DNA from: Gammaproteobacteria bacterium | Lineage (GTDB): Bacteria > Pseudomonadota > Gammaproteobacteria > SURF-13 | Length of the DNA: 53,296 bases | Reading direction: 5' to 3' | Assembly (NCBI GenBank): GCA_016195665.1 | Contig: JACPZD010000002.1 | Coordinates: forward strand, 1-53,296 | Shown here: positions 1-53,296 of the stretch, piece after piece | Layout of the letters: each line of letters starts with the position of its first letter | Numbering within the stretch: position 1 is the stretch's first letter | The notes under the pieces: model-generated | Databases searched by the model: none | The model's input: the letters and a program-made list of their open reading frames with translations, nothing else | What the model was told of the DNA's origin: nothing | Made by a program: the position numbers and the translations under genes

Positions 1-1
1 A

Positions 2-124
2 TTGCGCAAGGCCGCCAAACGTACAGTCAGCGATTTGTGGGATGAAATCGGAAAACTCCTTGATGCGTTCTCGCTAGACGAATGCAAAAACTATTTTGCG
101 TCTTCTGGATATGTATGTGCTTAA
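2..124 (+). CDS. IS630-family transposase, C-terminal fragment cut by window edge
   Basis: The first 40 codons of the window are open and end in TAA. They read as the helical tail typical of IS630/Tc1-mariner transposases, with the recognisable elements RKAAKRTV, LWDEIGKLLDAF and ECKNYFASSGY. The catalytic DDE core would lie outside the window, so it cannot be judged whether the element is intact. Its end, 25 bases before the CHAD gene, marks the left side as a transposition-prone boundary. Family assignment is by recall of the conserved C-terminal pattern. Confidence 0.75.
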   Translation: MRKAAKRTVSDLWDEIGKLLDAFSLDECKNYFASSGYVCA

Positions 125-148
125 ATCAAAAATGCTCTAGTAATCAGT

Positions 149-1084
149 ATGGCGATACCTTCATCCCAGCTGCTCACTCTCCCAGTTAAGACAGCTGCCC
201 GTCTCCTTGCCCTTGCTTTGCTCGAAGAAATACAGCGCGCACAACAGCGTCTTGATGATCCTAAAGACACTGAAGCCCTGCATGATTTCCGCGTCGCATT
301 GCGGCGCTTACGTAGCTGTTTGCGTGCCTACAAACCTTATCTCAGAGAGAGTCTATCCAAGACGATGCGCCGTCAATTGCGTGAGCTGGCCGCTGTGACA
401 CGCACGAGCCGTGACCTCGAAGTACAGCTTGCCTGGCTGTATAAACAACTCTCCCGGCTTGGCGCCCGGCAGCGTATCGGAGCGCGCAGGATGCTCCAAA
501 AGCTGAAAGACCGCAAAACGGTAGCCGATCGTGAACTTCATCGTTATATCACCACAACCTTCAGCCACATCCAAGCTAGACTCGAGCGGCGCTTGTCTTT
601 CTATACCGTAACCGTGAGCTTGCATAAATCATCACATGAACAAAGTTACGCGGGGGTCGCTGCAGAGCGGATCGTACAATTAGGGCAAACATTGCAACAG
701 CATCTTTCAAAAGTCCAATCAATAACCGATGAGCAAGAAGCTCATCAAGCTCGTATCGCAGGCAAGCATTTGCGTTATCTGTTGGAGCCCTTCGCTGAGT
801 CATTAGAGGGTGATGCGATGCTCATTGAACAGTTGGAATCCTTGCAGGATCTGCTCGGTGACTTGCACGATGCACAAATACTTGCCAATGAGATCGACAT
901 TGCCAGCCAGCAGTGGCCGAACGAAGCCCAGGAGATCCGCGGACTCACGGCGCTCGCTAATCGGCTCAGCAAACTTACTCAAAAGGCGTTTGCAAAGTTG
1001 GAGGCCGGCTGGCTGGATGAACATGGCAAGGTTTTTTTCACAACGCTGCATGACGTCGCTAAAAACCTGTTAAGGAACCCCTGA
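149..1084 (+). CDS. CHAD domain-containing protein
   Basis: A 311-residue all-helical protein rich in Arg, Lys and His. The CHAD (conserved histidine alpha-helical) domain fills most of it: a first conserved helix LHDFRVALRRLRSCLRAY at about residues 44 to 61 and the second hallmark HQARIAGKHLRYLLEPF at about 198 to 214, with LQDLLGDLHDAQ after it. CHAD proteins are known to bind inorganic polyphosphate through these basic surfaces and are often found near polyphosphate granules. There is no CYTH triphosphatase domain here, so it is the stand-alone type. No signal peptide or membrane segment is seen. No clear Shine-Dalgarno precedes the ATG at 149. It is isolated between an IS630 end and a repeat-rich spacer, so context gives no partner. 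Confidence 0.88.
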   Translation: MAIPSSQLLTLPVKTAARLLALALLEEIQRAQQRLDDPKDTEALHDFRVALRRLRSCLRAYKPYLRESLSKTMRRQLRELAAVTRTSRDLEVQLAWLYKQLSRLGARQRIGARRMLQKLKDRKTVADRELHRYITTTFSHIQARLERRLSFYTVTVSLHKSSHEQSYAGVAAERIVQLGQTLQQHLSKVQSITDEQEAHQARIAGKHLRYLLEPFAESLEGDAMLIEQLESLQDLLGDLHDAQILANEIDIASQQWPNEAQEIRGLTALANRLSKLTQKAFAKLEAGWLDEHGKVFFTTLHDVAKNLLRNP

Positions 1085-1109
1085 TGTGTCAGAGGTTCCG
1101 TGTGGTACA

Positions 1110-1158
1110 GGGGCGAGCAGCTTTGCTGCGAGCGGGTAAGCCACGGACGGCTTACCCT
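1110..1158. repeat. Hairpin repeat (GCGAGC family), copy 1
   Basis: Two nested palindromes: GCAGCTTTGCTGC and a 9-bp stem GGGTAAGCC / GGCTTACCC (1134-1142 and 1149-1157) around a 6-base loop. A related hairpin with the same GCGAGC lead-in and a GCCAAGCC/GGCTTGGC stem lies at 48285-48306. No T-run follows, so it is more like a dispersed repeat than a terminator. Confidence 0.6.
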
Positions 1159-1251
1159 GGTCTGCAAGCGGGGCGGAATCCGAGAGCACCGCGAGCACCG
1201 CCATTTCTCAACTCTATCGGCCCGGCATCAGGACTCCGTAGATACTCATAA

Positions 1252-1468
1252 GTCAGTAAGTAAGACTACACTTCCTGCTACGTCCCCGCCCCCTATGTAG
1301 GGGGGTGAGGCAGCGAAGCTGCCGAACGGGTGCACAGGGATGTGCACCCTGGACTTTTGCGCGGCGCAGGAAGCACAGCGCAGAAGACAGGGTGGGGGTA
1401 GGTATAACAGGGTATTTACTCAGGAGTCACGTCATAAGCATTGTTACCCTACTTTGTGACTCCTGAGT
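1252..1468. repeat. Dispersed repeat family F, copy 1 (with 13-bp inverted repeat)
   Basis: Shares its outer parts with 47953-48095: a left block CCCCGCCCCCTATGTAGGGG, then GGGTGGGGGTAGGTA, then the perfect 13-bp inverted repeat ACTCAGGAGTCAC (1418-1430) / GTGACTCCTGAGT (1456-1468). This copy carries about 80 extra bases in the middle, including the palindromes GCAGCGAAGCTGC and GGGTGCAC/GTGCACCC. The right arm is also the 3' end of the RND-pump remnant, so the repeat apparently inserted into, or truncated, that gene. The 1085-1443 spacer holds no gene that I can see. Confidence 0.75.
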
Positions 1469-1974
1469 AACGCCGGCTCGGCGGCAACAGCCTTACTGCG
1501 TCTGCTTCTTAGCAACACGTAAAACATCGGCGTGAGCAGCAGGCCGAACAAGGTGACGCCAAGCATTCCGGCGAATACCGCGACGCCCACCACGTCCCGG
1601 CCCTGCATCTCCAGTTCACGCGCGAACTCGACGATCAGGATCGCATTTTTGCACGCCAGCCCCACCAACACAATAAATCCGATCTGGGTGAAGATATTAT
1701 TATCGTTGCCGGTGAACCACACACCTGCGATGGCGCATAACAGACACATCGGCACAATCAAAATCACCGCGAGCGGCAGCGTCCAGCTTTCGTAGAGCGC
1801 GGCGAGCACCAGAAACACCAGCAGCACGCACAGCGGGAACACCAGAATGGCGGTGTTACCGGCGAGGATTTGCTGATAGGTGAGATCGGTCCATTCAAAG
1901 GTGATGCCGTTCGGCAGCGTTTCCCTGGCGAGTTTTTCGATGAGCGCCTGCGCCTGGTTGGGGCTTAAGCCCAA
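1444..1974 (-). pseudogene. RND efflux pump (AcrB/MexB-type) C-terminal remnant
   Basis: The reading frame matches the distal part of an HAE1-family RND transporter: LPNGITFEWTDLTYQQIL, then the membrane segments around VLAALYESWTLPLAVILIVP, then GFIVLVGLACKNAILIVEFA. Full-length members have about 1040 residues; only about 160 are here. After FARELEMQGRD the sequence jumps directly to FAGMLGVTLFGLLLTPMFYV, so the roughly 50 residues that normally contain LRLRPIxMTSxAFxxG are missing: an internal in-frame deletion. The last residues (LLRSHKVG) are encoded by an invading repeat. Upstream of 1974 homology stops. No membrane-fusion or outer-membrane partner is present. It is a decayed gene; the stated start is only the first in-frame start codon. 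Confidence 0.85.
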
Positions 1975-2078
1975 CGCGATTAAGAATTCACTGCGCCGCG
2001 AAGATCTCGACTCCCGCTTTCCAGGTCTGTTGGACGCTGTGTTACGCGCCTCGAAACCGCTTTAGCTTCCTGACGGGC

Positions 2079-2336
2079 TTAAAGATAGGTCTGATCCACA
2101 TAGCACCAACGCCACTCTTCGCCCGGTTCAAAGGATTGAATAATAGGATGACCGGTGCCGTGAAAACGCCTGGTTGCGTGTTTATTCTTCGACGAGTCGC
2201 AGCAATCCACATGCCCACAGATCAAACATAGACGCAGTTGTACCCCTTCGTCTCCAGTCTTGAGACAGCCTTCACAGCCCGGCGCGCTGGGTGTCACTTT
2301 TTGGATTTGATCAAGATGTGTGCATTGCGCGGTCAT
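2079..2336 (-). CDS. UBP-type zinc finger protein
   Basis: An 85-residue protein consisting of a single UBP-type (ZnF-UBP) zinc finger: CEGC at about residues 21-24, LCLICGHVDCCDSS at 37-50, and the His-rich HATRRFHGTGHPII that completes the zinc sites. In eukaryotes this fold binds the ubiquitin C-terminus; the bacterial stand-alone versions have no settled role, so no substrate is proposed. The start ATG at 2336 has a good AAGGAG seven bases upstream. It begins 13 bases after the pyrF stop and is probably the last gene of a lapA-lapB-pyrF transcript. Confidence 0.85.
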   Translation of the reverse strand: MTAQCTHLDQIQKVTPSAPGCEGCLKTGDEGVQLRLCLICGHVDCCDSSKNKHATRRFHGTGHPIIQSFEPGEEWRWCYVDQTYL

Positions 2337-2349
2337 GGCCTGGCTCCTT

Positions 2350-3066
2350 TCATATTATTACTTCAGCAAGTTCCACTTGGATACTTATCAGGGTGCGACC
2401 AGGATCGGCGGCCGCGGTAATCGGCCGTCCTATAACCAGATAATCAGCGCCCTGCCGCAGCGCCTCCGCCGGCGTCATGGTGCGCTTTTGATCGCCCTTA
2501 TCCGCACCCTGTGGGCGCACACCGGGCGTAATCAGGCGAAATTCCTTACCGTGGGCGGCTCGCAGCGCCGAGGCTTCCCAGGGTGAACAGACGACGCCGT
2601 CCATACCCGCTTGTTCGGCCAAAGCGGCCAGGCGCATGACATGTTCCTGCGGAGCTCCCGCAAGGCCGATTTCGAGGAGATCGTTGGCATCGAGGCTGGT
2701 GAGAATGGTGACGGCAATTAATAACGGGGGTTTGGATTGCGAGCTGATCGCCGCACGCGCCGCCTCCATCATCTTGCGTCCGCCCAGGGCATGGACGTTT
2801 ATCATCCACACGCCGAGATCCGCGGCCGCAATGCAGGCCTGCGCCACAGTATTTGGAATGTCGTGAAATTTCAAATCGAGAAAGACATCGAAGCCCTGCT
2901 TCACTATCTTCTCTACTAATACCGGGCCGCCCCTGCAGAATAGTTCTTTGCCGACCTTTACACGGCATTGCTTCGGATCGAGGCGGCTCAGGAGTTCCAG
3001 CGCCTTGGACGGATCGGCAAAGTCCAGCGCGACTATAATCGGCGAGTTATTCACCTTCGACCCCAT
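2350..3066 (-). CDS. pyrF: Orotidine 5'-phosphate decarboxylase
   Basis: Last step of UMP synthesis: decarboxylates orotidine monophosphate, in the cytoplasm. 238 residues, the normal size for the bacterial TIM-barrel enzyme. The catalytic DxKxxD tetrad is visible in [12 protein letters not shown]; the phosphate-binding C-terminal motif appears as [17 protein letters not shown] and YLVIGRPI. The ATG at 3066 overlaps the lapB stop by 20 bases, the common lapB-pyrF arrangement of gammaproteobacteria, which implies translational coupling. Confidence 0.97.
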
Positions 3067-4213
3067 GGATAGGCTTCATGCTGTTCCAGGTCTTGCAGCT
3101 TGGACATTGCCAATGCAGCGACCTCCCTACGAATCCGCAGTGATTGCATTTATAGACGGGTTTTTCCTCGAGCAGCTTTTTTACGAGATCCCTGAGGATC
3201 AGGAGGTTGTCTCGCGCGGCGCCTTCGGAATGTGCGAGATTCAATTCGATGAGACGATCTAGGCCGCGCACCGACGGACGTTTACGAAGCTGTTCGGTAA
3301 TAAAATTAGCGGCCGCATCGTCGCCTTCCTGCTGGCGCAACAGTTCGGCGAGCGCGAGTATCAGGCTGATGCTATTGTGCTTGGCAAGGATCTGTTTTAG
3401 ATAGGCGATGATCTCGCTGGTCTGCCCCAATTTGTTGTAGCAATCGAGCAGCGGCTCGATGATTTCAGGAAGATAATCAGGGTCCTGCTGCTCGACCCGC
3501 TTGAAAGTGCGAATGGCTGCCTTGCAATCTCCCGCCTCCACTTCCATGTCTCCCTGCAGTAAGCTTGCCCTGACACAGTTGCGATCGAATTCCAGTGCGC
3601 GTTCGATCATCTGCGCGGCTTGCTCGAGATCTCGCCGCTCCCGCGCCTGTTCGGCCAATTCGCAGTAATAATGGGCGATGACCTCGGAGCAACTTTTACC
3701 GCTGACCTCTTCCCATCTTTTCGTTACAGCTATCGCCTTATCCCATTCCTTTTCCTGCTGATAGATATCAATCAGGTGCCGCAGCGCCGGTGCGGTATGG
3801 TCGTTCATCTCGATCAGCTCCAGGAACAAGGTCTCGGCGCGGTCGAATAATCCCGCCCGCATATAATCCTGACCCAACTCCAGCAGAGCCAGTGTACGCA
3901 ACTGACGGCTTAAGGAGGGACGGGCGATAAGATTCTGGTGGATGCGGATGGCGCGGTCCACCTCGCCGCGGCGCCGGAACAGGTTGCCCAGGGCCAGGTG
4001 AGTCTCCGCCGTTTCGCTGTCCACCTCCAGCATCTTGAGGAATACTTCTATGGCCTTATCGGGCTGCTCGTTGAGCAGATAATTGAGCCCCTTGAAATAA
4101 TGAGACGACAGGCCGGGGGTTTTGTAATGCGCGCTGCGGTTGCTGTCGCGCTTGGCGATCCACCAACCCGAGACGGCCGCCACAGGCAACAAGAGCCACA
4201 GCAATTCCCACAC
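3047..4213 (-). CDS. lapB: Lipopolysaccharide assembly protein B (YciM)
   Basis: 388 residues; regulates LPS synthesis by bringing the deacetylase LpxC to the FtsH protease at the inner membrane. Domains in order: one N-terminal membrane anchor (about residues 2-18, [19 protein letters not shown]), a long stretch of TPR repeats (about 40-340), and a C-terminal rubredoxin-like metal site with two CxxC pairs, CNHC and CPSC. Start is GTG at 4213, whose first base is the last base of the lapA TAG stop, so lapA and lapB are coupled. Length and order match the E. coli protein. Confidence 0.95.
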
Positions 4214-4503
4214 TATTCAGTCCCTTTGAGAGGCAGGGCCCGCAGATTCGTGATCTCTTCCTGAGCAAGCTGTGCCGACTTGCGAAGCGTGCCCACCTCT
4301 CTCTTCAAGCGCAGCAACATACCCATGCACGCCAGGATGCCGAACGCCACCCCCAAGGTCATGGCTGTAACCAGGAGCAGCGATAACGGGGCCTGCCAAC
4401 TGCCGAAGTAATAATCGAGCTTGACGGGATCTGCGTTGAGCACCGCGAAGCTCAAACCCAGGAGCAGGATGATAAAGAAAAACACTAAACGGATAATACG
4501 CAC
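4213..4503 (-). CDS. lapA: Lipopolysaccharide assembly protein A (YciS)
   Basis: A 96-residue inner-membrane protein of the LapA/DUF1049 family that works with LapB in LPS homeostasis. Two membrane segments (about residues 3-20 and 40-62) flank the conserved loop NADPVKLDYYFGSWQ; a charged, probably coiled tail follows (LLRLKREVGTLRKSAQ). I chose the GTG at 4503 because AGAGGTGG lies eight bases upstream and the family begins at this point. The frame stays open further upstream, but those codons are entirely dispersed repeat sequence and would add an implausible leader. Confidence 0.9.
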   Translation of the reverse strand: MRIIRLVFFFIILLLGLSFAVLNADPVKLDYYFGSWQAPLSLLLVTAMTLGVAFGILACMGMLLRLKREVGTLRKSAQLAQEEITNLRALPLKGTE

Positions 4504-4515
4504 GATGCCACCTCT

Positions 4516-4616
4516 GACGTACAGGGACGTACTAATGTCGGTCGCTCCCGGCATCTTGCCTCCCATGCCGTACAGGGATGTGCCAATGTCGCGGGAGGCA
4601 AGATGCCGGGAGCGAC
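4516..4616. repeat. Dispersed repeat family E, inverted double copy in the lapA leader
   Basis: Contains ACAGGGACGTACTAATGTCG followed by a perfect 24-bp inverted repeat (4541-4564 and 4593-4616; arms start GTCGCTCCCGGCATC). The right half, GGGAGGCAAGATGCCGGGAG, is the same module that occurs in the cupin gene at 42373-42423. As RNA this forms a very stable hairpin immediately upstream of the lapA ribosome-binding site. Confidence 0.85.
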
Positions 4617-4657
4617 ACTGCACAGGATAAGCCTAATAGCGAGGTTGAATCAATCAT

Positions 4658-4719
4658 TACCGGAGCCGTCGCTCCTGCACATCCATGCGCCCGCGACATT
4701 AGTACGTCCCTGTACGTCA
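4658..4719. repeat. Dispersed repeat family E, inverted single copy
   Basis: On the minus strand this reads TGACGTACAGGGACGTACTA, ATGTCGCGGGCGC, then a CATGGATGTGCAGGAGCGAC module that relates it to the repeat upstream of ihfB. It ends directly at the ihfB terminator T-run. Confidence 0.8.
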
Positions 4720-4754
4720 AAAAAAAACGGCATGGGCTTTTCAGCGCATGCCGT
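4719..4754 (-). terminator. Rho-independent terminator of ihfB
   Basis: Read on the minus strand: an 8-bp stem ACGGCATG / CATGCCGT with a 12-base loop, followed at once by a run of nine T. It starts about 20 bases after the ihfB stop. It separates ihfB from lapA, which then needs its own promoter or read-through. Confidence 0.85.
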
Positions 4755-4775
4755 GCGGGTTTTGCACGCCGGTAC

Positions 4776-5063
4776 TTATTTCATGCCGCTATTGACTCGT
4801 TCACGCAACTCTTTGCCCGGCTTGAAGTGAGGCACATACTTTCCATACAGCGACACCGGGTCACCCGTCTTGGGGTTGCGGCCGACACGAGGCGGCCGGT
4901 AATGCAGGGAAAAACTGCCGAAGCCGCGGATCTCGATCCGCTGACCGTTGGCGAGCGCCTGCCCCATCTGATCGAGCATGGTCTTCACTGTCAGCTCTAT
5001 ATCCTTATAGGCCAACTGAGTCTGCTTGCGGGAGAGTATCTCTATGAGTTCCGATTTCGTCAT
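4776..5063 (-). CDS. ihfB: Integration host factor subunit beta
   Basis: A 95-residue DNA-bending protein of the HU/IHF family, partner of IhfA. The protein starts [13 protein letters not shown] as typical IHF-beta, has the core [22 protein letters not shown] (residues about 43-64) with the conserved RNPKTG arm that inserts its proline into the minor groove, and ends in the helix [10 protein letters not shown]. Downstream of rpsA, as in most gammaproteobacteria, but the gap here is widened to about 240 bases by a compound repeat. Confidence 0.97.
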
Positions 5064-5095
5064 AATCTGTATCCCTCAGTAGAATCCGTTAAGGA

Positions 5096-5292
5096 TCTCT
5101 GTTTATACAGAGATTCCTGCGGTACACGGATGTGCCGCCATTTTTCAAATACGTACGTATTTGAAAAATGAAGAAAGGCAAAAACCACGTTTTCGCTTTT
5201 TGCCGGGCAGGAAGCCCCAATGCCGCGGGCGCAGGGATGCGCAGGAGCGGCCGTCTCTGAAAATTCCATGGATGGAATTATTCAGAGTTTCC
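5096..5292. repeat. Compound dispersed repeat family D, copy 1
   Basis: A chain of short palindromes: CTCTGTTTATACAGAG, then GGTACACGGATGTGCC, then CATTTTTCAAATAC/GTATTTGAAAAATG, AGAAAGGCAAAAACCACG, a GGGCGCAGGGATGCGC block, and TCCATGGATGGA inside a CTCTGAAAA...TTATTCAGAG pair. The same modules in the same order, on the other strand, occupy 40714-40860. No gene is seen in the 5064-5304 gap. Confidence 0.8.
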
Positions 5293-5304
5293 TTAGGACA
5301 GACT

Positions 5305-6981
5305 TCAGGCGTTTTTGGTCTCCATCTGCTTCTTGAGGATATCGCCTAAAGTGGTGTTGCTTACCGAGCCGCCACGACTGTAATCCTGAACGGCCTCCGC
5401 CTCTTCATCACTGGCCTTGGCCTTCATGGAAAGCGTAATGGTGCGGTTTTTTCGGTCTACGCCCAGGAACTTGGACTCCACCTCATCGCCCACCTTCAGC
5501 ACGGTGCGGACATCTTCGACGCGGTCACGCGATAATTCCGAGGCGCGCAGGTGTCCTTCCACGCCTTCCGCCAGTTGCAGCACGGCCCCTTTCGCGTCCA
5601 CCTCTTTCACGACGCCTTTTACAACGCTGCCCTTGGTGTGTTCGGCGACAAAATTGGAGAAGGGATCTTTATCAAGCTGTTTGACGCCCAATGAAATGCG
5701 CTCACGCTCCGGGTCCACCGCGAGGATCACGGTTTCCAGTTCATCGCCTTTCTTGTAGTTACGCACGGCCTCTTCGCCGGGGGTGTTCCAGGAGATGTCC
5801 GACAAGTGCACCAGGCCGTCTATGCCGCCGTCAAGGCCGATGAAAATACCAAAGTCGGTGATGGATTTGATCTTGCCTGTGATGTGATCGCCCTTGTTGT
5901 GCGTGGTAGAGAATTCTTCCCAGGGGTTGGGCTTGCACTGCTTCATGCCGAGCGAGATGCGTCGGCGCTCTTCGTCAATGTCCAGCACCGTGACCTCGAC
6001 CTCGTCACCGAGCTGCACCAGCTTGGAGGGATGAACGTTTTTGTTGGTCCAATCCATTTCGGAGACGTGCACCAGACCCTCTATACCCTCTTCGATCTCG
6101 ACGAAACAACCGTAATCGGCGATATTGGAAATCTTACCGAACAGGCGTGTGCCTTGCGGGTATCGGCGGGCGAGATAGACCCACGGGTCGTCGCCCATCT
6201 GCTTGAGGCCCAGTGAAACGCGATTGCGCTCCTTGTCGAACTTGAGCACCTTGACATCAATCTCATCGCCCACCTTCACCACGTCGCTGGGGTGTTTGAC
6301 CCGCTTCCAGGCCATATCGGTGATATGCAGCAGGCCGTCTATGCCGCCGAGATCCACAAAGGCGCCGTAATCGGTGAGGTTTTTGACCACACCCTTGACG
6401 ATCTCGCCCTCTTGCAGAGTCCCCAGCAGGGTCTCGCGCTCAGAACTCGTCTCGGTTTCAACCACGGCGCGCCGTGAGACAACAACGTTGTTGCGTTTGC
6501 GATCCAGCTTGATGACCTTGAATTCGAGCTCTTTCCCTTCCAGATGGGTAGTGTCGCGCACCGGGCGCACATCCACGAGCGAACCGGGCAAAAAGGCGCG
6601 GATCTCGCTGATGTCCACGGTAAACCCGCCCTTGACCTTGCCGCTGATAATACCGGTGATGGTGTCGCTTGCTTCAAAGGCGCGCTCGAGGCGTACCCAG
6701 GTTTGGTCACGCTTGGCCTTTTCACGCGATAATTTGGTTTCGCCAAAGCCGTCTTCCAGCATATCCAGCGCTACATCTACTTGATCTCCGACGGCTACTT
6801 CGAGACTGCCGTCCTCGTTGTAGAATTGTTCGATGGGGATGACACCCTCCGACTTGAGGCCGGCGTTCACGATCACCACATCGCGCCCGATATGGACTAC
6901 TGTACCCGTCACAATCGAGCCCGGACGCATCTGTTTGGTCGTCAGACTCTGTTCAAACAATTCCGCAAAATTTTCCATCAT
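5305..6981 (-). CDS. rpsA: 30S ribosomal protein S1
   Basis: 558 residues from the chosen ATG, close to the 557 of E. coli S1. Six S1 (OB-fold) RNA-binding repeats are visible, the first two binding the ribosome and the later four the mRNA; repeats 3-6 show the conserved pattern [21 protein letters not shown] and its variants. It delivers mRNA to the 30S subunit. I preferred ATG 6981 (protein [13 protein letters not shown]) over the upstream TTG at 6999 because AAGGA lies seven bases before it and the family starts with this sequence. Lies between cmk and ihfB as usual. Confidence 0.97.
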
Positions 6982-7131
6982 ACCCAAATCCTTGACCAAT
7001 AAATAAAACTGGCCGTTACTCCAAAAAGGCGCCTATGCGCGTTGATAAAATAGTCCGTGTTGGCCGCGCCAATACCGGACCGCCTGATGAATCTACTGCT
7101 GCACTACTCTGAAAGCATCTAACAAAAAACG

Positions 7132-7221
7132 ATTTACCGCAGAGGACGCAGAGGAGAATCAACCCGTCTTTAATCGTATCCCTCTGCGTCCTCTGCGGTA
7201 AATTATTTATGGATAAGCTCT
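7132..7221. repeat. Dispersed palindromic repeat family B, copy 1
   Basis: ACCGCAGAGGACGCAGAGG (7136 onward) pairs with CCTCTGCGTCCTCTGCGGT across a 35-base loop, followed by AATTATTTATGGATAAG. Related copies at 11241-11376, 13772-13911 and 27304-27372. It fills the rpsA-cmk gap; nothing else is seen there. Confidence 0.85.
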
Positions 7222-7232
7222 AAGTGTGACGG

Positions 7233-7919
7233 CTAACGCCGGGCGTGTTCACGCCATAAGTCCATCACGCGAGCGGCGACCTGCTCGATAGTGAGATCCG
7301 AACTATCCAGCACCACTGCATCGTTGGCTGGCGCCATGGGCGCCACACAGCGCGTGCTGTCGCGCACATCCCGTTCAGCTATCTCTTCCACAAGGTTAGG
7401 AATTTTAACATCAACCCCTTTGTCTTTCAACTGCTTATAGCGCCTGAGGGCGCGCCTTTCCGCGCTTGCGGTCAAGAATATTTTGAGATCGGCATCCGGA
7501 AAAACCACGCTGCCCATATCCCGGCCGTCGGCGACGAGACCCGGCGGGGCGCGAAAGGCCCGCTGACGATCCAGCAGGGCCTCACGCACGGCGGGCAAGG
7601 CCGCGACCTTGGAGGCGTCGTTCCCGCACTGTTCGCTGCGCAACATCTCGCCGACGTCCTCCCCTTCCAGCATGACCTGATTCTGCGAGGGCGGTTGCCC
7701 TACAGTTCCAGCGACAAATTGCACGTCCAGTTTTTTGGCCAAGGTGGCGAGCGCCGCCTCATTGTCCAAAGGAATACCGCCCCGACGCGCCGCCAAGGCC
7801 AACAGCCGGTACAGCGCGCCGCTGTCCAGCAGATTCCAGCCCAAACGCTGGGCGACGATCTGACTGATCGTACCCTTTCCCGACCCGCTGGGTCCGTCTA
7901 TGGTGATAACCGGGATCAC
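7233..7919 (-). CDS. cmk: Cytidylate kinase
   Basis: 228 residues; phosphorylates CMP and dCMP with ATP in pyrimidine nucleotide supply. P-loop GPSGSGKGT at residues 9-17, the NMP-binding insert with [11 protein letters not shown], the conserved [20 protein letters not shown] at about 132-151, and [13 protein letters not shown]. Start is GTG at 7919, set by the family N-terminus [16 protein letters not shown]. The gap to aroA contains a repeat rather than a promoter that I can identify. Confidence 0.97.
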
Positions 7920-7922
7920 AAA

Positions 7923-7974
7923 GGCAGATACAAGGGAAAAGATACAAGTTTCATCTTGTCACTGGTCACTTGCC
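7923..7974. repeat. Dispersed repeat family A (GATACAAG), copy 1
   Basis: GGCAGATACAAGGGAAAAG, ATACAAGTT, then the complementary half AACTTG...CATCTTGTC in degraded form. It bridges the aroA 3' end and cmk 5' end; the aroA stop codon lies inside it. Better-preserved copies are at 12491, 13934 and 15121. Confidence 0.75.
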
Positions 7975-9266
7975 GTTATATCCAACCCGGCGCGACGCGC
8001 GAGGTCCACAAAACCGGGAAACGAGGTATTGACGTTGGCACAGTCGCGGACGGTGATAGCGTCGGTGGTACAGAGCGCCGCGATGGCGAACGACATGGCG
8101 ATACGATGATCGCCGCGGCTCTCTATCACCCCGCCACCCAACTGTCCGCCCTCAATGATAATCCCATCCGGGGTAGGCCGCGCATGGATACCCAAGACCC
8201 GCAGGCCGTCGGTCATCACCTGGATACGGTCACTCTCCTTCACGCGCAGTTCCTCGGCCCCGCGCAACACCGTTTTACCCTCGGCGCAAGCGGCGGCGAT
8301 AAATATGGCAGGAAACTCATCTATGGCAAGCGGCACCTGATCCAGCGGAATCTCTATACCTCGCAACCGGCTGCAACGCACGCGGATGTCGGCGACCGGC
8401 TCGCCGCCGGCTTCACGTGAGCTGAGCAATTCGATATCTGCACCCATCAGCTTAAGGATATTGATGGCGCCGATGCGTGTAGGATTGATGCCGACATGCT
8501 CCAACGTAAGATCAGAACCGGGCGCAATGCTCGCACCTACCATAAAAAAGGCCGCCGAGGAGATGTCGGCGGGCACGTCTATTGCCGTAGCCTTTAGTTG
8601 TCCCCCTCCATTAAGGCAGATTTTATTGCCCTGCCGGCTGACGGCATAACCGAAACCCGTCAGCATGCGCTCGGTGTGATCGCGGGTCGGCGCGGGCTCC
8701 GTCACGCAGGTGCGGCCGTTGGCATACAGCCCCGCGAGCAGCAGGGACGATTTCACCTGTGCGCTCGCCACCGGCATGACGTAGTCAATTCCGGTGAGCT
8801 TTTGGCCGCCGTGAATCTTAAGCGGCGCGGTACCCTGCCCTGTCGCATCAATGCGCGCACCCATGCGCGCCAGCGGCTCCGTCACCCGCTTCATCGGCCG
8901 GCGCGACAGCGATTCATCGCCCACCAGCATGCTATCGAAATTTTGCCCCGCCAAAAGGCCGGAGAGCAAGCGCATCGAGGTCCCCGAGTTCCCCAGATCC
9001 AGCGGCCCGGAAGGCGCCTTAAGCCCATGCAGCCCAACGCCATGAATCGTGAGACGACCCTGTTTCGGCCCCTCTATCTTCACCCCCATCGCGCGAAACG
9101 CGGCCAACGTCGCCAGACTGTCTTCTCCCTCCAAAAAACCGCGCACCTCTGTGACGCCTTCGGCAATCGAACCCAGCATGACGGCGCGGTGCGAGATGGA
9201 TTTATCTCCCGGCACTCGCAGACGGCCTTGCAATTGACCGCCGGGGTTTACGTTATAGGCAATCAT
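7959..9266 (-). CDS. aroA: 3-phosphoshikimate 1-carboxyvinyltransferase (EPSP synthase)
   Basis: 435 residues; joins shikimate-3-phosphate and phosphoenolpyruvate in the sixth shikimate-pathway step. Visible motifs: PGDKSISHRAVMLGS (about 19-33), the PEP-site loop LGNSGTSMRLLSGLL, SLSRRPMKRV, and the C-terminal ELRVKESDRI and SRGDHRIAMSFAIAALC. The PGDKSISHR and GNSGTS signatures resemble the form fused to TyrA in Pseudomonas and free in Bacillus more than the E. coli form. ATG 9266 is six bases after the tyrA stop, so the two are probably coupled. In this genome tyrA and aroA are separate genes. Confidence 0.97.
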   Translation of the reverse strand: MIAYNVNPGGQLQGRLRVPGDKSISHRAVMLGSIAEGVTEVRGFLEGEDSLATLAAFRAMGVKIEGPKQGRLTIHGVGLHGLKAPSGPLDLGNSGTSMRLLSGLLAGQNFDSMLVGDESLSRRPMKRVTEPLARMGARIDATGQGTAPLKIHGGQKLTGIDYVMPVASAQVKSSLLLAGLYANGRTCVTEPAPTRDHTERMLTGFGYAVSRQGNKICLNGGGQLKATAIDVPADISSAAFFMVGASIAPGSDLTLEHVGINPTRIGAINILKLMGADIELLSSREAGGEPVADIRVRCSRLRGIEIPLDQVPLAIDEFPAIFIAAACAEGKTVLRGAEELRVKESDRIQVMTDGLRVLGIHARPTPDGIIIEGGQLGGGVIESRGDHRIAMSFAIAALCTTDAITVRDCANVNTSFPGFVDLARRAGLDITASDQ

Positions 9267-9272
9267 TTGAGC

Positions 9273-10139
9273 TTAACTATTATTCAGCGCATCACGCGCC
9301 GCCTTCGCGCGGCTAAGCAGGGCGAGCAGGGCGGCACTGTCTTTGTCGCGTAAGGCTGCTCCAAAGTGATTAAGGTCAGCGCTAAATTTTTCAATCATCT
9401 TCAATATCGCTTCGCGATTGGCCAAACAAATATCGCGCCACATCACCGGATCACTGGCGGCGATGCGTGTGAAGTCACGAAACCCCCCGGCGGCAAAACG
9501 GAAGATGTCGGCGTGCTGCTCCATGCGCGCCAGCGTGTCCACCAGCGTGTACGCCAGCACGTGCGGCAAATGGCTGGTCGCCGCCAGTATCTCGTCATGC
9601 GCGCGCGCATCCATCTGCACGACTTCTGCTCCCGCCTGCTCCCACATCATGCGCACCTTGTTAAGCGCCTGTGTATCGGTCTCCGGCAAGGGTGTCAGCA
9701 CCACGCGGCGTTTCTGGAACATCTGCGCGGATGACGCTTCTACCCCACTCTGTTCCATGCCGGCGATGGGATGGCCCGGCACGAAGTTGCCAGGCACTTT
9801 GCCAAACACCGCACGCGCCGCTTCAATCACACTCTGTTTGGTGCTGCCTGCATCGGTAATAACAGTCTTGGCATCCAGATGACCCTTGAGCTGGCGCAGT
9901 ATCGCCTCGGTACTTCCCACGGGCACAGCCAGCACGATCATATCCGCACCTGCGGCCGCCCTTGCAATATCGGTGTCGTAGCGGTCTATCACACCGAGTT
10001 CAACGGCCTTTTTTAATTGCGCGCTGTTACGATTGCTACCGACGATCTCCTTGCATGCCCCGGCCTTCTTGAGCGCGCGAGCGAGCGAACCGCCGATGAG
10101 CCCGACGCCGATGATAAGCAAGCGATTGATCAGCGGCAT
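9273..10139 (-). CDS. tyrA: Prephenate dehydrogenase
   Basis: 288 residues; NAD(P)-dependent oxidative decarboxylation of prephenate to 4-hydroxyphenylpyruvate for tyrosine (or arogenate to tyrosine; specificity cannot be read). Rossmann motif IIGVGLIGGSLARALKKAG near the N-terminus, then DAGSTKQSVIEA, the substrate region FVPGHPIAGMEQSGVEASS and the catalytic-domain helix ATSHLPHVLAYTLVDTL. No chorismate mutase or ACT domain. ATG 10139 overlaps the hisC stop by 10 bases and has AAGAAGG about ten bases upstream; a longer frame exists but lies inside hisC. Confidence 0.95.
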   Translation of the reverse strand: MPLINRLLIIGVGLIGGSLARALKKAGACKEIVGSNRNSAQLKKAVELGVIDRYDTDIARAAAGADMIVLAVPVGSTEAILRQLKGHLDAKTVITDAGSTKQSVIEAARAVFGKVPGNFVPGHPIAGMEQSGVEASSAQMFQKRRVVLTPLPETDTQALNKVRMMWEQAGAEVVQMDARAHDEILAATSHLPHVLAYTLVDTLARMEQHADIFRFAAGGFRDFTRIAASDPVMWRDICLANREAILKMIEKFSADLNHFGAALRDKDSAALLALLSRAKAARDALNNS

Positions 10140-11239
10140 GATGCCAAGACCTTCTTCAGCGCTTCGATGCAACGCTCATTTTCTTGAGGTAATCCGACGG
10201 TAACGCGCAAATGGCGCGGCATACCATAATTGGCCACCGGGCGCACGATCACACCTTCGCGTAACAGCGCTTCGTAAATGGGCGCCGCGGGCCGGCCTAC
10301 ATCCACAGCGACGAAATTGCCGGCGGAAAGGATGCAGGGAAGCTGCATCGCCGCAAACGCCTCGGTCAATTGTTTCATCCCTTGCCGGTTGACCTCCAGG
10401 CTGCGGGCGATATGCTCCACGTCATCCAGCGCGGCCTCGGCCGCGAGTTGCGCAAGACTGTTGACATTAAACGGCTGGCGCACGCGATCGAGCAGATTGG
10501 CCACTTCCGGGTGCGCGACGCCATAACCGATGCGCAAGCCCGCCAAGCCATAAATCTTGGAAAAGGTGCGTGCGACAATGAGGTTGGAATAGTTGTCCAG
10601 CCATTGCAAGGCATCGGGATAATCGGGACAGGCATCGCAGGCATATTCAAAATAGGCCTCATCCACCACCACCATGACATGGGAGGGCAGGCTACTGATA
10701 AAATCCTCCAGCGGTTTGGCCGCAAGCCAGGTACCCGTGGGGTTATTGGGATTGGCAATAAAAATCAGCCGCGTGCGTTCATTGACCAAACCACGCATGG
10801 CCTCCAGGTCATGACCCCAGTCACGCGCCGGCGCAACCCGCGCACGCGCGCCGACTATCTGGGTGACAATCGGGTAGACCGCGAAGGCATGCTCCGAAAA
10901 AATGACCTCGTGTTCGGGTGTAACAAAGGCACGCGCGGCAAATTCCAGAATGTCATTGGAGCCATTGCCCAAGGTGATTTGGTTTTCGTGCACGCCGGGC
11001 CGTGCGGCCAATTTCGCCTTCAGTGCAAAACAACCGCCATCGGGGTAACGCGCCAGATCGTGCAACCCCTCGCGGACCGCCGCTACCGCCAGCGGGCTCG
11101 GCCCCAGCGGATTTTCGTTGGAGGCAAGCTTGATCGCGTTCGTCACGCCGTATTCGCGCTCCAATTCAGCGAGGGGCTTGCCCGGCACATACGGTTGCAC
11201 ACACCGGATACCCGGCACGGCGAGATCAATAAATGACAT
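10130..11239 (-). CDS. hisC: Histidinol-phosphate / aromatic aminotransferase
   Basis: 369 residues, PLP-dependent class I/II aminotransferase. Motifs: KLASNENPLGPSPLA near the N-terminus, FIANPNNPTGTWL, VVVDEAYFEYA, and the Schiff-base lysine in ARTFSKIYGLAGLRIGYG. By family it converts imidazole-acetol phosphate to histidinol phosphate; in this aromatic operon it probably also transaminates prephenate or 4-hydroxyphenylpyruvate, which is inference. I chose ATG 11239 (MSFIDLAVPGI): codons further upstream are inside a dispersed repeat. The Shine-Dalgarno is weak. Confidence 0.93.
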   Translation of the reverse strand: MSFIDLAVPGIRCVQPYVPGKPLAELEREYGVTNAIKLASNENPLGPSPLAVAAVREGLHDLARYPDGGCFALKAKLAARPGVHENQITLGNGSNDILEFAARAFVTPEHEVIFSEHAFAVYPIVTQIVGARARVAPARDWGHDLEAMRGLVNERTRLIFIANPNNPTGTWLAAKPLEDFISSLPSHVMVVVDEAYFEYACDACPDYPDALQWLDNYSNLIVARTFSKIYGLAGLRIGYGVAHPEVANLLDRVRQPFNVNSLAQLAAEAALDDVEHIARSLEVNRQGMKQLTEAFAAMQLPCILSAGNFVAVDVGRPAAPIYEALLREGVIVRPVANYGMPRHLRVTVGLPQENERCIEALKKVLASCR

Positions 11240-11240
11240 A

Positions 11241-11376
11241 GAGTATATCCACAAATAGTTCCCCTGTGTCCCTTGCAGTGAAAAGGCTTCACCGCTGAGG
11301 ACGCGGAGGAAAAGCAAACTATTTTGATCGCACCCCTCTGCGTCCTCTGCGGTGAATTATTTATTATTTATGGAAA
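11241..11376. repeat. Dispersed palindromic repeat family B, copy 2
   Basis: Begins ATATCCACAAATAGTTCCCC, then CACCGCTGAGGACGCGGAGG against CCTCTGCGTCCTCTGCGGTG, ending TTATTTATGG. It starts two bases upstream of the hisC start codon, so it supplies the whole hisC leader. The long form (with the AGTTCCCCTGYGTCCCTTGC lead) is shared with copy 3 at 13772. Confidence 0.85.
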
Positions 11377-11403
11377 GTTCATACTCATCAACGCTGAGTA
11401 AGG

Positions 11404-12483
11404 TTAAGGAATGGCACGCGGATAAGAGCCCAGAACTTTTACAAACGACGCCTCCGCCCCCAACTCTTTGAGGGTCTCTGCAACGTCCGGATCCTGGCTG
11501 TGCCCGTCGAGGTCTACGAAGAACACATAGTCCCACGCGGCCTGCCGCGAGGGACGCGACTCGATGCGCGTCAGGCTGATGTTGTAGCGGGCGAACGGTT
11601 GCAGCAAATGATACAAGGCGCCCGGCCGATTGCCGGTTGAAATCATAAGTGAGGTCTTGTCGTTGCCGCTGGGCGGCGCCGACTGACGGCCGATGACCAG
11701 AAAGCGCGTGGTGTTATTCGCCTCATCCTCGATATCCGCCGCCAACACTTTCAGCCGATAGATTTCGGCAGCGTTGGTTCCGGCGATCGCGGCCACACCG
11801 GTTTCCTGCGCGGCGCGCCTCGCCCCTTCGGCATTGCTGCGCACCGCCATGCGCTCGACGCCGGGCAGGTGCGCGTCCAGCCAACGACGGCACTGGGCCA
11901 GGGCCTGCTGATGGGCATAGACGCAGGTGACGGACTTGAGATCCTCCATGCGTCCCAACAGATGGTGATGGATGCGTAATTCGATCTCGCCGGAAATCCT
12001 CAAGGGGGAGGTCATGAACATGTCCAGGGTATGATTGACCACACCCTCGGAGGAATTCTCGACAGGCACCACGCCATAGGCCATGGCGCCCGCCTCGACA
12101 TCATGAAAAACCTGCTCGATGGACGATTGCGGCATTAACTGCACCGAGTGGCCGAAGTGTTTTAAGGCGGCGGTCTGGGTGAAAGTGCCTTCAGGACCCA
12201 GATAGGCAACGCGCATCGGCTGCTCCAGGGCGCGGCACACCGACATCAGTTCACGGAACAGACAGGCAAGATCCTCGTCACTCAGCGGCCCTTGATTACG
12301 AGCCGCAACCTTGCGCAAAATCTCCGCCTCACGCTCGGGCCGGTAACAGTCGGCGCTCTCCCCCAATTCCTGCTTGACCTGGCCCACCTCTTTGACCAGC
12401 GCCGCGCGCGCGCTGATTAAGGTCTGGATACGTTCGTCCAGATCATCAATACGGCTGCGTAGCGAGGATAGTTTGTCATCCAT
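11404..12483 (-). CDS. pheA: Bifunctional chorismate mutase / prephenate dehydratase (P-protein)
   Basis: 359 residues in three parts: AroQ-type chorismate mutase helices (about 1-90, LSSLRSRIDDLDERIQTL), prephenate dehydratase (about 92-270, RVAYLGPEGTFTQTAALKHF, with the catalytic TRF in ANNTTRFLVIG), and a C-terminal ACT domain with GALYHLLQPF and the Phe-binding ESRPSR. It makes phenylpyruvate from chorismate and is expected to be feedback inhibited by phenylalanine. ATG 12483 fits the family start MDDKLSSLR; repeat sequence begins eight bases upstream. Confidence 0.96.
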   Translation of the reverse strand: MDDKLSSLRSRIDDLDERIQTLISARAALVKEVGQVKQELGESADCYRPEREAEILRKVAARNQGPLSDEDLACLFRELMSVCRALEQPMRVAYLGPEGTFTQTAALKHFGHSVQLMPQSSIEQVFHDVEAGAMAYGVVPVENSSEGVVNHTLDMFMTSPLRISGEIELRIHHHLLGRMEDLKSVTCVYAHQQALAQCRRWLDAHLPGVERMAVRSNAEGARRAAQETGVAAIAGTNAAEIYRLKVLAADIEDEANNTTRFLVIGRQSAPPSGNDKTSLMISTGNRPGALYHLLQPFARYNISLTRIESRPSRQAAWDYVFFVDLDGHSQDPDVAETLKELGAEASFVKVLGSYPRAIP

Positions 12484-12490
12484 AATTAAA

Positions 12491-12583
12491 GGCAGATACA
12501 AGGAAAAAGATACAAGATACAAGTAACCACAAAAATCCCAGATGATTTTGAACTTGTATCTTGCACCTTAGTATCTTGTATCT
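12491..12583. repeat. Dispersed repeat family A (GATACAAG), copy 2
   Basis: GGCAGATACAAGGAAAAAGA and TACAAGATACAAGT on the left, ACTTGTATCTTG and GTATCTTGTATCT on the right: a long imperfect palindrome exactly filling the serA-pheA gap. Confidence 0.85.
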
Positions 12584-12587
12584 ATTT

Positions 12588-13751
12588 TTACAACGTCCTT
12601 ACCGACAACACGCCCTCGATAGCCCGAATTTCTTTAATCACGGACTCAGGGATAGGGCTTGCCGCATCTGCGAGCGTAAACGCGTAGTCGCCGCGCGACT
12701 TGTTGAGCAGGTCCACAATGTTGAGCCCGGCCTTGGCCATGGTCGTGGAGATCTGCCCTACCATGTTGGGGACATTGGCGTTGGCGATGGCGATGCGGTA
12801 ACCCTCGTTGCGCGGCATGATGACCTCGGGATAATTCACCGAATTTTTGATATTGCCGTTCTCGAGAAAGTCGCTCACCTGCTCCGCCGCCATGACGGCG
12901 CAGTTATCCTCCGCCTCGGCGGTGGAGGCCCCGAGGTGCGGCAGCGCGATGACGCGCGGGTTGTTTTTGAACAGGTTGCTCGGAAAGTCGCAGACATAGG
13001 CGTAGACCTTGCCCGTCTTGATCGCCTCGTCAAGCGCCGGGTCATCAATGATCCCCTCGCGCGCGAAGTTGAGCAGCACTACGCCGGTTTTCATCAGCTT
13101 GAAACGCTGGGCATTAATGAGATGGCGCGTGGCGTCGCTCAACGGCACGTGCAGCGAGATAAAATCCGACTTGCCGATAAGCTCGTCCACGCTGGCGGCC
13201 TGCTGCACGTTCGAAGAGAGCTTCCACGCCCCTTGCACAGTGATACCCGGATCAAAGCCGATTACCTTCATCCCCAAGGCGAGCGCCATATTGGCCACCT
13301 CGCGCCCGATGGCGCCGAGACCGATCACCCCCAGCGTCCGGCCGGGCAGCTCAAATCCCGCAAAATTCTTTTTACCCTCCTCGACCAGCTTGTTGAGGGT
13401 GGCATCGTCGCCTTGCAGGTGACGGGAAAAATCCCACGCCTGGCAGATGTTACGGCAGGCGAGCAGCATCCCCGCCAATACCAGTTCCTTCACCGCGTTG
13501 GCATTCGCCCCCGGCGCGTTGAACACCGGGATACCGAGCTTGCTCAGCTTATCCACCGGGATATTATTGACGCCCGCCCCAGCGCGGCCTACCGCCTTGA
13601 GGCTGGCCGGAATTTCCATGTCGTGCATCTTGTAAGAACGCAGCAGAATGGCGTCTGGATTTTTGGTCTCCGAGGCAACCTCATATTTGTCGCGCGGCAG
13701 CCGCTCCAAGCCCACCGCGGAGATGCTATTCAAAGTAAGAATTTTATACAT
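12588..13751 (-). CDS. serA: D-3-phosphoglycerate dehydrogenase
   Basis: 387 residues; first committed step of serine synthesis. NAD-binding core LGVIGLGAIGREVANMAL (about 145-162); catalytic Arg in FAREGIIDDPAL, and the catalytic His in ALPHLGASTAEAED. A C-terminal ACT-type domain (about 315-387, GLNIVDLLNKSRGDYAF) gives the short-form enzyme likely regulated by serine. ATG 13751 (MYKILTLN) has GGGGAA eight bases upstream. Its place between serC and pheA puts both early serine genes together in the gyrA-aroA block. Confidence 0.95.
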   Translation of the reverse strand: MYKILTLNSISAVGLERLPRDKYEVASETKNPDAILLRSYKMHDMEIPASLKAVGRAGAGVNNIPVDKLSKLGIPVFNAPGANANAVKELVLAGMLLACRNICQAWDFSRHLQGDDATLNKLVEEGKKNFAGFELPGRTLGVIGLGAIGREVANMALALGMKVIGFDPGITVQGAWKLSSNVQQAASVDELIGKSDFISLHVPLSDATRHLINAQRFKLMKTGVVLLNFAREGIIDDPALDEAIKTGKVYAYVCDFPSNLFKNNPRVIALPHLGASTAEAEDNCAVMAAEQVSDFLENGNIKNSVNYPEVIMPRNEGYRIAIANANVPNMVGQISTTMAKAGLNIVDLLNKSRGDYAFTLADAASPIPESVIKEIRAIEGVLSVRTL

Positions 13752-13771
13752 TAGTTTTTCCCCGATTAAGA

Positions 13772-13911
13772 GCATATCCATAAATAGTTCCCCTGCGTCC
13801 CTTGCGGTGAAAAAGCTTCACCGCGGAGGACGCGGAGGACGCGGAGGAGAAACAAATCCTTCTTGATTCCTCTGCGCCCTCTGCGGTAAATTATTTATGG
13901 ATAAGTTCTAA
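13772..13911. repeat. Dispersed palindromic repeat family B, copy 3
   Basis: Most complete copy: ATATCCATAAATAGTTCCCC at the left, CACCGCGGAGGACGCGG plus an extra AGGACGCGG unit, then TCCTCTGCGCCCTCTGCGGT and TTATTTATGGATAAGTT at the right. The ends (ATCCATAAATA / TATTTATGGAT) form terminal inverted repeats. Confidence 0.85.
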
Positions 13912-13933
13912 ATCTCACGCACAGGCGCGAAAT

Positions 13934-14013
13934 GCAGATACAAGAGGAAAGATACAAGATACAAGTTAAAAACCTGCCCAATGCTTTGTGTAGTTCCCTT
14001 GTATCTTTTCCCT
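13934..14013. repeat. Dispersed repeat family A (GATACAAG), copy 3
   Basis: GCAGATACAAGAGGAAAGAT and ACAAGATACAAGTT on the left, CCCTTGTATCTTTTCC on the right. Together with the neighbouring family B copy it makes up the whole serC-serA gap (13752-14017). Confidence 0.85.
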
Positions 14014-14017
14014 GTGG

Positions 14018-15103
14018 TTAACCATTCCGCCGCTTAAATTCCGCCATGAATTCCACCAGCGTATCCACGCCTTGTTCCGGCATGGCGTTATAAATACTGG
14101 CCCGCATGCCGCCCACCGAGCGATGCCCCGCCAGGGTCACGAGGCCGGCCTGCTTGGCCTCACTGAGGAAAGTATTGTCGAGCTTGGGATCGGCCAGCGT
14201 AAACGGCACGTTCATCCACGACCGGCTCGCCTTCTCCACCGGATTGCGATAGTAGCCGCCGGAGTTGTCTATGCAGGCATAGAGTTTGTCGGCCTTGCGC
14301 TTGTTGAGATTGGCCATCGCCGTCAGCCCACCCTGACGTTTGATCCAGTCGAACACCAGGCCCGCGATATACCAGCTATAGGTCGCCGGGGTGTTATACA
14401 TCGAACCGCTGTCGGCGTGTATCTTGTAGTCCAGCATGCGCGGCGTGCCCGCAATGGTCTGACCTATCAGATCCTCGCGCACAATCACCACGGTGAGTCC
14501 CGCCGGGCCGATATTCTTCTGCGCGCCCGCATAGATGACGCCGAACTTGCTCACATCCACCGGACGCGACAGGATAGTAGAGGACATGTCCGCCACCAGC
14601 GGCACGGCGCCGGTCTCGGGCGCCCAGTGAAACTCCACGCCGCCAATGGTCTCGTTGGGCGTGTAGTGCACATAAGCGGCCTGCGGGTCGAGCTGCCATT
14701 CCTTCCGAGGCGGAACACGGGTGAATTTATCGGCCTCGGTGCTGGCGGCGACGTTGACCTTGCAATAGCGCTGCGCCTCGGCAATCGCCTTCTGCGACCA
14801 CTCACCGGTGTTGATGTAGTCGGCCTTATCTTTCCCCCGCAACAGATTCATCGGCGCCATGGCGAATTGGAGGCTGGCCCCGCCTTGCAGGAACAGCACC
14901 TTGTAATTTGCGGGGATGGCCATGAGCTCGCGCAGGTCGGCCTCGGCCTGGGCGGCGATCGCCATGAATTCCGTGCCGCGATGGCTCATCTCCATCACTG
15001 ACATCCCGGAGCCGTTCCACTCCGCCAGTTCTGCACTGGCGCGTTGCAACACCTCGAGAGGCAACACGGCCGGGCCGGGACTGAAATTATACACACGAGA
15101 CAT
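14018..15103 (-). CDS. serC: Phosphoserine aminotransferase
   Basis: 361 residues; PLP enzyme converting 3-phosphohydroxypyruvate to phosphoserine, also active in pyridoxal phosphate synthesis. N-terminus MSRVYNFSPGPAVLP, MEMSHRGTEF, LLFLQGG-type cofactor loop (VLFLQGGASLQFAMAP) and the PLP lysine in YAGAQKNIGPAGLTVVIV. ATG 15103 has AAGGA eight bases upstream. Follows gyrA as in most gammaproteobacteria. Confidence 0.97.
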   Translation of the reverse strand: MSRVYNFSPGPAVLPLEVLQRASAELAEWNGSGMSVMEMSHRGTEFMAIAAQAEADLRELMAIPANYKVLFLQGGASLQFAMAPMNLLRGKDKADYINTGEWSQKAIAEAQRYCKVNVAASTEADKFTRVPPRKEWQLDPQAAYVHYTPNETIGGVEFHWAPETGAVPLVADMSSTILSRPVDVSKFGVIYAGAQKNIGPAGLTVVIVREDLIGQTIAGTPRMLDYKIHADSGSMYNTPATYSWYIAGLVFDWIKRQGGLTAMANLNKRKADKLYACIDNSGGYYRNPVEKASRSWMNVPFTLADPKLDNTFLSEAKQAGLVTLAGHRSVGGMRASIYNAMPEQGVDTLVEFMAEFKRRNG

Positions 15104-15171
15104 AATAAAATCCTTATAACTACAGAGAAAAGATACAAGAGAACTACACAAATAAAGTTGGGCTTGTTTTT

Positions 15172-17772
<2,601 letters not shown>

Positions 17773-17902
17773 CAGGCGGGATGTATCCTGTGCGGACGAG
17801 ACATGCGTTCAGGGAATTTCAGGCTGCTATTTTTAATCCGAATATGTTACCACATCCGCATACCTGAATGCGCCGAAAATGAGACAAAAACCGGCGGGGT
17901 GG

Positions 17903-18943
17903 TTAGGGCGTACGCATCAATTCGATCATCTTTTCACGATCAGGCCTGAGGACCACGCCGCGCTCGGTCACCAGGGCGTCTATCAGGGCGGCGGGTGTCA
18001 CATCAAAGGCCGGATTCCATGCCCCGGCGTCTCCGGGGGCAATGGCCTGGCCGTTAAGCGTAAGGACTTCCGCGGCGGCGCGTACTTCGATCGGGATGTC
18101 CGCACCGGAGGCCACCTTCATATCTATTGTCGAGGCCGGGGCAACTACCATAAACTTGACCCCGTGGTGACGGGCGGCAATAGCCAGACTGTAGGTGCCA
18201 ATCTTGTTGGCGACGTCACCGTTGGCGGCGATCCGGTCGGCGCCTACGATGACCCACTGTATCATTCCCAGACGCAATAACGCCGCTGCCGCGGCATCGG
18301 CGATCAGAGTCACCGGAATATGTTCCTGCAGCAGCTCCCAGGCCGTCAGACGCGCCCCCTGTAGCCAGGGCCGGGTCTCGCCCGCATAGACCTGCGTGAC
18401 CTTACCCTGGGCATAGGCGGCGCGGATCACCCCCAGCGCCGTCCCATAGCCCCCGGTGGCCAATGACCCCGTATTGCAATGAGTTAACACCCCGTTTCGC
18501 CCCTCCAGCAAGGCCGCTCCGAGCTGACCCATGCGCCGGTTGGCCGCAACGTCCTCCTCATGGATCTTTTTCGCCTCGGCAAACAAGGCCTGGGTGGGGT
18601 CGCCGCTGGCGTGTTTGATCGCACCCCGCATCCGTTCCAGCGCCCAAAACAGGCTAACGGCGGTAGGCCGGGAAGCGGCCAGCAGCGCCAGATCCTGCTC
18701 GACATCCTGCCTCCAGCTCCCCGGTGAGGCCGCGTAGCGCGCCGCCCCCGCCAGCGCCGCGCCGTAGGCCGCGGCGATACCGATGGCGGGTGCGCCGCGG
18801 ACCGCCATGTCACGGATAGCGCTTGCCACGCCGGCAGCATCTTTGCATATGACAAATTCATGACGCTGGGGCAGGAGGCGCTGATCGAGCAGCCTAAGCG
18901 TCCCCTCTTGCCATTGTAGGGTCCTAATCGTGTCGTAATTAAT
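17903..18943 (-). CDS. mtnA: S-methyl-5-thioribose-1-phosphate isomerase, probable ATT start
   Basis: Methionine-salvage isomerase of the eIF2B-like fold. Motifs: [14 protein letters not shown], catalytic Cys in [15 protein letters not shown], catalytic Asp in [19 protein letters not shown]. The family N-terminus ([21 protein letters not shown]) is encoded in frame upstream of the first ordinary start (GTG 18829), but no ATG, GTG or TTG occurs between that GTG and the upstream stop TAA at 18989-18991. The ATT at 18943 has GGAG seven bases upstream and gives 346 residues, the normal length; ATC at 18946 is the alternative. A start at 18829 would delete about 38 conserved residues. Beside mtaD and ubiG, as in Pseudomonas. 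Confidence 0.9.
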
Positions 18944-19033
18944 GATAAAACTCCGGGAAAATGGCCTAAAAAAGGCGGCAAAAAGGCTTTATTTTCTACC
19001 GCAGTATGGTAGATTATAAATTAAATGTGTATT

Positions 19034-19064
19034 CTGGTGAGCAGGCCTTATCAGAACTCACCAG
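19034..19064. repeat. 8-bp inverted repeat upstream of the ompA-like gene
   Basis: CTGGTGAG and CTCACCAG separated by 15 bases, ten bases before the predicted -35 hexamer. It could be an operator or the end of an upstream transcript; there is no T-run. No function is assigned. Confidence 0.4.
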
Positions 19065-19073
19065 TTAAAACCA

Positions 19074-19102
19074 TTGTCGTCCAAGCCGATTTTGGGTATA
19101 GT
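19074..19102 (+). promoter_or_regulatory. Probable sigma-70 promoter of the ompA-like gene
   Basis: -35 TTGTCG (19074-19079), 17-base spacer, -10 TATAGT (19097-19102), placing the start near 19109 and leaving a leader of about 30 bases before ATG 19140, with AAGGAGC as ribosome-binding site. Confidence 0.7.
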
Positions 19103-19139
19103 GGGATACAATTTCAACACTAATTAAGGAGCACGAATT

Positions 19140-19817
19140 ATGCACAAAACAATTAAGAATCTGATCGTGAGCAGTGCGGTAGTCCTCACCTCGCCTATGG
19201 TTCTGGGCGTAGCGTATGCTCACACTCCTGTCTTCAATAATCCCGGCTATGTAGTTGATAGCAGCGGTCAATTTGTTAGAGATAGCCAAGGCCAATGCGT
19301 GCGCACAGGGTCATGGACACCGCAGGATGTCGTACCGGAATGCGGTGGCCCTGCTAAGGCTGAGGAGAAGAAGGCTGCCGAATTGACTCCTCCGCCCGTA
19401 GGCCCGAAGCCACCCGCCATGGCAGCAGCCATTTTGGAGACGGATGCATTATTCGACTTCAATAAATCCACGCTGAAGCCCGAGGGCAGGGCGAAGATTG
19501 ATGACCTCATCGGCAAGATGAAGGCCCACCCCGAAATCGAAAGCATCCTGGCCACCGGTCACGCCGACCGTATCGGCAGCGATAAATACAACATGGCGTT
19601 GTCCGATCGCCGCGTGAAGGCTGTGAAGGCCTACATGGTCAGCAAAGGTGTAGACGCCGGCCGCATCGAGACCGTTGCCAAGGGTGAATCCGAGCCCGTG
19701 GTGAGCTGCAGCGATGTAAAAGGCGCCGAGAACCGCCACAACAAGGCGCTGATCAAGTGCTTGGCCCCCAACCGCCGCGTGGTGGTACAGGTCAAGGTGC
19801 AGCGCGAGACAAAGTAA
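19140..19817 (+). CDS. OmpA family outer-membrane/periplasmic protein
   Basis: 225 residues: signal peptide of about 27 residues (hydrophobic LIVSSAVVLTSPMVLGVAYA, probable cleavage after AYA), an N-terminal stretch with GSWTPQDVVPECGG, a Pro/Lys/Glu linker, and a C-terminal OmpA domain (about 100-215) that binds peptidoglycan: FDFNKSTLKPEGRAKID, LATGHADRIGSDKYN, LSDRRVKAVKAYMV. A Cys pair in the OmpA domain (CSDVKG and IKCLAPN) probably forms a disulphide. There is no full eight-strand barrel, so it is the short OmpA-like type. Single-gene unit with its own promoter and terminator, inserted between mtnA and mtaD. Confidence 0.92.
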   Translation: MHKTIKNLIVSSAVVLTSPMVLGVAYAHTPVFNNPGYVVDSSGQFVRDSQGQCVRTGSWTPQDVVPECGGPAKAEEKKAAELTPPPVGPKPPAMAAAILETDALFDFNKSTLKPEGRAKIDDLIGKMKAHPEIESILATGHADRIGSDKYNMALSDRRVKAVKAYMVSKGVDAGRIETVAKGESEPVVSCSDVKGAENRHNKALIKCLAPNRRVVVQVKVQRETK

Positions 19818-19845
19818 CGTTACGTATCTCCTTCTTGAGTTTATT

Positions 19846-19872
19846 AAGCCCCGCTTTTGCGGGGCTTTTTTT
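19846..19872 (+). terminator. Rho-independent terminator after the ompA-like gene
   Basis: Perfect 9-bp stem AAGCCCCGC / GCGGGGCTT with a TTTT loop, followed by a run of T, 29 bases past the stop codon. Confidence 0.95.
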
Positions 19873-19910
19873 ATAGGCACCTCTAAGGAAGCTCTGAAAA
19901 ATATATCGTC

Positions 19911-19983
19911 AACCGCCAAGGCGCCAAGGTCACCAAGAAAAGCTTTTTGACCTGTAAAGAAAAATCTTGGCGTCTTGGCGGTT
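19911..19983. repeat. Dispersed palindromic repeat family C (CCGCCAAGG)
   Basis: AACCGCCAAGGCGCCAAG at the left against CTTGGCGTCTTGGCGGTT at the right, with an AAGCTTTTTG-centred loop. Only copy of this family in the window. Confidence 0.8.
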
Positions 19984-20017
19984 CAACATGGATTGATCAG
20001 AGGTCCCCTAAATAAAA

Positions 20018-21331
20018 ATGCAACAGGTTGATACCCTCATCCACGCCCGTTGGATCATTCCGGTGGAGCCGGAGGGTGTTTTAGAACATCATTGCCTGGC
20101 TGTTCACGCGGGGCGCATCGTAGACCTATTGCCGGGCAATCAGGCCGCACAGCGCTATCAAGCCGCACAGACGTTGCATCTCAATGACCATGTCCTGATC
20201 CCAGGTCTCGTCAATGCCCATACCCATGCCGCCATGTCGCTGCTGCGCGGCTTGGCCGATGACCTGCCCCTGATGGAATGGCTGAACAAGCACATCTGGC
20301 CCGCGGAAAGCGCATGGGTCAGCGCCGAATTCGTTCAGGACGGGACTCGGCTCGCCATCGCCGAAATGTTGCGCAGCGGGACGACCTGTTTCAACGACAT
20401 GTACTTCTTCCCGGATGTCACGGCCAAGGCAGCCTCGCAATGCGGGATGCGTGCAAGCGTAGGCCTGATATTCATTGATTTTCCCTCCGCCTGGGCGGGA
20501 ACTCCGGAAGAATATCTGGAAAAAGGTCTGGCGGTGCATGACGCCTATCATGACCACCCGCTCATCAAGACCACCTTTGCCCCGCACGCCCCTTACTCGG
20601 TGTCGGATGCGCCCTTGAATAAGATCATCATGCTGGCCGAGGAACTGGACATCCCGATCAACATGCATGTCCATGAAACCGCCGATGAGATCGCCCATAG
20701 CCTTGAACACCACCAGGTGCGCCCCTTGCAGCGCCTGCGGGATCTCGGGCTGCTGTCGCCACGGCTGTTAGCCGTGCACATGACGCAACTCACCGATACC
20801 GAGATCACCGGGTTTGCAGCCAGCGGCGGTCATGTGCTGCATTGTCCCGAGTCCAACCTCAAACTGGCCAGCGGCTTTTGTCCGGTGGACAAGCTCATCA
20901 AGGCCGGCATCAATGTCGCGCTCGGCACCGACGGTGCAGCCAGTAATAACGATCTCGACATGTTCGGTGAGATGCGGAGCGCCGCCCTGCTCGCCAAGGC
21001 CGTCAGCGGCGACGCCACCAGCGTACCCGCCGCGACCGCACTGCGCATGGCGACCCTCAACGGCGCCCGCGCCCTGGATCTCGATGCGGAAATCGGCTCC
21101 CTGCGCCCCGGCAAATCCGCCGACATCACCGCCGTCTATCTCGGCGGCATAGAAACCCAACCCGTATACGATCCCATCTCGCAACTGGTCTACGCCGCGG
21201 GCCGGGACCACGTCACCGATGTCTGGGTGGCCGGTCAGCGACTGCTCAACAACCGGGCGCTCACCACCCTGGACGAAACTGAAATTCTGCGCAAGACGCA
21301 GCAGTGGCGTGACAGGATAGCGCGCCGTTAA
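20018..21331 (+). CDS. mtaD: 5-methylthioadenosine / S-adenosylhomocysteine deaminase
   Basis: 437 residues, amidohydrolase superfamily (TRZ/ATZ family). Metal-binding residues are visible as GLVNAHTHAAMSLLRG (about 64-79), the catalytic regions FAPHAPYSVSD and INMHVHETADE, and GTDGAASNNDLDMFGE with the metal-binding Asp. It hydrolyses the 6-amino group of methylthioadenosine to give methylthioinosine. Adjacent mtnA and the Pseudomonas-like neighbourhood support this substrate over chlorinated triazines or 8-oxoguanine, but substrate cannot be proved from sequence. Preceded by a family C repeat. Confidence 0.92.
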   Translation: MQQVDTLIHARWIIPVEPEGVLEHHCLAVHAGRIVDLLPGNQAAQRYQAAQTLHLNDHVLIPGLVNAHTHAAMSLLRGLADDLPLMEWLNKHIWPAESAWVSAEFVQDGTRLAIAEMLRSGTTCFNDMYFFPDVTAKAASQCGMRASVGLIFIDFPSAWAGTPEEYLEKGLAVHDAYHDHPLIKTTFAPHAPYSVSDAPLNKIIMLAEELDIPINMHVHETADEIAHSLEHHQVRPLQRLRDLGLLSPRLLAVHMTQLTDTEITGFAASGGHVLHCPESNLKLASGFCPVDKLIKAGINVALGTDGAASNNDLDMFGEMRSAALLAKAVSGDATSVPAATALRMATLNGARALDLDAEIGSLRPGKSADITAVYLGGIETQPVYDPISQLVYAAGRDHVTDVWVAGQRLLNNRALTTLDETEILRKTQQWRDRIARR

Positions 21332-21335
21332 ATCT

Positions 21336-21384
21336 GTAGGGCCGAATTCATTCGGCCACACGTGCGAATGAATTCGCACCTACC
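21336..21384. repeat. Dispersed repeat (GAATTCATTCG type)
   Basis: GTAGGGCCGAATTCATTCGG followed by CACACGTGCGAATGAATTCG and CACCTAC: two inverted half-units bounded by GTAGG/CCTAC, in the mtaD-ubiG gap. Confidence 0.75.
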
Positions 21385-21415
21385 CTTGGTACGGCCTTAC
21401 ATATAGAATGGGCCT

Positions 21416-22129
21416 ATGGTTGCCTCCACGAAAAATGTAGACCAGAGCGAAATCGCCAAGTTTGAGAAGCTGGCGTCGCGCTGGTGGGACCCTCTGAGCG
21501 AGTTCAAGCCGCTGCATGATATCAATCCGTTGCGGCTCGATTATATTGACGCGCGCGCCGGGCTGGCCGGTAAAAAGGTCGTGGATGTCGGTTGTGGCGG
21601 GGGCATCCTCTCCGAGGCGATGGCCCTGCGCGGAGCGAAGGTCACCGGTATAGACATGGGCGAGGCCCCGCTCAAGGTGGCGGCGCTGCACCTGCTGGAG
21701 TCCGGCGCGGAAGTGGATTATCGCTACATGAGCGCAGAGCAGCTCGCTGCGCAGGAACCCGGCACGTACGATGTCGTCACCTGCATGGAGCTGTTGGAGC
21801 ATGTTCCCGATCCGACCTCTGTGGTAAAGGCCTGCGCGCAACTCGTCAAGCCCGGCGGTCATGTGTTTTTCTCTACCATCAATCGCAATCTGAAATCTTA
21901 TTTGTTCGCCGTGATAGGCGCCGAATATATATTGAAACTGCTGCCCGCAGGCACGCATGACTACAGCAGATTTATCCGGCCTGCGGAGTTGGAGGCGTGG
22001 TCGCGGCACGCGGGGCTCACGCTCCGCGACCTGACCGGCATGAACTACAACCCTTTGACGAAACGTTACAGCTTGTACCGCGATGTTTCCGTGAATTATT
22101 TCGCGCATGTCCTGCGCTCTGATGACTAG
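21416..22129 (+). CDS. ubiG: Ubiquinone biosynthesis O-methyltransferase
   Basis: 237 residues; catalyses both O-methylations of ubiquinone synthesis with S-adenosylmethionine, associated with the inner membrane. SAM motif [17 protein letters not shown] (about 55-70), motif [14 protein letters not shown], and the family-specific [16 protein letters not shown] at the N-terminus and [17 protein letters not shown] later. Its methyltransferase product S-adenosylhomocysteine links it to the neighbouring deaminase gene. Overlaps the next gene by 8 bases (ATGACTAG). Confidence 0.97.
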
Positions 22130-22820
22130 ACTTACCCATCCTCAGCCTGCTACCGGTCACGCACTGCGCACCATTTTGTTCGATCTGGACGGCACGCTCG
22201 CCGATACCGCCCCCGATCTCGCCTTCGCGCTCAACGCTGTGTTGCAGGAGCAGACCCGCACGCCGTTACCCTTTGAGGCTATCCGGCCTGTGGTGTCACA
22301 CGGCGCGATCGCGCTCATCCGCCTCGGATTTCAAATTGAACCGGACGACGCTACGTTTGAACCGCTGCGCCTGCGCCTGCTCGACATCTATCGCAACCAT
22401 CTGACACGACACACGCGCCTGTTCCCCGGCATCGAGGAACTGCTCGGCGCTATTGAACAACGCGGCATGAACTGGGGCGTAGTGACCAACAAGCCCGCGT
22501 GGCTCACCGACCCGTTACTGGAACAGATCGGCCTGACGGCGCGCGCGGCGTGCGTGGTGAGCGGTGACACCGTGGCCGAGCGCAAACCGCATCCCGCGCC
22601 CATGCTGCACGCCTGCCACCTCGCGGGGAGCGCTGCGCATGAGTGCATATATGTCGGCGACGCCGCGCGCGACATCGAGGCCGGCAAGCGCGCGGGCATG
22701 AAAACGCTGGTGGCGCTATTCGGTTACATCGGCGCAGACGAACAACCGGACAACTGGGGCGCGGACGGCATGATCGCGCATCCTGCAGAACTACTCGACT
22801 GGATCACCGCACATGACTGA
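22122..22820 (+). CDS. HAD-family phosphatase (phosphoglycolate / MurNAc-6-phosphate phosphatase)
   Basis: 232 residues from ATG 22122. HAD motif [15 protein letters not shown], motif II VVTNKP, motif [14 protein letters not shown], motif [19 protein letters not shown], with a helical cap. By sequence alone it could be phosphoglycolate phosphatase (gph). Its position straight after ubiG matches mupP of Pseudomonas, which recycles N-acetylmuramic acid 6-phosphate, so that role is the better guess. Overlaps ubiG (ATGACTAG) and rmuC (ATGACTGA) by 8 bases each, so the three are co-translated. Confidence 0.9.
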
Positions 22821-24102
22821 GCCGGTTTCCCTGCTCATGTTGATTGCAATTGCCCTGCTGGGCGTCCTGGCAGGCGGTGTAGTCGCGTATCTTTTCATGC
22901 AACGCCGGCTTGGCGCATTGAACCGGGACAACGCCGCACTGAGCGCACAACTCAATGCCGAGCAGTGCAGCGGCGCGGAAAAAATAGCCGCGCTCGAAGC
23001 CGCGCGCGCGCAACTCACGCACACCTTTACCGCGCTCGCGAGCGAGGCGCTGCGCAGCAACAACGAAGAATTTCTCAAGCTGGCGCAGGAAAATCTCAAA
23101 CAGTTTCACATCAAGGCGCAAGGCGATCTGGAACAGAAGGAAAAATCCATCGAGCAACTGGTAAAGCCCATCAAGGACGCGCTGGAGAAAAACGAACAAC
23201 AGATTCGCCAGATCGAGCTCGAACGCAAGGAATCCTTCGGCTCGCTCAGCAAGCACCTCGAAACCATGGCGCTGAACCAGCAGTCGCTGCAAAGCGAAAC
23301 CCGTAATCTGGTGCAGGCTCTGCGCCGCCCGGAGGTGCGCGGACAATGGGGTGAGCTTACCCTCAAGCGTCTCGCCGAGCTTGCCGGCATGGTGGAGTAT
23401 TGCGATTTTTTCGAACAGGAGCACACGTCAACAGCGGAAGGCGGCATGCGGCCCGACATGATCGTGCGCATGCCCGACGGGCGCGAAATCATCGTTGACG
23501 TCAAGACACCGCTCGATGCCTATCTCAGCGCCGTCGAGGCCCCCGACGATGCCACGCGCACCCTCCATCTCGAAAGCCATGCGCGCAACGTCGTCAAACG
23601 CGTGCGCGAACTCGCCGCGAAATCCTATTGGGAGCAATTCAAGAACGCGCCCGATTTTATTGTGCTGTTCATCCCCGGCGACCAGTTCCTGAACGCCGCG
23701 CTTGATATTCAGCGCGACCTGATCGAAATTGCGCTGCGGCAGAAGGTGATTCTAGCCACACCCACCAGCTTTGTCGCCTTGCTGCGCGCAGTCGCCTACG
23801 GCTGGCGCCAGCAGACGCTGGCGGTGAACGCCGAGCGCATCCGCGTTGTAGGCGAGGACCTGTACAAACGCCTCGGCGTGTTCGCCGAACACCTGGCGAA
23901 GGTCGGCAAAGGCCTTAACAGCAGCGTAGACAACTACAACGCCGCCGTCGGTTCTTTCGAACGCCAACTTATCCCCGGCGCACGCAAATTCGCGGAAATG
24001 GGCGTAGAAACCGGCAAGCTGATTGAAGCGCCAGAGCCGCTCGAAAAACAGCCGCGCATGATGACGACCACTGCCGAAAAGGGTAGTGTAGATGATGTCT
24101 AA
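22813..24102 (+). CDS. rmuC: DNA recombination protein RmuC
   Basis: 429 residues. N-terminal membrane anchor (about 7-28, LLMLIAIALLGVLAGGVVAY), a long Gln/Glu/Lys-rich coiled coil (about 35-160), then the RmuC nuclease-like domain with RRPEVRGQWGELTLKRLAEL, IIVDVKTPLDAY and FVALLRAVAYGWRQQ. RmuC limits DNA inversions at short inverted repeats in E. coli, notable in a genome so rich in palindromes. Its last 155 or so bases are repeated twice downstream (24632-24788 and 25547-25602). Confidence 0.95.
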   Translation: MTEPVSLLMLIAIALLGVLAGGVVAYLFMQRRLGALNRDNAALSAQLNAEQCSGAEKIAALEAARAQLTHTFTALASEALRSNNEEFLKLAQENLKQFHIKAQGDLEQKEKSIEQLVKPIKDALEKNEQQIRQIELERKESFGSLSKHLETMALNQQSLQSETRNLVQALRRPEVRGQWGELTLKRLAELAGMVEYCDFFEQEHTSTAEGGMRPDMIVRMPDGREIIVDVKTPLDAYLSAVEAPDDATRTLHLESHARNVVKRVRELAAKSYWEQFKNAPDFIVLFIPGDQFLNAALDIQRDLIEIALRQKVILATPTSFVALLRAVAYGWRQQTLAVNAERIRVVGEDLYKRLGVFAEHLAKVGKGLNSSVDNYNAAVGSFERQLIPGARKFAEMGVETGKLIEAPEPLEKQPRMMTTTAEKGSVDDV

Positions 24103-24113
24103 TTGATGTTAGA
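23955..24113 (+). repeat. rmuC 3'-end direct repeat, copy A (native)
   Basis: The end of the functional rmuC gene plus about 10 bases of 3' flank. Its copies follow the toxin-antitoxin pair (copy B, about 90% identical by eye) and the IS5 remnant (copy C, last 55 bases only). Confidence 0.85.
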
Positions 24114-24168
24114 CCCTATCTGCGACTTTTGATATACTTTTGCATGTTCCGATCCGATGGAAACTGTT

Positions 24169-24369
24169 ATGAGCAAAGTCGAGAGTATTGAACGCGAGAT
24201 TGTCGAGCTATCCTCCACGGAGCTGGCAGCTTTTCGTAATTGGTTCCGCGAGTTTGATGCCGAGGCGTGGGACCATCAAATCGAGGAAGATGCCCGCTCA
24301 GGGAAACTCGATGGTTTGGCCAATACCGCCCTGAAGTCCTTTCAATCCGGATCGTGCTCTGAGCTTTGA
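24169..24369 (+). CDS. Type II antitoxin (partner of RelE/ParE-like toxin)
   Basis: 66 residues, acidic. SKVESIEREIVELSSTELAA starts a helical N-terminal region, and FREFDAEAWDHQIEEDARSG is the characteristic toxin-wrapping middle part of a small antitoxin group paired with ParE-like toxins. I chose ATG 24169 because a GGAAAC lies just upstream and relatives begin at this point; ATG 24157 would add four residues. The stop TGA overlaps the toxin TTG start, so the antitoxin is made first and coupled to the toxin. Confidence 0.8.
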   Translation: MSKVESIEREIVELSSTELAAFRNWFREFDAEAWDHQIEEDARSGKLDGLANTALKSFQSGSCSEL

Positions 24370-24620
24370 AGCACTTTGCCACCCCGGCATTTTGGGCCTG
24401 TTATAAAGCCCTACCCCAGTCTGTTCAAGCGCTGGCGGATAAAAGCTTTACTTTACTCAAGAGTGACCCTCATCACCCTTCCCTGCACTTTAAGAAAGTG
24501 GGGCGTTTTAGGTCTGCCCGCATTGGCCTTTATTACCGTGCTCTCGCCGTGGAGGTCCCTGAAGGGATTCTATGGTTCTGGATAGGAAGTCATGCTGACT
24601 ATGACAAGCTACTGGGCTAA
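24366..24620 (+). CDS. RelE/ParE-family toxin
   Basis: 84 residues, basic, compact. HFATPAFWACYKALPQSVQ, LKSDPHHPSLHFKKVGRFRS, IGLYYRALA and GILWFWIGSHADYDKLL match the small RelE/ParE-like fold with the conserved HPSLHFKK strand. Such toxins act as mRNA interferases or gyrase inhibitors; which one cannot be told here. TTG start at 24366 overlaps the antitoxin by 4 bases (TTGA). The pair sits between two copies of the rmuC 3' end. Confidence 0.85.
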   Translation: MKHFATPAFWACYKALPQSVQALADKSFTLLKSDPHHPSLHFKKVGRFRSARIGLYYRALAVEVPEGILWFWIGSHADYDKLLG

Positions 24621-24631
24621 CATGGCGGTCA

Positions 24632-24788
24632 TTTGAACGCCTACTCTTCCCCGGCGCGCGCAAGTTCGCGGAGATGGGCGTAGAAACCGGCAAGCTGATT
24701 GAAGCACCGGAGCCGCTTGAAAAACAGCCGCGCATGATGACGGCTACTGCCGAAAAGAGTAGTGTAGATGATGTTTAATTGATGTTAG
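24632..24788 (+). repeat. rmuC 3'-end direct repeat, copy B
   Basis: Reproduces the end of rmuC including its stop and flank: CGCAAGTTCGCGGAGATGGG, GTAGAAACCGGCAAGCTGAT, CTGCCGAAAAGAGTAGTGTA and GATGATGTTTAATTGATGTT. Scattered third-position differences from copy A suggest it came from a diverged strain rather than a recent local duplication. Confidence 0.9.
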
Positions 24789-25320
24789 GGAACCTCTGAA
24801 TAACCCCTTCAATCTGGCATAATTCACACATTAAATCCAGAGAAAGACGAAATGACCCAGCTGACATTTGCCGAAGCAGAATATGCCCACAAGAAACATC
24901 AGACACGCAGAGAGCTGTTTCCGGGGAAGATGGACAGGCTGATCCCCTGGGCCAAGCTGGAGAAAAAGCTTGCGCGCCATTACCCAAAAGGCGAGAACGG
25001 ACGTCCGCCGTATCCATTGGCCACGATGTTACGGGTTCATGCCATGCGGCTTTTTTACAATCTGAGCGATCCGGCCCTGGAAGACGCGCTGTATGAAATC
25101 GAATCCATGCGTCAATTTGCCGGGCTGCGCTTATCCGAACGGCTCCCGGATGAAACCACGATATTGAATTTCCGGCATTTTCTGGAACAGCACCCACTGG
25201 GCGAGAAAATATTCGACACCATTAATCAACACCTGTCCGAGCAGGGATTGCTGTTGCGCGAAGGCAGTATTGTCGACGCCACGATACTGTCAGCCCCCAG
25301 CTCCACCAAAAATCAAACCG
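24786..25320 (+). mobile_element. IS5-family element, 3' truncated
   Basis: Left end around GGGAACCTCTGAATAACCCC, followed 66 bases later by the transposase ATG. Homology to an IS5 transposase ends near 25315, where short tandem repeats begin; no matching right inverted repeat is visible before 25602. The insertion interrupts or abuts copy B of the rmuC repeat. Confidence 0.75.
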
Positions 25321-25493
25321 GTGAACAAGCTCAGGGTCAAAGCTCAGGGTACAAGTCTAGCTTAGTAGGGGTCAAAGCTCAGCACAAGCTCAGGGTCAAG
25401 TCTAGCTTAGTAGCACTTTACGACGATGGGAACAGCAGCAAGCTCAGGGTCAAGTCTAGCTTAGTAGCACTTTACGACGATGGGAAGAATTGA
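24852..25493 (+). pseudogene. IS5-family transposase, C-terminus replaced by tandem repeats
   Basis: Residues 1 to about 155 are a normal IS5-group transposase N-terminal half: MTQLTFAEAEYAHKKHQTRR, RPPYPLATMLRVHAMRLFYN, DPALEDALYEIESMRQFAGL, LPDETTILNFRHFLE and the first catalytic Asp region IVDATILSAPSSTK. After TGEQAQ the frame runs into low-complexity repeats (KLRVKSSLVALYDDG twice) and stops at 25493. The remaining DDE catalytic region, roughly half the enzyme, is gone, so it should be inactive. Confidence 0.88.
25323..25490 (+). repeat. Minisatellite: 54-bp tandem repeat and GCTCAGGGTC units
   Basis: A 54-bp unit beginning AAGCTCAGGGTCAAGTCTAG and ending CGATGGGAACAGCAGC occurs at 25386-25439 and again, nearly complete, from 25440. 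Just before it are shorter scrambled pieces of the same unit (GCTCAGGGTCAA, GTCTAGCTTAGTAG). 54 is a multiple of three, so the transposase frame stays open. Confidence 0.85.
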
Positions 25494-25546
25494 TTGAGAA
25501 GGTGGCTAGTGCGCATCCTTAATAGACCTGCCCTCGTTTGTATCTC

Positions 25547-25602
25547 GCATGATGACGATCACCGCCGAAAAGAGTAGTGTAGGTGCAGATGATGTTTAAT
25601 TG
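25547..25602 (+). repeat. rmuC 3'-end direct repeat, copy C (short)
   Basis: CGCATGATGACGATCACCGC, CGAAAAGAGTAGTGTA, a 6-base insertion GGTGCA, then GATGATGTTTAATTG. It shares AAGAGTAG and GATGTTT with copy B rather than copy A. Confidence 0.8.
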
Positions 25603-25642
25603 GTCATTAGCAACGCGTAGTATGTGTCTTGGGCAATCATCC

Positions 25643-25697
25643 GGTGCGATGCGCTCCGCTTATCGCACCCTAGTAGCGTGCGCTGTGCGCACGGCTA
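25643..25697. repeat. Two adjacent hairpin repeats
   Basis: GGTGCGAT...ATCGCACC (25643-25669) and TAGCGTGCGCTGTGCGCACG (25674 onward). The second resembles the GTAGCGTGTGCA palindrome after the hydrogenase operon at 32531. Confidence 0.65.
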
Positions 25698-25722
25698 AAG
25701 CTTTTCATTTCCGTCGCTGTGT

Positions 25723-25932
25723 TTAGAAGTCAAATATCCAGAAAATCCTACGGTGTCGTTCGGTGTGGATATCCCCGGTACCGTCCTGGGCTTGGTACAC
25801 ACAATCCCAAGCTGCATAAAGCCCCCACGCAATATTATTGTTTGGGGTAGGGCCTTGTATTAATCTAAAGACCCTGTCGCCGACTTCCATTGTGTCGTCA
25901 CAGTCGTCATCCCACGGCCAGCTTATTCCCAT
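25723..25932 (-). CDS. Small hypothetical protein
   Basis: 69 residues, acidic, tryptophan- and aspartate-rich (WPWDDDCDDTMEVGDRVFRL, WGLYAAWDCVYQAQDGTGDI), ending in RRIFWIFDF. I do not recognise a family. The composition is protein-like and not repeat-derived, and a GGGGGTG lies just before ATG 25932, so I think it is a real gene. No signal peptide or membrane segment. Possibly cargo of the adjacent island. Confidence 0.5.
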   Translation of the reverse strand: MGISWPWDDDCDDTMEVGDRVFRLIQGPTPNNNIAWGLYAAWDCVYQAQDGTGDIHTERHRRIFWIFDF

Positions 25933-25997
25933 GATTCACCCCCGCAGAAGTAGCATGTTCGGTTAATCTATACCGCCCCTGCACCTTGGTCAACCAC

Positions 25998-27293
25998 TTA
26001 CCGACTGTCTCTACTCAACGCCGCGTGTCGCCCCCGCTTCACATCAACACGGCTCAATAATGCGAGTCCTACTAAGAAATAACTACCGGTCATCAGCATG
26101 GCCAGACGATGATCACCTAGTGACAACCAGCTCACCAGGCCGTAGGTCACAGGGCCGAGGATGGCGGACAATTTGACCGCGAGTCCCCACAGGCCGAAAA
26201 ATTCGGCGCGGCGGTTGGCGGGACTCAACAGACCCACCAAGGCGCGACCGGCCGATTGACTACCACCCAGACACAGGCCCGCCAAATTGGCCGCCAGCCA
26301 AAACAGGCCCGGCCCGCGTGCAAGCCACACCAACAGGATCACCGTCAGCCAGGCCAACAAAACCAGGGCGATCGAGGGGATATGACCGATGCGATCCTGG
26401 AGATACCCAAAGAAGAAGGCTCCGATGGCGGCGGTAATGTTGACCACCAGAATCAATTGCAAGGTGTCTTGGGTGGAGAAGCCCATCACCTGCGTGGCGT
26501 AGATTGCGGCGAGGCTCACGACCGCCATGATGCCCGCCTGATAAAACACCGTGCAGATCAGGAACAGACGCAGATCGCGGTAGTGGTGGATCCGTTTGAG
26601 AGTTTGCGCCACGCGCGCGAAGGCACCGGCCGCCACGCTATGAGCTTGCAAGGCAATGTTGGGTATCGCCCGCTCACGCAAAAACATAAAGGTAGGCAGG
26701 CTTGCCAGAGCGAACAGGCCCGCAGTGATGAGCATGGTCACGGGCACAAACTGAGAGGCTGGGTGCCCCTGCCCCTGCGCCCACGTCACATAGGCGAGAG
26801 AAAGGCCGAGGCTTACCAGGCCGCCCACATAGCCGAGCCCCCAGCCCCAGCCGGATACCCTGCCCAGCCCACGGCCGCGCGCCAGTTCAGGAAGAAAGGC
26901 AGCAATAATATTTTCACCGCTACCGAAGAAAAAGTTGGAGAGCACAATGAGTACGATGCCGAGCCAAAGATCACCCGGACCCACCCAACCCAACGCCGCG
27001 GTAGCCAGGACACAGCCTACGGTGGTCACACCCAGCAGCCGCTTCTTGGCGGCATGGACGTCGGCGTAGGCCCCAAGCACGGGGGCGGTCAGCATAATGA
27101 GGGCGTAGGAAATCGCCAAGGCCAGGGTCCAGGCCAGGGTGGCCCACTGCGCATTTCCCGCCACCTCCGCCACGAAATAGGCGTTGAAGATCGCGGTGAT
27201 CACGACTGTGGTATAACCTGAGTTGGCAAAGTCATACATCGCCCAGGCCCACAGCTCGCCGGGGCGCACGTCTGCCGCGAGACTGCGCTTCAT
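25998..27293 (-). CDS. MFS transporter, UMF1 family
   Basis: 431 residues with about 12 membrane segments. The N-terminal WAWAMYDFANSGYTTVVITA is the signature of the UMF1 (Atg22-like) branch of the major facilitator superfamily, and ANRRAEFFGLWGLAVKLSAI in the second half is also typical. The family exports or moves amino acids or other small solutes; the substrate here is unknown. AAGGAGC lies upstream of ATG 27293. A family B repeat occupies its leader. Confidence 0.9.
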   Translation of the reverse strand: MKRSLAADVRPGELWAWAMYDFANSGYTTVVITAIFNAYFVAEVAGNAQWATLAWTLALAISYALIMLTAPVLGAYADVHAAKKRLLGVTTVGCVLATAALGWVGPGDLWLGIVLIVLSNFFFGSGENIIAAFLPELARGRGLGRVSGWGWGLGYVGGLVSLGLSLAYVTWAQGQGHPASQFVPVTMLITAGLFALASLPTFMFLRERAIPNIALQAHSVAAGAFARVAQTLKRIHHYRDLRLFLICTVFYQAGIMAVVSLAAIYATQVMGFSTQDTLQLILVVNITAAIGAFFFGYLQDRIGHIPSIALVLLAWLTVILLVWLARGPGLFWLAANLAGLCLGGSQSAGRALVGLLSPANRRAEFFGLWGLAVKLSAILGPVTYGLVSWLSLGDHRLAMLMTGSYFLVGLALLSRVDVKRGRHAALSRDSR

Positions 27294-27303
27294 GGGTGCT
27301 CCT

Positions 27304-27372
27304 TAGGACTTATCCGTAAATAATTTACTGCAGAGGACGCAAAGGACTAAAATCAAAAAGGCAGTTTCTCCT
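27304..27372. repeat. Dispersed palindromic repeat family B, copy 4 (partial)
   Basis: GGACTTATCCGTAAATAATT then TACTGCAGAGGACGCAAAGG; the complementary right half is reduced to GGCAGTTTCTCC. Confidence 0.7.
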
Positions 27373-27456
27373 CATGCCATTAACCTATGAAACTGTCCCC
27401 GTGCGTACCCTAACAGTATTGCTTGTAAATGCAAAATCCTGACGTAATATCTGGCT

Positions 27457-28470
27457 ATGCGGCCTATCTTTCACCCTCAATTGGTCAACGACCGTTTCGG
27501 AGACCCCGGCCTCTACATAGAGTTTCTGTTTGAGAAGCGCGCCCTGTTGTTTGATCTCGGCGATCTGCGCGCGCTTGCGTCACGCAAGATTCTGCGCATC
27601 AGCGATGTGTTCGTATCCCATGCCCACATGGATCATTTCGTGGGCTTCGATCAATTGCTTCGCATCTGTCTCGGACGGGAGAAGCGGTTACGCCTGTATG
27701 GGCCGCCCGGCTTCATAGAGCAGGTGGAGCACAAGCTCAAGGCATATACCTGGAATCTGGTGCATAACTATCCCGCCGATTTATCGCTGGAAGTAACGGA
27801 ACTGCGCCCAGACGGAACCGCCAGAAGAAGCGTGTTTCACTGCCGTCAGGCCTTCCGCCGCGAGACGGACGAGGGATTCTTGATCTCCGGCCATGTACTG
27901 CTGGACGAGGCCGCGTTCCGTGTCCGCACTGTTTTTCTGGATCACAAGATACCCTGCCTCGCCTTCGCTCTGGAGGAAAAACTGCATATCAATGTCTGGA
28001 AAAATCGCCTGGCGGAGATGCAGCTCGCCACAGGACCCTGGTTGCAGGCCTTAAAAAAGGCGGTGATGAGCGGTGCACCCGACGACACAATTATCCAGGC
28101 AGATGCGGTTGAGCATGGCGTGCCGCACGAAAAACAGCTTCCGCTTGGGTTGCTCAAGGAAAGGATCTTGCGCATCGTCCCAGGACAGAAAATCACCTAT
28201 GTCACCGATGCGGTTTATCATGAACAGAATGCAAAGAAGATCGTGGCCCTCGCCCAAGATTCGGACATCCTTGCCATTGAAACCACCTTTTTGGAAGAAG
28301 ACGCCGAGCGGGCGATGGAGAAGTATCACTTGACTGCACGTCAGGCCGGAATGCTGGCGCGGGCCGCCCACGCGAAAAAGATAATCCCCTTTCATTTTTC
28401 GCCCAAATATGCAGGCGAAGAGTTGCGCTTGCGGGAAGAGCTGCACGACGCCTACACGGGCAACCGGTAA
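27457..28470 (+). CDS. Metallo-beta-lactamase-fold hydrolase, RNase Z-like
   Basis: 337 residues. Zinc motif HAHMDH in DVFVSHAHMDHFVGFDQLL (about 50-68), a late Asp in ITYVTDAVYHEQ, IETTFLEED, and the C-terminal His motif KIIPFHFSPKYAG. The order HxHxDH, D, E, HFSPKY resembles ribonuclease Z (tRNA 3' processing) and its relatives, but the protein has a 90-residue central insertion and lacks a typical RNase Z exosite, so I call it RNase Z-like only. Convergent with the mazG-like gene, 13 bases away. Confidence 0.85.
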   Translation: MRPIFHPQLVNDRFGDPGLYIEFLFEKRALLFDLGDLRALASRKILRISDVFVSHAHMDHFVGFDQLLRICLGREKRLRLYGPPGFIEQVEHKLKAYTWNLVHNYPADLSLEVTELRPDGTARRSVFHCRQAFRRETDEGFLISGHVLLDEAAFRVRTVFLDHKIPCLAFALEEKLHINVWKNRLAEMQLATGPWLQALKKAVMSGAPDDTIIQADAVEHGVPHEKQLPLGLLKERILRIVPGQKITYVTDAVYHEQNAKKIVALAQDSDILAIETTFLEEDAERAMEKYHLTARQAGMLARAAHAKKIIPFHFSPKYAGEELRLREELHDAYTGNR

Positions 28471-28483
28471 TGCAGCCCGATGG

Positions 28484-28888
28484 TTACTCTTTCTCCTCCG
28501 ACTTCGCCTGATTCCACAGCGCGTCCATCTCCTCTAGTGTGGATTGTTCCGGACTGCGTCCGCGAGCTGCAAGCAGTGTTTCGATACGCCGGAAGCGCCG
28601 CTCGAATTTGGCGTTGACACGGCGTAGCGCCTGTTCAGGATCCACCTGCATGTGGCGCGCAAGATTAATACACACAAAGAGCAGATCGCCGATTTCATCT
28701 TCCATGCGATCATGGGTGGAGCCAGCAGCGATTTCCTGACGGATTTCGTGCAGTTCTTCTTCGATCTTGGCCAGCACAAGACTTACCTGCGGCCAATCGA
28801 AGCCCACTTTTGCCACCCGCCTCTGGAACTCGGTGGCATGTTGCACCACCGGCAGTGAGGCGTCAATATCATCGAGTATGCTCGGCAT
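28484..28888 (-). CDS. mazG: MazG-family NTP pyrophosphohydrolase, C-terminal domain only
   Basis: 134 residues matching the second half of MazG: RRVAKVGFDWPQVSLVLAKI, the metal-binding EEELHEIRQEI and MEDEIGDLLFVCINLARHM, then the helix ALRRVNAKFERRFRRIE. Full-length MazG has about 260 residues with two such domains; the catalytically active one in E. coli is this C-terminal domain, so activity (NTP to NMP plus pyrophosphate) may remain. A TAA lies in frame just upstream of the ATG and no N-terminal domain is present in the 195 bases before it. Confidence 0.85.
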   Translation of the reverse strand: MPSILDDIDASLPVVQHATEFQRRVAKVGFDWPQVSLVLAKIEEELHEIRQEIAAGSTHDRMEDEIGDLLFVCINLARHMQVDPEQALRRVNAKFERRFRRIETLLAARGRSPEQSTLEEMDALWNQAKSEEKE

Positions 28889-29083
28889 CTGTTGTCGTGG
28901 ATTTTATCTATGGAGGTAATCGGGAACAATCAAGCTTAGTATACTTTTAGACTCGACACTAGATGCTCGCTGGACAACAGACACCCATCGGTGGGAAAAG
29001 GATGCCGAATGAATTGGAGGACGACCCGCCGCCGTGCATTTGTTAGCAAAACGTTTGAGCGGTATATAATCGCGCGGGGTCTT

Positions 29084-29443
29084 TTAATGCCTGCTCCAAT
29101 GCTGCTCTAGATATTCCTTTAGCGCAACGGCATTATTAAATTTCTCCTCCTTTGAAGCATACACCAAGGTCACCTGGTGTTTCGTCGCCTTCGCTACGAG
29201 CTGAGATACCCATTCAGGCCGCTGATCAAGTTCCCGAAAATAGCGGGACTTGAACTCATCCCGCTTTATCGGCTTATGACCAAACCATTTACGCAACGCA
29301 TCGCTAGGTGCAATGTCCTTAATCCAGAGATCGATCTCCGCCGCCTCCTTCTTAATACCACGCGGCCATAACCTGTCAATCAGGACCCTGAAGCCATCTG
29401 CTTTGGTTGGCTTTTCGTAAACCCTTTTAATGTGAAGGGTCAT
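29084..29443 (-). CDS. DUF488 family protein (YeaO-like)
   Basis: 119 residues. Typical DUF488 start [40 protein letters not shown], then [12 protein letters not shown] and the C-terminal [22 protein letters not shown]. The function of the family is not established. It begins 12 bases after the pdhB stop, on the same strand, and so could be co-transcribed with the pyruvate dehydrogenase genes. Confidence 0.88.
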
Positions 29444-29455
29444 GCCCTTGTATTA

Positions 29456-30496
29456 CTACTCCTCACGCGTCCCCACGATACGGCGCACCGCCAGGGTCAC
29501 GGCCTCGGCGTTGGGGATGGAGGCGGCTTCCAAATCGCCGTTATAGGGCGTGGGTACGTCCGCGGCGGCGACGCGCGCGATAGGCGCATCGAGCTCATAA
29601 AACGCCGCCTCATGCAGTGCCGCCACGATCTCCGCGCCCGCGCCCGCGAATTTGCAATCCTCTTCCACCACGATGGCGCGGTGCGTTTTTTTGAGGGAAC
29701 CGATGAGCAGCGGCAAATCAATGGGCCGCAAACTTCTTAAATCAATCATCTCGGCGGCGATGCCGTCTTCTCCGGTGAGCACGTCGGCGGCTTGCAGGCA
29801 TACGTCCACCATGCGATGCCATGCGATGAGGGTGACGTGCGTGCCAGCGCGGCGCACGGCGGCGCTGTGCATAGGCGGGGCGGTGGCATGGATATCGAAC
29901 AGGCCTTTTTTGAAATAGAGGAGTTCATGCTCCAGCACGATAATCGGATCGTCCTCGTGAATGGCTTGAGTCAGTTGCCAGTAAGAATCTTGCGGCGTTC
30001 CCGGCGCGACAATGCGCAATCCCGGCACATTCATCAGTGTATGTTCGAGGCGCTGTGAATGCTGCGCAGCGAGTTGCTTGGCGACGCCGCCCGCCATGCG
30101 CACTACCAGCGGCACGCGAAACTGGCCGCCTGACATATAGTGCAACTTTGCGGCCAGGTTTATGATGGCGTCCAACGCCAGCAGCGCAAAGTTGACGGTG
30201 GTAATTTCAACGACAGGACGGCCACCCACCATCGCCGCACCCACGCCCAGCCCCGTGAAACTATTTTCCGAGATGGGCGCATCGCGTACCCGCCATTCAC
30301 CGTACTTGGCATATAAGCCTTGTGTCACGCGATAGCTGCCGCCGTAGAGACCGACATCCTCGCCTATAATGAATGCCGCGTCATCCGCGGCCAGCGCTTC
30401 ATCAAGCGCGATGTTGAGGGCCTCCCAGCACATGAGTTCGCTGCGCGGCCGGGCGGGCGCAATGAAGCCTGCGTTGTCGTTATGCGTGCGCTTCAC
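29456..30496 (-). CDS. pdhB: Pyruvate (acetoin-type) dehydrogenase E1 component, beta subunit
   Basis: 346 residues; transketolase-like pyrimidine domain plus C-terminal transketolase domain of the heterotetrameric E1. Motifs: NIALDEALAADDAAFIIGED, PISENSFTGLGVGAAMVGGR, EITTVNFALLALDAIINLA, and the C-terminal MIDLRSLRPIDLPLLIGSLK. With the alpha subunit it decarboxylates a 2-oxo acid, most likely pyruvate, onto lipoate. GTG start at 30496 overlaps the pdhA stop by 4 bases (GTGA). No E2 or E3 gene follows. Confidence 0.92.
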   Translation of the reverse strand: MKRTHNDNAGFIAPARPRSELMCWEALNIALDEALAADDAAFIIGEDVGLYGGSYRVTQGLYAKYGEWRVRDAPISENSFTGLGVGAAMVGGRPVVEITTVNFALLALDAIINLAAKLHYMSGGQFRVPLVVRMAGGVAKQLAAQHSQRLEHTLMNVPGLRIVAPGTPQDSYWQLTQAIHEDDPIIVLEHELLYFKKGLFDIHATAPPMHSAAVRRAGTHVTLIAWHRMVDVCLQAADVLTGEDGIAAEMIDLRSLRPIDLPLLIGSLKKTHRAIVVEEDCKFAGAGAEIVAALHEAAFYELDAPIARVAAADVPTPYNGDLEAASIPNAEAVTLAVRRIVGTREE

Positions 30497-31482
30497 AAGG
30501 CGCCTTTGTAGAGATCGAGTGGCCGTACATAGACGTTCTTATAAAGATCGGTGGGCGGCGGGCTCTGATCGGCAAAGCGCACCGCTTCCTCCACGACTTC
30601 CTGTGCCTTTGCAAACATCACCTCGGCATCCTCTTCATTCAGCCAGCCATGCCTTAACGCCTTAGTGCGCAGTATCAACAACGGATCACGCGCCCTGAGT
30701 TCTGCGACCTCAAGCGTGGAACGGTACGCTCCGCTGTCGGCCATTGAATGGCCGCGGTAGCGGTAGGTCTCGCATTCCAACAGAAAAGGTCCATTACCAC
30801 TCCGTATCTGCTGCAGTGCATCGTGCGTGGCTTCATAAACTGCAAGCACATCCATACCGTCCACGCGTTTGCCGGGAACGCCGTTGCCACAGCCGCGTTT
30901 ATAAACTTCGACGATGGCGGAGTTGCGATGGATTTCAGTGCCGATCTGATAGTGATTGTTCTCGCAGATAAACAGCACGGGCAGTTTCCACAGCGCCGCC
31001 ATGTTGAGCGACTCGTGAAAGGTCCCCTGATTGACCGCGCCCTCGCCAAAGAAACACAATACGGCATCGGGCGAATGATTCATGGCCAGCCAATAGGCGG
31101 CGCCGATGGCAATGGGAAAGGTCTCGCCGACGATGGCGTACCCGCCGAGAAAACGGTGTTCCGCGCTGAGCAGATGCATGGAGCCGCCGTAGCCGCCGGA
31201 GCAGCCTGTGGCGCGGCCGAACAGCTCCGCCATGATGGCATTGGGCGAGATCCCACGCATCAGGGCATGCACGTGTTCCCGGTAGGTACTTACCACGTAA
31301 TCCCCAGGCTCCGCCGCACGCAAACTGCCGACCGCGACCGCCTCTTCGCCGGGATAAAGATGTAAGAAGCCGGCAATCTTGCCTTGTGTATATTGCTCGG
31401 CGGCCACTTCCTCGAAGCGTCGCGCAAGGAGCATATCGTAGAGAAACTGCTTGGCGAGACTACTCTGCACTGTATTCTCCAT
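30493..31482 (-). CDS. pdhA: Pyruvate (acetoin-type) dehydrogenase E1 component, alpha subunit
   Basis: 329 residues; thiamine diphosphate-binding subunit. The ThDP motif GEGAVNQGTFHESLNMAALW followed by CENNHYQIGT is complete, and the phosphorylation-loop region RYRGHSMADSGAYRS and DYVVSTYREHVHALMRG are conserved. Sequence alone does not separate pyruvate from acetoin or branched-chain 2-oxo acid use; the short form and lack of linked ado genes favour pyruvate. The E2 and E3 partners must be encoded elsewhere. Confidence 0.92.
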   Translation of the reverse strand: MENTVQSSLAKQFLYDMLLARRFEEVAAEQYTQGKIAGFLHLYPGEEAVAVGSLRAAEPGDYVVSTYREHVHALMRGISPNAIMAELFGRATGCSGGYGGSMHLLSAEHRFLGGYAIVGETFPIAIGAAYWLAMNHSPDAVLCFFGEGAVNQGTFHESLNMAALWKLPVLFICENNHYQIGTEIHRNSAIVEVYKRGCGNGVPGKRVDGMDVLAVYEATHDALQQIRSGNGPFLLECETYRYRGHSMADSGAYRSTLEVAELRARDPLLILRTKALRHGWLNEEDAEVMFAKAQEVVEEAVRFADQSPPPTDLYKNVYVRPLDLYKGAL

Positions 31483-31769
31483 GACTTGGCGGCGCTGTTG
31501 AACGGCACAGCCAGGTAAAACAACAAAGCCGTAACCACCGCCTTGAGCGGGAGCTTATTTGTTGAGTTTGAGCCTTAGATATTCACCAATCAATATCGCC
31601 GCTGGATACAAAGCTTCTCACGATAAGCCATTGTGCGGCAGTTTTTTAAATATTCACAAGGGTGGCCTTTGCCTTCTCGCATCAGATCATATTTTTAAGG
31701 CAGAAAGAGACTGGAGGCGGTCATCCTTTACCGCCCCCAACCTCCATAACTCGGCACGACTTCCCGGAT

Positions 31770-32285
31770 TTACTGTATCGAAATGCTATGCCGCTTGGAC
31801 TTTTCCTTCTTGGGAATAGTGAGCTCTAATAACCCGTCTTTGAATACCGCTTTAGCTTTACTGTCATCCACCTCCGCCGGCAACACCACAGTGCGCGAGA
31901 ATGCGCCATGTGAAATCTCACAACGGTAATAGTCGCCTTTTTCCTCTTTTTCTTCGTGCCTGGTGCTTCCCTTAACGGTGACGGTATTGCCCGTCATCGA
32001 GACATCCAGGTCCTTCTTCTCCACACCGGGGATCTCGGCGCGCACCACAACTTCGTCATCCCGATCTATCACGTCCACCCGCGGCATCGCCCCACTAAAG
32101 GGGGCAGCCATTTCTCCCAACAAAGAGCGGGGCCAGTGCAGCGGCCTCATCCACCCCGGCGAGAAAAAGTTTTCAAACATACGCTCCATCTCATCAAACG
32201 GACCCATTACTTTTGCAGGCGCAGCCTTTTGGATCTCCTGCCCTTTTGCCGAGACGGTTGTCGGCTGTTTGCTTTCATTTGCCAT
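31770..32285 (-). CDS. Hsp20 / alpha-crystallin family small heat-shock protein
   Basis: 171 residues. A variable N-terminal arm (about 1-60, with FDEMERMFENFF), then the alpha-crystallin domain (about 66-160: PRVDVIDRDDEVVVRAEIPG, GAFSRTVVLPAEVD, AVFKDGLLELTIPK), ending in the IxI oligomerisation motif ISIQ. ATP-independent holdase chaperone. Very strong ribosome-binding site (AGGAGG, seven bases before ATG 32285). A probable FNR/CRP-type promoter lies 77 to 120 bases upstream; I see no sigma-32 type promoter. Confidence 0.95.
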   Translation of the reverse strand: MANESKQPTTVSAKGQEIQKAAPAKVMGPFDEMERMFENFFSPGWMRPLHWPRSLLGEMAAPFSGAMPRVDVIDRDDEVVVRAEIPGVEKKDLDVSMTGNTVTVKGSTRHEEKEEKGDYYRCEISHGAFSRTVVLPAEVDDSKAKAVFKDGLLELTIPKKEKSKRHSISIQ

Positions 32286-32361
32286 GATCGTTCCTCCTGA
32301 TTGATTGTTGCCTATGAAGTGCTATACAAGCCTGGAAGGACAATCTTTCCAGCTTTTCGTC

Positions 32362-32404
32362 ATTATAAAAATAGCTTAATGCTCCATGCTTTGATTTAGA
32401 TCAA
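32362..32404 (-). promoter_or_regulatory. FNR/CRP-family class II promoter of hsp20
   Basis: Palindrome TTGATTTAGATCAA (32391-32404), a perfect match to the FNR consensus TTGAT-N4-ATCAA, then 23 bases, then a perfect -10 TATAAT read on the minus strand (32367 to 32362). The centre of the box is about 42 bases from the expected start, the class II activator position. No good -35 hexamer exists, as expected for an activator-dependent promoter. Confidence 0.75.
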
Positions 32405-32530
32405 TAATCAGTCATTATTCGATACCTGCTGGGCATAAGGTATGTAAGCTATTGAATAATTAGGTATGGCAAAGATATCGTCACGCCTGCCCGCTGGCCT
32501 CGCCCTCGTGGCCGAGCAAGAAATATGGCC

Positions 32531-32555
32531 GTAGCGTGTGCATTGCACACGCTAC
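32531..32555. repeat. Perfect 12-bp palindrome after the hydrogenase operon
   Basis: GTAGCGTGTGCA and TGCACACGCTAC separated by one base, starting two bases past the maturation protease stop. No T-run on either side; it may still form an mRNA 3'-end hairpin. Similar in sequence to the hairpin at 25674-25697. Confidence 0.75.
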
Positions 32556-32556
32556 A

Positions 32557-33012
32557 TTACTCGCTTAGCCAGTTCTTTATTTTGTCGTGGGCAGCTTTTG
32601 TCAGCTTGGCAATAGAGCCTTCCGCCTCGGGACTCAGAGCCATAGTATGGTGTGGATCTCCGATCTCCAATCCAAGAAGGCATAACCGCTGCGGCAAGGC
32701 ATCCAGATCTGTTGCAAGCGCGACGGCCTCTGCGAGCCCGAAGCCATGGCTCGACAGCGAGGGGGCCGTATAATAAATAATGTCATCGCCTTCCAGATTA
32801 TAGATGAGCCCTACTTCACTCTTACTGGAGACTGCATCGAGCAGCAGTACACTGTCTTCGGCGCGCCAATGTTCGAGCAGTGAAGAGCCGGGACGGTCGA
32901 GCAGCTTGATCTCGACACGGTCTTCATCAAACATTCCGCGCAAGCCTTCGGCGGCCCGCCATCCCGCTGGATCGTCACCCCACGGTGAACCGAGGCCGAT
33001 GACGCGTATCAT
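32557..33012 (-). CDS. Hydrogenase maturation protease (HycI/HyaD/HoxW type)
   Basis: 151 residues; nickel-dependent endopeptidase that trims the C-terminus of the NiFe-hydrogenase large subunit after metal insertion. N-terminal RVIGLGSPWGDDPAGWRAA carries the first metal-binding Asp, VLLLDAVSS the second region, and SSHGFGLAEAVALA the metal-binding His. Its ATGA start overlaps the hydA stop by 4 bases, so substrate and protease are co-translated. Expected target: the short tail after the DPCxxCxxH motif of HydA. Confidence 0.92.
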   Translation of the reverse strand: MIRVIGLGSPWGDDPAGWRAAEGLRGMFDEDRVEIKLLDRPGSSLLEHWRAEDSVLLLDAVSSKSEVGLIYNLEGDDIIYYTAPSLSSHGFGLAEAVALATDLDALPQRLCLLGLEIGDPHHTMALSPEAEGSIAKLTKAAHDKIKNWLSE

Positions 33013-34295
33013 GTACGCTCTACCGTGAGCTTCAGAAAGTGAGTGGAGCAGGAGATGCAGGGATCGTAATTGCGTATCCCCGCTTCGAGGCGAGCGCGCA
33101 GCGCGGCGTCATTTAAACTCAAATCCTCTTCGACGGACTCGCGCAGATCGGCCTCGATCTGGGCCTGATTCTGACTGGTGGGCGGAACGATGCGCGCCGT
33201 TTTAACCAGACCCGCCGAATCGAGTTCGTAGCGATGCCAGAGGATGCCGCGCGGCGCCTCGGTGCAGGCCATGCCAATACCTGCGCGTGGCCCCATCTCG
33301 ACATAGGCCTTTTGCGGCCGATGATAATTTTCAAGAATAGTCATCGCCTCTGTGAAGGCCACATGGATCTCCAGCGCACGCGCCACGATACTGTGATAAG
33401 GATTGCGGCTTGGCCAGGCGATGCCGGTCTGTTTCAAGAGCTGGACGGTTTGCTCGGGCAGTCTGTCCAGATTATTGTTGATGCGCGCCAACGGTCCAAC
33501 CCAATAGGGCCGGCCGTTAATGTGCGCGTGCAGTGCGGTGGAGTACGATACCTGCCGTTCTTCGATATGCTCTTCAAATTCATCGGCCGTGATATTGAGG
33601 CCGGCGCTGGAAATGACACGGCCTTCGTTCATGGGATAATCATGCGCATGGCGTAACGAGACAAAAGATGCGTTGCGGGTGATGGACGGCACTTTCAGTT
33701 CCACCGTCCAGCGCACTAGATCTTCTACATCCTGCGCAGCCTCGCGCAAACGGGCGAGTAGCTCCCTGGCTTCAGATTCATCGGGTGCGCGGTAAAAACC
33801 GCCCACCCGCGCACCTACCGGATGCACCGACCGTCCGCCCATCATGCTGAGAATTTTGTTGCCGAGCCCTTGCAGCCGCAGGCCGCGCCGCACGATATCA
33901 GGATACACCTGCGCCATCGCCATCGCGTCCGGAACGCCAAGAAAATCGGGGGCCGCCAGCAGGTGGATGTGCATGCTGTGACTCTCCAGCCACTCGCCGC
34001 AGTAATACAGTCGCCGCAGCGTGCGTATCTCAGAGGTAATAACCGCCCCAAAGGCCGCCTCGATGGCGTGCACCGCGCTCATCTGATAAGCCACCGGGCA
34101 GATGCCGCAGATGCGCGCAACCATATCGGGAATTTCCTTCCAGCTCCTGCCCTCCAGAAATTTCTCGAAAAAGCGCGGCGGCTCAAAAATATTTAAACGC
34201 AAATCCGCCACCCGCTCACCCTCGATGCGCACATACAGAGCCCCCTCACCCTCGACTCGGGTCAATATGGGAATTTCTATGCGGCGCTCAGTCAT
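33009..34295 (-). CDS. hydA: Group 3b NiFe-hydrogenase large (alpha) subunit
   Basis: 428 residues. Holds the NiFe active site: L1 motif RICGICPVAYQM (about 62-73) and L2 motif DPCISCSTHF near the C-terminus, supplying the four Cys ligands. Other family features: TRVEGEGALYVRIEG, FFEKFLEGRSWKEIPDMVAR. The short form and absence of a membrane anchor place it with cytoplasmic bidirectional NADP-linked (sulfhydrogenase-type) group 3b enzymes. The tail after the L2 His is only nine residues (FLKLTVERT), the piece the adjacent protease should remove. It lies 24 bases after the lon-like gene rather than after hydD. Confidence 0.94.
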   Translation of the reverse strand: MTERRIEIPILTRVEGEGALYVRIEGERVADLRLNIFEPPRFFEKFLEGRSWKEIPDMVARICGICPVAYQMSAVHAIEAAFGAVITSEIRTLRRLYYCGEWLESHSMHIHLLAAPDFLGVPDAMAMAQVYPDIVRRGLRLQGLGNKILSMMGGRSVHPVGARVGGFYRAPDESEARELLARLREAAQDVEDLVRWTVELKVPSITRNASFVSLRHAHDYPMNEGRVISSAGLNITADEFEEHIEERQVSYSTALHAHINGRPYWVGPLARINNNLDRLPEQTVQLLKQTGIAWPSRNPYHSIVARALEIHVAFTEAMTILENYHRPQKAYVEMGPRAGIGMACTEAPRGILWHRYELDSAGLVKTARIVPPTSQNQAQIEADLRESVEEDLSLNDAALRARLEAGIRNYDPCISCSTHFLKLTVERT

Positions 34296-34319
34296 ATTTC
34301 GCTTATTTCTTGAGCAACT

Positions 34320-36743
34320 TCAGTCTTCCTCGTCCTGTTTTTTCATCATCTTAAGCTCGCCACCGAATTCCTGGCGGATGATCGAGAGTTCATACAGCCT
34401 CACTGCCACCAAATAGTTGATACTTCCTTCAGGCAACTTACCCTTCGCATCGGGTTCCCCGGCCGGAACACCTGTTAAAATCTCAATGGCCTGATTGATC
34501 TCCTCGACAGGCCAGATATGAAACTTTTCCGCCTCGGCGGCCTTCACAACATCGTCGCGCAACATCAGATTTTTTACGTTAGCAGCCGGAATCAACACCC
34601 CCTGCTCGCCTGTCAAACCTCGCGCCTTGCAGATATCGAAAAACCCTTCAATCTTCTCATTAACGGCTCCGATAGCTTGAACCTGGCCGAACTGGTTCAC
34701 AGAGCCAGTCACGGCGAAAGACTGTTTGATGGGAATCTCAGACAGGCTGGAAAGCAGAGCGCACAGCTCGGCGAGCGAGGCGCTGTCGCCCTCCACAAAA
34801 CCGTAGGACTGTTCAAACACCAGACTGGCCGAAAGTGAAAGCGGACGATCCTTTGAATAGCGCGCGGCCAAAAATGAAGACAAGATGAGTACGCCCTTGG
34901 AGTGTATCGCGCCGCTCAGTTTTACTTCGCGCTCGATGTTGATGAACTCACCTTCACCGAGGCGGGTAGTGGCGGTAATCCGGGTGGGTTGGGCGAATGC
35001 GTGCGGACCCAGTTCCACCACGGAAAGCCCGTTCACCTGCCCAATCGCCTCTCCGTGGGTATCAATGAGCAGGGTGCCGCGCAGAACTTCCTCTTGCAGC
35101 TTGGCCTTCAAACGACCCGCCCGGTAGATCTGCGTTTCAATTGCCTGCTGCACATCGGCGGCGGTGACCACCGGGCGACCGGTCTGTCTCGCCCAATGAT
35201 CGGCCTCACGCATCACGTCTGCTACACTCTGCATGTGGGTAGTGAGTTTTTCCGCATCGCCTATGATGCGCGCACTGTGTTCGATAACCCGCCCCACCGC
35301 ACTGCGGTCAAATGGCTGCAAACTTTCTTTTCGAACCAGAGTGCCTATCATTCTTGCATAGAGCAGATTATTCTCAGAATTGCGGTCGAGACTCTCCTCG
35401 AAATCGGCGGCGATCTTAAAGAGCTCGCTGAATTCGGGATCGTATTCGTAAAGCAGATAATAAAACAGCCTATCCCCGAACAGAATCAACTTTACGTCGA
35501 GCGGAATGGGCTCAGGCTCCAACGACACCGTGCTAATAAGGCTGTATATTTGACCCAGCGACTCGATACGGATTTCACGGGAGTAGAGCGCCCGCTTGAG
35601 CGCCTCCCAGGAGAACGGATGGCTGAGCACCTTGAGCACATCCAGCAACAGGTAGCCGCCATTCGCCTGATGCAACGAACCCGGCTTGATAAGGGTAAAA
35701 TCCGTTACCAGCGCGCCGAGCTGCGCAGCATGTTCGATACGGCCGATCAAATTGTTATAGGTCGGGTTGGTGTCCGAGACAATGGGCGCGCCTTGCGATT
35801 GACTGTGGTCCACCAGCACATTGACCTGGTAGCGCCGAAATGACGGGCGTTCAGTTACGGCAAGCCCCATGATAGTAGCCGGAGATTCCTCGTGGTGACG
35901 AAAGTCATCTACATTTTCGATCACATCCTGTTCGGCGGCATTGAGATAATTTAATACCTCCGGTAATTCAGTATACTTCTCCTGCAGTTCATCAATGAGA
36001 TGGCCAACCGCGCGGATGGTCACTTCACGATTGAGTTGTTTGAGTTTATCCCGTCGTTCCCTGCGCCATTGAGTCATCTGACGGTTGACCCGTTGCAGCC
36101 GTTCCTGCATTGTAGTGACCGCCTTTTCAACACGTTCTTTTTCCTGGTCCGTTAGTTTTTCATATTCGTCCGGACCGATCACCTCGTTGTTACGCATGGG
36201 GGCGAAGGCGAATCCCCCTGGGGTGCGCAGTAGTGCGATTCCCTGCTGTAGCGCGTCATCGCCGAGCTGTTGCAGGACTTGCTCCTGTTGATCGTTGAAC
36301 GCCTTTTGAATCTCGTCCACCTTGGTGCGGTATTCATCACTGTCGAACGCCGCCGGGATGGCGCTTCGCAACTCCTCCACCAATTGCCCCATGTCCTGGC
36401 GCAGCTTCGGCGCCCACCCGGCGGGCAGCCGTAATGCGCGAGGCTTGTGAGGCTGTTCGAAGCTGTGAATGTAGCACCAGTCGGATGGTTTGGGTTCTTG
36501 CTTCGCCTTACCATCCAGATAGCTGAGCACGAAGGTGTGCTTACCCATACCCGGGGGGCCTAACACAAAGATATTGTACCCCTCGCGCCGGATACCGGAA
36601 CCAAACCGGACGGCATCGAACGCACGGGTCTGGCCGATGATCCCTACCAACTCTTCAAGCTCAGCCGTCGTCTCGAAAGGAAGTTGATCGGGATCGCAGC
36701 GATGATACAGCGATGCAGGGTTGAGGGTTTTTATTGTTGTCAT
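34320..36743 (-). CDS. Lon-like ATP-dependent protease (COG1067 type)
   Basis: 807 residues. AAA+ module with Walker A-like LGPPGMGKHTF (Lys followed by His, as often in this branch), a long helical insertion (about 130-290), Walker B region GGYLLLDVLKVL, and a C-terminal Lon protease domain (about 565-770) with the Ser-Lys dyad: Ser in VEGDSASLAELCALLSSLS, Lys in IGAVNEKIEGFFDIC. No classical Lon N-domain. It sits inside the hydrogenase operon between hydD and hydA, with an FNR/CRP-type promoter just upstream, and probably heads a sub-operon lon-hydA-protease. Whether it acts on hydrogenase subunits is unknown. Confidence 0.92.
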   Translation of the reverse strand: MTTIKTLNPASLYHRCDPDQLPFETTAELEELVGIIGQTRAFDAVRFGSGIRREGYNIFVLGPPGMGKHTFVLSYLDGKAKQEPKPSDWCYIHSFEQPHKPRALRLPAGWAPKLRQDMGQLVEELRSAIPAAFDSDEYRTKVDEIQKAFNDQQEQVLQQLGDDALQQGIALLRTPGGFAFAPMRNNEVIGPDEYEKLTDQEKERVEKAVTTMQERLQRVNRQMTQWRRERRDKLKQLNREVTIRAVGHLIDELQEKYTELPEVLNYLNAAEQDVIENVDDFRHHEESPATIMGLAVTERPSFRRYQVNVLVDHSQSQGAPIVSDTNPTYNNLIGRIEHAAQLGALVTDFTLIKPGSLHQANGGYLLLDVLKVLSHPFSWEALKRALYSREIRIESLGQIYSLISTVSLEPEPIPLDVKLILFGDRLFYYLLYEYDPEFSELFKIAADFEESLDRNSENNLLYARMIGTLVRKESLQPFDRSAVGRVIEHSARIIGDAEKLTTHMQSVADVMREADHWARQTGRPVVTAADVQQAIETQIYRAGRLKAKLQEEVLRGTLLIDTHGEAIGQVNGLSVVELGPHAFAQPTRITATTRLGEGEFINIEREVKLSGAIHSKGVLILSSFLAARYSKDRPLSLSASLVFEQSYGFVEGDSASLAELCALLSSLSEIPIKQSFAVTGSVNQFGQVQAIGAVNEKIEGFFDICKARGLTGEQGVLIPAANVKNLMLRDDVVKAAEAEKFHIWPVEEINQAIEILTGVPAGEPDAKGKLPEGSINYLVAVRLYELSIIRQEFGGELKMMKKQDEED

Positions 36744-36824
36744 AGGGCCATTGCAGGGTAGATTAAAATATTTATGAATATTTACAGCAAAGCATCTTTA
36801 AAGCTGAAGGCATACAACAACCGC

Positions 36825-36867
36825 ATAGTAGACATGCAAGCGGCAAAGGAACTTTGATCTAGATCAC
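36825..36867 (-). promoter_or_regulatory. FNR/CRP-family class II promoter of the lon-hydA sub-operon
   Basis: Box TTGATCTAGATCAC (36854-36867; on the minus strand GTGATCTAGATCAA, one mismatch from the FNR consensus and also close to a CRP site), 23 bases, then -10 TACTAT on the minus strand (36830 to 36825). The 23-base gap is identical to that of the hsp20 promoter. It lies in the 144-base gap between hydD and the lon-like gene. Confidence 0.7.
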
Positions 36868-36887
36868 AAAAGAGGGATAAATTCTCG

Positions 36888-37661
36888 CTATCTTTCCCAA
36901 GCCTGTGATCCTGCGCGAAAGGCAGGCGCCCAGCCGTTGATAAAACGCAGGCGCCGCACAATATCCTCGTTAGATAAACCCAGTTCCAGAAAACGCCGGC
37001 CCAGCGCGGCCGTATTGCCATCCTCCTGCGGTCCGAAGCAGCCATAGCAGTCGCGCTCATAACGCGGACACAGAGCGCCGCAGCCGGTGCGGGTGACCGG
37101 TCCCAAACAGGGTTCGCGCTTGGCGACCAGCACGCACACATTACCGGCGCGCTTGCACTCCATGCACACCGATTCGCCGGGGATGCCCGGATCCACCCCC
37201 GCAAGCAAATCGCACAACACCCTCTTTAACTGAGTCTGGTCTATGGGGCAGCCCCACAACTCCGCGTCCACCTTAACGTGAGCCGAGATCGGCGTGGACT
37301 GCGCCAAGCTATCTATATATTCAGGACTCGCATAAACGCCTTTCACAAAAGCATCGAGTGACTTCCAGTTACGCAACGCCTGTAATCCACCCGCCGTCGC
37401 GCACGCCCCAATGGTAATCAGTAAACGGCTCGCCGCACGAATTTCTTGAACGCGTTTGAGATCGGCCGAAGTTGAAATCGAACCTTCGACGAACGATACA
37501 TCATACGGTCCCGCATCCATGTCACTCGACGCCTCGGCGAAGTGGACGATCTTTACCCTGTCCGCAAGCGTCATCAAATCCTGTTCGAGATTCAGAAATT
37601 GCAATTGACAACCGTCGCAGGAGGCGAACTTGTGCACCGCGATGCGTAATCTTTCCATCAT
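36888..37661 (-). CDS. hydD: Group 3b NiFe-hydrogenase small (delta) subunit
   Basis: 257 residues; electron-relay subunit carrying iron-sulphur clusters to the diaphorase part. Proximal-cluster CxxC in KFASCDGCQLQFL (about 11-23), third ligand region TIGACATAGGLQAL, and a Cys-rich C-terminal part (CMECKRAGNVC, CLGPVTRTGCGALC, CYGCFG) for further clusters. No twin-arginine signal, so the enzyme is cytoplasmic. Starts two bases after the hydG stop. Confidence 0.93.
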   Translation of the reverse strand: MMERLRIAVHKFASCDGCQLQFLNLEQDLMTLADRVKIVHFAEASSDMDAGPYDVSFVEGSISTSADLKRVQEIRAASRLLITIGACATAGGLQALRNWKSLDAFVKGVYASPEYIDSLAQSTPISAHVKVDAELWGCPIDQTQLKRVLCDLLAGVDPGIPGESVCMECKRAGNVCVLVAKREPCLGPVTRTGCGALCPRYERDCYGCFGPQEDGNTAALGRRFLELGLSNEDIVRRLRFINGWAPAFRAGSQAWER

Positions 37662-37662
37662 A

Positions 37663-38514
37663 TCAAAAACCCCTTACCGCGAGCAGCGCTCGCAATTGAG
37701 CGTAAGGAAATACCGGGCCGTCCTTGCAGATAAATTTTCCGCCGAACTGACAATGCCCGCAGTGTCCCACCGCGCACTGCATATTGCGCTCCATGGCAAG
37801 ATGAATATCCGTGAGCATCATACCGCGTTTGAGCAAATCCTCGGCCACGCTCACCATCATCGGCTCGGGCCCGCACATCATCGCCATGCCTTTGAACATG
37901 ATCGGATCAATATCCTCCAGCGCCTGCGTGACCAGACCCACCCGGCCGCGCCATTCCGGCGTGCCTTTATCCGCCGTGAGCATCACCTGAGTATCCGGCG
38001 CCGCGCACCATGTTTGTATGCGGTCGGTATAAATAAGATCGTCCGGATGCTTCACGCCGTGACACACGGTAAGACGGCCGTAGGACGCGCGGCGTTGCAA
38101 GGCATAGTGAATCATCGAGGTCGTCGGCGCGCAACCAAGACCTCCGGTAATCAGCAATAAGTGGCGTCCCTGAGCCGCCTCCAGTGGCCAACCTCGTCCA
38201 AACGGGCCGCGCAGACCCAGTTTGTCGCCGGGCTTGAGCCGTTGCAATCCCCTCGTCACACGTCCTACGGCGCGGATGGTGTGATCAATCAGATCAGGGT
38301 CATCGGGATCCGAAACGATAGAGATCGCCACCTCACCCACGCCCCACAAGTAAAGCATGTTGAACTGGCCCGGTTGAAAGCGATACGCGGCGCGGGCCTG
38401 CGCGTCGTGCAAGCACAGACGCAAGGTAAAGACATCACGCGTCTCGTCCACGCGCTCCACCACCGCGGCCAACTGGGGGAGATAAGGATTGAAGGTCTTT
38501 GCGTTGGCGCTCAC
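37663..38514 (-). CDS. hydG: Group 3b hydrogenase gamma subunit, FAD/NAD(P)H oxidoreductase
   Basis: 283 residues; ferredoxin-NADP reductase-like diaphorase. FAD-binding [20 protein letters not shown] (the RxYS region reads AISIVS), NAD(P)-binding [32 protein letters not shown], and a C-terminal [2Fe-2S] cluster motif [17 protein letters not shown] as in dihydroorotate dehydrogenase electron-transfer subunits. It passes electrons between NAD(P)(H) and the cluster chain. Eight bases separate it from hydB. Confidence 0.93.
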
Positions 38515-38523
38515 GTCCTCTCC

Positions 38524-39669
38524 TTATCCCGGAGGGAAGAGCGAAGCGAAGGGTGCGGGGGTATCTATCCGCGTCGCGCGGATTGCGTTTACCTCTTCGA
38601 TGAGATCAATGCCGGTCGGACACCAGGTGATGCAACGCCCGCACCCCACACAACCGCTCGCACCAAATTGCTCGATCCACGCCGCAAGTTTGTGGGTGAG
38701 CCATTGCCGGTAGCGATGACGGATCTGAGGGCGAATCTGTGCGCCGTGGATATATCCGTGCTGCAATGTAAAACACGAGCTCCACTCGCGGCGGTGTTCG
38801 CTTGCGGTTCCATCCAGCGACATCACATCGGATTCGCTGTGACAAAAACAGGTGGGACACACCATCGTGCAGTTGGCGCACGACAGACAGCGCTCGGCGA
38901 CATCATCCCAGCGCGGGTGTTCGAGGTTGCTAAACAGCAGCGCCTGAATGTCCGTGGTGTCGAGACGGCGCGTTTGGGAATCTGCCGCGGCGGCAATGGC
39001 TTGCGTTGCAGCGGTTTCGTCCACGTCGCGCGCGGGCTTCAGGGGGAGATCGGCCAGCAACGTCTCACCTTGCTCACTGCCCGCCTCTACCAGAAAGGCC
39101 TCATCGAGTTCAGTCAAGGCAAGATCATAGCCGGCCCGCGCGCGCGGCCCGGTATTCATCGAGACGCAGAAACAGGTCGCGGCGGAGCGCGTGCAATTCA
39201 CCGCAACTATGAATAAGTTTTCGCGCCGGCAGGCGTAATAGGGGTCGGTGTAGTTTGAGTGCTGTCCCGCGAGAAAGGTGCGGTCCTGCACACTCACGCC
39301 TGCAAGATCGCAGGCGCGCGCACCAATGACGGCAAGCGGCCGCAGGTCAGGCAGGGTCTCCTTAAAGCTCACCTCGCCACCGGCGGAGACTGTCCACAAA
39401 GTCTCTTTCGGCGCGAACAAAAAACGTTTGAGAGATTCCGGGCCATGGACGTAATCAAAATATCGTCCATTGCCCGAATCTTCGAGACGATAACTCCCCG
39501 GCTCCTGCACGCTTATAAAGCCCGCCGAGAGGTCGGCCGCGCCGCTGATCTCGTCGAACACAATAGAGCCGCTGCGCACCCGCGGCCCCAACACGCGATA
39601 GCCACGTGCTGCGAGCGCCCGAATCAAACTATCGAAATCGGCCCTGGCTAATAGTGACGGTTGAGACAT
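38524..39669 (-). CDS. hydB: Group 3b hydrogenase beta subunit, [4Fe-4S] protein
   Basis: 381 residues from ATG 39669, chosen because GAGGG lies seven bases before it; the frame extends a few codons further. Two ferredoxin-type [4Fe-4S] motifs in the C-terminal half: [19 protein letters not shown] and [16 protein letters not shown]. The N-terminal part has [18 protein letters not shown], typical of sulfhydrogenase/anaerobic sulfite reductase A-type subunits. First gene of the hydB-hydG-hydD-hydA order known from Pyrococcus hydrogenase I. Confidence 0.93.
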
Positions 39670-39720
39670 GGCGTTTCCCTCGCTCGGTTTTAGCAAGCAT
39701 AGGCTACTCTAGTCAAACCC

Positions 39721-40674
39721 TCAAATAATACGATTACGCTGTTCACCCCGGAAATAGGCTTCGATATTCGTCACCACCTCTCGCGCCAATCTTTGTTGCG
39801 CCTGCCTGCTCGCCCAGGCAATGTGCGGAGTGATGAGGAGATTGGTAAGATCCACTGACAACAAGGGATGATCCGGCGGTGGCGGTTCCCGGCTCAAGAC
39901 ATCTATGCAGGCGCCGCCGATCCGGCCCGCTCGTAAGGCGTCGGTCAACGCCGCCTCGTCCACCACCCCGCCGCGCGCCGTGTTGATGAGGACGGCGGTG
40001 GGTTTCATGAGCGCCAGTTCGGCGTGACCGATGAGATGATGAGTGCCGGCATTGAGAGGCACATGCAGGCTGATGACATCGCTGTGGCGCAACACCTCAT
40101 CAAAGGGGATATATCCGGCGCGAATACCCTCTGCGCCCCGGCGTTCCGCCAGCCACACCCGCATGCCGAAGGCCTCGCCCAGCCGCGCGACGGCCTGGCC
40201 CAGTGTCCCGGCCCCGATAATACCCAAGGTAGACCCGGCGAGATCAACCATCTCCCTATCGTTCAGGGTGAAGATAGGCGAACGCGACCAGTCACCGTCA
40301 AGTACGGCCTGGTGATAGTGCACGATCTGCCGGCGCAGTGCGAGCAGCATGGCAAAGACATGTTCAGCGACGCTTTCCGTGGCGTAATCACCAACATTAC
40401 ACACGGCGACGCCGCGCGCCCGCGCCGCCTCCAGATCAATGTGATCCACCCCGGTGGCCGCCACCGCAATCAACCGCAGGCGCGGCAATTGCTCCAGCGC
40501 CTCCGCCCCCACCGGGACCTTGTTGGTGATGATGACCTCGGCGTCTGCCGCGCGCTCGACAAGCTGTTTGGGGGTCGTGGTGGGGTATTCACGCCAATGG
40601 CAATGCTCTATCCCCGGCCCGGGGAACTCGATGGTCTCGGCAAACGTCCGGCGGTCCAGCAAAACGATATTCAT
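39721..40674 (-). CDS. D-2-hydroxyacid dehydrogenase (glycerate/hydroxypyruvate type)
   Basis: 317 residues. Rossmann motif LGIIGAGTLGQAVARLGEAF, catalytic Arg in NTARGGVVDEAAL, Glu in DVLSREPPPPDHPL, and His in LITPHIAWASRQAQQRL. The TPHIAW form and overall length resemble glycerate dehydrogenase (hprA, hydroxypyruvate to glycerate), but substrate specificity cannot be fixed by reading. A TATAAT lies six bases before the ATG, so the transcript may be leaderless. hydB begins 51 bases after its stop. Confidence 0.88.
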   Translation of the reverse strand: MNIVLLDRRTFAETIEFPGPGIEHCHWREYPTTTPKQLVERAADAEVIITNKVPVGAEALEQLPRLRLIAVAATGVDHIDLEAARARGVAVCNVGDYATESVAEHVFAMLLALRRQIVHYHQAVLDGDWSRSPIFTLNDREMVDLAGSTLGIIGAGTLGQAVARLGEAFGMRVWLAERRGAEGIRAGYIPFDEVLRHSDVISLHVPLNAGTHHLIGHAELALMKPTAVLINTARGGVVDEAALTDALRAGRIGGACIDVLSREPPPPDHPLLSVDLTNLLITPHIAWASRQAQQRLAREVVTNIEAYFRGEQRNRII

Positions 40675-40680
40675 AATCGA

Positions 40681-40686
40681 ATTATA
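40681..40686 (-). promoter_or_regulatory. -10 hexamer placing a leaderless start for the 2-hydroxyacid dehydrogenase
   Basis: TATAAT on the minus strand with six bases to the ATG at 40674; a start seven bases downstream would fall on the A of ATG. No Shine-Dalgarno is present. No convincing -35 hexamer. Confidence 0.4.
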
Positions 40687-40713
40687 GCCCTATGGAACCT
40701 TGCTTGTGGGAGC

Positions 40714-40860
40714 TCTGAATAAGTCCATCCTGGACTTCTCAGAGCAAGAAAAGCAAAAACGTGGCCATAAGATTATTATGGTGCTTTTCTTCATTTTTCA
40801 AGCACTTTTGTGCTTGAAAAATGACGGCGCATCCATGCACCGGGGACCTCTGACATAATC
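40714..40860. repeat. Compound dispersed repeat family D, copy 2 (inverted)
   Basis: Read on the minus strand: CTCTGATTATGTCAGAGG, GGTGCATGGATGCGCC, CATTTTTCAAGC...GCTTGAAAAATG, AGAAAAGCA, CCACGTTTTTGCTTTTC, then CTCTGAGAAGTCCAGGATGG and ACTTATTCAGAG. The order of modules is that of 5096-5292. Confidence 0.8.
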
Positions 40861-40873
40861 AGAGGCCCCGGTG

Positions 40874-40902
40874 TTGTTGTCTCCATAAAGAGACGGTATC
40901 CT
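40874..40902 (+). promoter_or_regulatory. Probable promoter of tRNA-Ser(CGA)
   Basis: -35 TTGTTG (40874-40879), 17-base spacer, -10 TATCCT (40897-40902); nine bases follow before the mature tRNA 5' end. Confidence 0.55.
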
Positions 40903-40911
40903 ATGTCATAC

Positions 40912-41005
40912 GGAGAGGTACTCGAAGTGGTCATAACGGCACCGACTCGAAATCGGTTGGGCGGTTAATCCCGCCACGTGGGTTCGAATCCCACCCTCTC
41001 CGCCA
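40912..41005 (+). tRNA. tRNA-Ser(CGA)
   Basis: Acceptor stem GGAGAGG pairs with CCTCTCC; discriminator G and encoded CCA at 41003-41005. Anticodon loop CTCGAAA gives anticodon CGA (reads UCG). Long variable arm (GGCGGTTAATCCCGCC region) typical of serine tRNAs; T-loop GGGTTCGAATCCC. dinB begins nine bases after the CCA. Confidence 0.97.
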
Positions 41006-41014
41006 CTTTCTCTC

Positions 41015-42259
41015 ATGTACATCAAGCCTATGTCCGCTGCCCCCTCTTGGCCGCGCGCCGTCATTCATCTCGACATGAATGCCTTTTTTGCGTCGGTGGA
41101 GCAGCGCGACTTTTCCGAATTGCGCGGCAGGCCGGTGGCGGTGACCAATGGCGAGGTCGGCACCACGATCATCACCTGTTCCTACGAGGCGCGTGCCTAT
41201 GGCGTACATACCGGCATGCGGCTCAAAGAGGCGCGCCAACTCTGCCCGCAACTTATCCAGCGCCCTGCCCGGCCTAAAGTCTATGCGGCAATCTCCACCG
41301 CCATTATGGAGGCGCTCTACGACATCAGCCCCGACATCGAGGTCTACTCGGTGGACGAGGCCTTTCTCGACGTGACGCGCTGCCAGACATTACACGGCAC
41401 ACCGGAGGACATGGCTCGCATGGCGATAGCCAAGGTACGCGAGGTCAGCGGCCTCCCCTGCTCGGTGGGCGTGAGCGGCGACAAGAGTACGGCCAAATTT
41501 GCCGCCAATCTCATGAAACCCAATGGCTTTACCGTGATCCCGCCGTGGGAAGCGCGGGAACGATTGGAGAACGAACCCGTCACGAAGCTCTCCGGTGTCG
41601 CGGAAGGCATCGGCGGTTATCTCTCCGCGCACGGCGCGATAACCTGCGGTGATGTCGCGCGTCTGCCGGTAAGCGTGCTGGCGCGCCGTTTCGGCAATAT
41701 GGGCCGCCACATCTGGCTGATGTGTCAGGGCGAAGATCCCGATGACGTACAGGTGGATGTCGCCGCGCCCAAATCGCTCGGCCACGGCAAGGTCGTCCCG
41801 CCCGGCACGCGCGATAAAGAGACGCTGCTTACCTATTTCTTACATATGAGTGAAAAGGTCGGCGCGCGCCTGCGCCGTCATGATCTCGATGCGCAACGTT
41901 TCTTCATCGGCCTGCGCGGTTATAATGGATGGATTGGCGACACGCTCACTCTGGTGCAGCCCGGCAACGACAGTAAAGCGATTTATCAACTGTGTAACAT
42001 TGTCATGCACAAAATTTGGCACGGCGAACCGGTGTCGCAGGTGCAGGTTACCGCACGCGACCCGCGGCCTGTGAATAATCAACTGGGCCTGTTTGAAGTG
42101 CATGACGAGCGTCATGAGGTGCTCAATCAAGTCATGGATCAGATCAATCAACGCTACGGCGAATTCACCCTCGCCCCTGCGCGCCTGTTAGGACGCTCCG
42201 CCATGCCCAATGTCATCGCCCCCTCCTGGAAGCCCAGCGGCCATCGGCAATTTGTGTGA
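41015..42259 (+). CDS. dinB: Y-family DNA polymerase IV
   Basis: 414 residues; error-prone translesion polymerase. Catalytic carboxylates in HLDMNAFFASVEQ (about 18-30) and VYSVDEAFLDV (about 110-120); SVGVSGDKSTAKFAAN palm/fingers element; little-finger domain in the C-terminal 170 residues. It ends with a QLGLFEV-type sequence, which could serve as a beta-clamp binding motif, followed by about 50 more residues. Longer than E. coli DinB (351). No LexA-type CTGT-N8-ACAG box is seen in the nine bases between the tRNA and the ATG, so expression may depend on read-through from the tRNA promoter. Confidence 0.94.
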   Translation: MYIKPMSAAPSWPRAVIHLDMNAFFASVEQRDFSELRGRPVAVTNGEVGTTIITCSYEARAYGVHTGMRLKEARQLCPQLIQRPARPKVYAAISTAIMEALYDISPDIEVYSVDEAFLDVTRCQTLHGTPEDMARMAIAKVREVSGLPCSVGVSGDKSTAKFAANLMKPNGFTVIPPWEARERLENEPVTKLSGVAEGIGGYLSAHGAITCGDVARLPVSVLARRFGNMGRHIWLMCQGEDPDDVQVDVAAPKSLGHGKVVPPGTRDKETLLTYFLHMSEKVGARLRRHDLDAQRFFIGLRGYNGWIGDTLTLVQPGNDSKAIYQLCNIVMHKIWHGEPVSQVQVTARDPRPVNNQLGLFEVHDERHEVLNQVMDQINQRYGEFTLAPARLLGRSAMPNVIAPSWKPSGHRQFV

Positions 42260-42271
42260 GAGAACGGCCCC

Positions 42272-42835
42272 ATGCGATACGCTTTTCCCCATAGCACAAT
42301 CCTCATACTCGTCTTGCTGAGCACGCCTCTGTACGCTGAAGAGAAGAAGACCGGCCCTTCTCAAGCAAATCTTGACGTACAGGGACGTACTAATGTCGCG
42401 GGAGGCAGGATGCCGGGAGCGACCGCCAAACACGCCATCCAATTCACGCCAGCCGACTTCAAGTGGGTGGACGCCCCGCGCTCGATGCCGGCTGGGACGA
42501 GAATTCAAGTTTTGGAGGGTAACCCCACCCGCGCGGGCCTATTCACCATGCGCGTGAAGCTGCCCGCGCAAACCACGCTCATGCCGCACTCGCATCCAGA
42601 AGATGAACGGGTCACGGTGCTCTCGGGCGGGGCATATGTTGGCTTCGGAAACAAAGTCGACCTGGCCAAAGCCAAGCAGTTCGCGACGGGCAGCTACTAC
42701 GTCAACCCCGCCAGGCTGCATCATTACGCCTACTTCGGTGAAGAGACGGTAATACAACTGACAGGAACGGGGCCGTGGGAGATTCATTATCTGAAAGCTC
42801 CGGAACCACCGAAAAAGAAGAAACGAGCGAATTAG
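42272..42835 (+). CDS. Secreted cupin-domain protein with an in-frame repeat insertion
   Basis: 187 residues. Signal peptide (about 1-22, TILILVLLSTPLYA, cleavage near YAEE), a linker, then a single cupin domain (about 70-165): FTMRVKLPAQTTLMPHSHPE supplies two metal His, DERVTVLSGGAYVGFG and YYVNPARLHHYAYF the rest. A Lys/Pro-rich tail follows. Residues 35-51 (DVQGRTNVAGGRMPGAT) are the translation of a 51-bp dispersed repeat inserted in frame between signal peptide and cupin fold, where it should be tolerated. Likely a periplasmic small-molecule-binding cupin; substrate unknown. Confidence 0.88.
   Translation: MRYAFPHSTILILVLLSTPLYAEEKKTGPSQANLDVQGRTNVAGGRMPGATAKHAIQFTPADFKWVDAPRSMPAGTRIQVLEGNPTRAGLFTMRVKLPAQTTLMPHSHPEDERVTVLSGGAYVGFGNKVDLAKAKQFATGSYYVNPARLHHYAYFGEETVIQLTGTGPWEIHYLKAPEPPKKKKRAN
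42373..42423 (+). repeat. Dispersed repeat family E inside the cupin gene
   Basis: 51 bases, TGACGTACAGGGACGTACTA then ATGTCGCGGGAGGCAGGATG then CCGGGAGCGAC. Same sequence modules as at 4516-4616 and 4658-4719. Its length is a multiple of three and it contains no stop in the gene's frame. Confidence 0.9.
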
Positions 42836-43743
42836 ATCATCCGCTCTCCTCCGTGGCCCCTGTAAATCTGCGATTCAAAATCGTCATCGCCTTCGTCACG
42901 CTTTATCTGGTGTGGGGCTCGACGTATCTCGCCATCCGCGTCGGCGTCCATGACCTGCCGCCCGCGCTGTTCGCCGGTGTGCGTTTTGTCATCTCGGGAC
43001 TCGCCCTGGGGCTTTATGCTCACCTGCGGGGCGAGGCCCTGCCGCGATCACTCGCCGCATGGAAGGTCACCATCATCATGGGGATATTTCTACTGACCGG
43101 CGGCAACGGTTTGGTGGTGTGGGGCGAGCAGTGGGTGCCCTCCAATCAGGCTGCATTGATTGTGGCGACCACCGCACTGTGGCTCGCCGGTCTGGGCACG
43201 CTGGGGTCGCAAGGCCAGTCGCTGACACGCGTTACCCTGCTCGGACTCGTAGCAGGCTTCGCGGGTGTGGCCCTGTTAATGTTTCCCAACAGCGAAAATT
43301 TTTCGTTTGATCACCTGGGTGGACAGATCGGCATCCTGCTTGCCGCATTTCTGTGGTCGAGCGGCTCGATCTACGGTAAACGCCACCCCAGCGGAACTCC
43401 GCCGATGATGTCCGCCGCGCTCCAGATGCTGGCCGGCGGAATGGTATTGGCCGTCATCGGCCTCGCTACGGGAGAAGTTACTCACTGGCAGTGGTCGCTC
43501 GAAGGCGCCGGCGCGCTGAGTTATCTGATTGTCTTCGGCACGCTGGGTTTTGTCGCCTTTACCTGGCTGTTGCATACCGTCACGCCCTCCCAACTCGGGA
43601 CCTACGCCTACGTCAATCCCGCTGTGGCGGTGATGTTAGGCTGGTGGCTGCTGGGCGAAACCTTGACCCACACTCAAATACTCGGCATGACGATCATTTT
43701 GTTTGGCGTCATTCTGGTAACGGCTTCCTCCTCCAGGCGTTAG
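42775..43743 (+). CDS. EamA/DMT-superfamily transporter (YedA-like)
   Basis: 322 residues with ten predicted membrane segments in two EamA repeats: FVTLYLVWGSTYLAIRVGV opens the first and GILLAAFLWSSGSIYGKRHP the second; TYAYVNPAVAVMLGWWLLGE is the conserved ninth-helix region. Probable drug/metabolite exporter; substrate unknown. GTG 42775 has AGGA upstream but means a 61-base overlap with the cupin gene; GTG 42853 is an alternative giving 296 residues, nearer the family norm, without a visible ribosome-binding site. Confidence 0.9.
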   Translation: MGDSLSESSGTTEKEETSELDHPLSSVAPVNLRFKIVIAFVTLYLVWGSTYLAIRVGVHDLPPALFAGVRFVISGLALGLYAHLRGEALPRSLAAWKVTIIMGIFLLTGGNGLVVWGEQWVPSNQAALIVATTALWLAGLGTLGSQGQSLTRVTLLGLVAGFAGVALLMFPNSENFSFDHLGGQIGILLAAFLWSSGSIYGKRHPSGTPPMMSAALQMLAGGMVLAVIGLATGEVTHWQWSLEGAGALSYLIVFGTLGFVAFTWLLHTVTPSQLGTYAYVNPAVAVMLGWWLLGETLTHTQILGMTIILFGVILVTASSSRR

Positions 43744-43765
43744 CCCTTATGATCACTATAGCCCA

Positions 43766-44464
43766 ATGGTAAAAACCCTGCGGAAGCTGGTACTACGTGG
43801 ATTCGTACTGGCAGCCCTGCTAATCCTGCTCTATCAAGCATGGCTGGCGCTGCACATCTGGTACTGGGTGGAACACAATCCCACAACAACCGCCTTTATG
43901 GAATCTCGGTTAAATGAGATGCAAATCCAAGCCCCTCAAGCCCGCTTATCACAAAAATGGGCGCCCTATTCCGGCATCTCGGTACATCTCAAGCGCGCCT
44001 TGATCGCGGCGGAAGACGCCAAATTTCTTGAGCATGAGGGTTTCGACTGGGAAGGGATACAAGTCGCTTACGAGAAAAATCTTAAAAAGGGGCGCATCGT
44101 CGCCGGCGGCTCCACCATCAGTCAGCAATTGGCCAAGAACCTGTTTTTATCAGGCAGCCGCACGCCCTGGCGCAAGGTGCAAGAGGCTGTTATTACCTTG
44201 ATGCTGGAGAATATTCTCAGCAAACGCCGTATCTTCGAAATCTACCTCAATGTCATCGAGTGGGGCAACGGCGTGTTCGGGGTGGAGGCCGCCGCGCGTC
44301 ACTATTATGGAGTGAGTGCGGCAACTATTTCTGCGCCGCAAGCAGCGCAATTAGCAGCGATGGTCACCAATCCGCGCTATTATGACGGCCACCGCACCGC
44401 CCGCGGCCTGCAGCGCAAGAGCGGCATCATCCTCGCGCGCATGCCGGCCGCCCAGGTACCCTGA
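43766..44464 (+). CDS. mtgA: Monofunctional biosynthetic peptidoglycan transglycosylase
   Basis: 232 residues; GT51 enzyme polymerising lipid II glycan chains in the periplasm, anchored by one N-terminal membrane helix (about 10-30). Catalytic Glu in ALIAAEDAKFLEHEGFDWEG, then GGSTISQQLAKNLFLSGSR, KRRIFEIYLNVIEWGNGVFG and the second conserved region AARHYYGVSA. No transpeptidase domain. Length is normal for MtgA. Confidence 0.96.
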   Translation: MVKTLRKLVLRGFVLAALLILLYQAWLALHIWYWVEHNPTTTAFMESRLNEMQIQAPQARLSQKWAPYSGISVHLKRALIAAEDAKFLEHEGFDWEGIQVAYEKNLKKGRIVAGGSTISQQLAKNLFLSGSRTPWRKVQEAVITLMLENILSKRRIFEIYLNVIEWGNGVFGVEAAARHYYGVSAATISAPQAAQLAAMVTNPRYYDGHRTARGLQRKSGIILARMPAAQVP

Positions 44465-44492
44465 CCATACACCCTACAGATAACTTATCGCC

Positions 44493-46373
44493 ATGCCGCT
44501 TATCAGTCTCAACAAGGCGTCCATCGCCTTTGGCCATCACGCCCTGCTCGATCGGGCCGACCTCGTTATCGAACCCGGCGAGCGCGTCTGCCTGATCGGA
44601 CGCAACGGCGCCGGCAAATCCACCCTCATGCAGATCATTGCCGGCGCTATCCTGCCCGATGACGGAATCGTCTGGCGGCAACCCGGGCTGCGCATCGGCA
44701 GGCTTGCCCAGGACGTGGTCTTGGCGGAAGACCGCACGGTCTTCGACACCGTGGCCGAGGGTTTGGGCGATCTCGCCGCGGTGCTCTCCGGTTATCACCA
44801 TACCCTGGCCCTGTTGGAGCAGGACCACTCTGAGCCGGTGTTGCAGCGTCTGCACGATTTGCAGCATCAGCTCGAAACCCGCGACGGCTGGCGCTTTCAC
44901 CAGCGCATCGAAACCACCCTCAGCCGCCTGGAATTGCCCGCCGACCAACTTTTGGGTGAGATCTCCGGCGGCTGGAAGCGGCGCGTAGCACTGGCCCAGG
45001 CGCTGGTCTCGGAACCCGATTTGCTGTTGCTGGATGAGCCGACCAACCATCTGGATATCGCGGCGATCACCTGGCTGGAAGAGTTGCTGCTGAATTTCCG
45101 CGGCGGTCTGCTGTTCATCACCCACGACCGCAGTCTGCTGCAACACCTCGCCACCCGCATCGTGGAACTGGACCGCGGACAACTTACCTCGTGGCCGGGC
45201 GACTACCCACATTATCTGCAAAAGAAACAGGAGATGCTGGCCATCGAGGCCGATCACGCCGCCAAGTTCGACAAAAAACTCGCGCAGGAAGAGGTCTGGA
45301 TACGCAAGGGCATCCAGGCCCGCCGCACCCGCAATGAAGGCCGCGTGCGCGGCCTCTATGCCCTGCGCGAGGAACGCGCCAAACGCCGCAGCGTGCCGGG
45401 CAAGGCGCAACTCGCCCTGGACAGCGGCGCACTCTCCGGCAAGCTGGTGATCGAGGCGGAGGAGGTCTGCAAATCCTATGACGGCAAGCCGGTGGTCAAA
45501 AATTTTTCCACGCGCATCATGCGCGGCGACCGGGTGGGGCTGATCGGCCCGAACGGCGCCGGCAAGACCACGCTGCTCAAGCTGCTGCTCGGCGAGTTGG
45601 CGCCGGACAGCGGGACCGTGCGGCAGGGTACGAATCTGCAAATCGCCTACTTCGACCAGTTACGCGCCCAGCTCGACCCGGAACGCTCCGTCATAGACAA
45701 CCTGGCGCTGGGAATGGATACCGTCACCGTCAATGGCGCGTCGAAACACGTCATCAGCTACCTCCAGGATTTCCTGTTCCCTCCGGCCCGCAGCCGTTCC
45801 CCGGTCAAATCGCTTTCCGGGGGCGAACGCAATCGCCTGCTGCTGGCGAAGCTGTTCACCCAGCCCGCCAACCTGCTGGTGATGGACGAGCCGACCAACG
45901 ATCTCGACATCGAGACCCTGGAATTACTGGAAGAGCTGCTGGGCGGCTATAACGGAACCCTGCTCTTGGTCAGCCATGATCGCGCCTTTCTCGACAACGT
46001 GGTCACCAGCGTCATCGTGTTTGAAGGGGAAGGGAAGATCGGCGAATACGTCGGCGGCTATGAAGACTGGCTGCGGCAGACTGCCCGGAAGCAACTCCCG
46101 CCCAAATCCGCACCCAAGCCGGCGGAAAAAGCTCAACTCAAGGCCGCTCGTAAACTGGGTTACAAAGAGCAACGTGAACTGGAGACCCTCCCCGTTCAGA
46201 TTGACACCCTGGAGGCGGAACAAGAACGTCTGCACGCCGCACTGGCGGAACCGGATTTTTATCAGCGCGACAAGGAAGGCTTCCACGCCGCCATGCAACG
46301 GCTCGACGAAGTCGGCCAGGCCCTCCAGGCGGCCTATGCGCGCTGGGATGAGCTGGGAGCTCCGCAAGCTTGA
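44493..46373 (+). CDS. uup: ABC-F family ATPase Uup
   Basis: 626 residues, two ABC domains, no membrane segments. Walker A GRNGAGKST (about 36-44) and GPNGAGKTT (about 350-358); signatures ISGGW and LSGGE; Walker B LLLLDEPTNHLD and LLVMDEPTNDLD. A linker with WIRKGIQARRTRNEGRVRGL and a C-terminal coiled coil (about 545-620) are the Uup type. ABC-F proteins act on the ribosome; uup mutants of E. coli show raised precise excision of transposons and defects in DNA branched-intermediate handling. Confidence 0.93.
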   Translation: MPLISLNKASIAFGHHALLDRADLVIEPGERVCLIGRNGAGKSTLMQIIAGAILPDDGIVWRQPGLRIGRLAQDVVLAEDRTVFDTVAEGLGDLAAVLSGYHHTLALLEQDHSEPVLQRLHDLQHQLETRDGWRFHQRIETTLSRLELPADQLLGEISGGWKRRVALAQALVSEPDLLLLDEPTNHLDIAAITWLEELLLNFRGGLLFITHDRSLLQHLATRIVELDRGQLTSWPGDYPHYLQKKQEMLAIEADHAAKFDKKLAQEEVWIRKGIQARRTRNEGRVRGLYALREERAKRRSVPGKAQLALDSGALSGKLVIEAEEVCKSYDGKPVVKNFSTRIMRGDRVGLIGPNGAGKTTLLKLLLGELAPDSGTVRQGTNLQIAYFDQLRAQLDPERSVIDNLALGMDTVTVNGASKHVISYLQDFLFPPARSRSPVKSLSGGERNRLLLAKLFTQPANLLVMDEPTNDLDIETLELLEELLGGYNGTLLLVSHDRAFLDNVVTSVIVFEGEGKIGEYVGGYEDWLRQTARKQLPPKSAPKPAEKAQLKAARKLGYKEQRELETLPVQIDTLEAEQERLHAALAEPDFYQRDKEGFHAAMQRLDEVGQALQAAYARWDELGAPQA

Positions 46374-46430
46374 CGTCTTGAGCACCGCGGTCTATCTTGG
46401 GTGTTCTTGGAATACCTAAAGGGGCCGTTT

Positions 46431-46805
46431 ATGGATATACAAAAGATTGCGGTGATCGGACTGGGCAGGGTGGGGTCTGCATTTCTGGAGCAAATGCTGG
46501 CGCTTAAGGACAAAGGTATTCAAATTGCCTACGCCGTTGAGCGCAACGAGACCCCGGGGAAACTCTTGGCCAAAGAAGCCGGCATCCGGCTCTTGACCCT
46601 TGATCAACTCATCGCCCTGGGTAGTGAGGTGGACATTGTCTTCGACCTCACCGGCAACGCCGAAGCGCGCAGGGAACTCCGGGAAAAACTCGCCGCCTCC
46701 AATAACCGGCATACCACCATTGCGCCCGAGGCGATTGCCCGCATGATGTGGACGGCGATGGGCGGCAAGGCCTTGCCCGATGTCCACGGCAGCAAGGGTT
46801 ATTGA
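46431..46805 (+). CDS. Small Rossmann-fold NAD(P)-binding protein
   Basis: 124 residues from ATG 46431 (AAAGGGG seven bases upstream). A dinucleotide-binding motif IAVIGLGRVGSAFLEQML and DIVFDLTGNAEARRELREKL resemble the N-terminal half of homoserine- or aspartate-dehydrogenase-like proteins, but the catalytic second domain is absent. It may be a stand-alone cofactor-binding protein; ends TMGGKALPDVHGSKGY-like with no membrane part. Function not assigned. Confidence 0.75.
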   Translation: MDIQKIAVIGLGRVGSAFLEQMLALKDKGIQIAYAVERNETPGKLLAKEAGIRLLTLDQLIALGSEVDIVFDLTGNAEARRELREKLAASNNRHTTIAPEAIARMMWTAMGGKALPDVHGSKGY

Positions 46806-46813
46806 TACACTCT

Positions 46814-46866
46814 GTTAGGAAGTGAGGCGTGAAGAGTGAGGGGTGAGGCGCAATACCTCACACCTC
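46814..46866. repeat. GTGAGG heptamer-type repeat between the Rossmann gene and fbp
   Basis: AGTGAGGCGTGAAGAGTGAG, GGGTGAGGCGC, then ACCTCACACCTCTC in the opposite sense. The same GTGAGGSG unit (as CCTCACCC) is expanded in the dnaX linker. Confidence 0.6.
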
Positions 46867-47877
46867 TCAGCCTCCCAAGTGATACGAAATAATCCGGTTG
46901 ACCTCGTTCTTGGAACCCAAAATCACCGGCACGCGCTGATGCAGATCCTCCGGCTGTATCTCCGTGATGCGCTCGCGCCCGGTGGTGCTCACTCCGCCCG
47001 CCTGTTCCACGATGAATGACATCGGATTGGCCTCGTACATAAGGCGCAGCTTGCCCGCCTTGGCGGGATCTTTGGTGTCCTTCGGGTACATGAACACGCC
47101 GCCGCGAATCAAAATACGATGCACCTCGGCAACCATAGAGGCGATCCAGCGCATGTTGAAATTTTTCTTGCGCGGGCCTTCCACGCCGGCCAGGCACTCA
47201 TCCACGTAGCGTTGCACCGGCGCTTCCCAGAAACGTTCATTGGAAGCATTGATGGCGAACTCGTGGCTGTCTTCGGGGATTTTCATACCGGGATGGGTAA
47301 GGATGAACTCACCGATATTCTGGTCGAGCGTAAAGCCGTTCACGCCGTGACCGCTGGTGAGCACGATCATGGTGGACGGCCCATAGAGCGCATACCCCGC
47401 GCACACCTGCTTCGCGCCGGACTGAAAGAAGTCGCGCGCGGTCACGGCTTCCTGCGACATCCCCTTGGGCGAGCGCAGAATCGAGAAGATAGTGCCTACC
47501 GAAATGTTCACATCAATGTTGGACGAGCCATCGAGCGGATCGAACACCAGCAGATACTTGCCCTTCGGGTACTGGCGGGGGATCTGATAGATATCGTCCA
47601 TCTCCTCCGAGCCCATCGCGGCGAGGTGGCCCGCCCATTCGTTGGACTTGATAAAGATTTCGTTGGTGATGACGTCCAGTTTCTTCTGTGTTTCACCCTG
47701 CACGTTTTCGCTGCCCGCGCTGCCCTGGATGCCGATCAGCGCGCCCTTGTGTACCGCGTTGGAGATGACCTTGCAGGCCGTGACGATGTCATTGAGGAGC
47801 GAGCTGAAGTCGCCGCTCGCGCCGATCTGGCGCTGTTCTTCGATGATAAATTGCGTAAGCGTGGTGCCGTTATGCAT
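46867..47877 (-). CDS. fbp: Fructose-1,6-bisphosphatase class I
   Basis: 336 residues; gluconeogenesis and, if this is an autotroph, the Calvin cycle. Metal and substrate motifs: [30 protein letters not shown] (about 110-130), [20 protein letters not shown], the AMP/substrate-site region [20 protein letters not shown], and [17 protein letters not shown]. Length and motifs match the classic bacterial Fbp. Confidence 0.97.
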
Positions 47878-47952
47878 GACGATGATTACCTTAAATGAGG
47901 GCTACGAAATAAATCATCCTCCGCAGCGTCTCGGCTGCGGGGAGTGTTACTC

Positions 47953-48095
47953 TTAAGTCAATAATTAAGCCTACACTTCCCTCTGTGTCCCCGCCCCCCT
48001 ATGTAGGGGGCGGGAAAGGGTGGGGGTAGGTAAAACAGTGTATTTACTCAGGAGTCACATCATAAGTAGTGCTCCTTGCTTTGTGACTCCTGAGT
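47953..48095. repeat. Dispersed repeat family F, copy 2
   Basis: CCCCGCCCCCCTATGTAGGG, GGGTGGGGGTAGGTA, and the perfect 13-bp inverted repeat ACTCAGGAGTCAC (48046-48058) / GTGACTCCTGAGT (48083-48095). Compact form without the 80-base insert of copy 1. The rest of the 47878-48365 gap has no gene that I can see; it holds the tRNA fragment below. Confidence 0.8.
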
Positions 48096-48238
48096 GATAC
48101 TCGGTCCGAATCAATACGGGGATTGCGGGGGCGTAAAAGTTTAATATTTTATCAAGAATTCCATTTATCCGCCATATTTACCTTGCCCGGCAGCCTGTTC
48201 TCGTCTATGATTTTTAGTTGCTTGCAATGAGATTGCAG

Positions 48239-48306
48239 GGAGAGGTGTCCGAGCGGGCGAGCGGTGGGCTTAGGAGCCGCGAGCGCCAAGCCATGGATGG
48301 CTTGGC
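48239..48306 (+). repeat. tRNA-Ser 5' fragment followed by GCGAGC hairpin repeat
   Basis: GGAGAGGTGTCCGAGCGG (48239-48256) is identical to the first 18 bases of the tRNA-Ser(GGA) 127 bases downstream; after it come GGCGAGCGG and the hairpin GCCAAGCC/GGCTTGGC (48285-48306). The fragment has no anticodon arm and cannot be a tRNA. Confidence 0.8.
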
Positions 48307-48365
48307 CGGTGTTGCACAGTAGTCTGAAGTTACGCCAGGGACGGCCGCAAATGCGGCGAAAATTA

Positions 48366-48456
48366 GGAGAGGTGTCCGAGCGGTTGAAGGAGCACGCCTG
48401 GAAAGTGTGTATACGGTAACCCCGTATCGCGGGTTCGAATCCCGCCCTCTCCGCCA
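48366..48456 (+). tRNA. tRNA-Ser(GGA)
   Basis: GGAGAGG/CCTCTCC acceptor stem, discriminator G, encoded CCA (48454-48456). Anticodon stem CACGC/GTGTG around loop CTGGAAA, anticodon GGA (reads UCC/UCU). Long variable arm (TACGGTAACCCCGTA) typical of serine tRNA; T-arm CGGGTTCGAATCCCG. Confidence 0.97.
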
Positions 48457-48533
48457 CTTAACAGCCGGAGGACTCCGGCCCCTGCTGGTTTAGATCCCTA
48501 GTCCCTGCCTCTAACCCCCAGCCCCTGTTTTAT

Positions 48534-48649
48534 GGTGGCTTGTATCGGTCCCCTCGCAACGAGCGGCTGTGAACCCCGTCAGGCCCGGAAGGGAGCAGCG
48601 GCAGCAACCTCACTCGTGTGCCGGGGTGTGGCTGGTACAGGCCGCCGCC
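48534..48649 (+). ncRNA. ffs: Signal recognition particle 4.5S RNA
   Basis: Contains the conserved domain IV core GTCAGGCCCGGAAGGGAGCA with GGAA tetraloop and the GCAGCAACC / GTGTGCCGGGGTGTGGCTGG opposite strand that binds Ffh. The ends GGTGGCTTGTA and TACAGGCCGCC close the hairpin; ends are estimated from this pairing. Upstream of dnaX as in many proteobacteria. Confidence 0.95.
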
Positions 48650-48834
48650 TTTGTTATTATAAATCAATAGATTGATTCCAAAAGCTGGCGTTCTTCTAAT
48701 AATCCGCAAGTTCTACATGTGTGCCTTTAATCATTATCTAGCCGCCTTGGTGAGCCAGGAATATTGGTGAGTCAATATCTATATGCTATCCTTGAATGTG
48801 GCTGTTAGTCGTTAAGTTAAAGGAGGACCTAGCG

Positions 48835-49080
48835 ATGAATAATCCTTTAGAAGTAGAACTTGAGACTTACATAAAAGTTCTTCCCCAGTTGCTTCCTAAT
48901 CAGGGGAAGTATGTTTTAATCGGTGGAGGACAAATTGCCGGTATTTACGACACGTATGATGACGCCATAAGTATTGGGTATGAGAAATTTGGGATCAAAC
49001 CCTTCCTGGTAAAACAAATCATGGCGTCGGAGCAAGTCCAGTACTTTACCCGCGATGTCCTTTCTGCATGCCCTGCTTAA
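48835..49080 (+). CDS. DUF5678-like small protein
   Basis: 81 residues. ATG 48835 has an optimal AAAGGAGG ten bases upstream. The core NQGKYVLIGGGQIAGIYDTY then DDAISIGYEKFGIKPFLVKQ fits the DUF5678 pattern: a G-K-Y-V start, a strand pair, a D-x-Y turn and PFLV near the end. No enzymatic residues are obvious. The stop overlaps the next gene by 13 bases, so both are made together. Family name is from recall of this pattern. Confidence 0.72.
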   Translation: MNNPLEVELETYIKVLPQLLPNQGKYVLIGGGQIAGIYDTYDDAISIGYEKFGIKPFLVKQIMASEQVQYFTRDVLSACPA

Positions 49081-49475
49081 CAGTTCAAATATCTGCAAAT
49101 GGCGCATTATTAGATTTACTTATAGGTGTCAGTCTTCCTCGTCAACAAGCACTAAAGAAACTATCCGAGCCCGTTCCAGAGGCCGTCACAATACGTGGAT
49201 TGATTGATACTGGGGCAAGCTGTACGTGCGTAGATCCTCAAATCATTTCTTCATTGAAGCTTACTCCGACAGGTCAAATTCCTATTCATACCCCTTCAAC
49301 GGGTGAGCTGCCTCATCTGTGTAATCAATACGACGTAAGCGTTACTATCCTGCATCCAGCTTTAACCTATACTTTTCACGCAATGCCCGTCATCGAGCTG
49401 ATTGGCAGGGATGTCCTGAAAGACTGCCTCTTCCTGTACGATGGCCGGAATCAAACATATACATTGGCCTTTTAG
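49068..49475 (+). CDS. Retropepsin-like aspartic protease
   Basis: 135 residues, no signal peptide. The active-site motif LIDTGASCTCVD (about 45-56) is the D-T-G-A/S of retroviral-type aspartic proteases, preceded by TIRGL; the hydrophobic partner VIELIGRDVLKDC at about 107-119 matches the second conserved element (I-G-R-D). One DTG per chain means it should work as a dimer. ATG 49068 overlaps the DUF5678-like gene, which suggests a shared function, perhaps as protease and partner or substrate; this is inference. dnaX starts 23 bases after it. Confidence 0.82.
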   Translation: MPCLTVQISANGALLDLLIGVSLPRQQALKKLSEPVPEAVTIRGLIDTGASCTCVDPQIISSLKLTPTGQIPIHTPSTGELPHLCNQYDVSVTILHPALTYTFHAMPVIELIGRDVLKDCLFLYDGRNQTYTLAF

Positions 49476-49498
49476 ACTACCCGCAAGATAGTATCCCC

Positions 49499-51151
49499 AT
49501 GAGCTACCAAGTCCTCGCCCGCAAGTGGCGGCCGCGCAATTTCGACGAGATGGTCGGGCAAGACCATGTGCGGCGTGCACTGGTCAACGCCCTCGATAAC
49601 GACCGGCTGCACCACGCCTTTCTGTTTACCGGGACTCGGGGCGTGGGAAAAACCACCATCGCGCGCATCTTGGCCAAGTCCCTCAATTGCGAGCAGGGCG
49701 TCAGTTCAAAGCCCTGCGGGGTGTGCAGCGCCTGCCGCGAGATAGATGAAGGGCGCTTTGTAGACCTGATCGAGGTGGACGCCGCCTCCCGCACCAAGGT
49801 CGAGGACACGCGTGATCTGTTGGAGAACGTGCAGTACGCCCCGACTCGCGGGCGTTATAAAGTCTATCTCATAGACGAGGTGCACATGCTCTCCACCCAC
49901 AGCTTCAATGCCCTGCTGAAAACCCTGGAAGAGCCGCCGCCGCACGTCAAATTTTTACTCGCCACCACCGACCCGCAAAAACTGCCGGTGACCATCCTCT
50001 CGCGCTGCCTGCAATTCAATCTAAAGCGCGTTCCCGTTGATCTGATTAGCAAACAGTTGGAATACATTCTCGTCCAGGAAGGGATTGAGGGCGAGCCAGG
50101 GGCGCGTCTCGCCCTGGCCCGTGCCGCCGACGGAAGTTTGCGTGACGCCTTAAGTCTGCTCGACCAGGCCATCGCCTATGGCGGCGGCGTACTCCGCGAG
50201 ACTGAGGTGCGCGCCATGCTGGGAACTATAGAACAGACCCATATCGTCGCCCTGCTGGACGCCCTGGCCGGTCACGACGCCCCAGCCTTGTTACAGCGAA
50301 TACAATTGCTGGCCGAACACAGCCCCGATTTTGCCGGCGTGCTGGCCGATCTGCTTTCGCACCTGCACCGCATTGCCCTCGCCCAGATCGCCCCGGAGGC
50401 CATAGACGACAGTCTGGGTGACCGCGCCAGTCTCCTGCGCCTGGCGCAGACCCTCAGCCCCGAGGACGTGCAGTTGTTCTATCAGATTGGCCTGCTCGGA
50501 CGGCGCGACCTGTCCCTGGCGCCGGACGCCCGCAACGGTTTCGAAATGGCGCTGCTGCGCATGCTGACCTTTCGTCCGCGCAGCGCGGCAGAGCCGCTCA
50601 GCGTCTCCTCCGCTACGGCCTCTCACGCCTCACGCCTCACGCCTCACCTGCCACCCCTCACCTCCCCTGCCGATCCGGCCGCCACTCTGAAGGCCGCTCC
50701 GGCCACTACTACCCCTCACCCCTCACCCCTCACCCCTCACCTATCTGCACCCCCTTCCGCGCGGGAACCGGTTTCAGACGACTGGGATAAAGTGCTAAGC
50801 GCACTCAATCTCACCGGCATGCTAAAGCAGCTCGCGGTCAATTGCGCCCTTATAGGACGGACCGGCGACACCCTGTCTCTGCTTCTGGACAGCAGCCAGG
50901 CCAACCTGCGCACCGCGCGGCTGGAGGAGCGTCTGCAGCAAGCCCTGCAAACCTATTACCAAACTCCGGTCAAGCTCGTCCTCACCGTGGGTGAGCCCGG
51001 CGGATCCACGCCGGCGCAGGCCCGGGCGAGAGAACAGAACGAACGCCAGCAGGCCGCCGCCCAGGTCATCCAGAGTGACGCCAACGTCCAGGCCCTGATC
51101 GAAACCTTCAACGCCCGCATCCACCCCGACTCTATCCAGCCCCTGGATTAA
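49499..51151 (+). CDS. dnaX: DNA polymerase III subunit gamma/tau
   Basis: 550 residues; clamp-loader ATPase. Domains: AAA+ with Walker A GTRGVGKTTIAR (about 45-56), zinc site CGVCSACREI, Walker B YLIDEVHML, sensor 1 LLATTDPQK and SRC arginine finger TILSRCLQF; domain III to about residue 365; a Pro/Ser/Thr-rich linker (about 368-420) built from heptamer repeats; and a short tau-specific C-terminal part that would bind helicase and polymerase. No A AAA AAG slippery site is seen. In the standard dnaX-ybaB-recR order. Confidence 0.96.
   Translation: MSYQVLARKWRPRNFDEMVGQDHVRRALVNALDNDRLHHAFLFTGTRGVGKTTIARILAKSLNCEQGVSSKPCGVCSACREIDEGRFVDLIEVDAASRTKVEDTRDLLENVQYAPTRGRYKVYLIDEVHMLSTHSFNALLKTLEEPPPHVKFLLATTDPQKLPVTILSRCLQFNLKRVPVDLISKQLEYILVQEGIEGEPGARLALARAADGSLRDALSLLDQAIAYGGGVLRETEVRAMLGTIEQTHIVALLDALAGHDAPALLQRIQLLAEHSPDFAGVLADLLSHLHRIALAQIAPEAIDDSLGDRASLLRLAQTLSPEDVQLFYQIGLLGRRDLSLAPDARNGFEMALLRMLTFRPRSAAEPLSVSSATASHASRLTPHLPPLTSPADPAATLKAAPATTTPHPSPLTPHLSAPPSAREPVSDDWDKVLSALNLTGMLKQLAVNCALIGRTGDTLSLLLDSSQANLRTARLEERLQQALQTYYQTPVKLVLTVGEPGGSTPAQARAREQNERQQAAAQVIQSDANVQALIETFNARIHPDSIQPLD
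50621..50741 (+). repeat. Coding heptamer repeats in the dnaX linker
   Basis: CCTCACG repeated three to four times (50621-50648) and CCCCTCA repeated four times (50711-50741). Unit length 7 is not a multiple of 3, so gain or loss of one unit shifts the reading frame. Encodes SRLTPHLPPLTSP and TTPHPSPLTPHLS. Confidence 0.85.
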
Positions 51152-51225
51152 TCTGATCTCTCTTCTCAGCTCAGGCTTGCTATAATTAAAGGTAGGTAGA
51201 ATTAGACTGACTTCTCAGCTCACTT

Positions 51226-51268
51226 TATCTCCCCCTTGATAGAAGAGTTAGAGTGGGGGGGGGGTAGG
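51226..51268 (+). repeat. Repeat with G10 tract upstream of ybaB
   Basis: ATCTCCCCCTTGATAGAAGA, GTTAGAGT, then ten G (51255-51264) and TAGGTAGTAG. It resembles a degraded family F left half. The G run ends 48 bases before the ybaB start. Confidence 0.65.
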
Positions 51269-51312
51269 TAGTAGCGCAAACACATCACGCAGAAAGACTT
51301 ACGAGGTAAGAT

Positions 51313-51636
51313 ATGAAAGGCGGTCTAGGCAACATCATGAAACAGGCCCAGCAGATGCAGGCCAACCTGCAAAAGGCTGCGGAGGAACTCGCCGGCCTGG
51401 AAGTCACCGGACAATCCGGCGCGGGCATGGTCACCGTGGTCATGACCGGATCGCACGACGTCAAGCGCGTCACCATAGATCCCAGCCTGATGCAGGAAGA
51501 CAAGGAAATGCTGGAAGACCTGATCGCGGCGGCCGTCAACGACGCCGTGCGCGCGGTGGAGAAGACCTCCAAGGAAAAATACGCCGGCATGACGGGCGGC
51601 CTGGGCCTCCCCGCAGGCTTCAAGATGCCCTTCTAG
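51313..51636 (+). CDS. ybaB: YbaB/EbfC family nucleoid-associated protein
   Basis: 107 residues; small dimeric DNA-binding protein. [20 protein letters not shown] forms the N-terminal helix, [20 protein letters not shown] and [11 protein letters not shown] the central sheet, and [16 protein letters not shown] the C-terminal helix. Two bases separate its stop from the recR start. Confidence 0.97.
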
Positions 51637-51638
51637 CC

Positions 51639-52241
51639 TTGCAGCACGTCCCCAGCACACTCATTGAGCAGTTAGTCGAGGCCTTCCGCTGCCTGCCCGG
51701 CGTGGGCCCCAAGTCGGCCCAGCGCATGGCCTTCCATCTGCTGGAACGCAACCGCGAAGGCGCGCGCCAACTCGCCGAGGCCCTGACCCAGGCCGTCAAC
51801 AACATCCATCACTGCGTCCTGTGCCGTACCCTAAGCGAAACCGAAATCTGCCGGCTATGCGCCAATAGCGGCCGGGACCGCGCCCTGCTGTGCGTAGTGG
51901 AAACCCCCGCCGACGTGTTAGCCGTAGAACGCGCCACCGGCTACAAGGGATTGTACTTCGTGCTAATGGGCCACCTCTCCCCCCTGGACGGCATCGGCCC
52001 TGAACAGATCGGCCTCGCTAAGCTCGCCGAGCGCCTGGACCCGGCAGCGGTGCGCGAAGTCATCCTCGCCACCAATCCCACCGTGGAGGGCGAAGCCACC
52101 GCCCACTACATCAGCGAACTGGTGCGCCCGCGCGGCATCAAAGTCACCCGCATCGCCCACGGCGTGCCGCTGGGCGGCGAACTGGAATACGTAGACAGCG
52201 GCACCCTGTCGCATGCCTTTTCGGGGAGGCGAGAGATATAG
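51639..52241 (+). CDS. recR: Recombination mediator protein RecR
   Basis: 200 residues; with RecF and RecO loads RecA at gaps. Helix-hairpin-helix [18 protein letters not shown] (about 18-35), Cys4 zinc finger CVLC...CRLC (about 58-75), Toprim domain [17 protein letters not shown], and C-terminal Walker-like [18 protein letters not shown] start at 51639 with no separate ribosome-binding site implies coupling to ybaB. Confidence 0.97.
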
Positions 52242-52386
52242 GCATCCTGCCTGTGTAGTTAAAACATCATAAGGCAGACTCGAATCCGCCAAATCTAATA
52301 CCGGATCGAACACAGTTTTTCTTTACTATTTTCGCGACGATCTGCCGCGATGAGAGATTCCTTTCGTTATGCTGCTTCCAGTCCGA

Positions 52387-52539
52387 TTACCGCTTGCCTA
52401 ACAAGGCGACTGCTTGTGCTATGCGCGGCAACTTCGATGCGTAGTGAGGGTCGAACAGGCGTCTAACCTCCTTCTCATCGACACCAAGCCGCTTGGCAAG
52501 CTGTACGTTGGTGAAGCCCAACATCTCACCGCTCTCCAT
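52387..52539 (-). pseudogene. HicB-type antitoxin, C-terminal HTH remnant
   Basis: 50 codons: VQLAKRLGVDEKEVRRLFDP followed by KLPRIAQAVALLGKR is the C-terminal helix-turn-helix found in HicB antitoxins (LAxRLGVDEKEVRRxxDP, KLPRIxxAL). The N-terminal HicB fold and the HicA toxin are absent. Its 5' end runs into the 3' end of the RAYT fragment. A decayed toxin-antitoxin locus. Confidence 0.7.
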
Positions 52540-52903
52540 AACCACTCACCCCATCACACATTTGCCCGCCCCAATCCGGGGGCGCCATTCCTCGCTCGAT
52601 GTAGCCGTGCAACGTTGAATGGGGCCAATCCACAGGACGCGCAATCCAACCGTGCTTCACCGGGTTGAAATGAATGTAATCCACGTGCCGCGCCAGATCG
52701 GCCTCATCCCGGATTTGATGCTCCCAATAGCGCCGCTGCCAGATACCACGCTCGCGTTTGGCCTGACGGCTGGCGCGGATATGCTCGACTTTTGCCATCC
52801 GCCGCGAAAACCCGGCCTTGATCCGCGACCAGCGCAACGGATAATTGGCATCATCAGGTGGCAGGCGCCAAATCGCGTGCAGGTGTTCGGGCAACACGAC
52901 CAT
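52526..52903 (-). pseudogene. REP-associated tyrosine transposase (RAYT), 5' truncated
   Basis: 125 residues from the first ATG. MVVLPEHLHAIWRLP carries the HxH of the HUH nuclease (HLH), followed by the Y1-transposase helix region RWSRIKAGFSRRM and RGIWQRRYWEHQIRDEADLA with the catalytic Tyr, then YIHFNPVKHGWIARP. Intact RAYTs have about 35 to 50 more N-terminal residues before VVLPEHLH; here that part is replaced by the GGAAAAGGGGGTC repeat array. Active-site residues remain, but the missing beta-strand makes activity doubtful. Confidence 0.85.
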
Positions 52904-52927
52904 CGCCAGCGTAACGAAGGCGAAAAG

Positions 52928-53176
52928 GAAAAGGGGGTCAGGTTCATGGAAAAGGGGGTCTGGAAAAGGGGGTCAGGTTCATTGTATGGAAAAGTGGAAA
53001 AGGGGGTCAGGGAAAAGGGGGGAAAAGGGGGTCAGGTTCATTGTATGACTACCATACCTCTCGCCTCACCTGCTCCAACTGCTTCGCCAATCTTATATCT
53101 TCCTCCAATAGATGCCGCACCTGCATCAACGCATGGCTGATGTGGGAAAAGGGGGTCATGAGGAAAAGGGGGACAG
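52928..53176. repeat. GGAAAAGGGGGTCAGGTTCA repeat array
   Basis: About seven copies of GGAAAAGGGGGTC (some continuing AGGTTCATTGTATG) at 52928-53046 and again at 53142-53176 as GGGAAAAGGGGGTCATG and GGAAAAGGGGGACAGATTG. These resemble ends of small transposon-like elements stacked together. No intact gene is seen in 52904-53208. Confidence 0.8.
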
Positions 53177-53208
53177 ATTGAGGCATACCCGATTTCACGG
53201 ACACAGGG

Positions 53209-53296
53209 TTAGGGGACAACAGCGTTTTCTTCATACTGCATCGGACTCACGTAACCGAGTGTTTGATGTAGCCGTTCTCGATTGTAAAACACTTCA
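53209..53296 (-). CDS. IS3-family transposase (OrfB), C-terminal fragment cut by window edge
   Basis: 28 codons read inward from the right edge: VFYNRERLHQTLGYVSPMQY then EENAVVP and TAA. The YNxxRxHxxLGYxSP pattern is the C-terminal end of IS3-family integrase-type transposases. The DDE core lies outside the window. Confidence 0.85.
   Translation of the reverse strand, partial: EVFYNRERLHQTLGYVSPMQYEENAVVP

Follow-up and report, generated by a model that had tools for sequence, protein, structure and literature searches.

A 51-bp repeat lying in frame within a gammaproteobacterial cupin gene is probably a short mobile element that also adds residues to unrelated proteins

A 51-bp repeat unit lies within a cupin gene in the gene's own frame, where it contributes 17 added codons reading DVQGRTNVAGGRMPGAT. 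These extra codons are best explained as a short, non-autonomous mobile element of the REP/RPE kind that was copied in recently, a reading that we hold to be very probably correct. The host genome (2.38 Mb, 99.4% complete) carries about 70-76 copies, many of them within unrelated protein genes, and the evidence for frame-neutral insertion is unusually clear.

Introduction

Rickettsia palindromic elements (RPEs), of about 150 bp, were reported from obligate intracellular Rickettsia (Ogata 2000, 2002, via PMC10969869 and PMC3733652). In the text of Di Nocera et al. 2013 (PMC3733652), intragenic GTAG and CGTC REPs are described from several free-living species, Thioalkalivibrio (in uvrA) and Opitutus terrae included; they are often found in repair genes, and two copies in a single gene were also seen.

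The preliminary description of the window (the whole stretch of 53,296 nt of DNA that was analysed) had proposed that a dispersed repeat is inserted in frame between the signal peptide and the fold of a cupin, and that no such case had been described for this family. Here, we report the distribution, structure and insertion behaviour of this repeat, and compare it with the known systems.

Results

The cupin gene and the copies in the window

The unit in the cupin gene has the sequence T followed by GACGTACAGGGACGTACTAATGTCGCGGGAGGCAGGATGCCGGGAGCGAC (42373-42423), and the gene product combines a signal-peptide-like leader with a Pfam ChrR-like cupin (Table 1). Both the open reading frame and the Pfam domain are intact. 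The proposal of an in-frame repeat adding 17 residues between the signal peptide and the cupin fold is confirmed. Rfam gave no family match at this copy. The AlphaFold model of the cupin alone had a mean pLDDT of 46, too poor for use, with the insert in the least confident stretch.

Table 1. Coordinates of the cupin gene, its insert and the related copies in the window
Feature	Position	Strand	Basis or remark
Cupin gene, 187 aa, host of the insert	42272..42835	+	ORF; Pfam Cupin_7 1e-09, residues 58-169; homologues in 14 other genomes
Signal peptide MRYAFPHSTILILVLLSTPLYA	42272..42337	+	Read from the translation; homologues have a hydrophobic leader in the same relative place
51-bp mobile repeat unit (probable), residues 35-51 = DVQGRTNVAGGRMPGAT	42373..42423	+	Boundaries from an exact 51-bp nested insertion
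Hairpin A, Y-GAC-GTAC-AGGGAC-GTAC-TAR	42373..42393	+	First base T covaries with A at 42393
Hairpin B, GTCGC-GGGA-GGCA-GGA-TGCC-GGGA-GCGAC	42395..42423	+	
Cupin domain, intact downstream of the insert	42443..42778	+	Pfam match
5' half (hairpin A) of the repeat, intergenic	4516..4539	+	
Full but diverged 51-bp unit, intergenic	4566..4616	+	5 mismatches
Inverted hairpin B half	4541..4569	-	Adjoins the unit at 4566-4616, giving a long inverted repeat
52-bp variant with another 3' hairpin, intergenic	4668..4719	-	
Related 3' hairpin joined to another 5' part	5219..5251	+	Between ihfB and rpsA

The 26-mer and 24-mer halves of the repeat each have 3-4 matches in the window and none in shuffled sequence. 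The spacers at 4516-4616 and 4658-4719 had been said to hold further copies; both halves of the repeat do recur at 4516-4719, but rearranged, as a 5' half, an inverted B'-A-B arrangement (4541-4616) with one full unit inside, and a 52-bp variant, rather than as simple copies. At this cluster, Rfam returned nothing but sub-threshold microRNA chance matches. The hairpins at 4668-4719 and 5219-5251 are related to the repeat but have a different 3' or 5' half; they lie on either side of ihfB and upstream of rpsA.

Distribution of the element

The 21-base core of the unit, searched with up to three mismatches, matched the host genome 76 times and a 46-base stretch of the unit matched it 69 times, compared with none for the reversed control. 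The five other genomes of the same family contain 5-22 copies each; outside the family, a single copy was seen in each of two out of 50 genomes of the class. A degenerate-pattern search extended the range to about 34 assemblies, almost all of them gammaproteobacterial, with carriers including Thiohalophilus thiocyanatoxydans, Methylomicrobium sp. wino1, Methylomonas, 'Candidatus Muproteobacteria' and Neptuniibacter marinus; in other species, too, it is found in frame within genes. Phages, plasmids and viral contigs were considered as carriers and rejected: the element had no match in viral contigs, and a tblastn search of its peptide against phage and plasmid collections found nothing. The copies of Methylomonas, Neptuniibacter and Methylomicrobium (L109, L129, L136) lie in genes resembling that of a type I restriction methyltransferase (hsdM), an often transferred gene and a possible vehicle of the element between lineages.

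Structure of the unit and the insertion event

The boundaries of the unit come from a Ca-ATPase gene that carries the element in both SURF_13 (L126) and the host genome, the latter with a second copy nested in the first. In the before/after alignment, exactly 51 bp have been gained, the boundaries are unique and the target is not duplicated; the unit therefore consists of Y plus 50 bases, or 17 codons, and, its length being a multiple of three, any insertion keeps the reading frame. Two adjacent hairpins make up the unit with one base between them: the stem of hairpin A has 4 bp, that of hairpin B has 5+4 bp with an internal loop, and the ends of the unit (YGAC and GCGAC) are not inverted repeats. 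A target preference for C after the insertion and C-Y upstream (C-Y-N-N | C) is suspected.

Across 145 distinct copies, the stems are kept via compensatory changes. Hairpin B is preceded by TAAT or TAGT (TART), and the strongest covariation links the third base of this tetranucleotide to the first base of the unit (T-A in 79 copies, C-G in 50, other pairs in 16); we put 13 of these 16 exceptions, all beginning with G, down to misregistered 69-bp copies. The fit of the -2 base to guide pairing is weak.

A nested composite, with one unit placed identically within another, recurs at five loci (C5:12499-12601, C5:19619-19722, C11:53402-53476, C39:7401-7520 and C22:77190) and may itself be mobile. 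A similar nested insertion, DVQGSTNV[...]TGDRM, is found in 'Candidatus Muproteobacteria' (L120, L128), in other species and other genes. Two further sites hold the element in different genomes. At one site in valS (L137, L252), SURF_13 has the 51-bp form and the host genome a 69-bp form; their 5' parts differ by exactly 18 bp, and a rare base in the 3' hairpin is common to both. At one site in the oligopeptidase A gene (L002, L153), the elements of two genera agree at 49 of 50 bases between flanks that are 70-82% identical; this points to conversion, to one target having been hit repeatedly, or to constraint on the sequence.

The genome encodes nine Y1_Tnp genes, and neither an A nor a B module was found near any of them; RAYT genes flanked by the element were accordingly rejected (0 of the 9 Y1_Tnp loci). 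A relative with 11 copies (G005) has no Y1_Tnp match, and the presence of Y1_Tnp across the relatives does not track that of the element. That no dedicated transposase emerged from these nine loci would suit a spread of the copies chiefly via homologous recombination or gene conversion, as would the near-identity at the oligopeptidase A site and the two size forms in valS. We nevertheless consider such a spread unlikely, since precise insertion at a new site, with neither flanking homology nor duplication, requires a cut-and-join activity, and conversion is limited to homogenising copies that already exist.

In-frame copies in coding sequence

The preliminary description had called for a genome-wide search for other in-frame copies, and at least 28 others were found within genes. 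In a census covering 264 kb of sequence around the copies, 28 of the 67 full-length copies lie in frame within coding sequence according to a codon-usage test applied to both flanks; this is a minimum, as the test is strict and misses the cupin and dapB copies. The unit is free of stop codons in four of its six reading directions, and all 28 intragenic copies are in these open readings (P about 1e-5 against 4/6), leaving the two stop-bearing frames empty. The dominant readings are DVQGRTNVAGGRMPGAT in sense and VAPGILPPATLVRPCTS in antisense, and 23 of the 28 copies use two of the four open phases, a preference possibly due to selection acting on the peptide or to the suspected target preference described above. 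One candidate for a stop-frame intragenic copy (C22:55981) was discarded because it is intergenic: its own TGA terminates the upstream gene, and an iscR-like gene follows directly.

The host genes, named from Pfam, solved-structure matches or sequence, include those for enolase, iPGM, PFK, DapB, QueC, a Mur ligase family protein, a PBP1b-type enzyme, NAD(P)H-hydrate dehydratase, RecG, PriA, UvrA, a UvrD-like helicase (next to a PD-(D/E)XK nuclease), an Orn/DAP/Arg decarboxylase, a cation ATPase, and PcnB and oligopeptidase A with two copies each. An ORF of 1565 residues (C36:106907-108717) with CheA-type-kinase-like flanks holds at least five units; both the 51-bp and the 69-bp form and both orientations occur there, every copy being in frame. 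The rare 69-bp variant (23 codons) is also found in frame within genes, for example valS and lnt-like genes. The 52-bp variant, which has a 30-nt 3' hairpin, appears confined to spacers: none of its 12 usable copies is in coding sequence (P about 0.002-0.003, or 0.06 if they are counted as five independent contexts).

Selection of the inserts for a benefit to the protein beyond mere tolerance, as a new linker, through regulation or through a mutator effect, would be in line with the concentration of 23 copies in two phases and with the many repair and helicase hosts (recG, priA, uvrA and the UvrD-like helicase), which recall the situation described for REPs in PMC3733652. The hosts are, however, otherwise functionally unrelated, the insertion sites mostly differ between species, and the phase bias could be explained by the target preference for C after the insertion together with third-position GC, all of which makes such a benefit improbable in our view. 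It is still harder to believe that the repeat is removed or skipped during expression, as a bypassing or excised element would be: it can fold into RNA hairpins, but for such an element neither open frames nor divisibility by three would matter, yet every one of the intragenic copies is in an open frame and the 52-bp variant is found outside genes.

There is about an even chance, in our judgement, that the lengths of the element (51 and 69 bp) and its open frames have been selected, so that it colonises coding DNA across many gammaproteobacterial lineages while frame-breaking variants are kept outside genes.

The insert as extra sequence in the host proteins

Orthologues of gpmI, recG, pfk, queC and dapB in the five sister genomes lack exactly 17 codons, except for one gpmI orthologue (G005) that is shorter by 21 codons, not 17. 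The enolase orthologues of the sister genomes are about 16-21 residues shorter, within a variable loop. Because these six genes, enolase included, are each present in a single copy in the host genome, the working enzymes presumably contain the insert. It is also absent from PDB homologues of six proteins: the alignments leave gaps of exactly 17 residues in RecG (9wm0) and in oligopeptidase A (4ka8), where HExxH follows immediately, and DapB, iPGM, QueC and enolase have extra residues at the insert site relative to solved structures. The aligned sequences thus suggest proteins that appear to have gained a 17-residue stretch missing from their relatives.

The same holds for the cupin. The preliminary description had proposed to look for the 17 residues in orthologous cupins, whose general possession of them would have marked the residues as ancestral; the homologues in 14 other genomes show no trace of the peptide. 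For nine homologues the leader start could be located, and in these the distance from the start Met to a conserved W is 38-51 residues, compared with 65 here, or 48 without the insert. The linker between signal peptide and cupin is variable, and the alignment of the homologues is loose there. Even with this looseness, an ancestral origin of the 17 residues, with a chance or secondary resemblance to the spacers, is next to impossible and is refuted by the sister-genome and cupin-homologue comparisons, given that the peptide occurs in no homologue, that its DNA shares identity with dozens of unrelated loci, and that the same peptide is present in unrelated proteins whose orthologues lack it.

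Discussion

The claim that no such case had been described holds for the sequence family, of which no report was found in the literature as far as it was searched, but not for the phenomenon, known from RPEs and from intragenic REPs (PMC3733652); the family is apparently undescribed and its kind already published. Like RPEs, as they are described, the element occurs both in spacers and in frame in unrelated genes, apparently adds a peptide and seems tolerated rather than destructive. By the same descriptions, which are the sole basis of this comparison, it differs from RPEs (~150 bp) in its size of 51 or 69 bp, in its mostly uncultured gammaproteobacterial hosts, and in having an exact before/after site without target duplication.

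The likeness to the intragenic REPs, as presented in the text of PMC3733652, extends to the location within ORFs, the repair genes among the hosts and the occurrence of two copies in one gene. This family is not recognisable in that text, consensus figures excluded. Unlike GTAG REPs, the element has TART rather than GTAG before the palindrome, and it flanks no transposase. The CGTC REP is described in the same text as having a CGTC end, a stem of 8-9 bp starting with AT, a loop of 4-5 nt and a CCA tail; the reverse strand of the element does end in ACGTC, but stem, loop and tail depart from this description: the stems are of 4 bp and of 5+4 bp with an internal loop, and there is no CCA tail. 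With REPINs and the REP-RAYT system (PMC3116915, PMC8266576), it has in common imperfect hairpins, a high copy number and a covariation, resembling that of a guide, between the presumed cut base and the tetranucleotide that precedes a palindrome; REPINs are, however, extragenic as described there, whereas the element consists of two different tandem hairpins, has an in-frame length and is linked to no RAYT.

A MITE was rejected, since terminal inverted repeats and a target site duplication are both absent. As the GTAG tag, a flanking RAYT, the CGTC hairpin and the MITE features are all lacking, we file the element outside GTAG REPs, CGTC REPs and MITEs. The ends of IS200/IS605 elements resemble it in their hairpins and the lack of target duplication, and perhaps in a cut site complementary to the tetranucleotide that precedes a hairpin. 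The left cut site of an IS200/IS605 element remains in the flank; here, the pyrimidine is within the inserted unit in the nested case, so that it apparently belongs to the unit itself, and there is no tnpA neighbour.

We propose that the element would move as folded single-stranded DNA, cut and joined in trans by a REP/IS200-IS605-type Y1 HUH transposase, with the TART before hairpin B probably guiding which base is recognised at the 5' cut. In vitro, the Marinomonas REP transposase cuts at CC instead of CT once the third base of GTAG is replaced by G (GTGG; PMC8266576), and the covariation between positions -1 and 19 of the element follows this same pairing rule. This covariation supports mobilisation by a Y1 HUH transposase, short of proof, and could instead be part of the stem of hairpin A. 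Once inserted, copies would persist within protein genes, single-copy metabolic and repair genes included, reading as 17 or 23 added residues; the peptide would be translated and probably tolerated as a flexible linker or surface loop, with selection presumably removing copies in stop frames or in harmful places.

RPEs are selfish DNA that adds new stretches to protein genes, but their hosts do not lend themselves to manipulation; the present element does the same at high frequency in apparently free-living bacteria. Since several of its host proteins have solved homologues (enolase, DapB, iPGM, RecG, QueC and PFK) and traces of the element are found in culturable species (Thiohalophilus, Methylomicrobium and Neptuniibacter), both the tolerance of the insert and the transposase are directly testable. 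Annotation and structure prediction are affected as well, because such inserts pass for ordinary protein sequence. Should the frame-neutral lengths and open frames indeed have been shaped by selection, repeated cassettes of 17 or 23 residues would have been added to core proteins in many gammaproteobacterial lineages.
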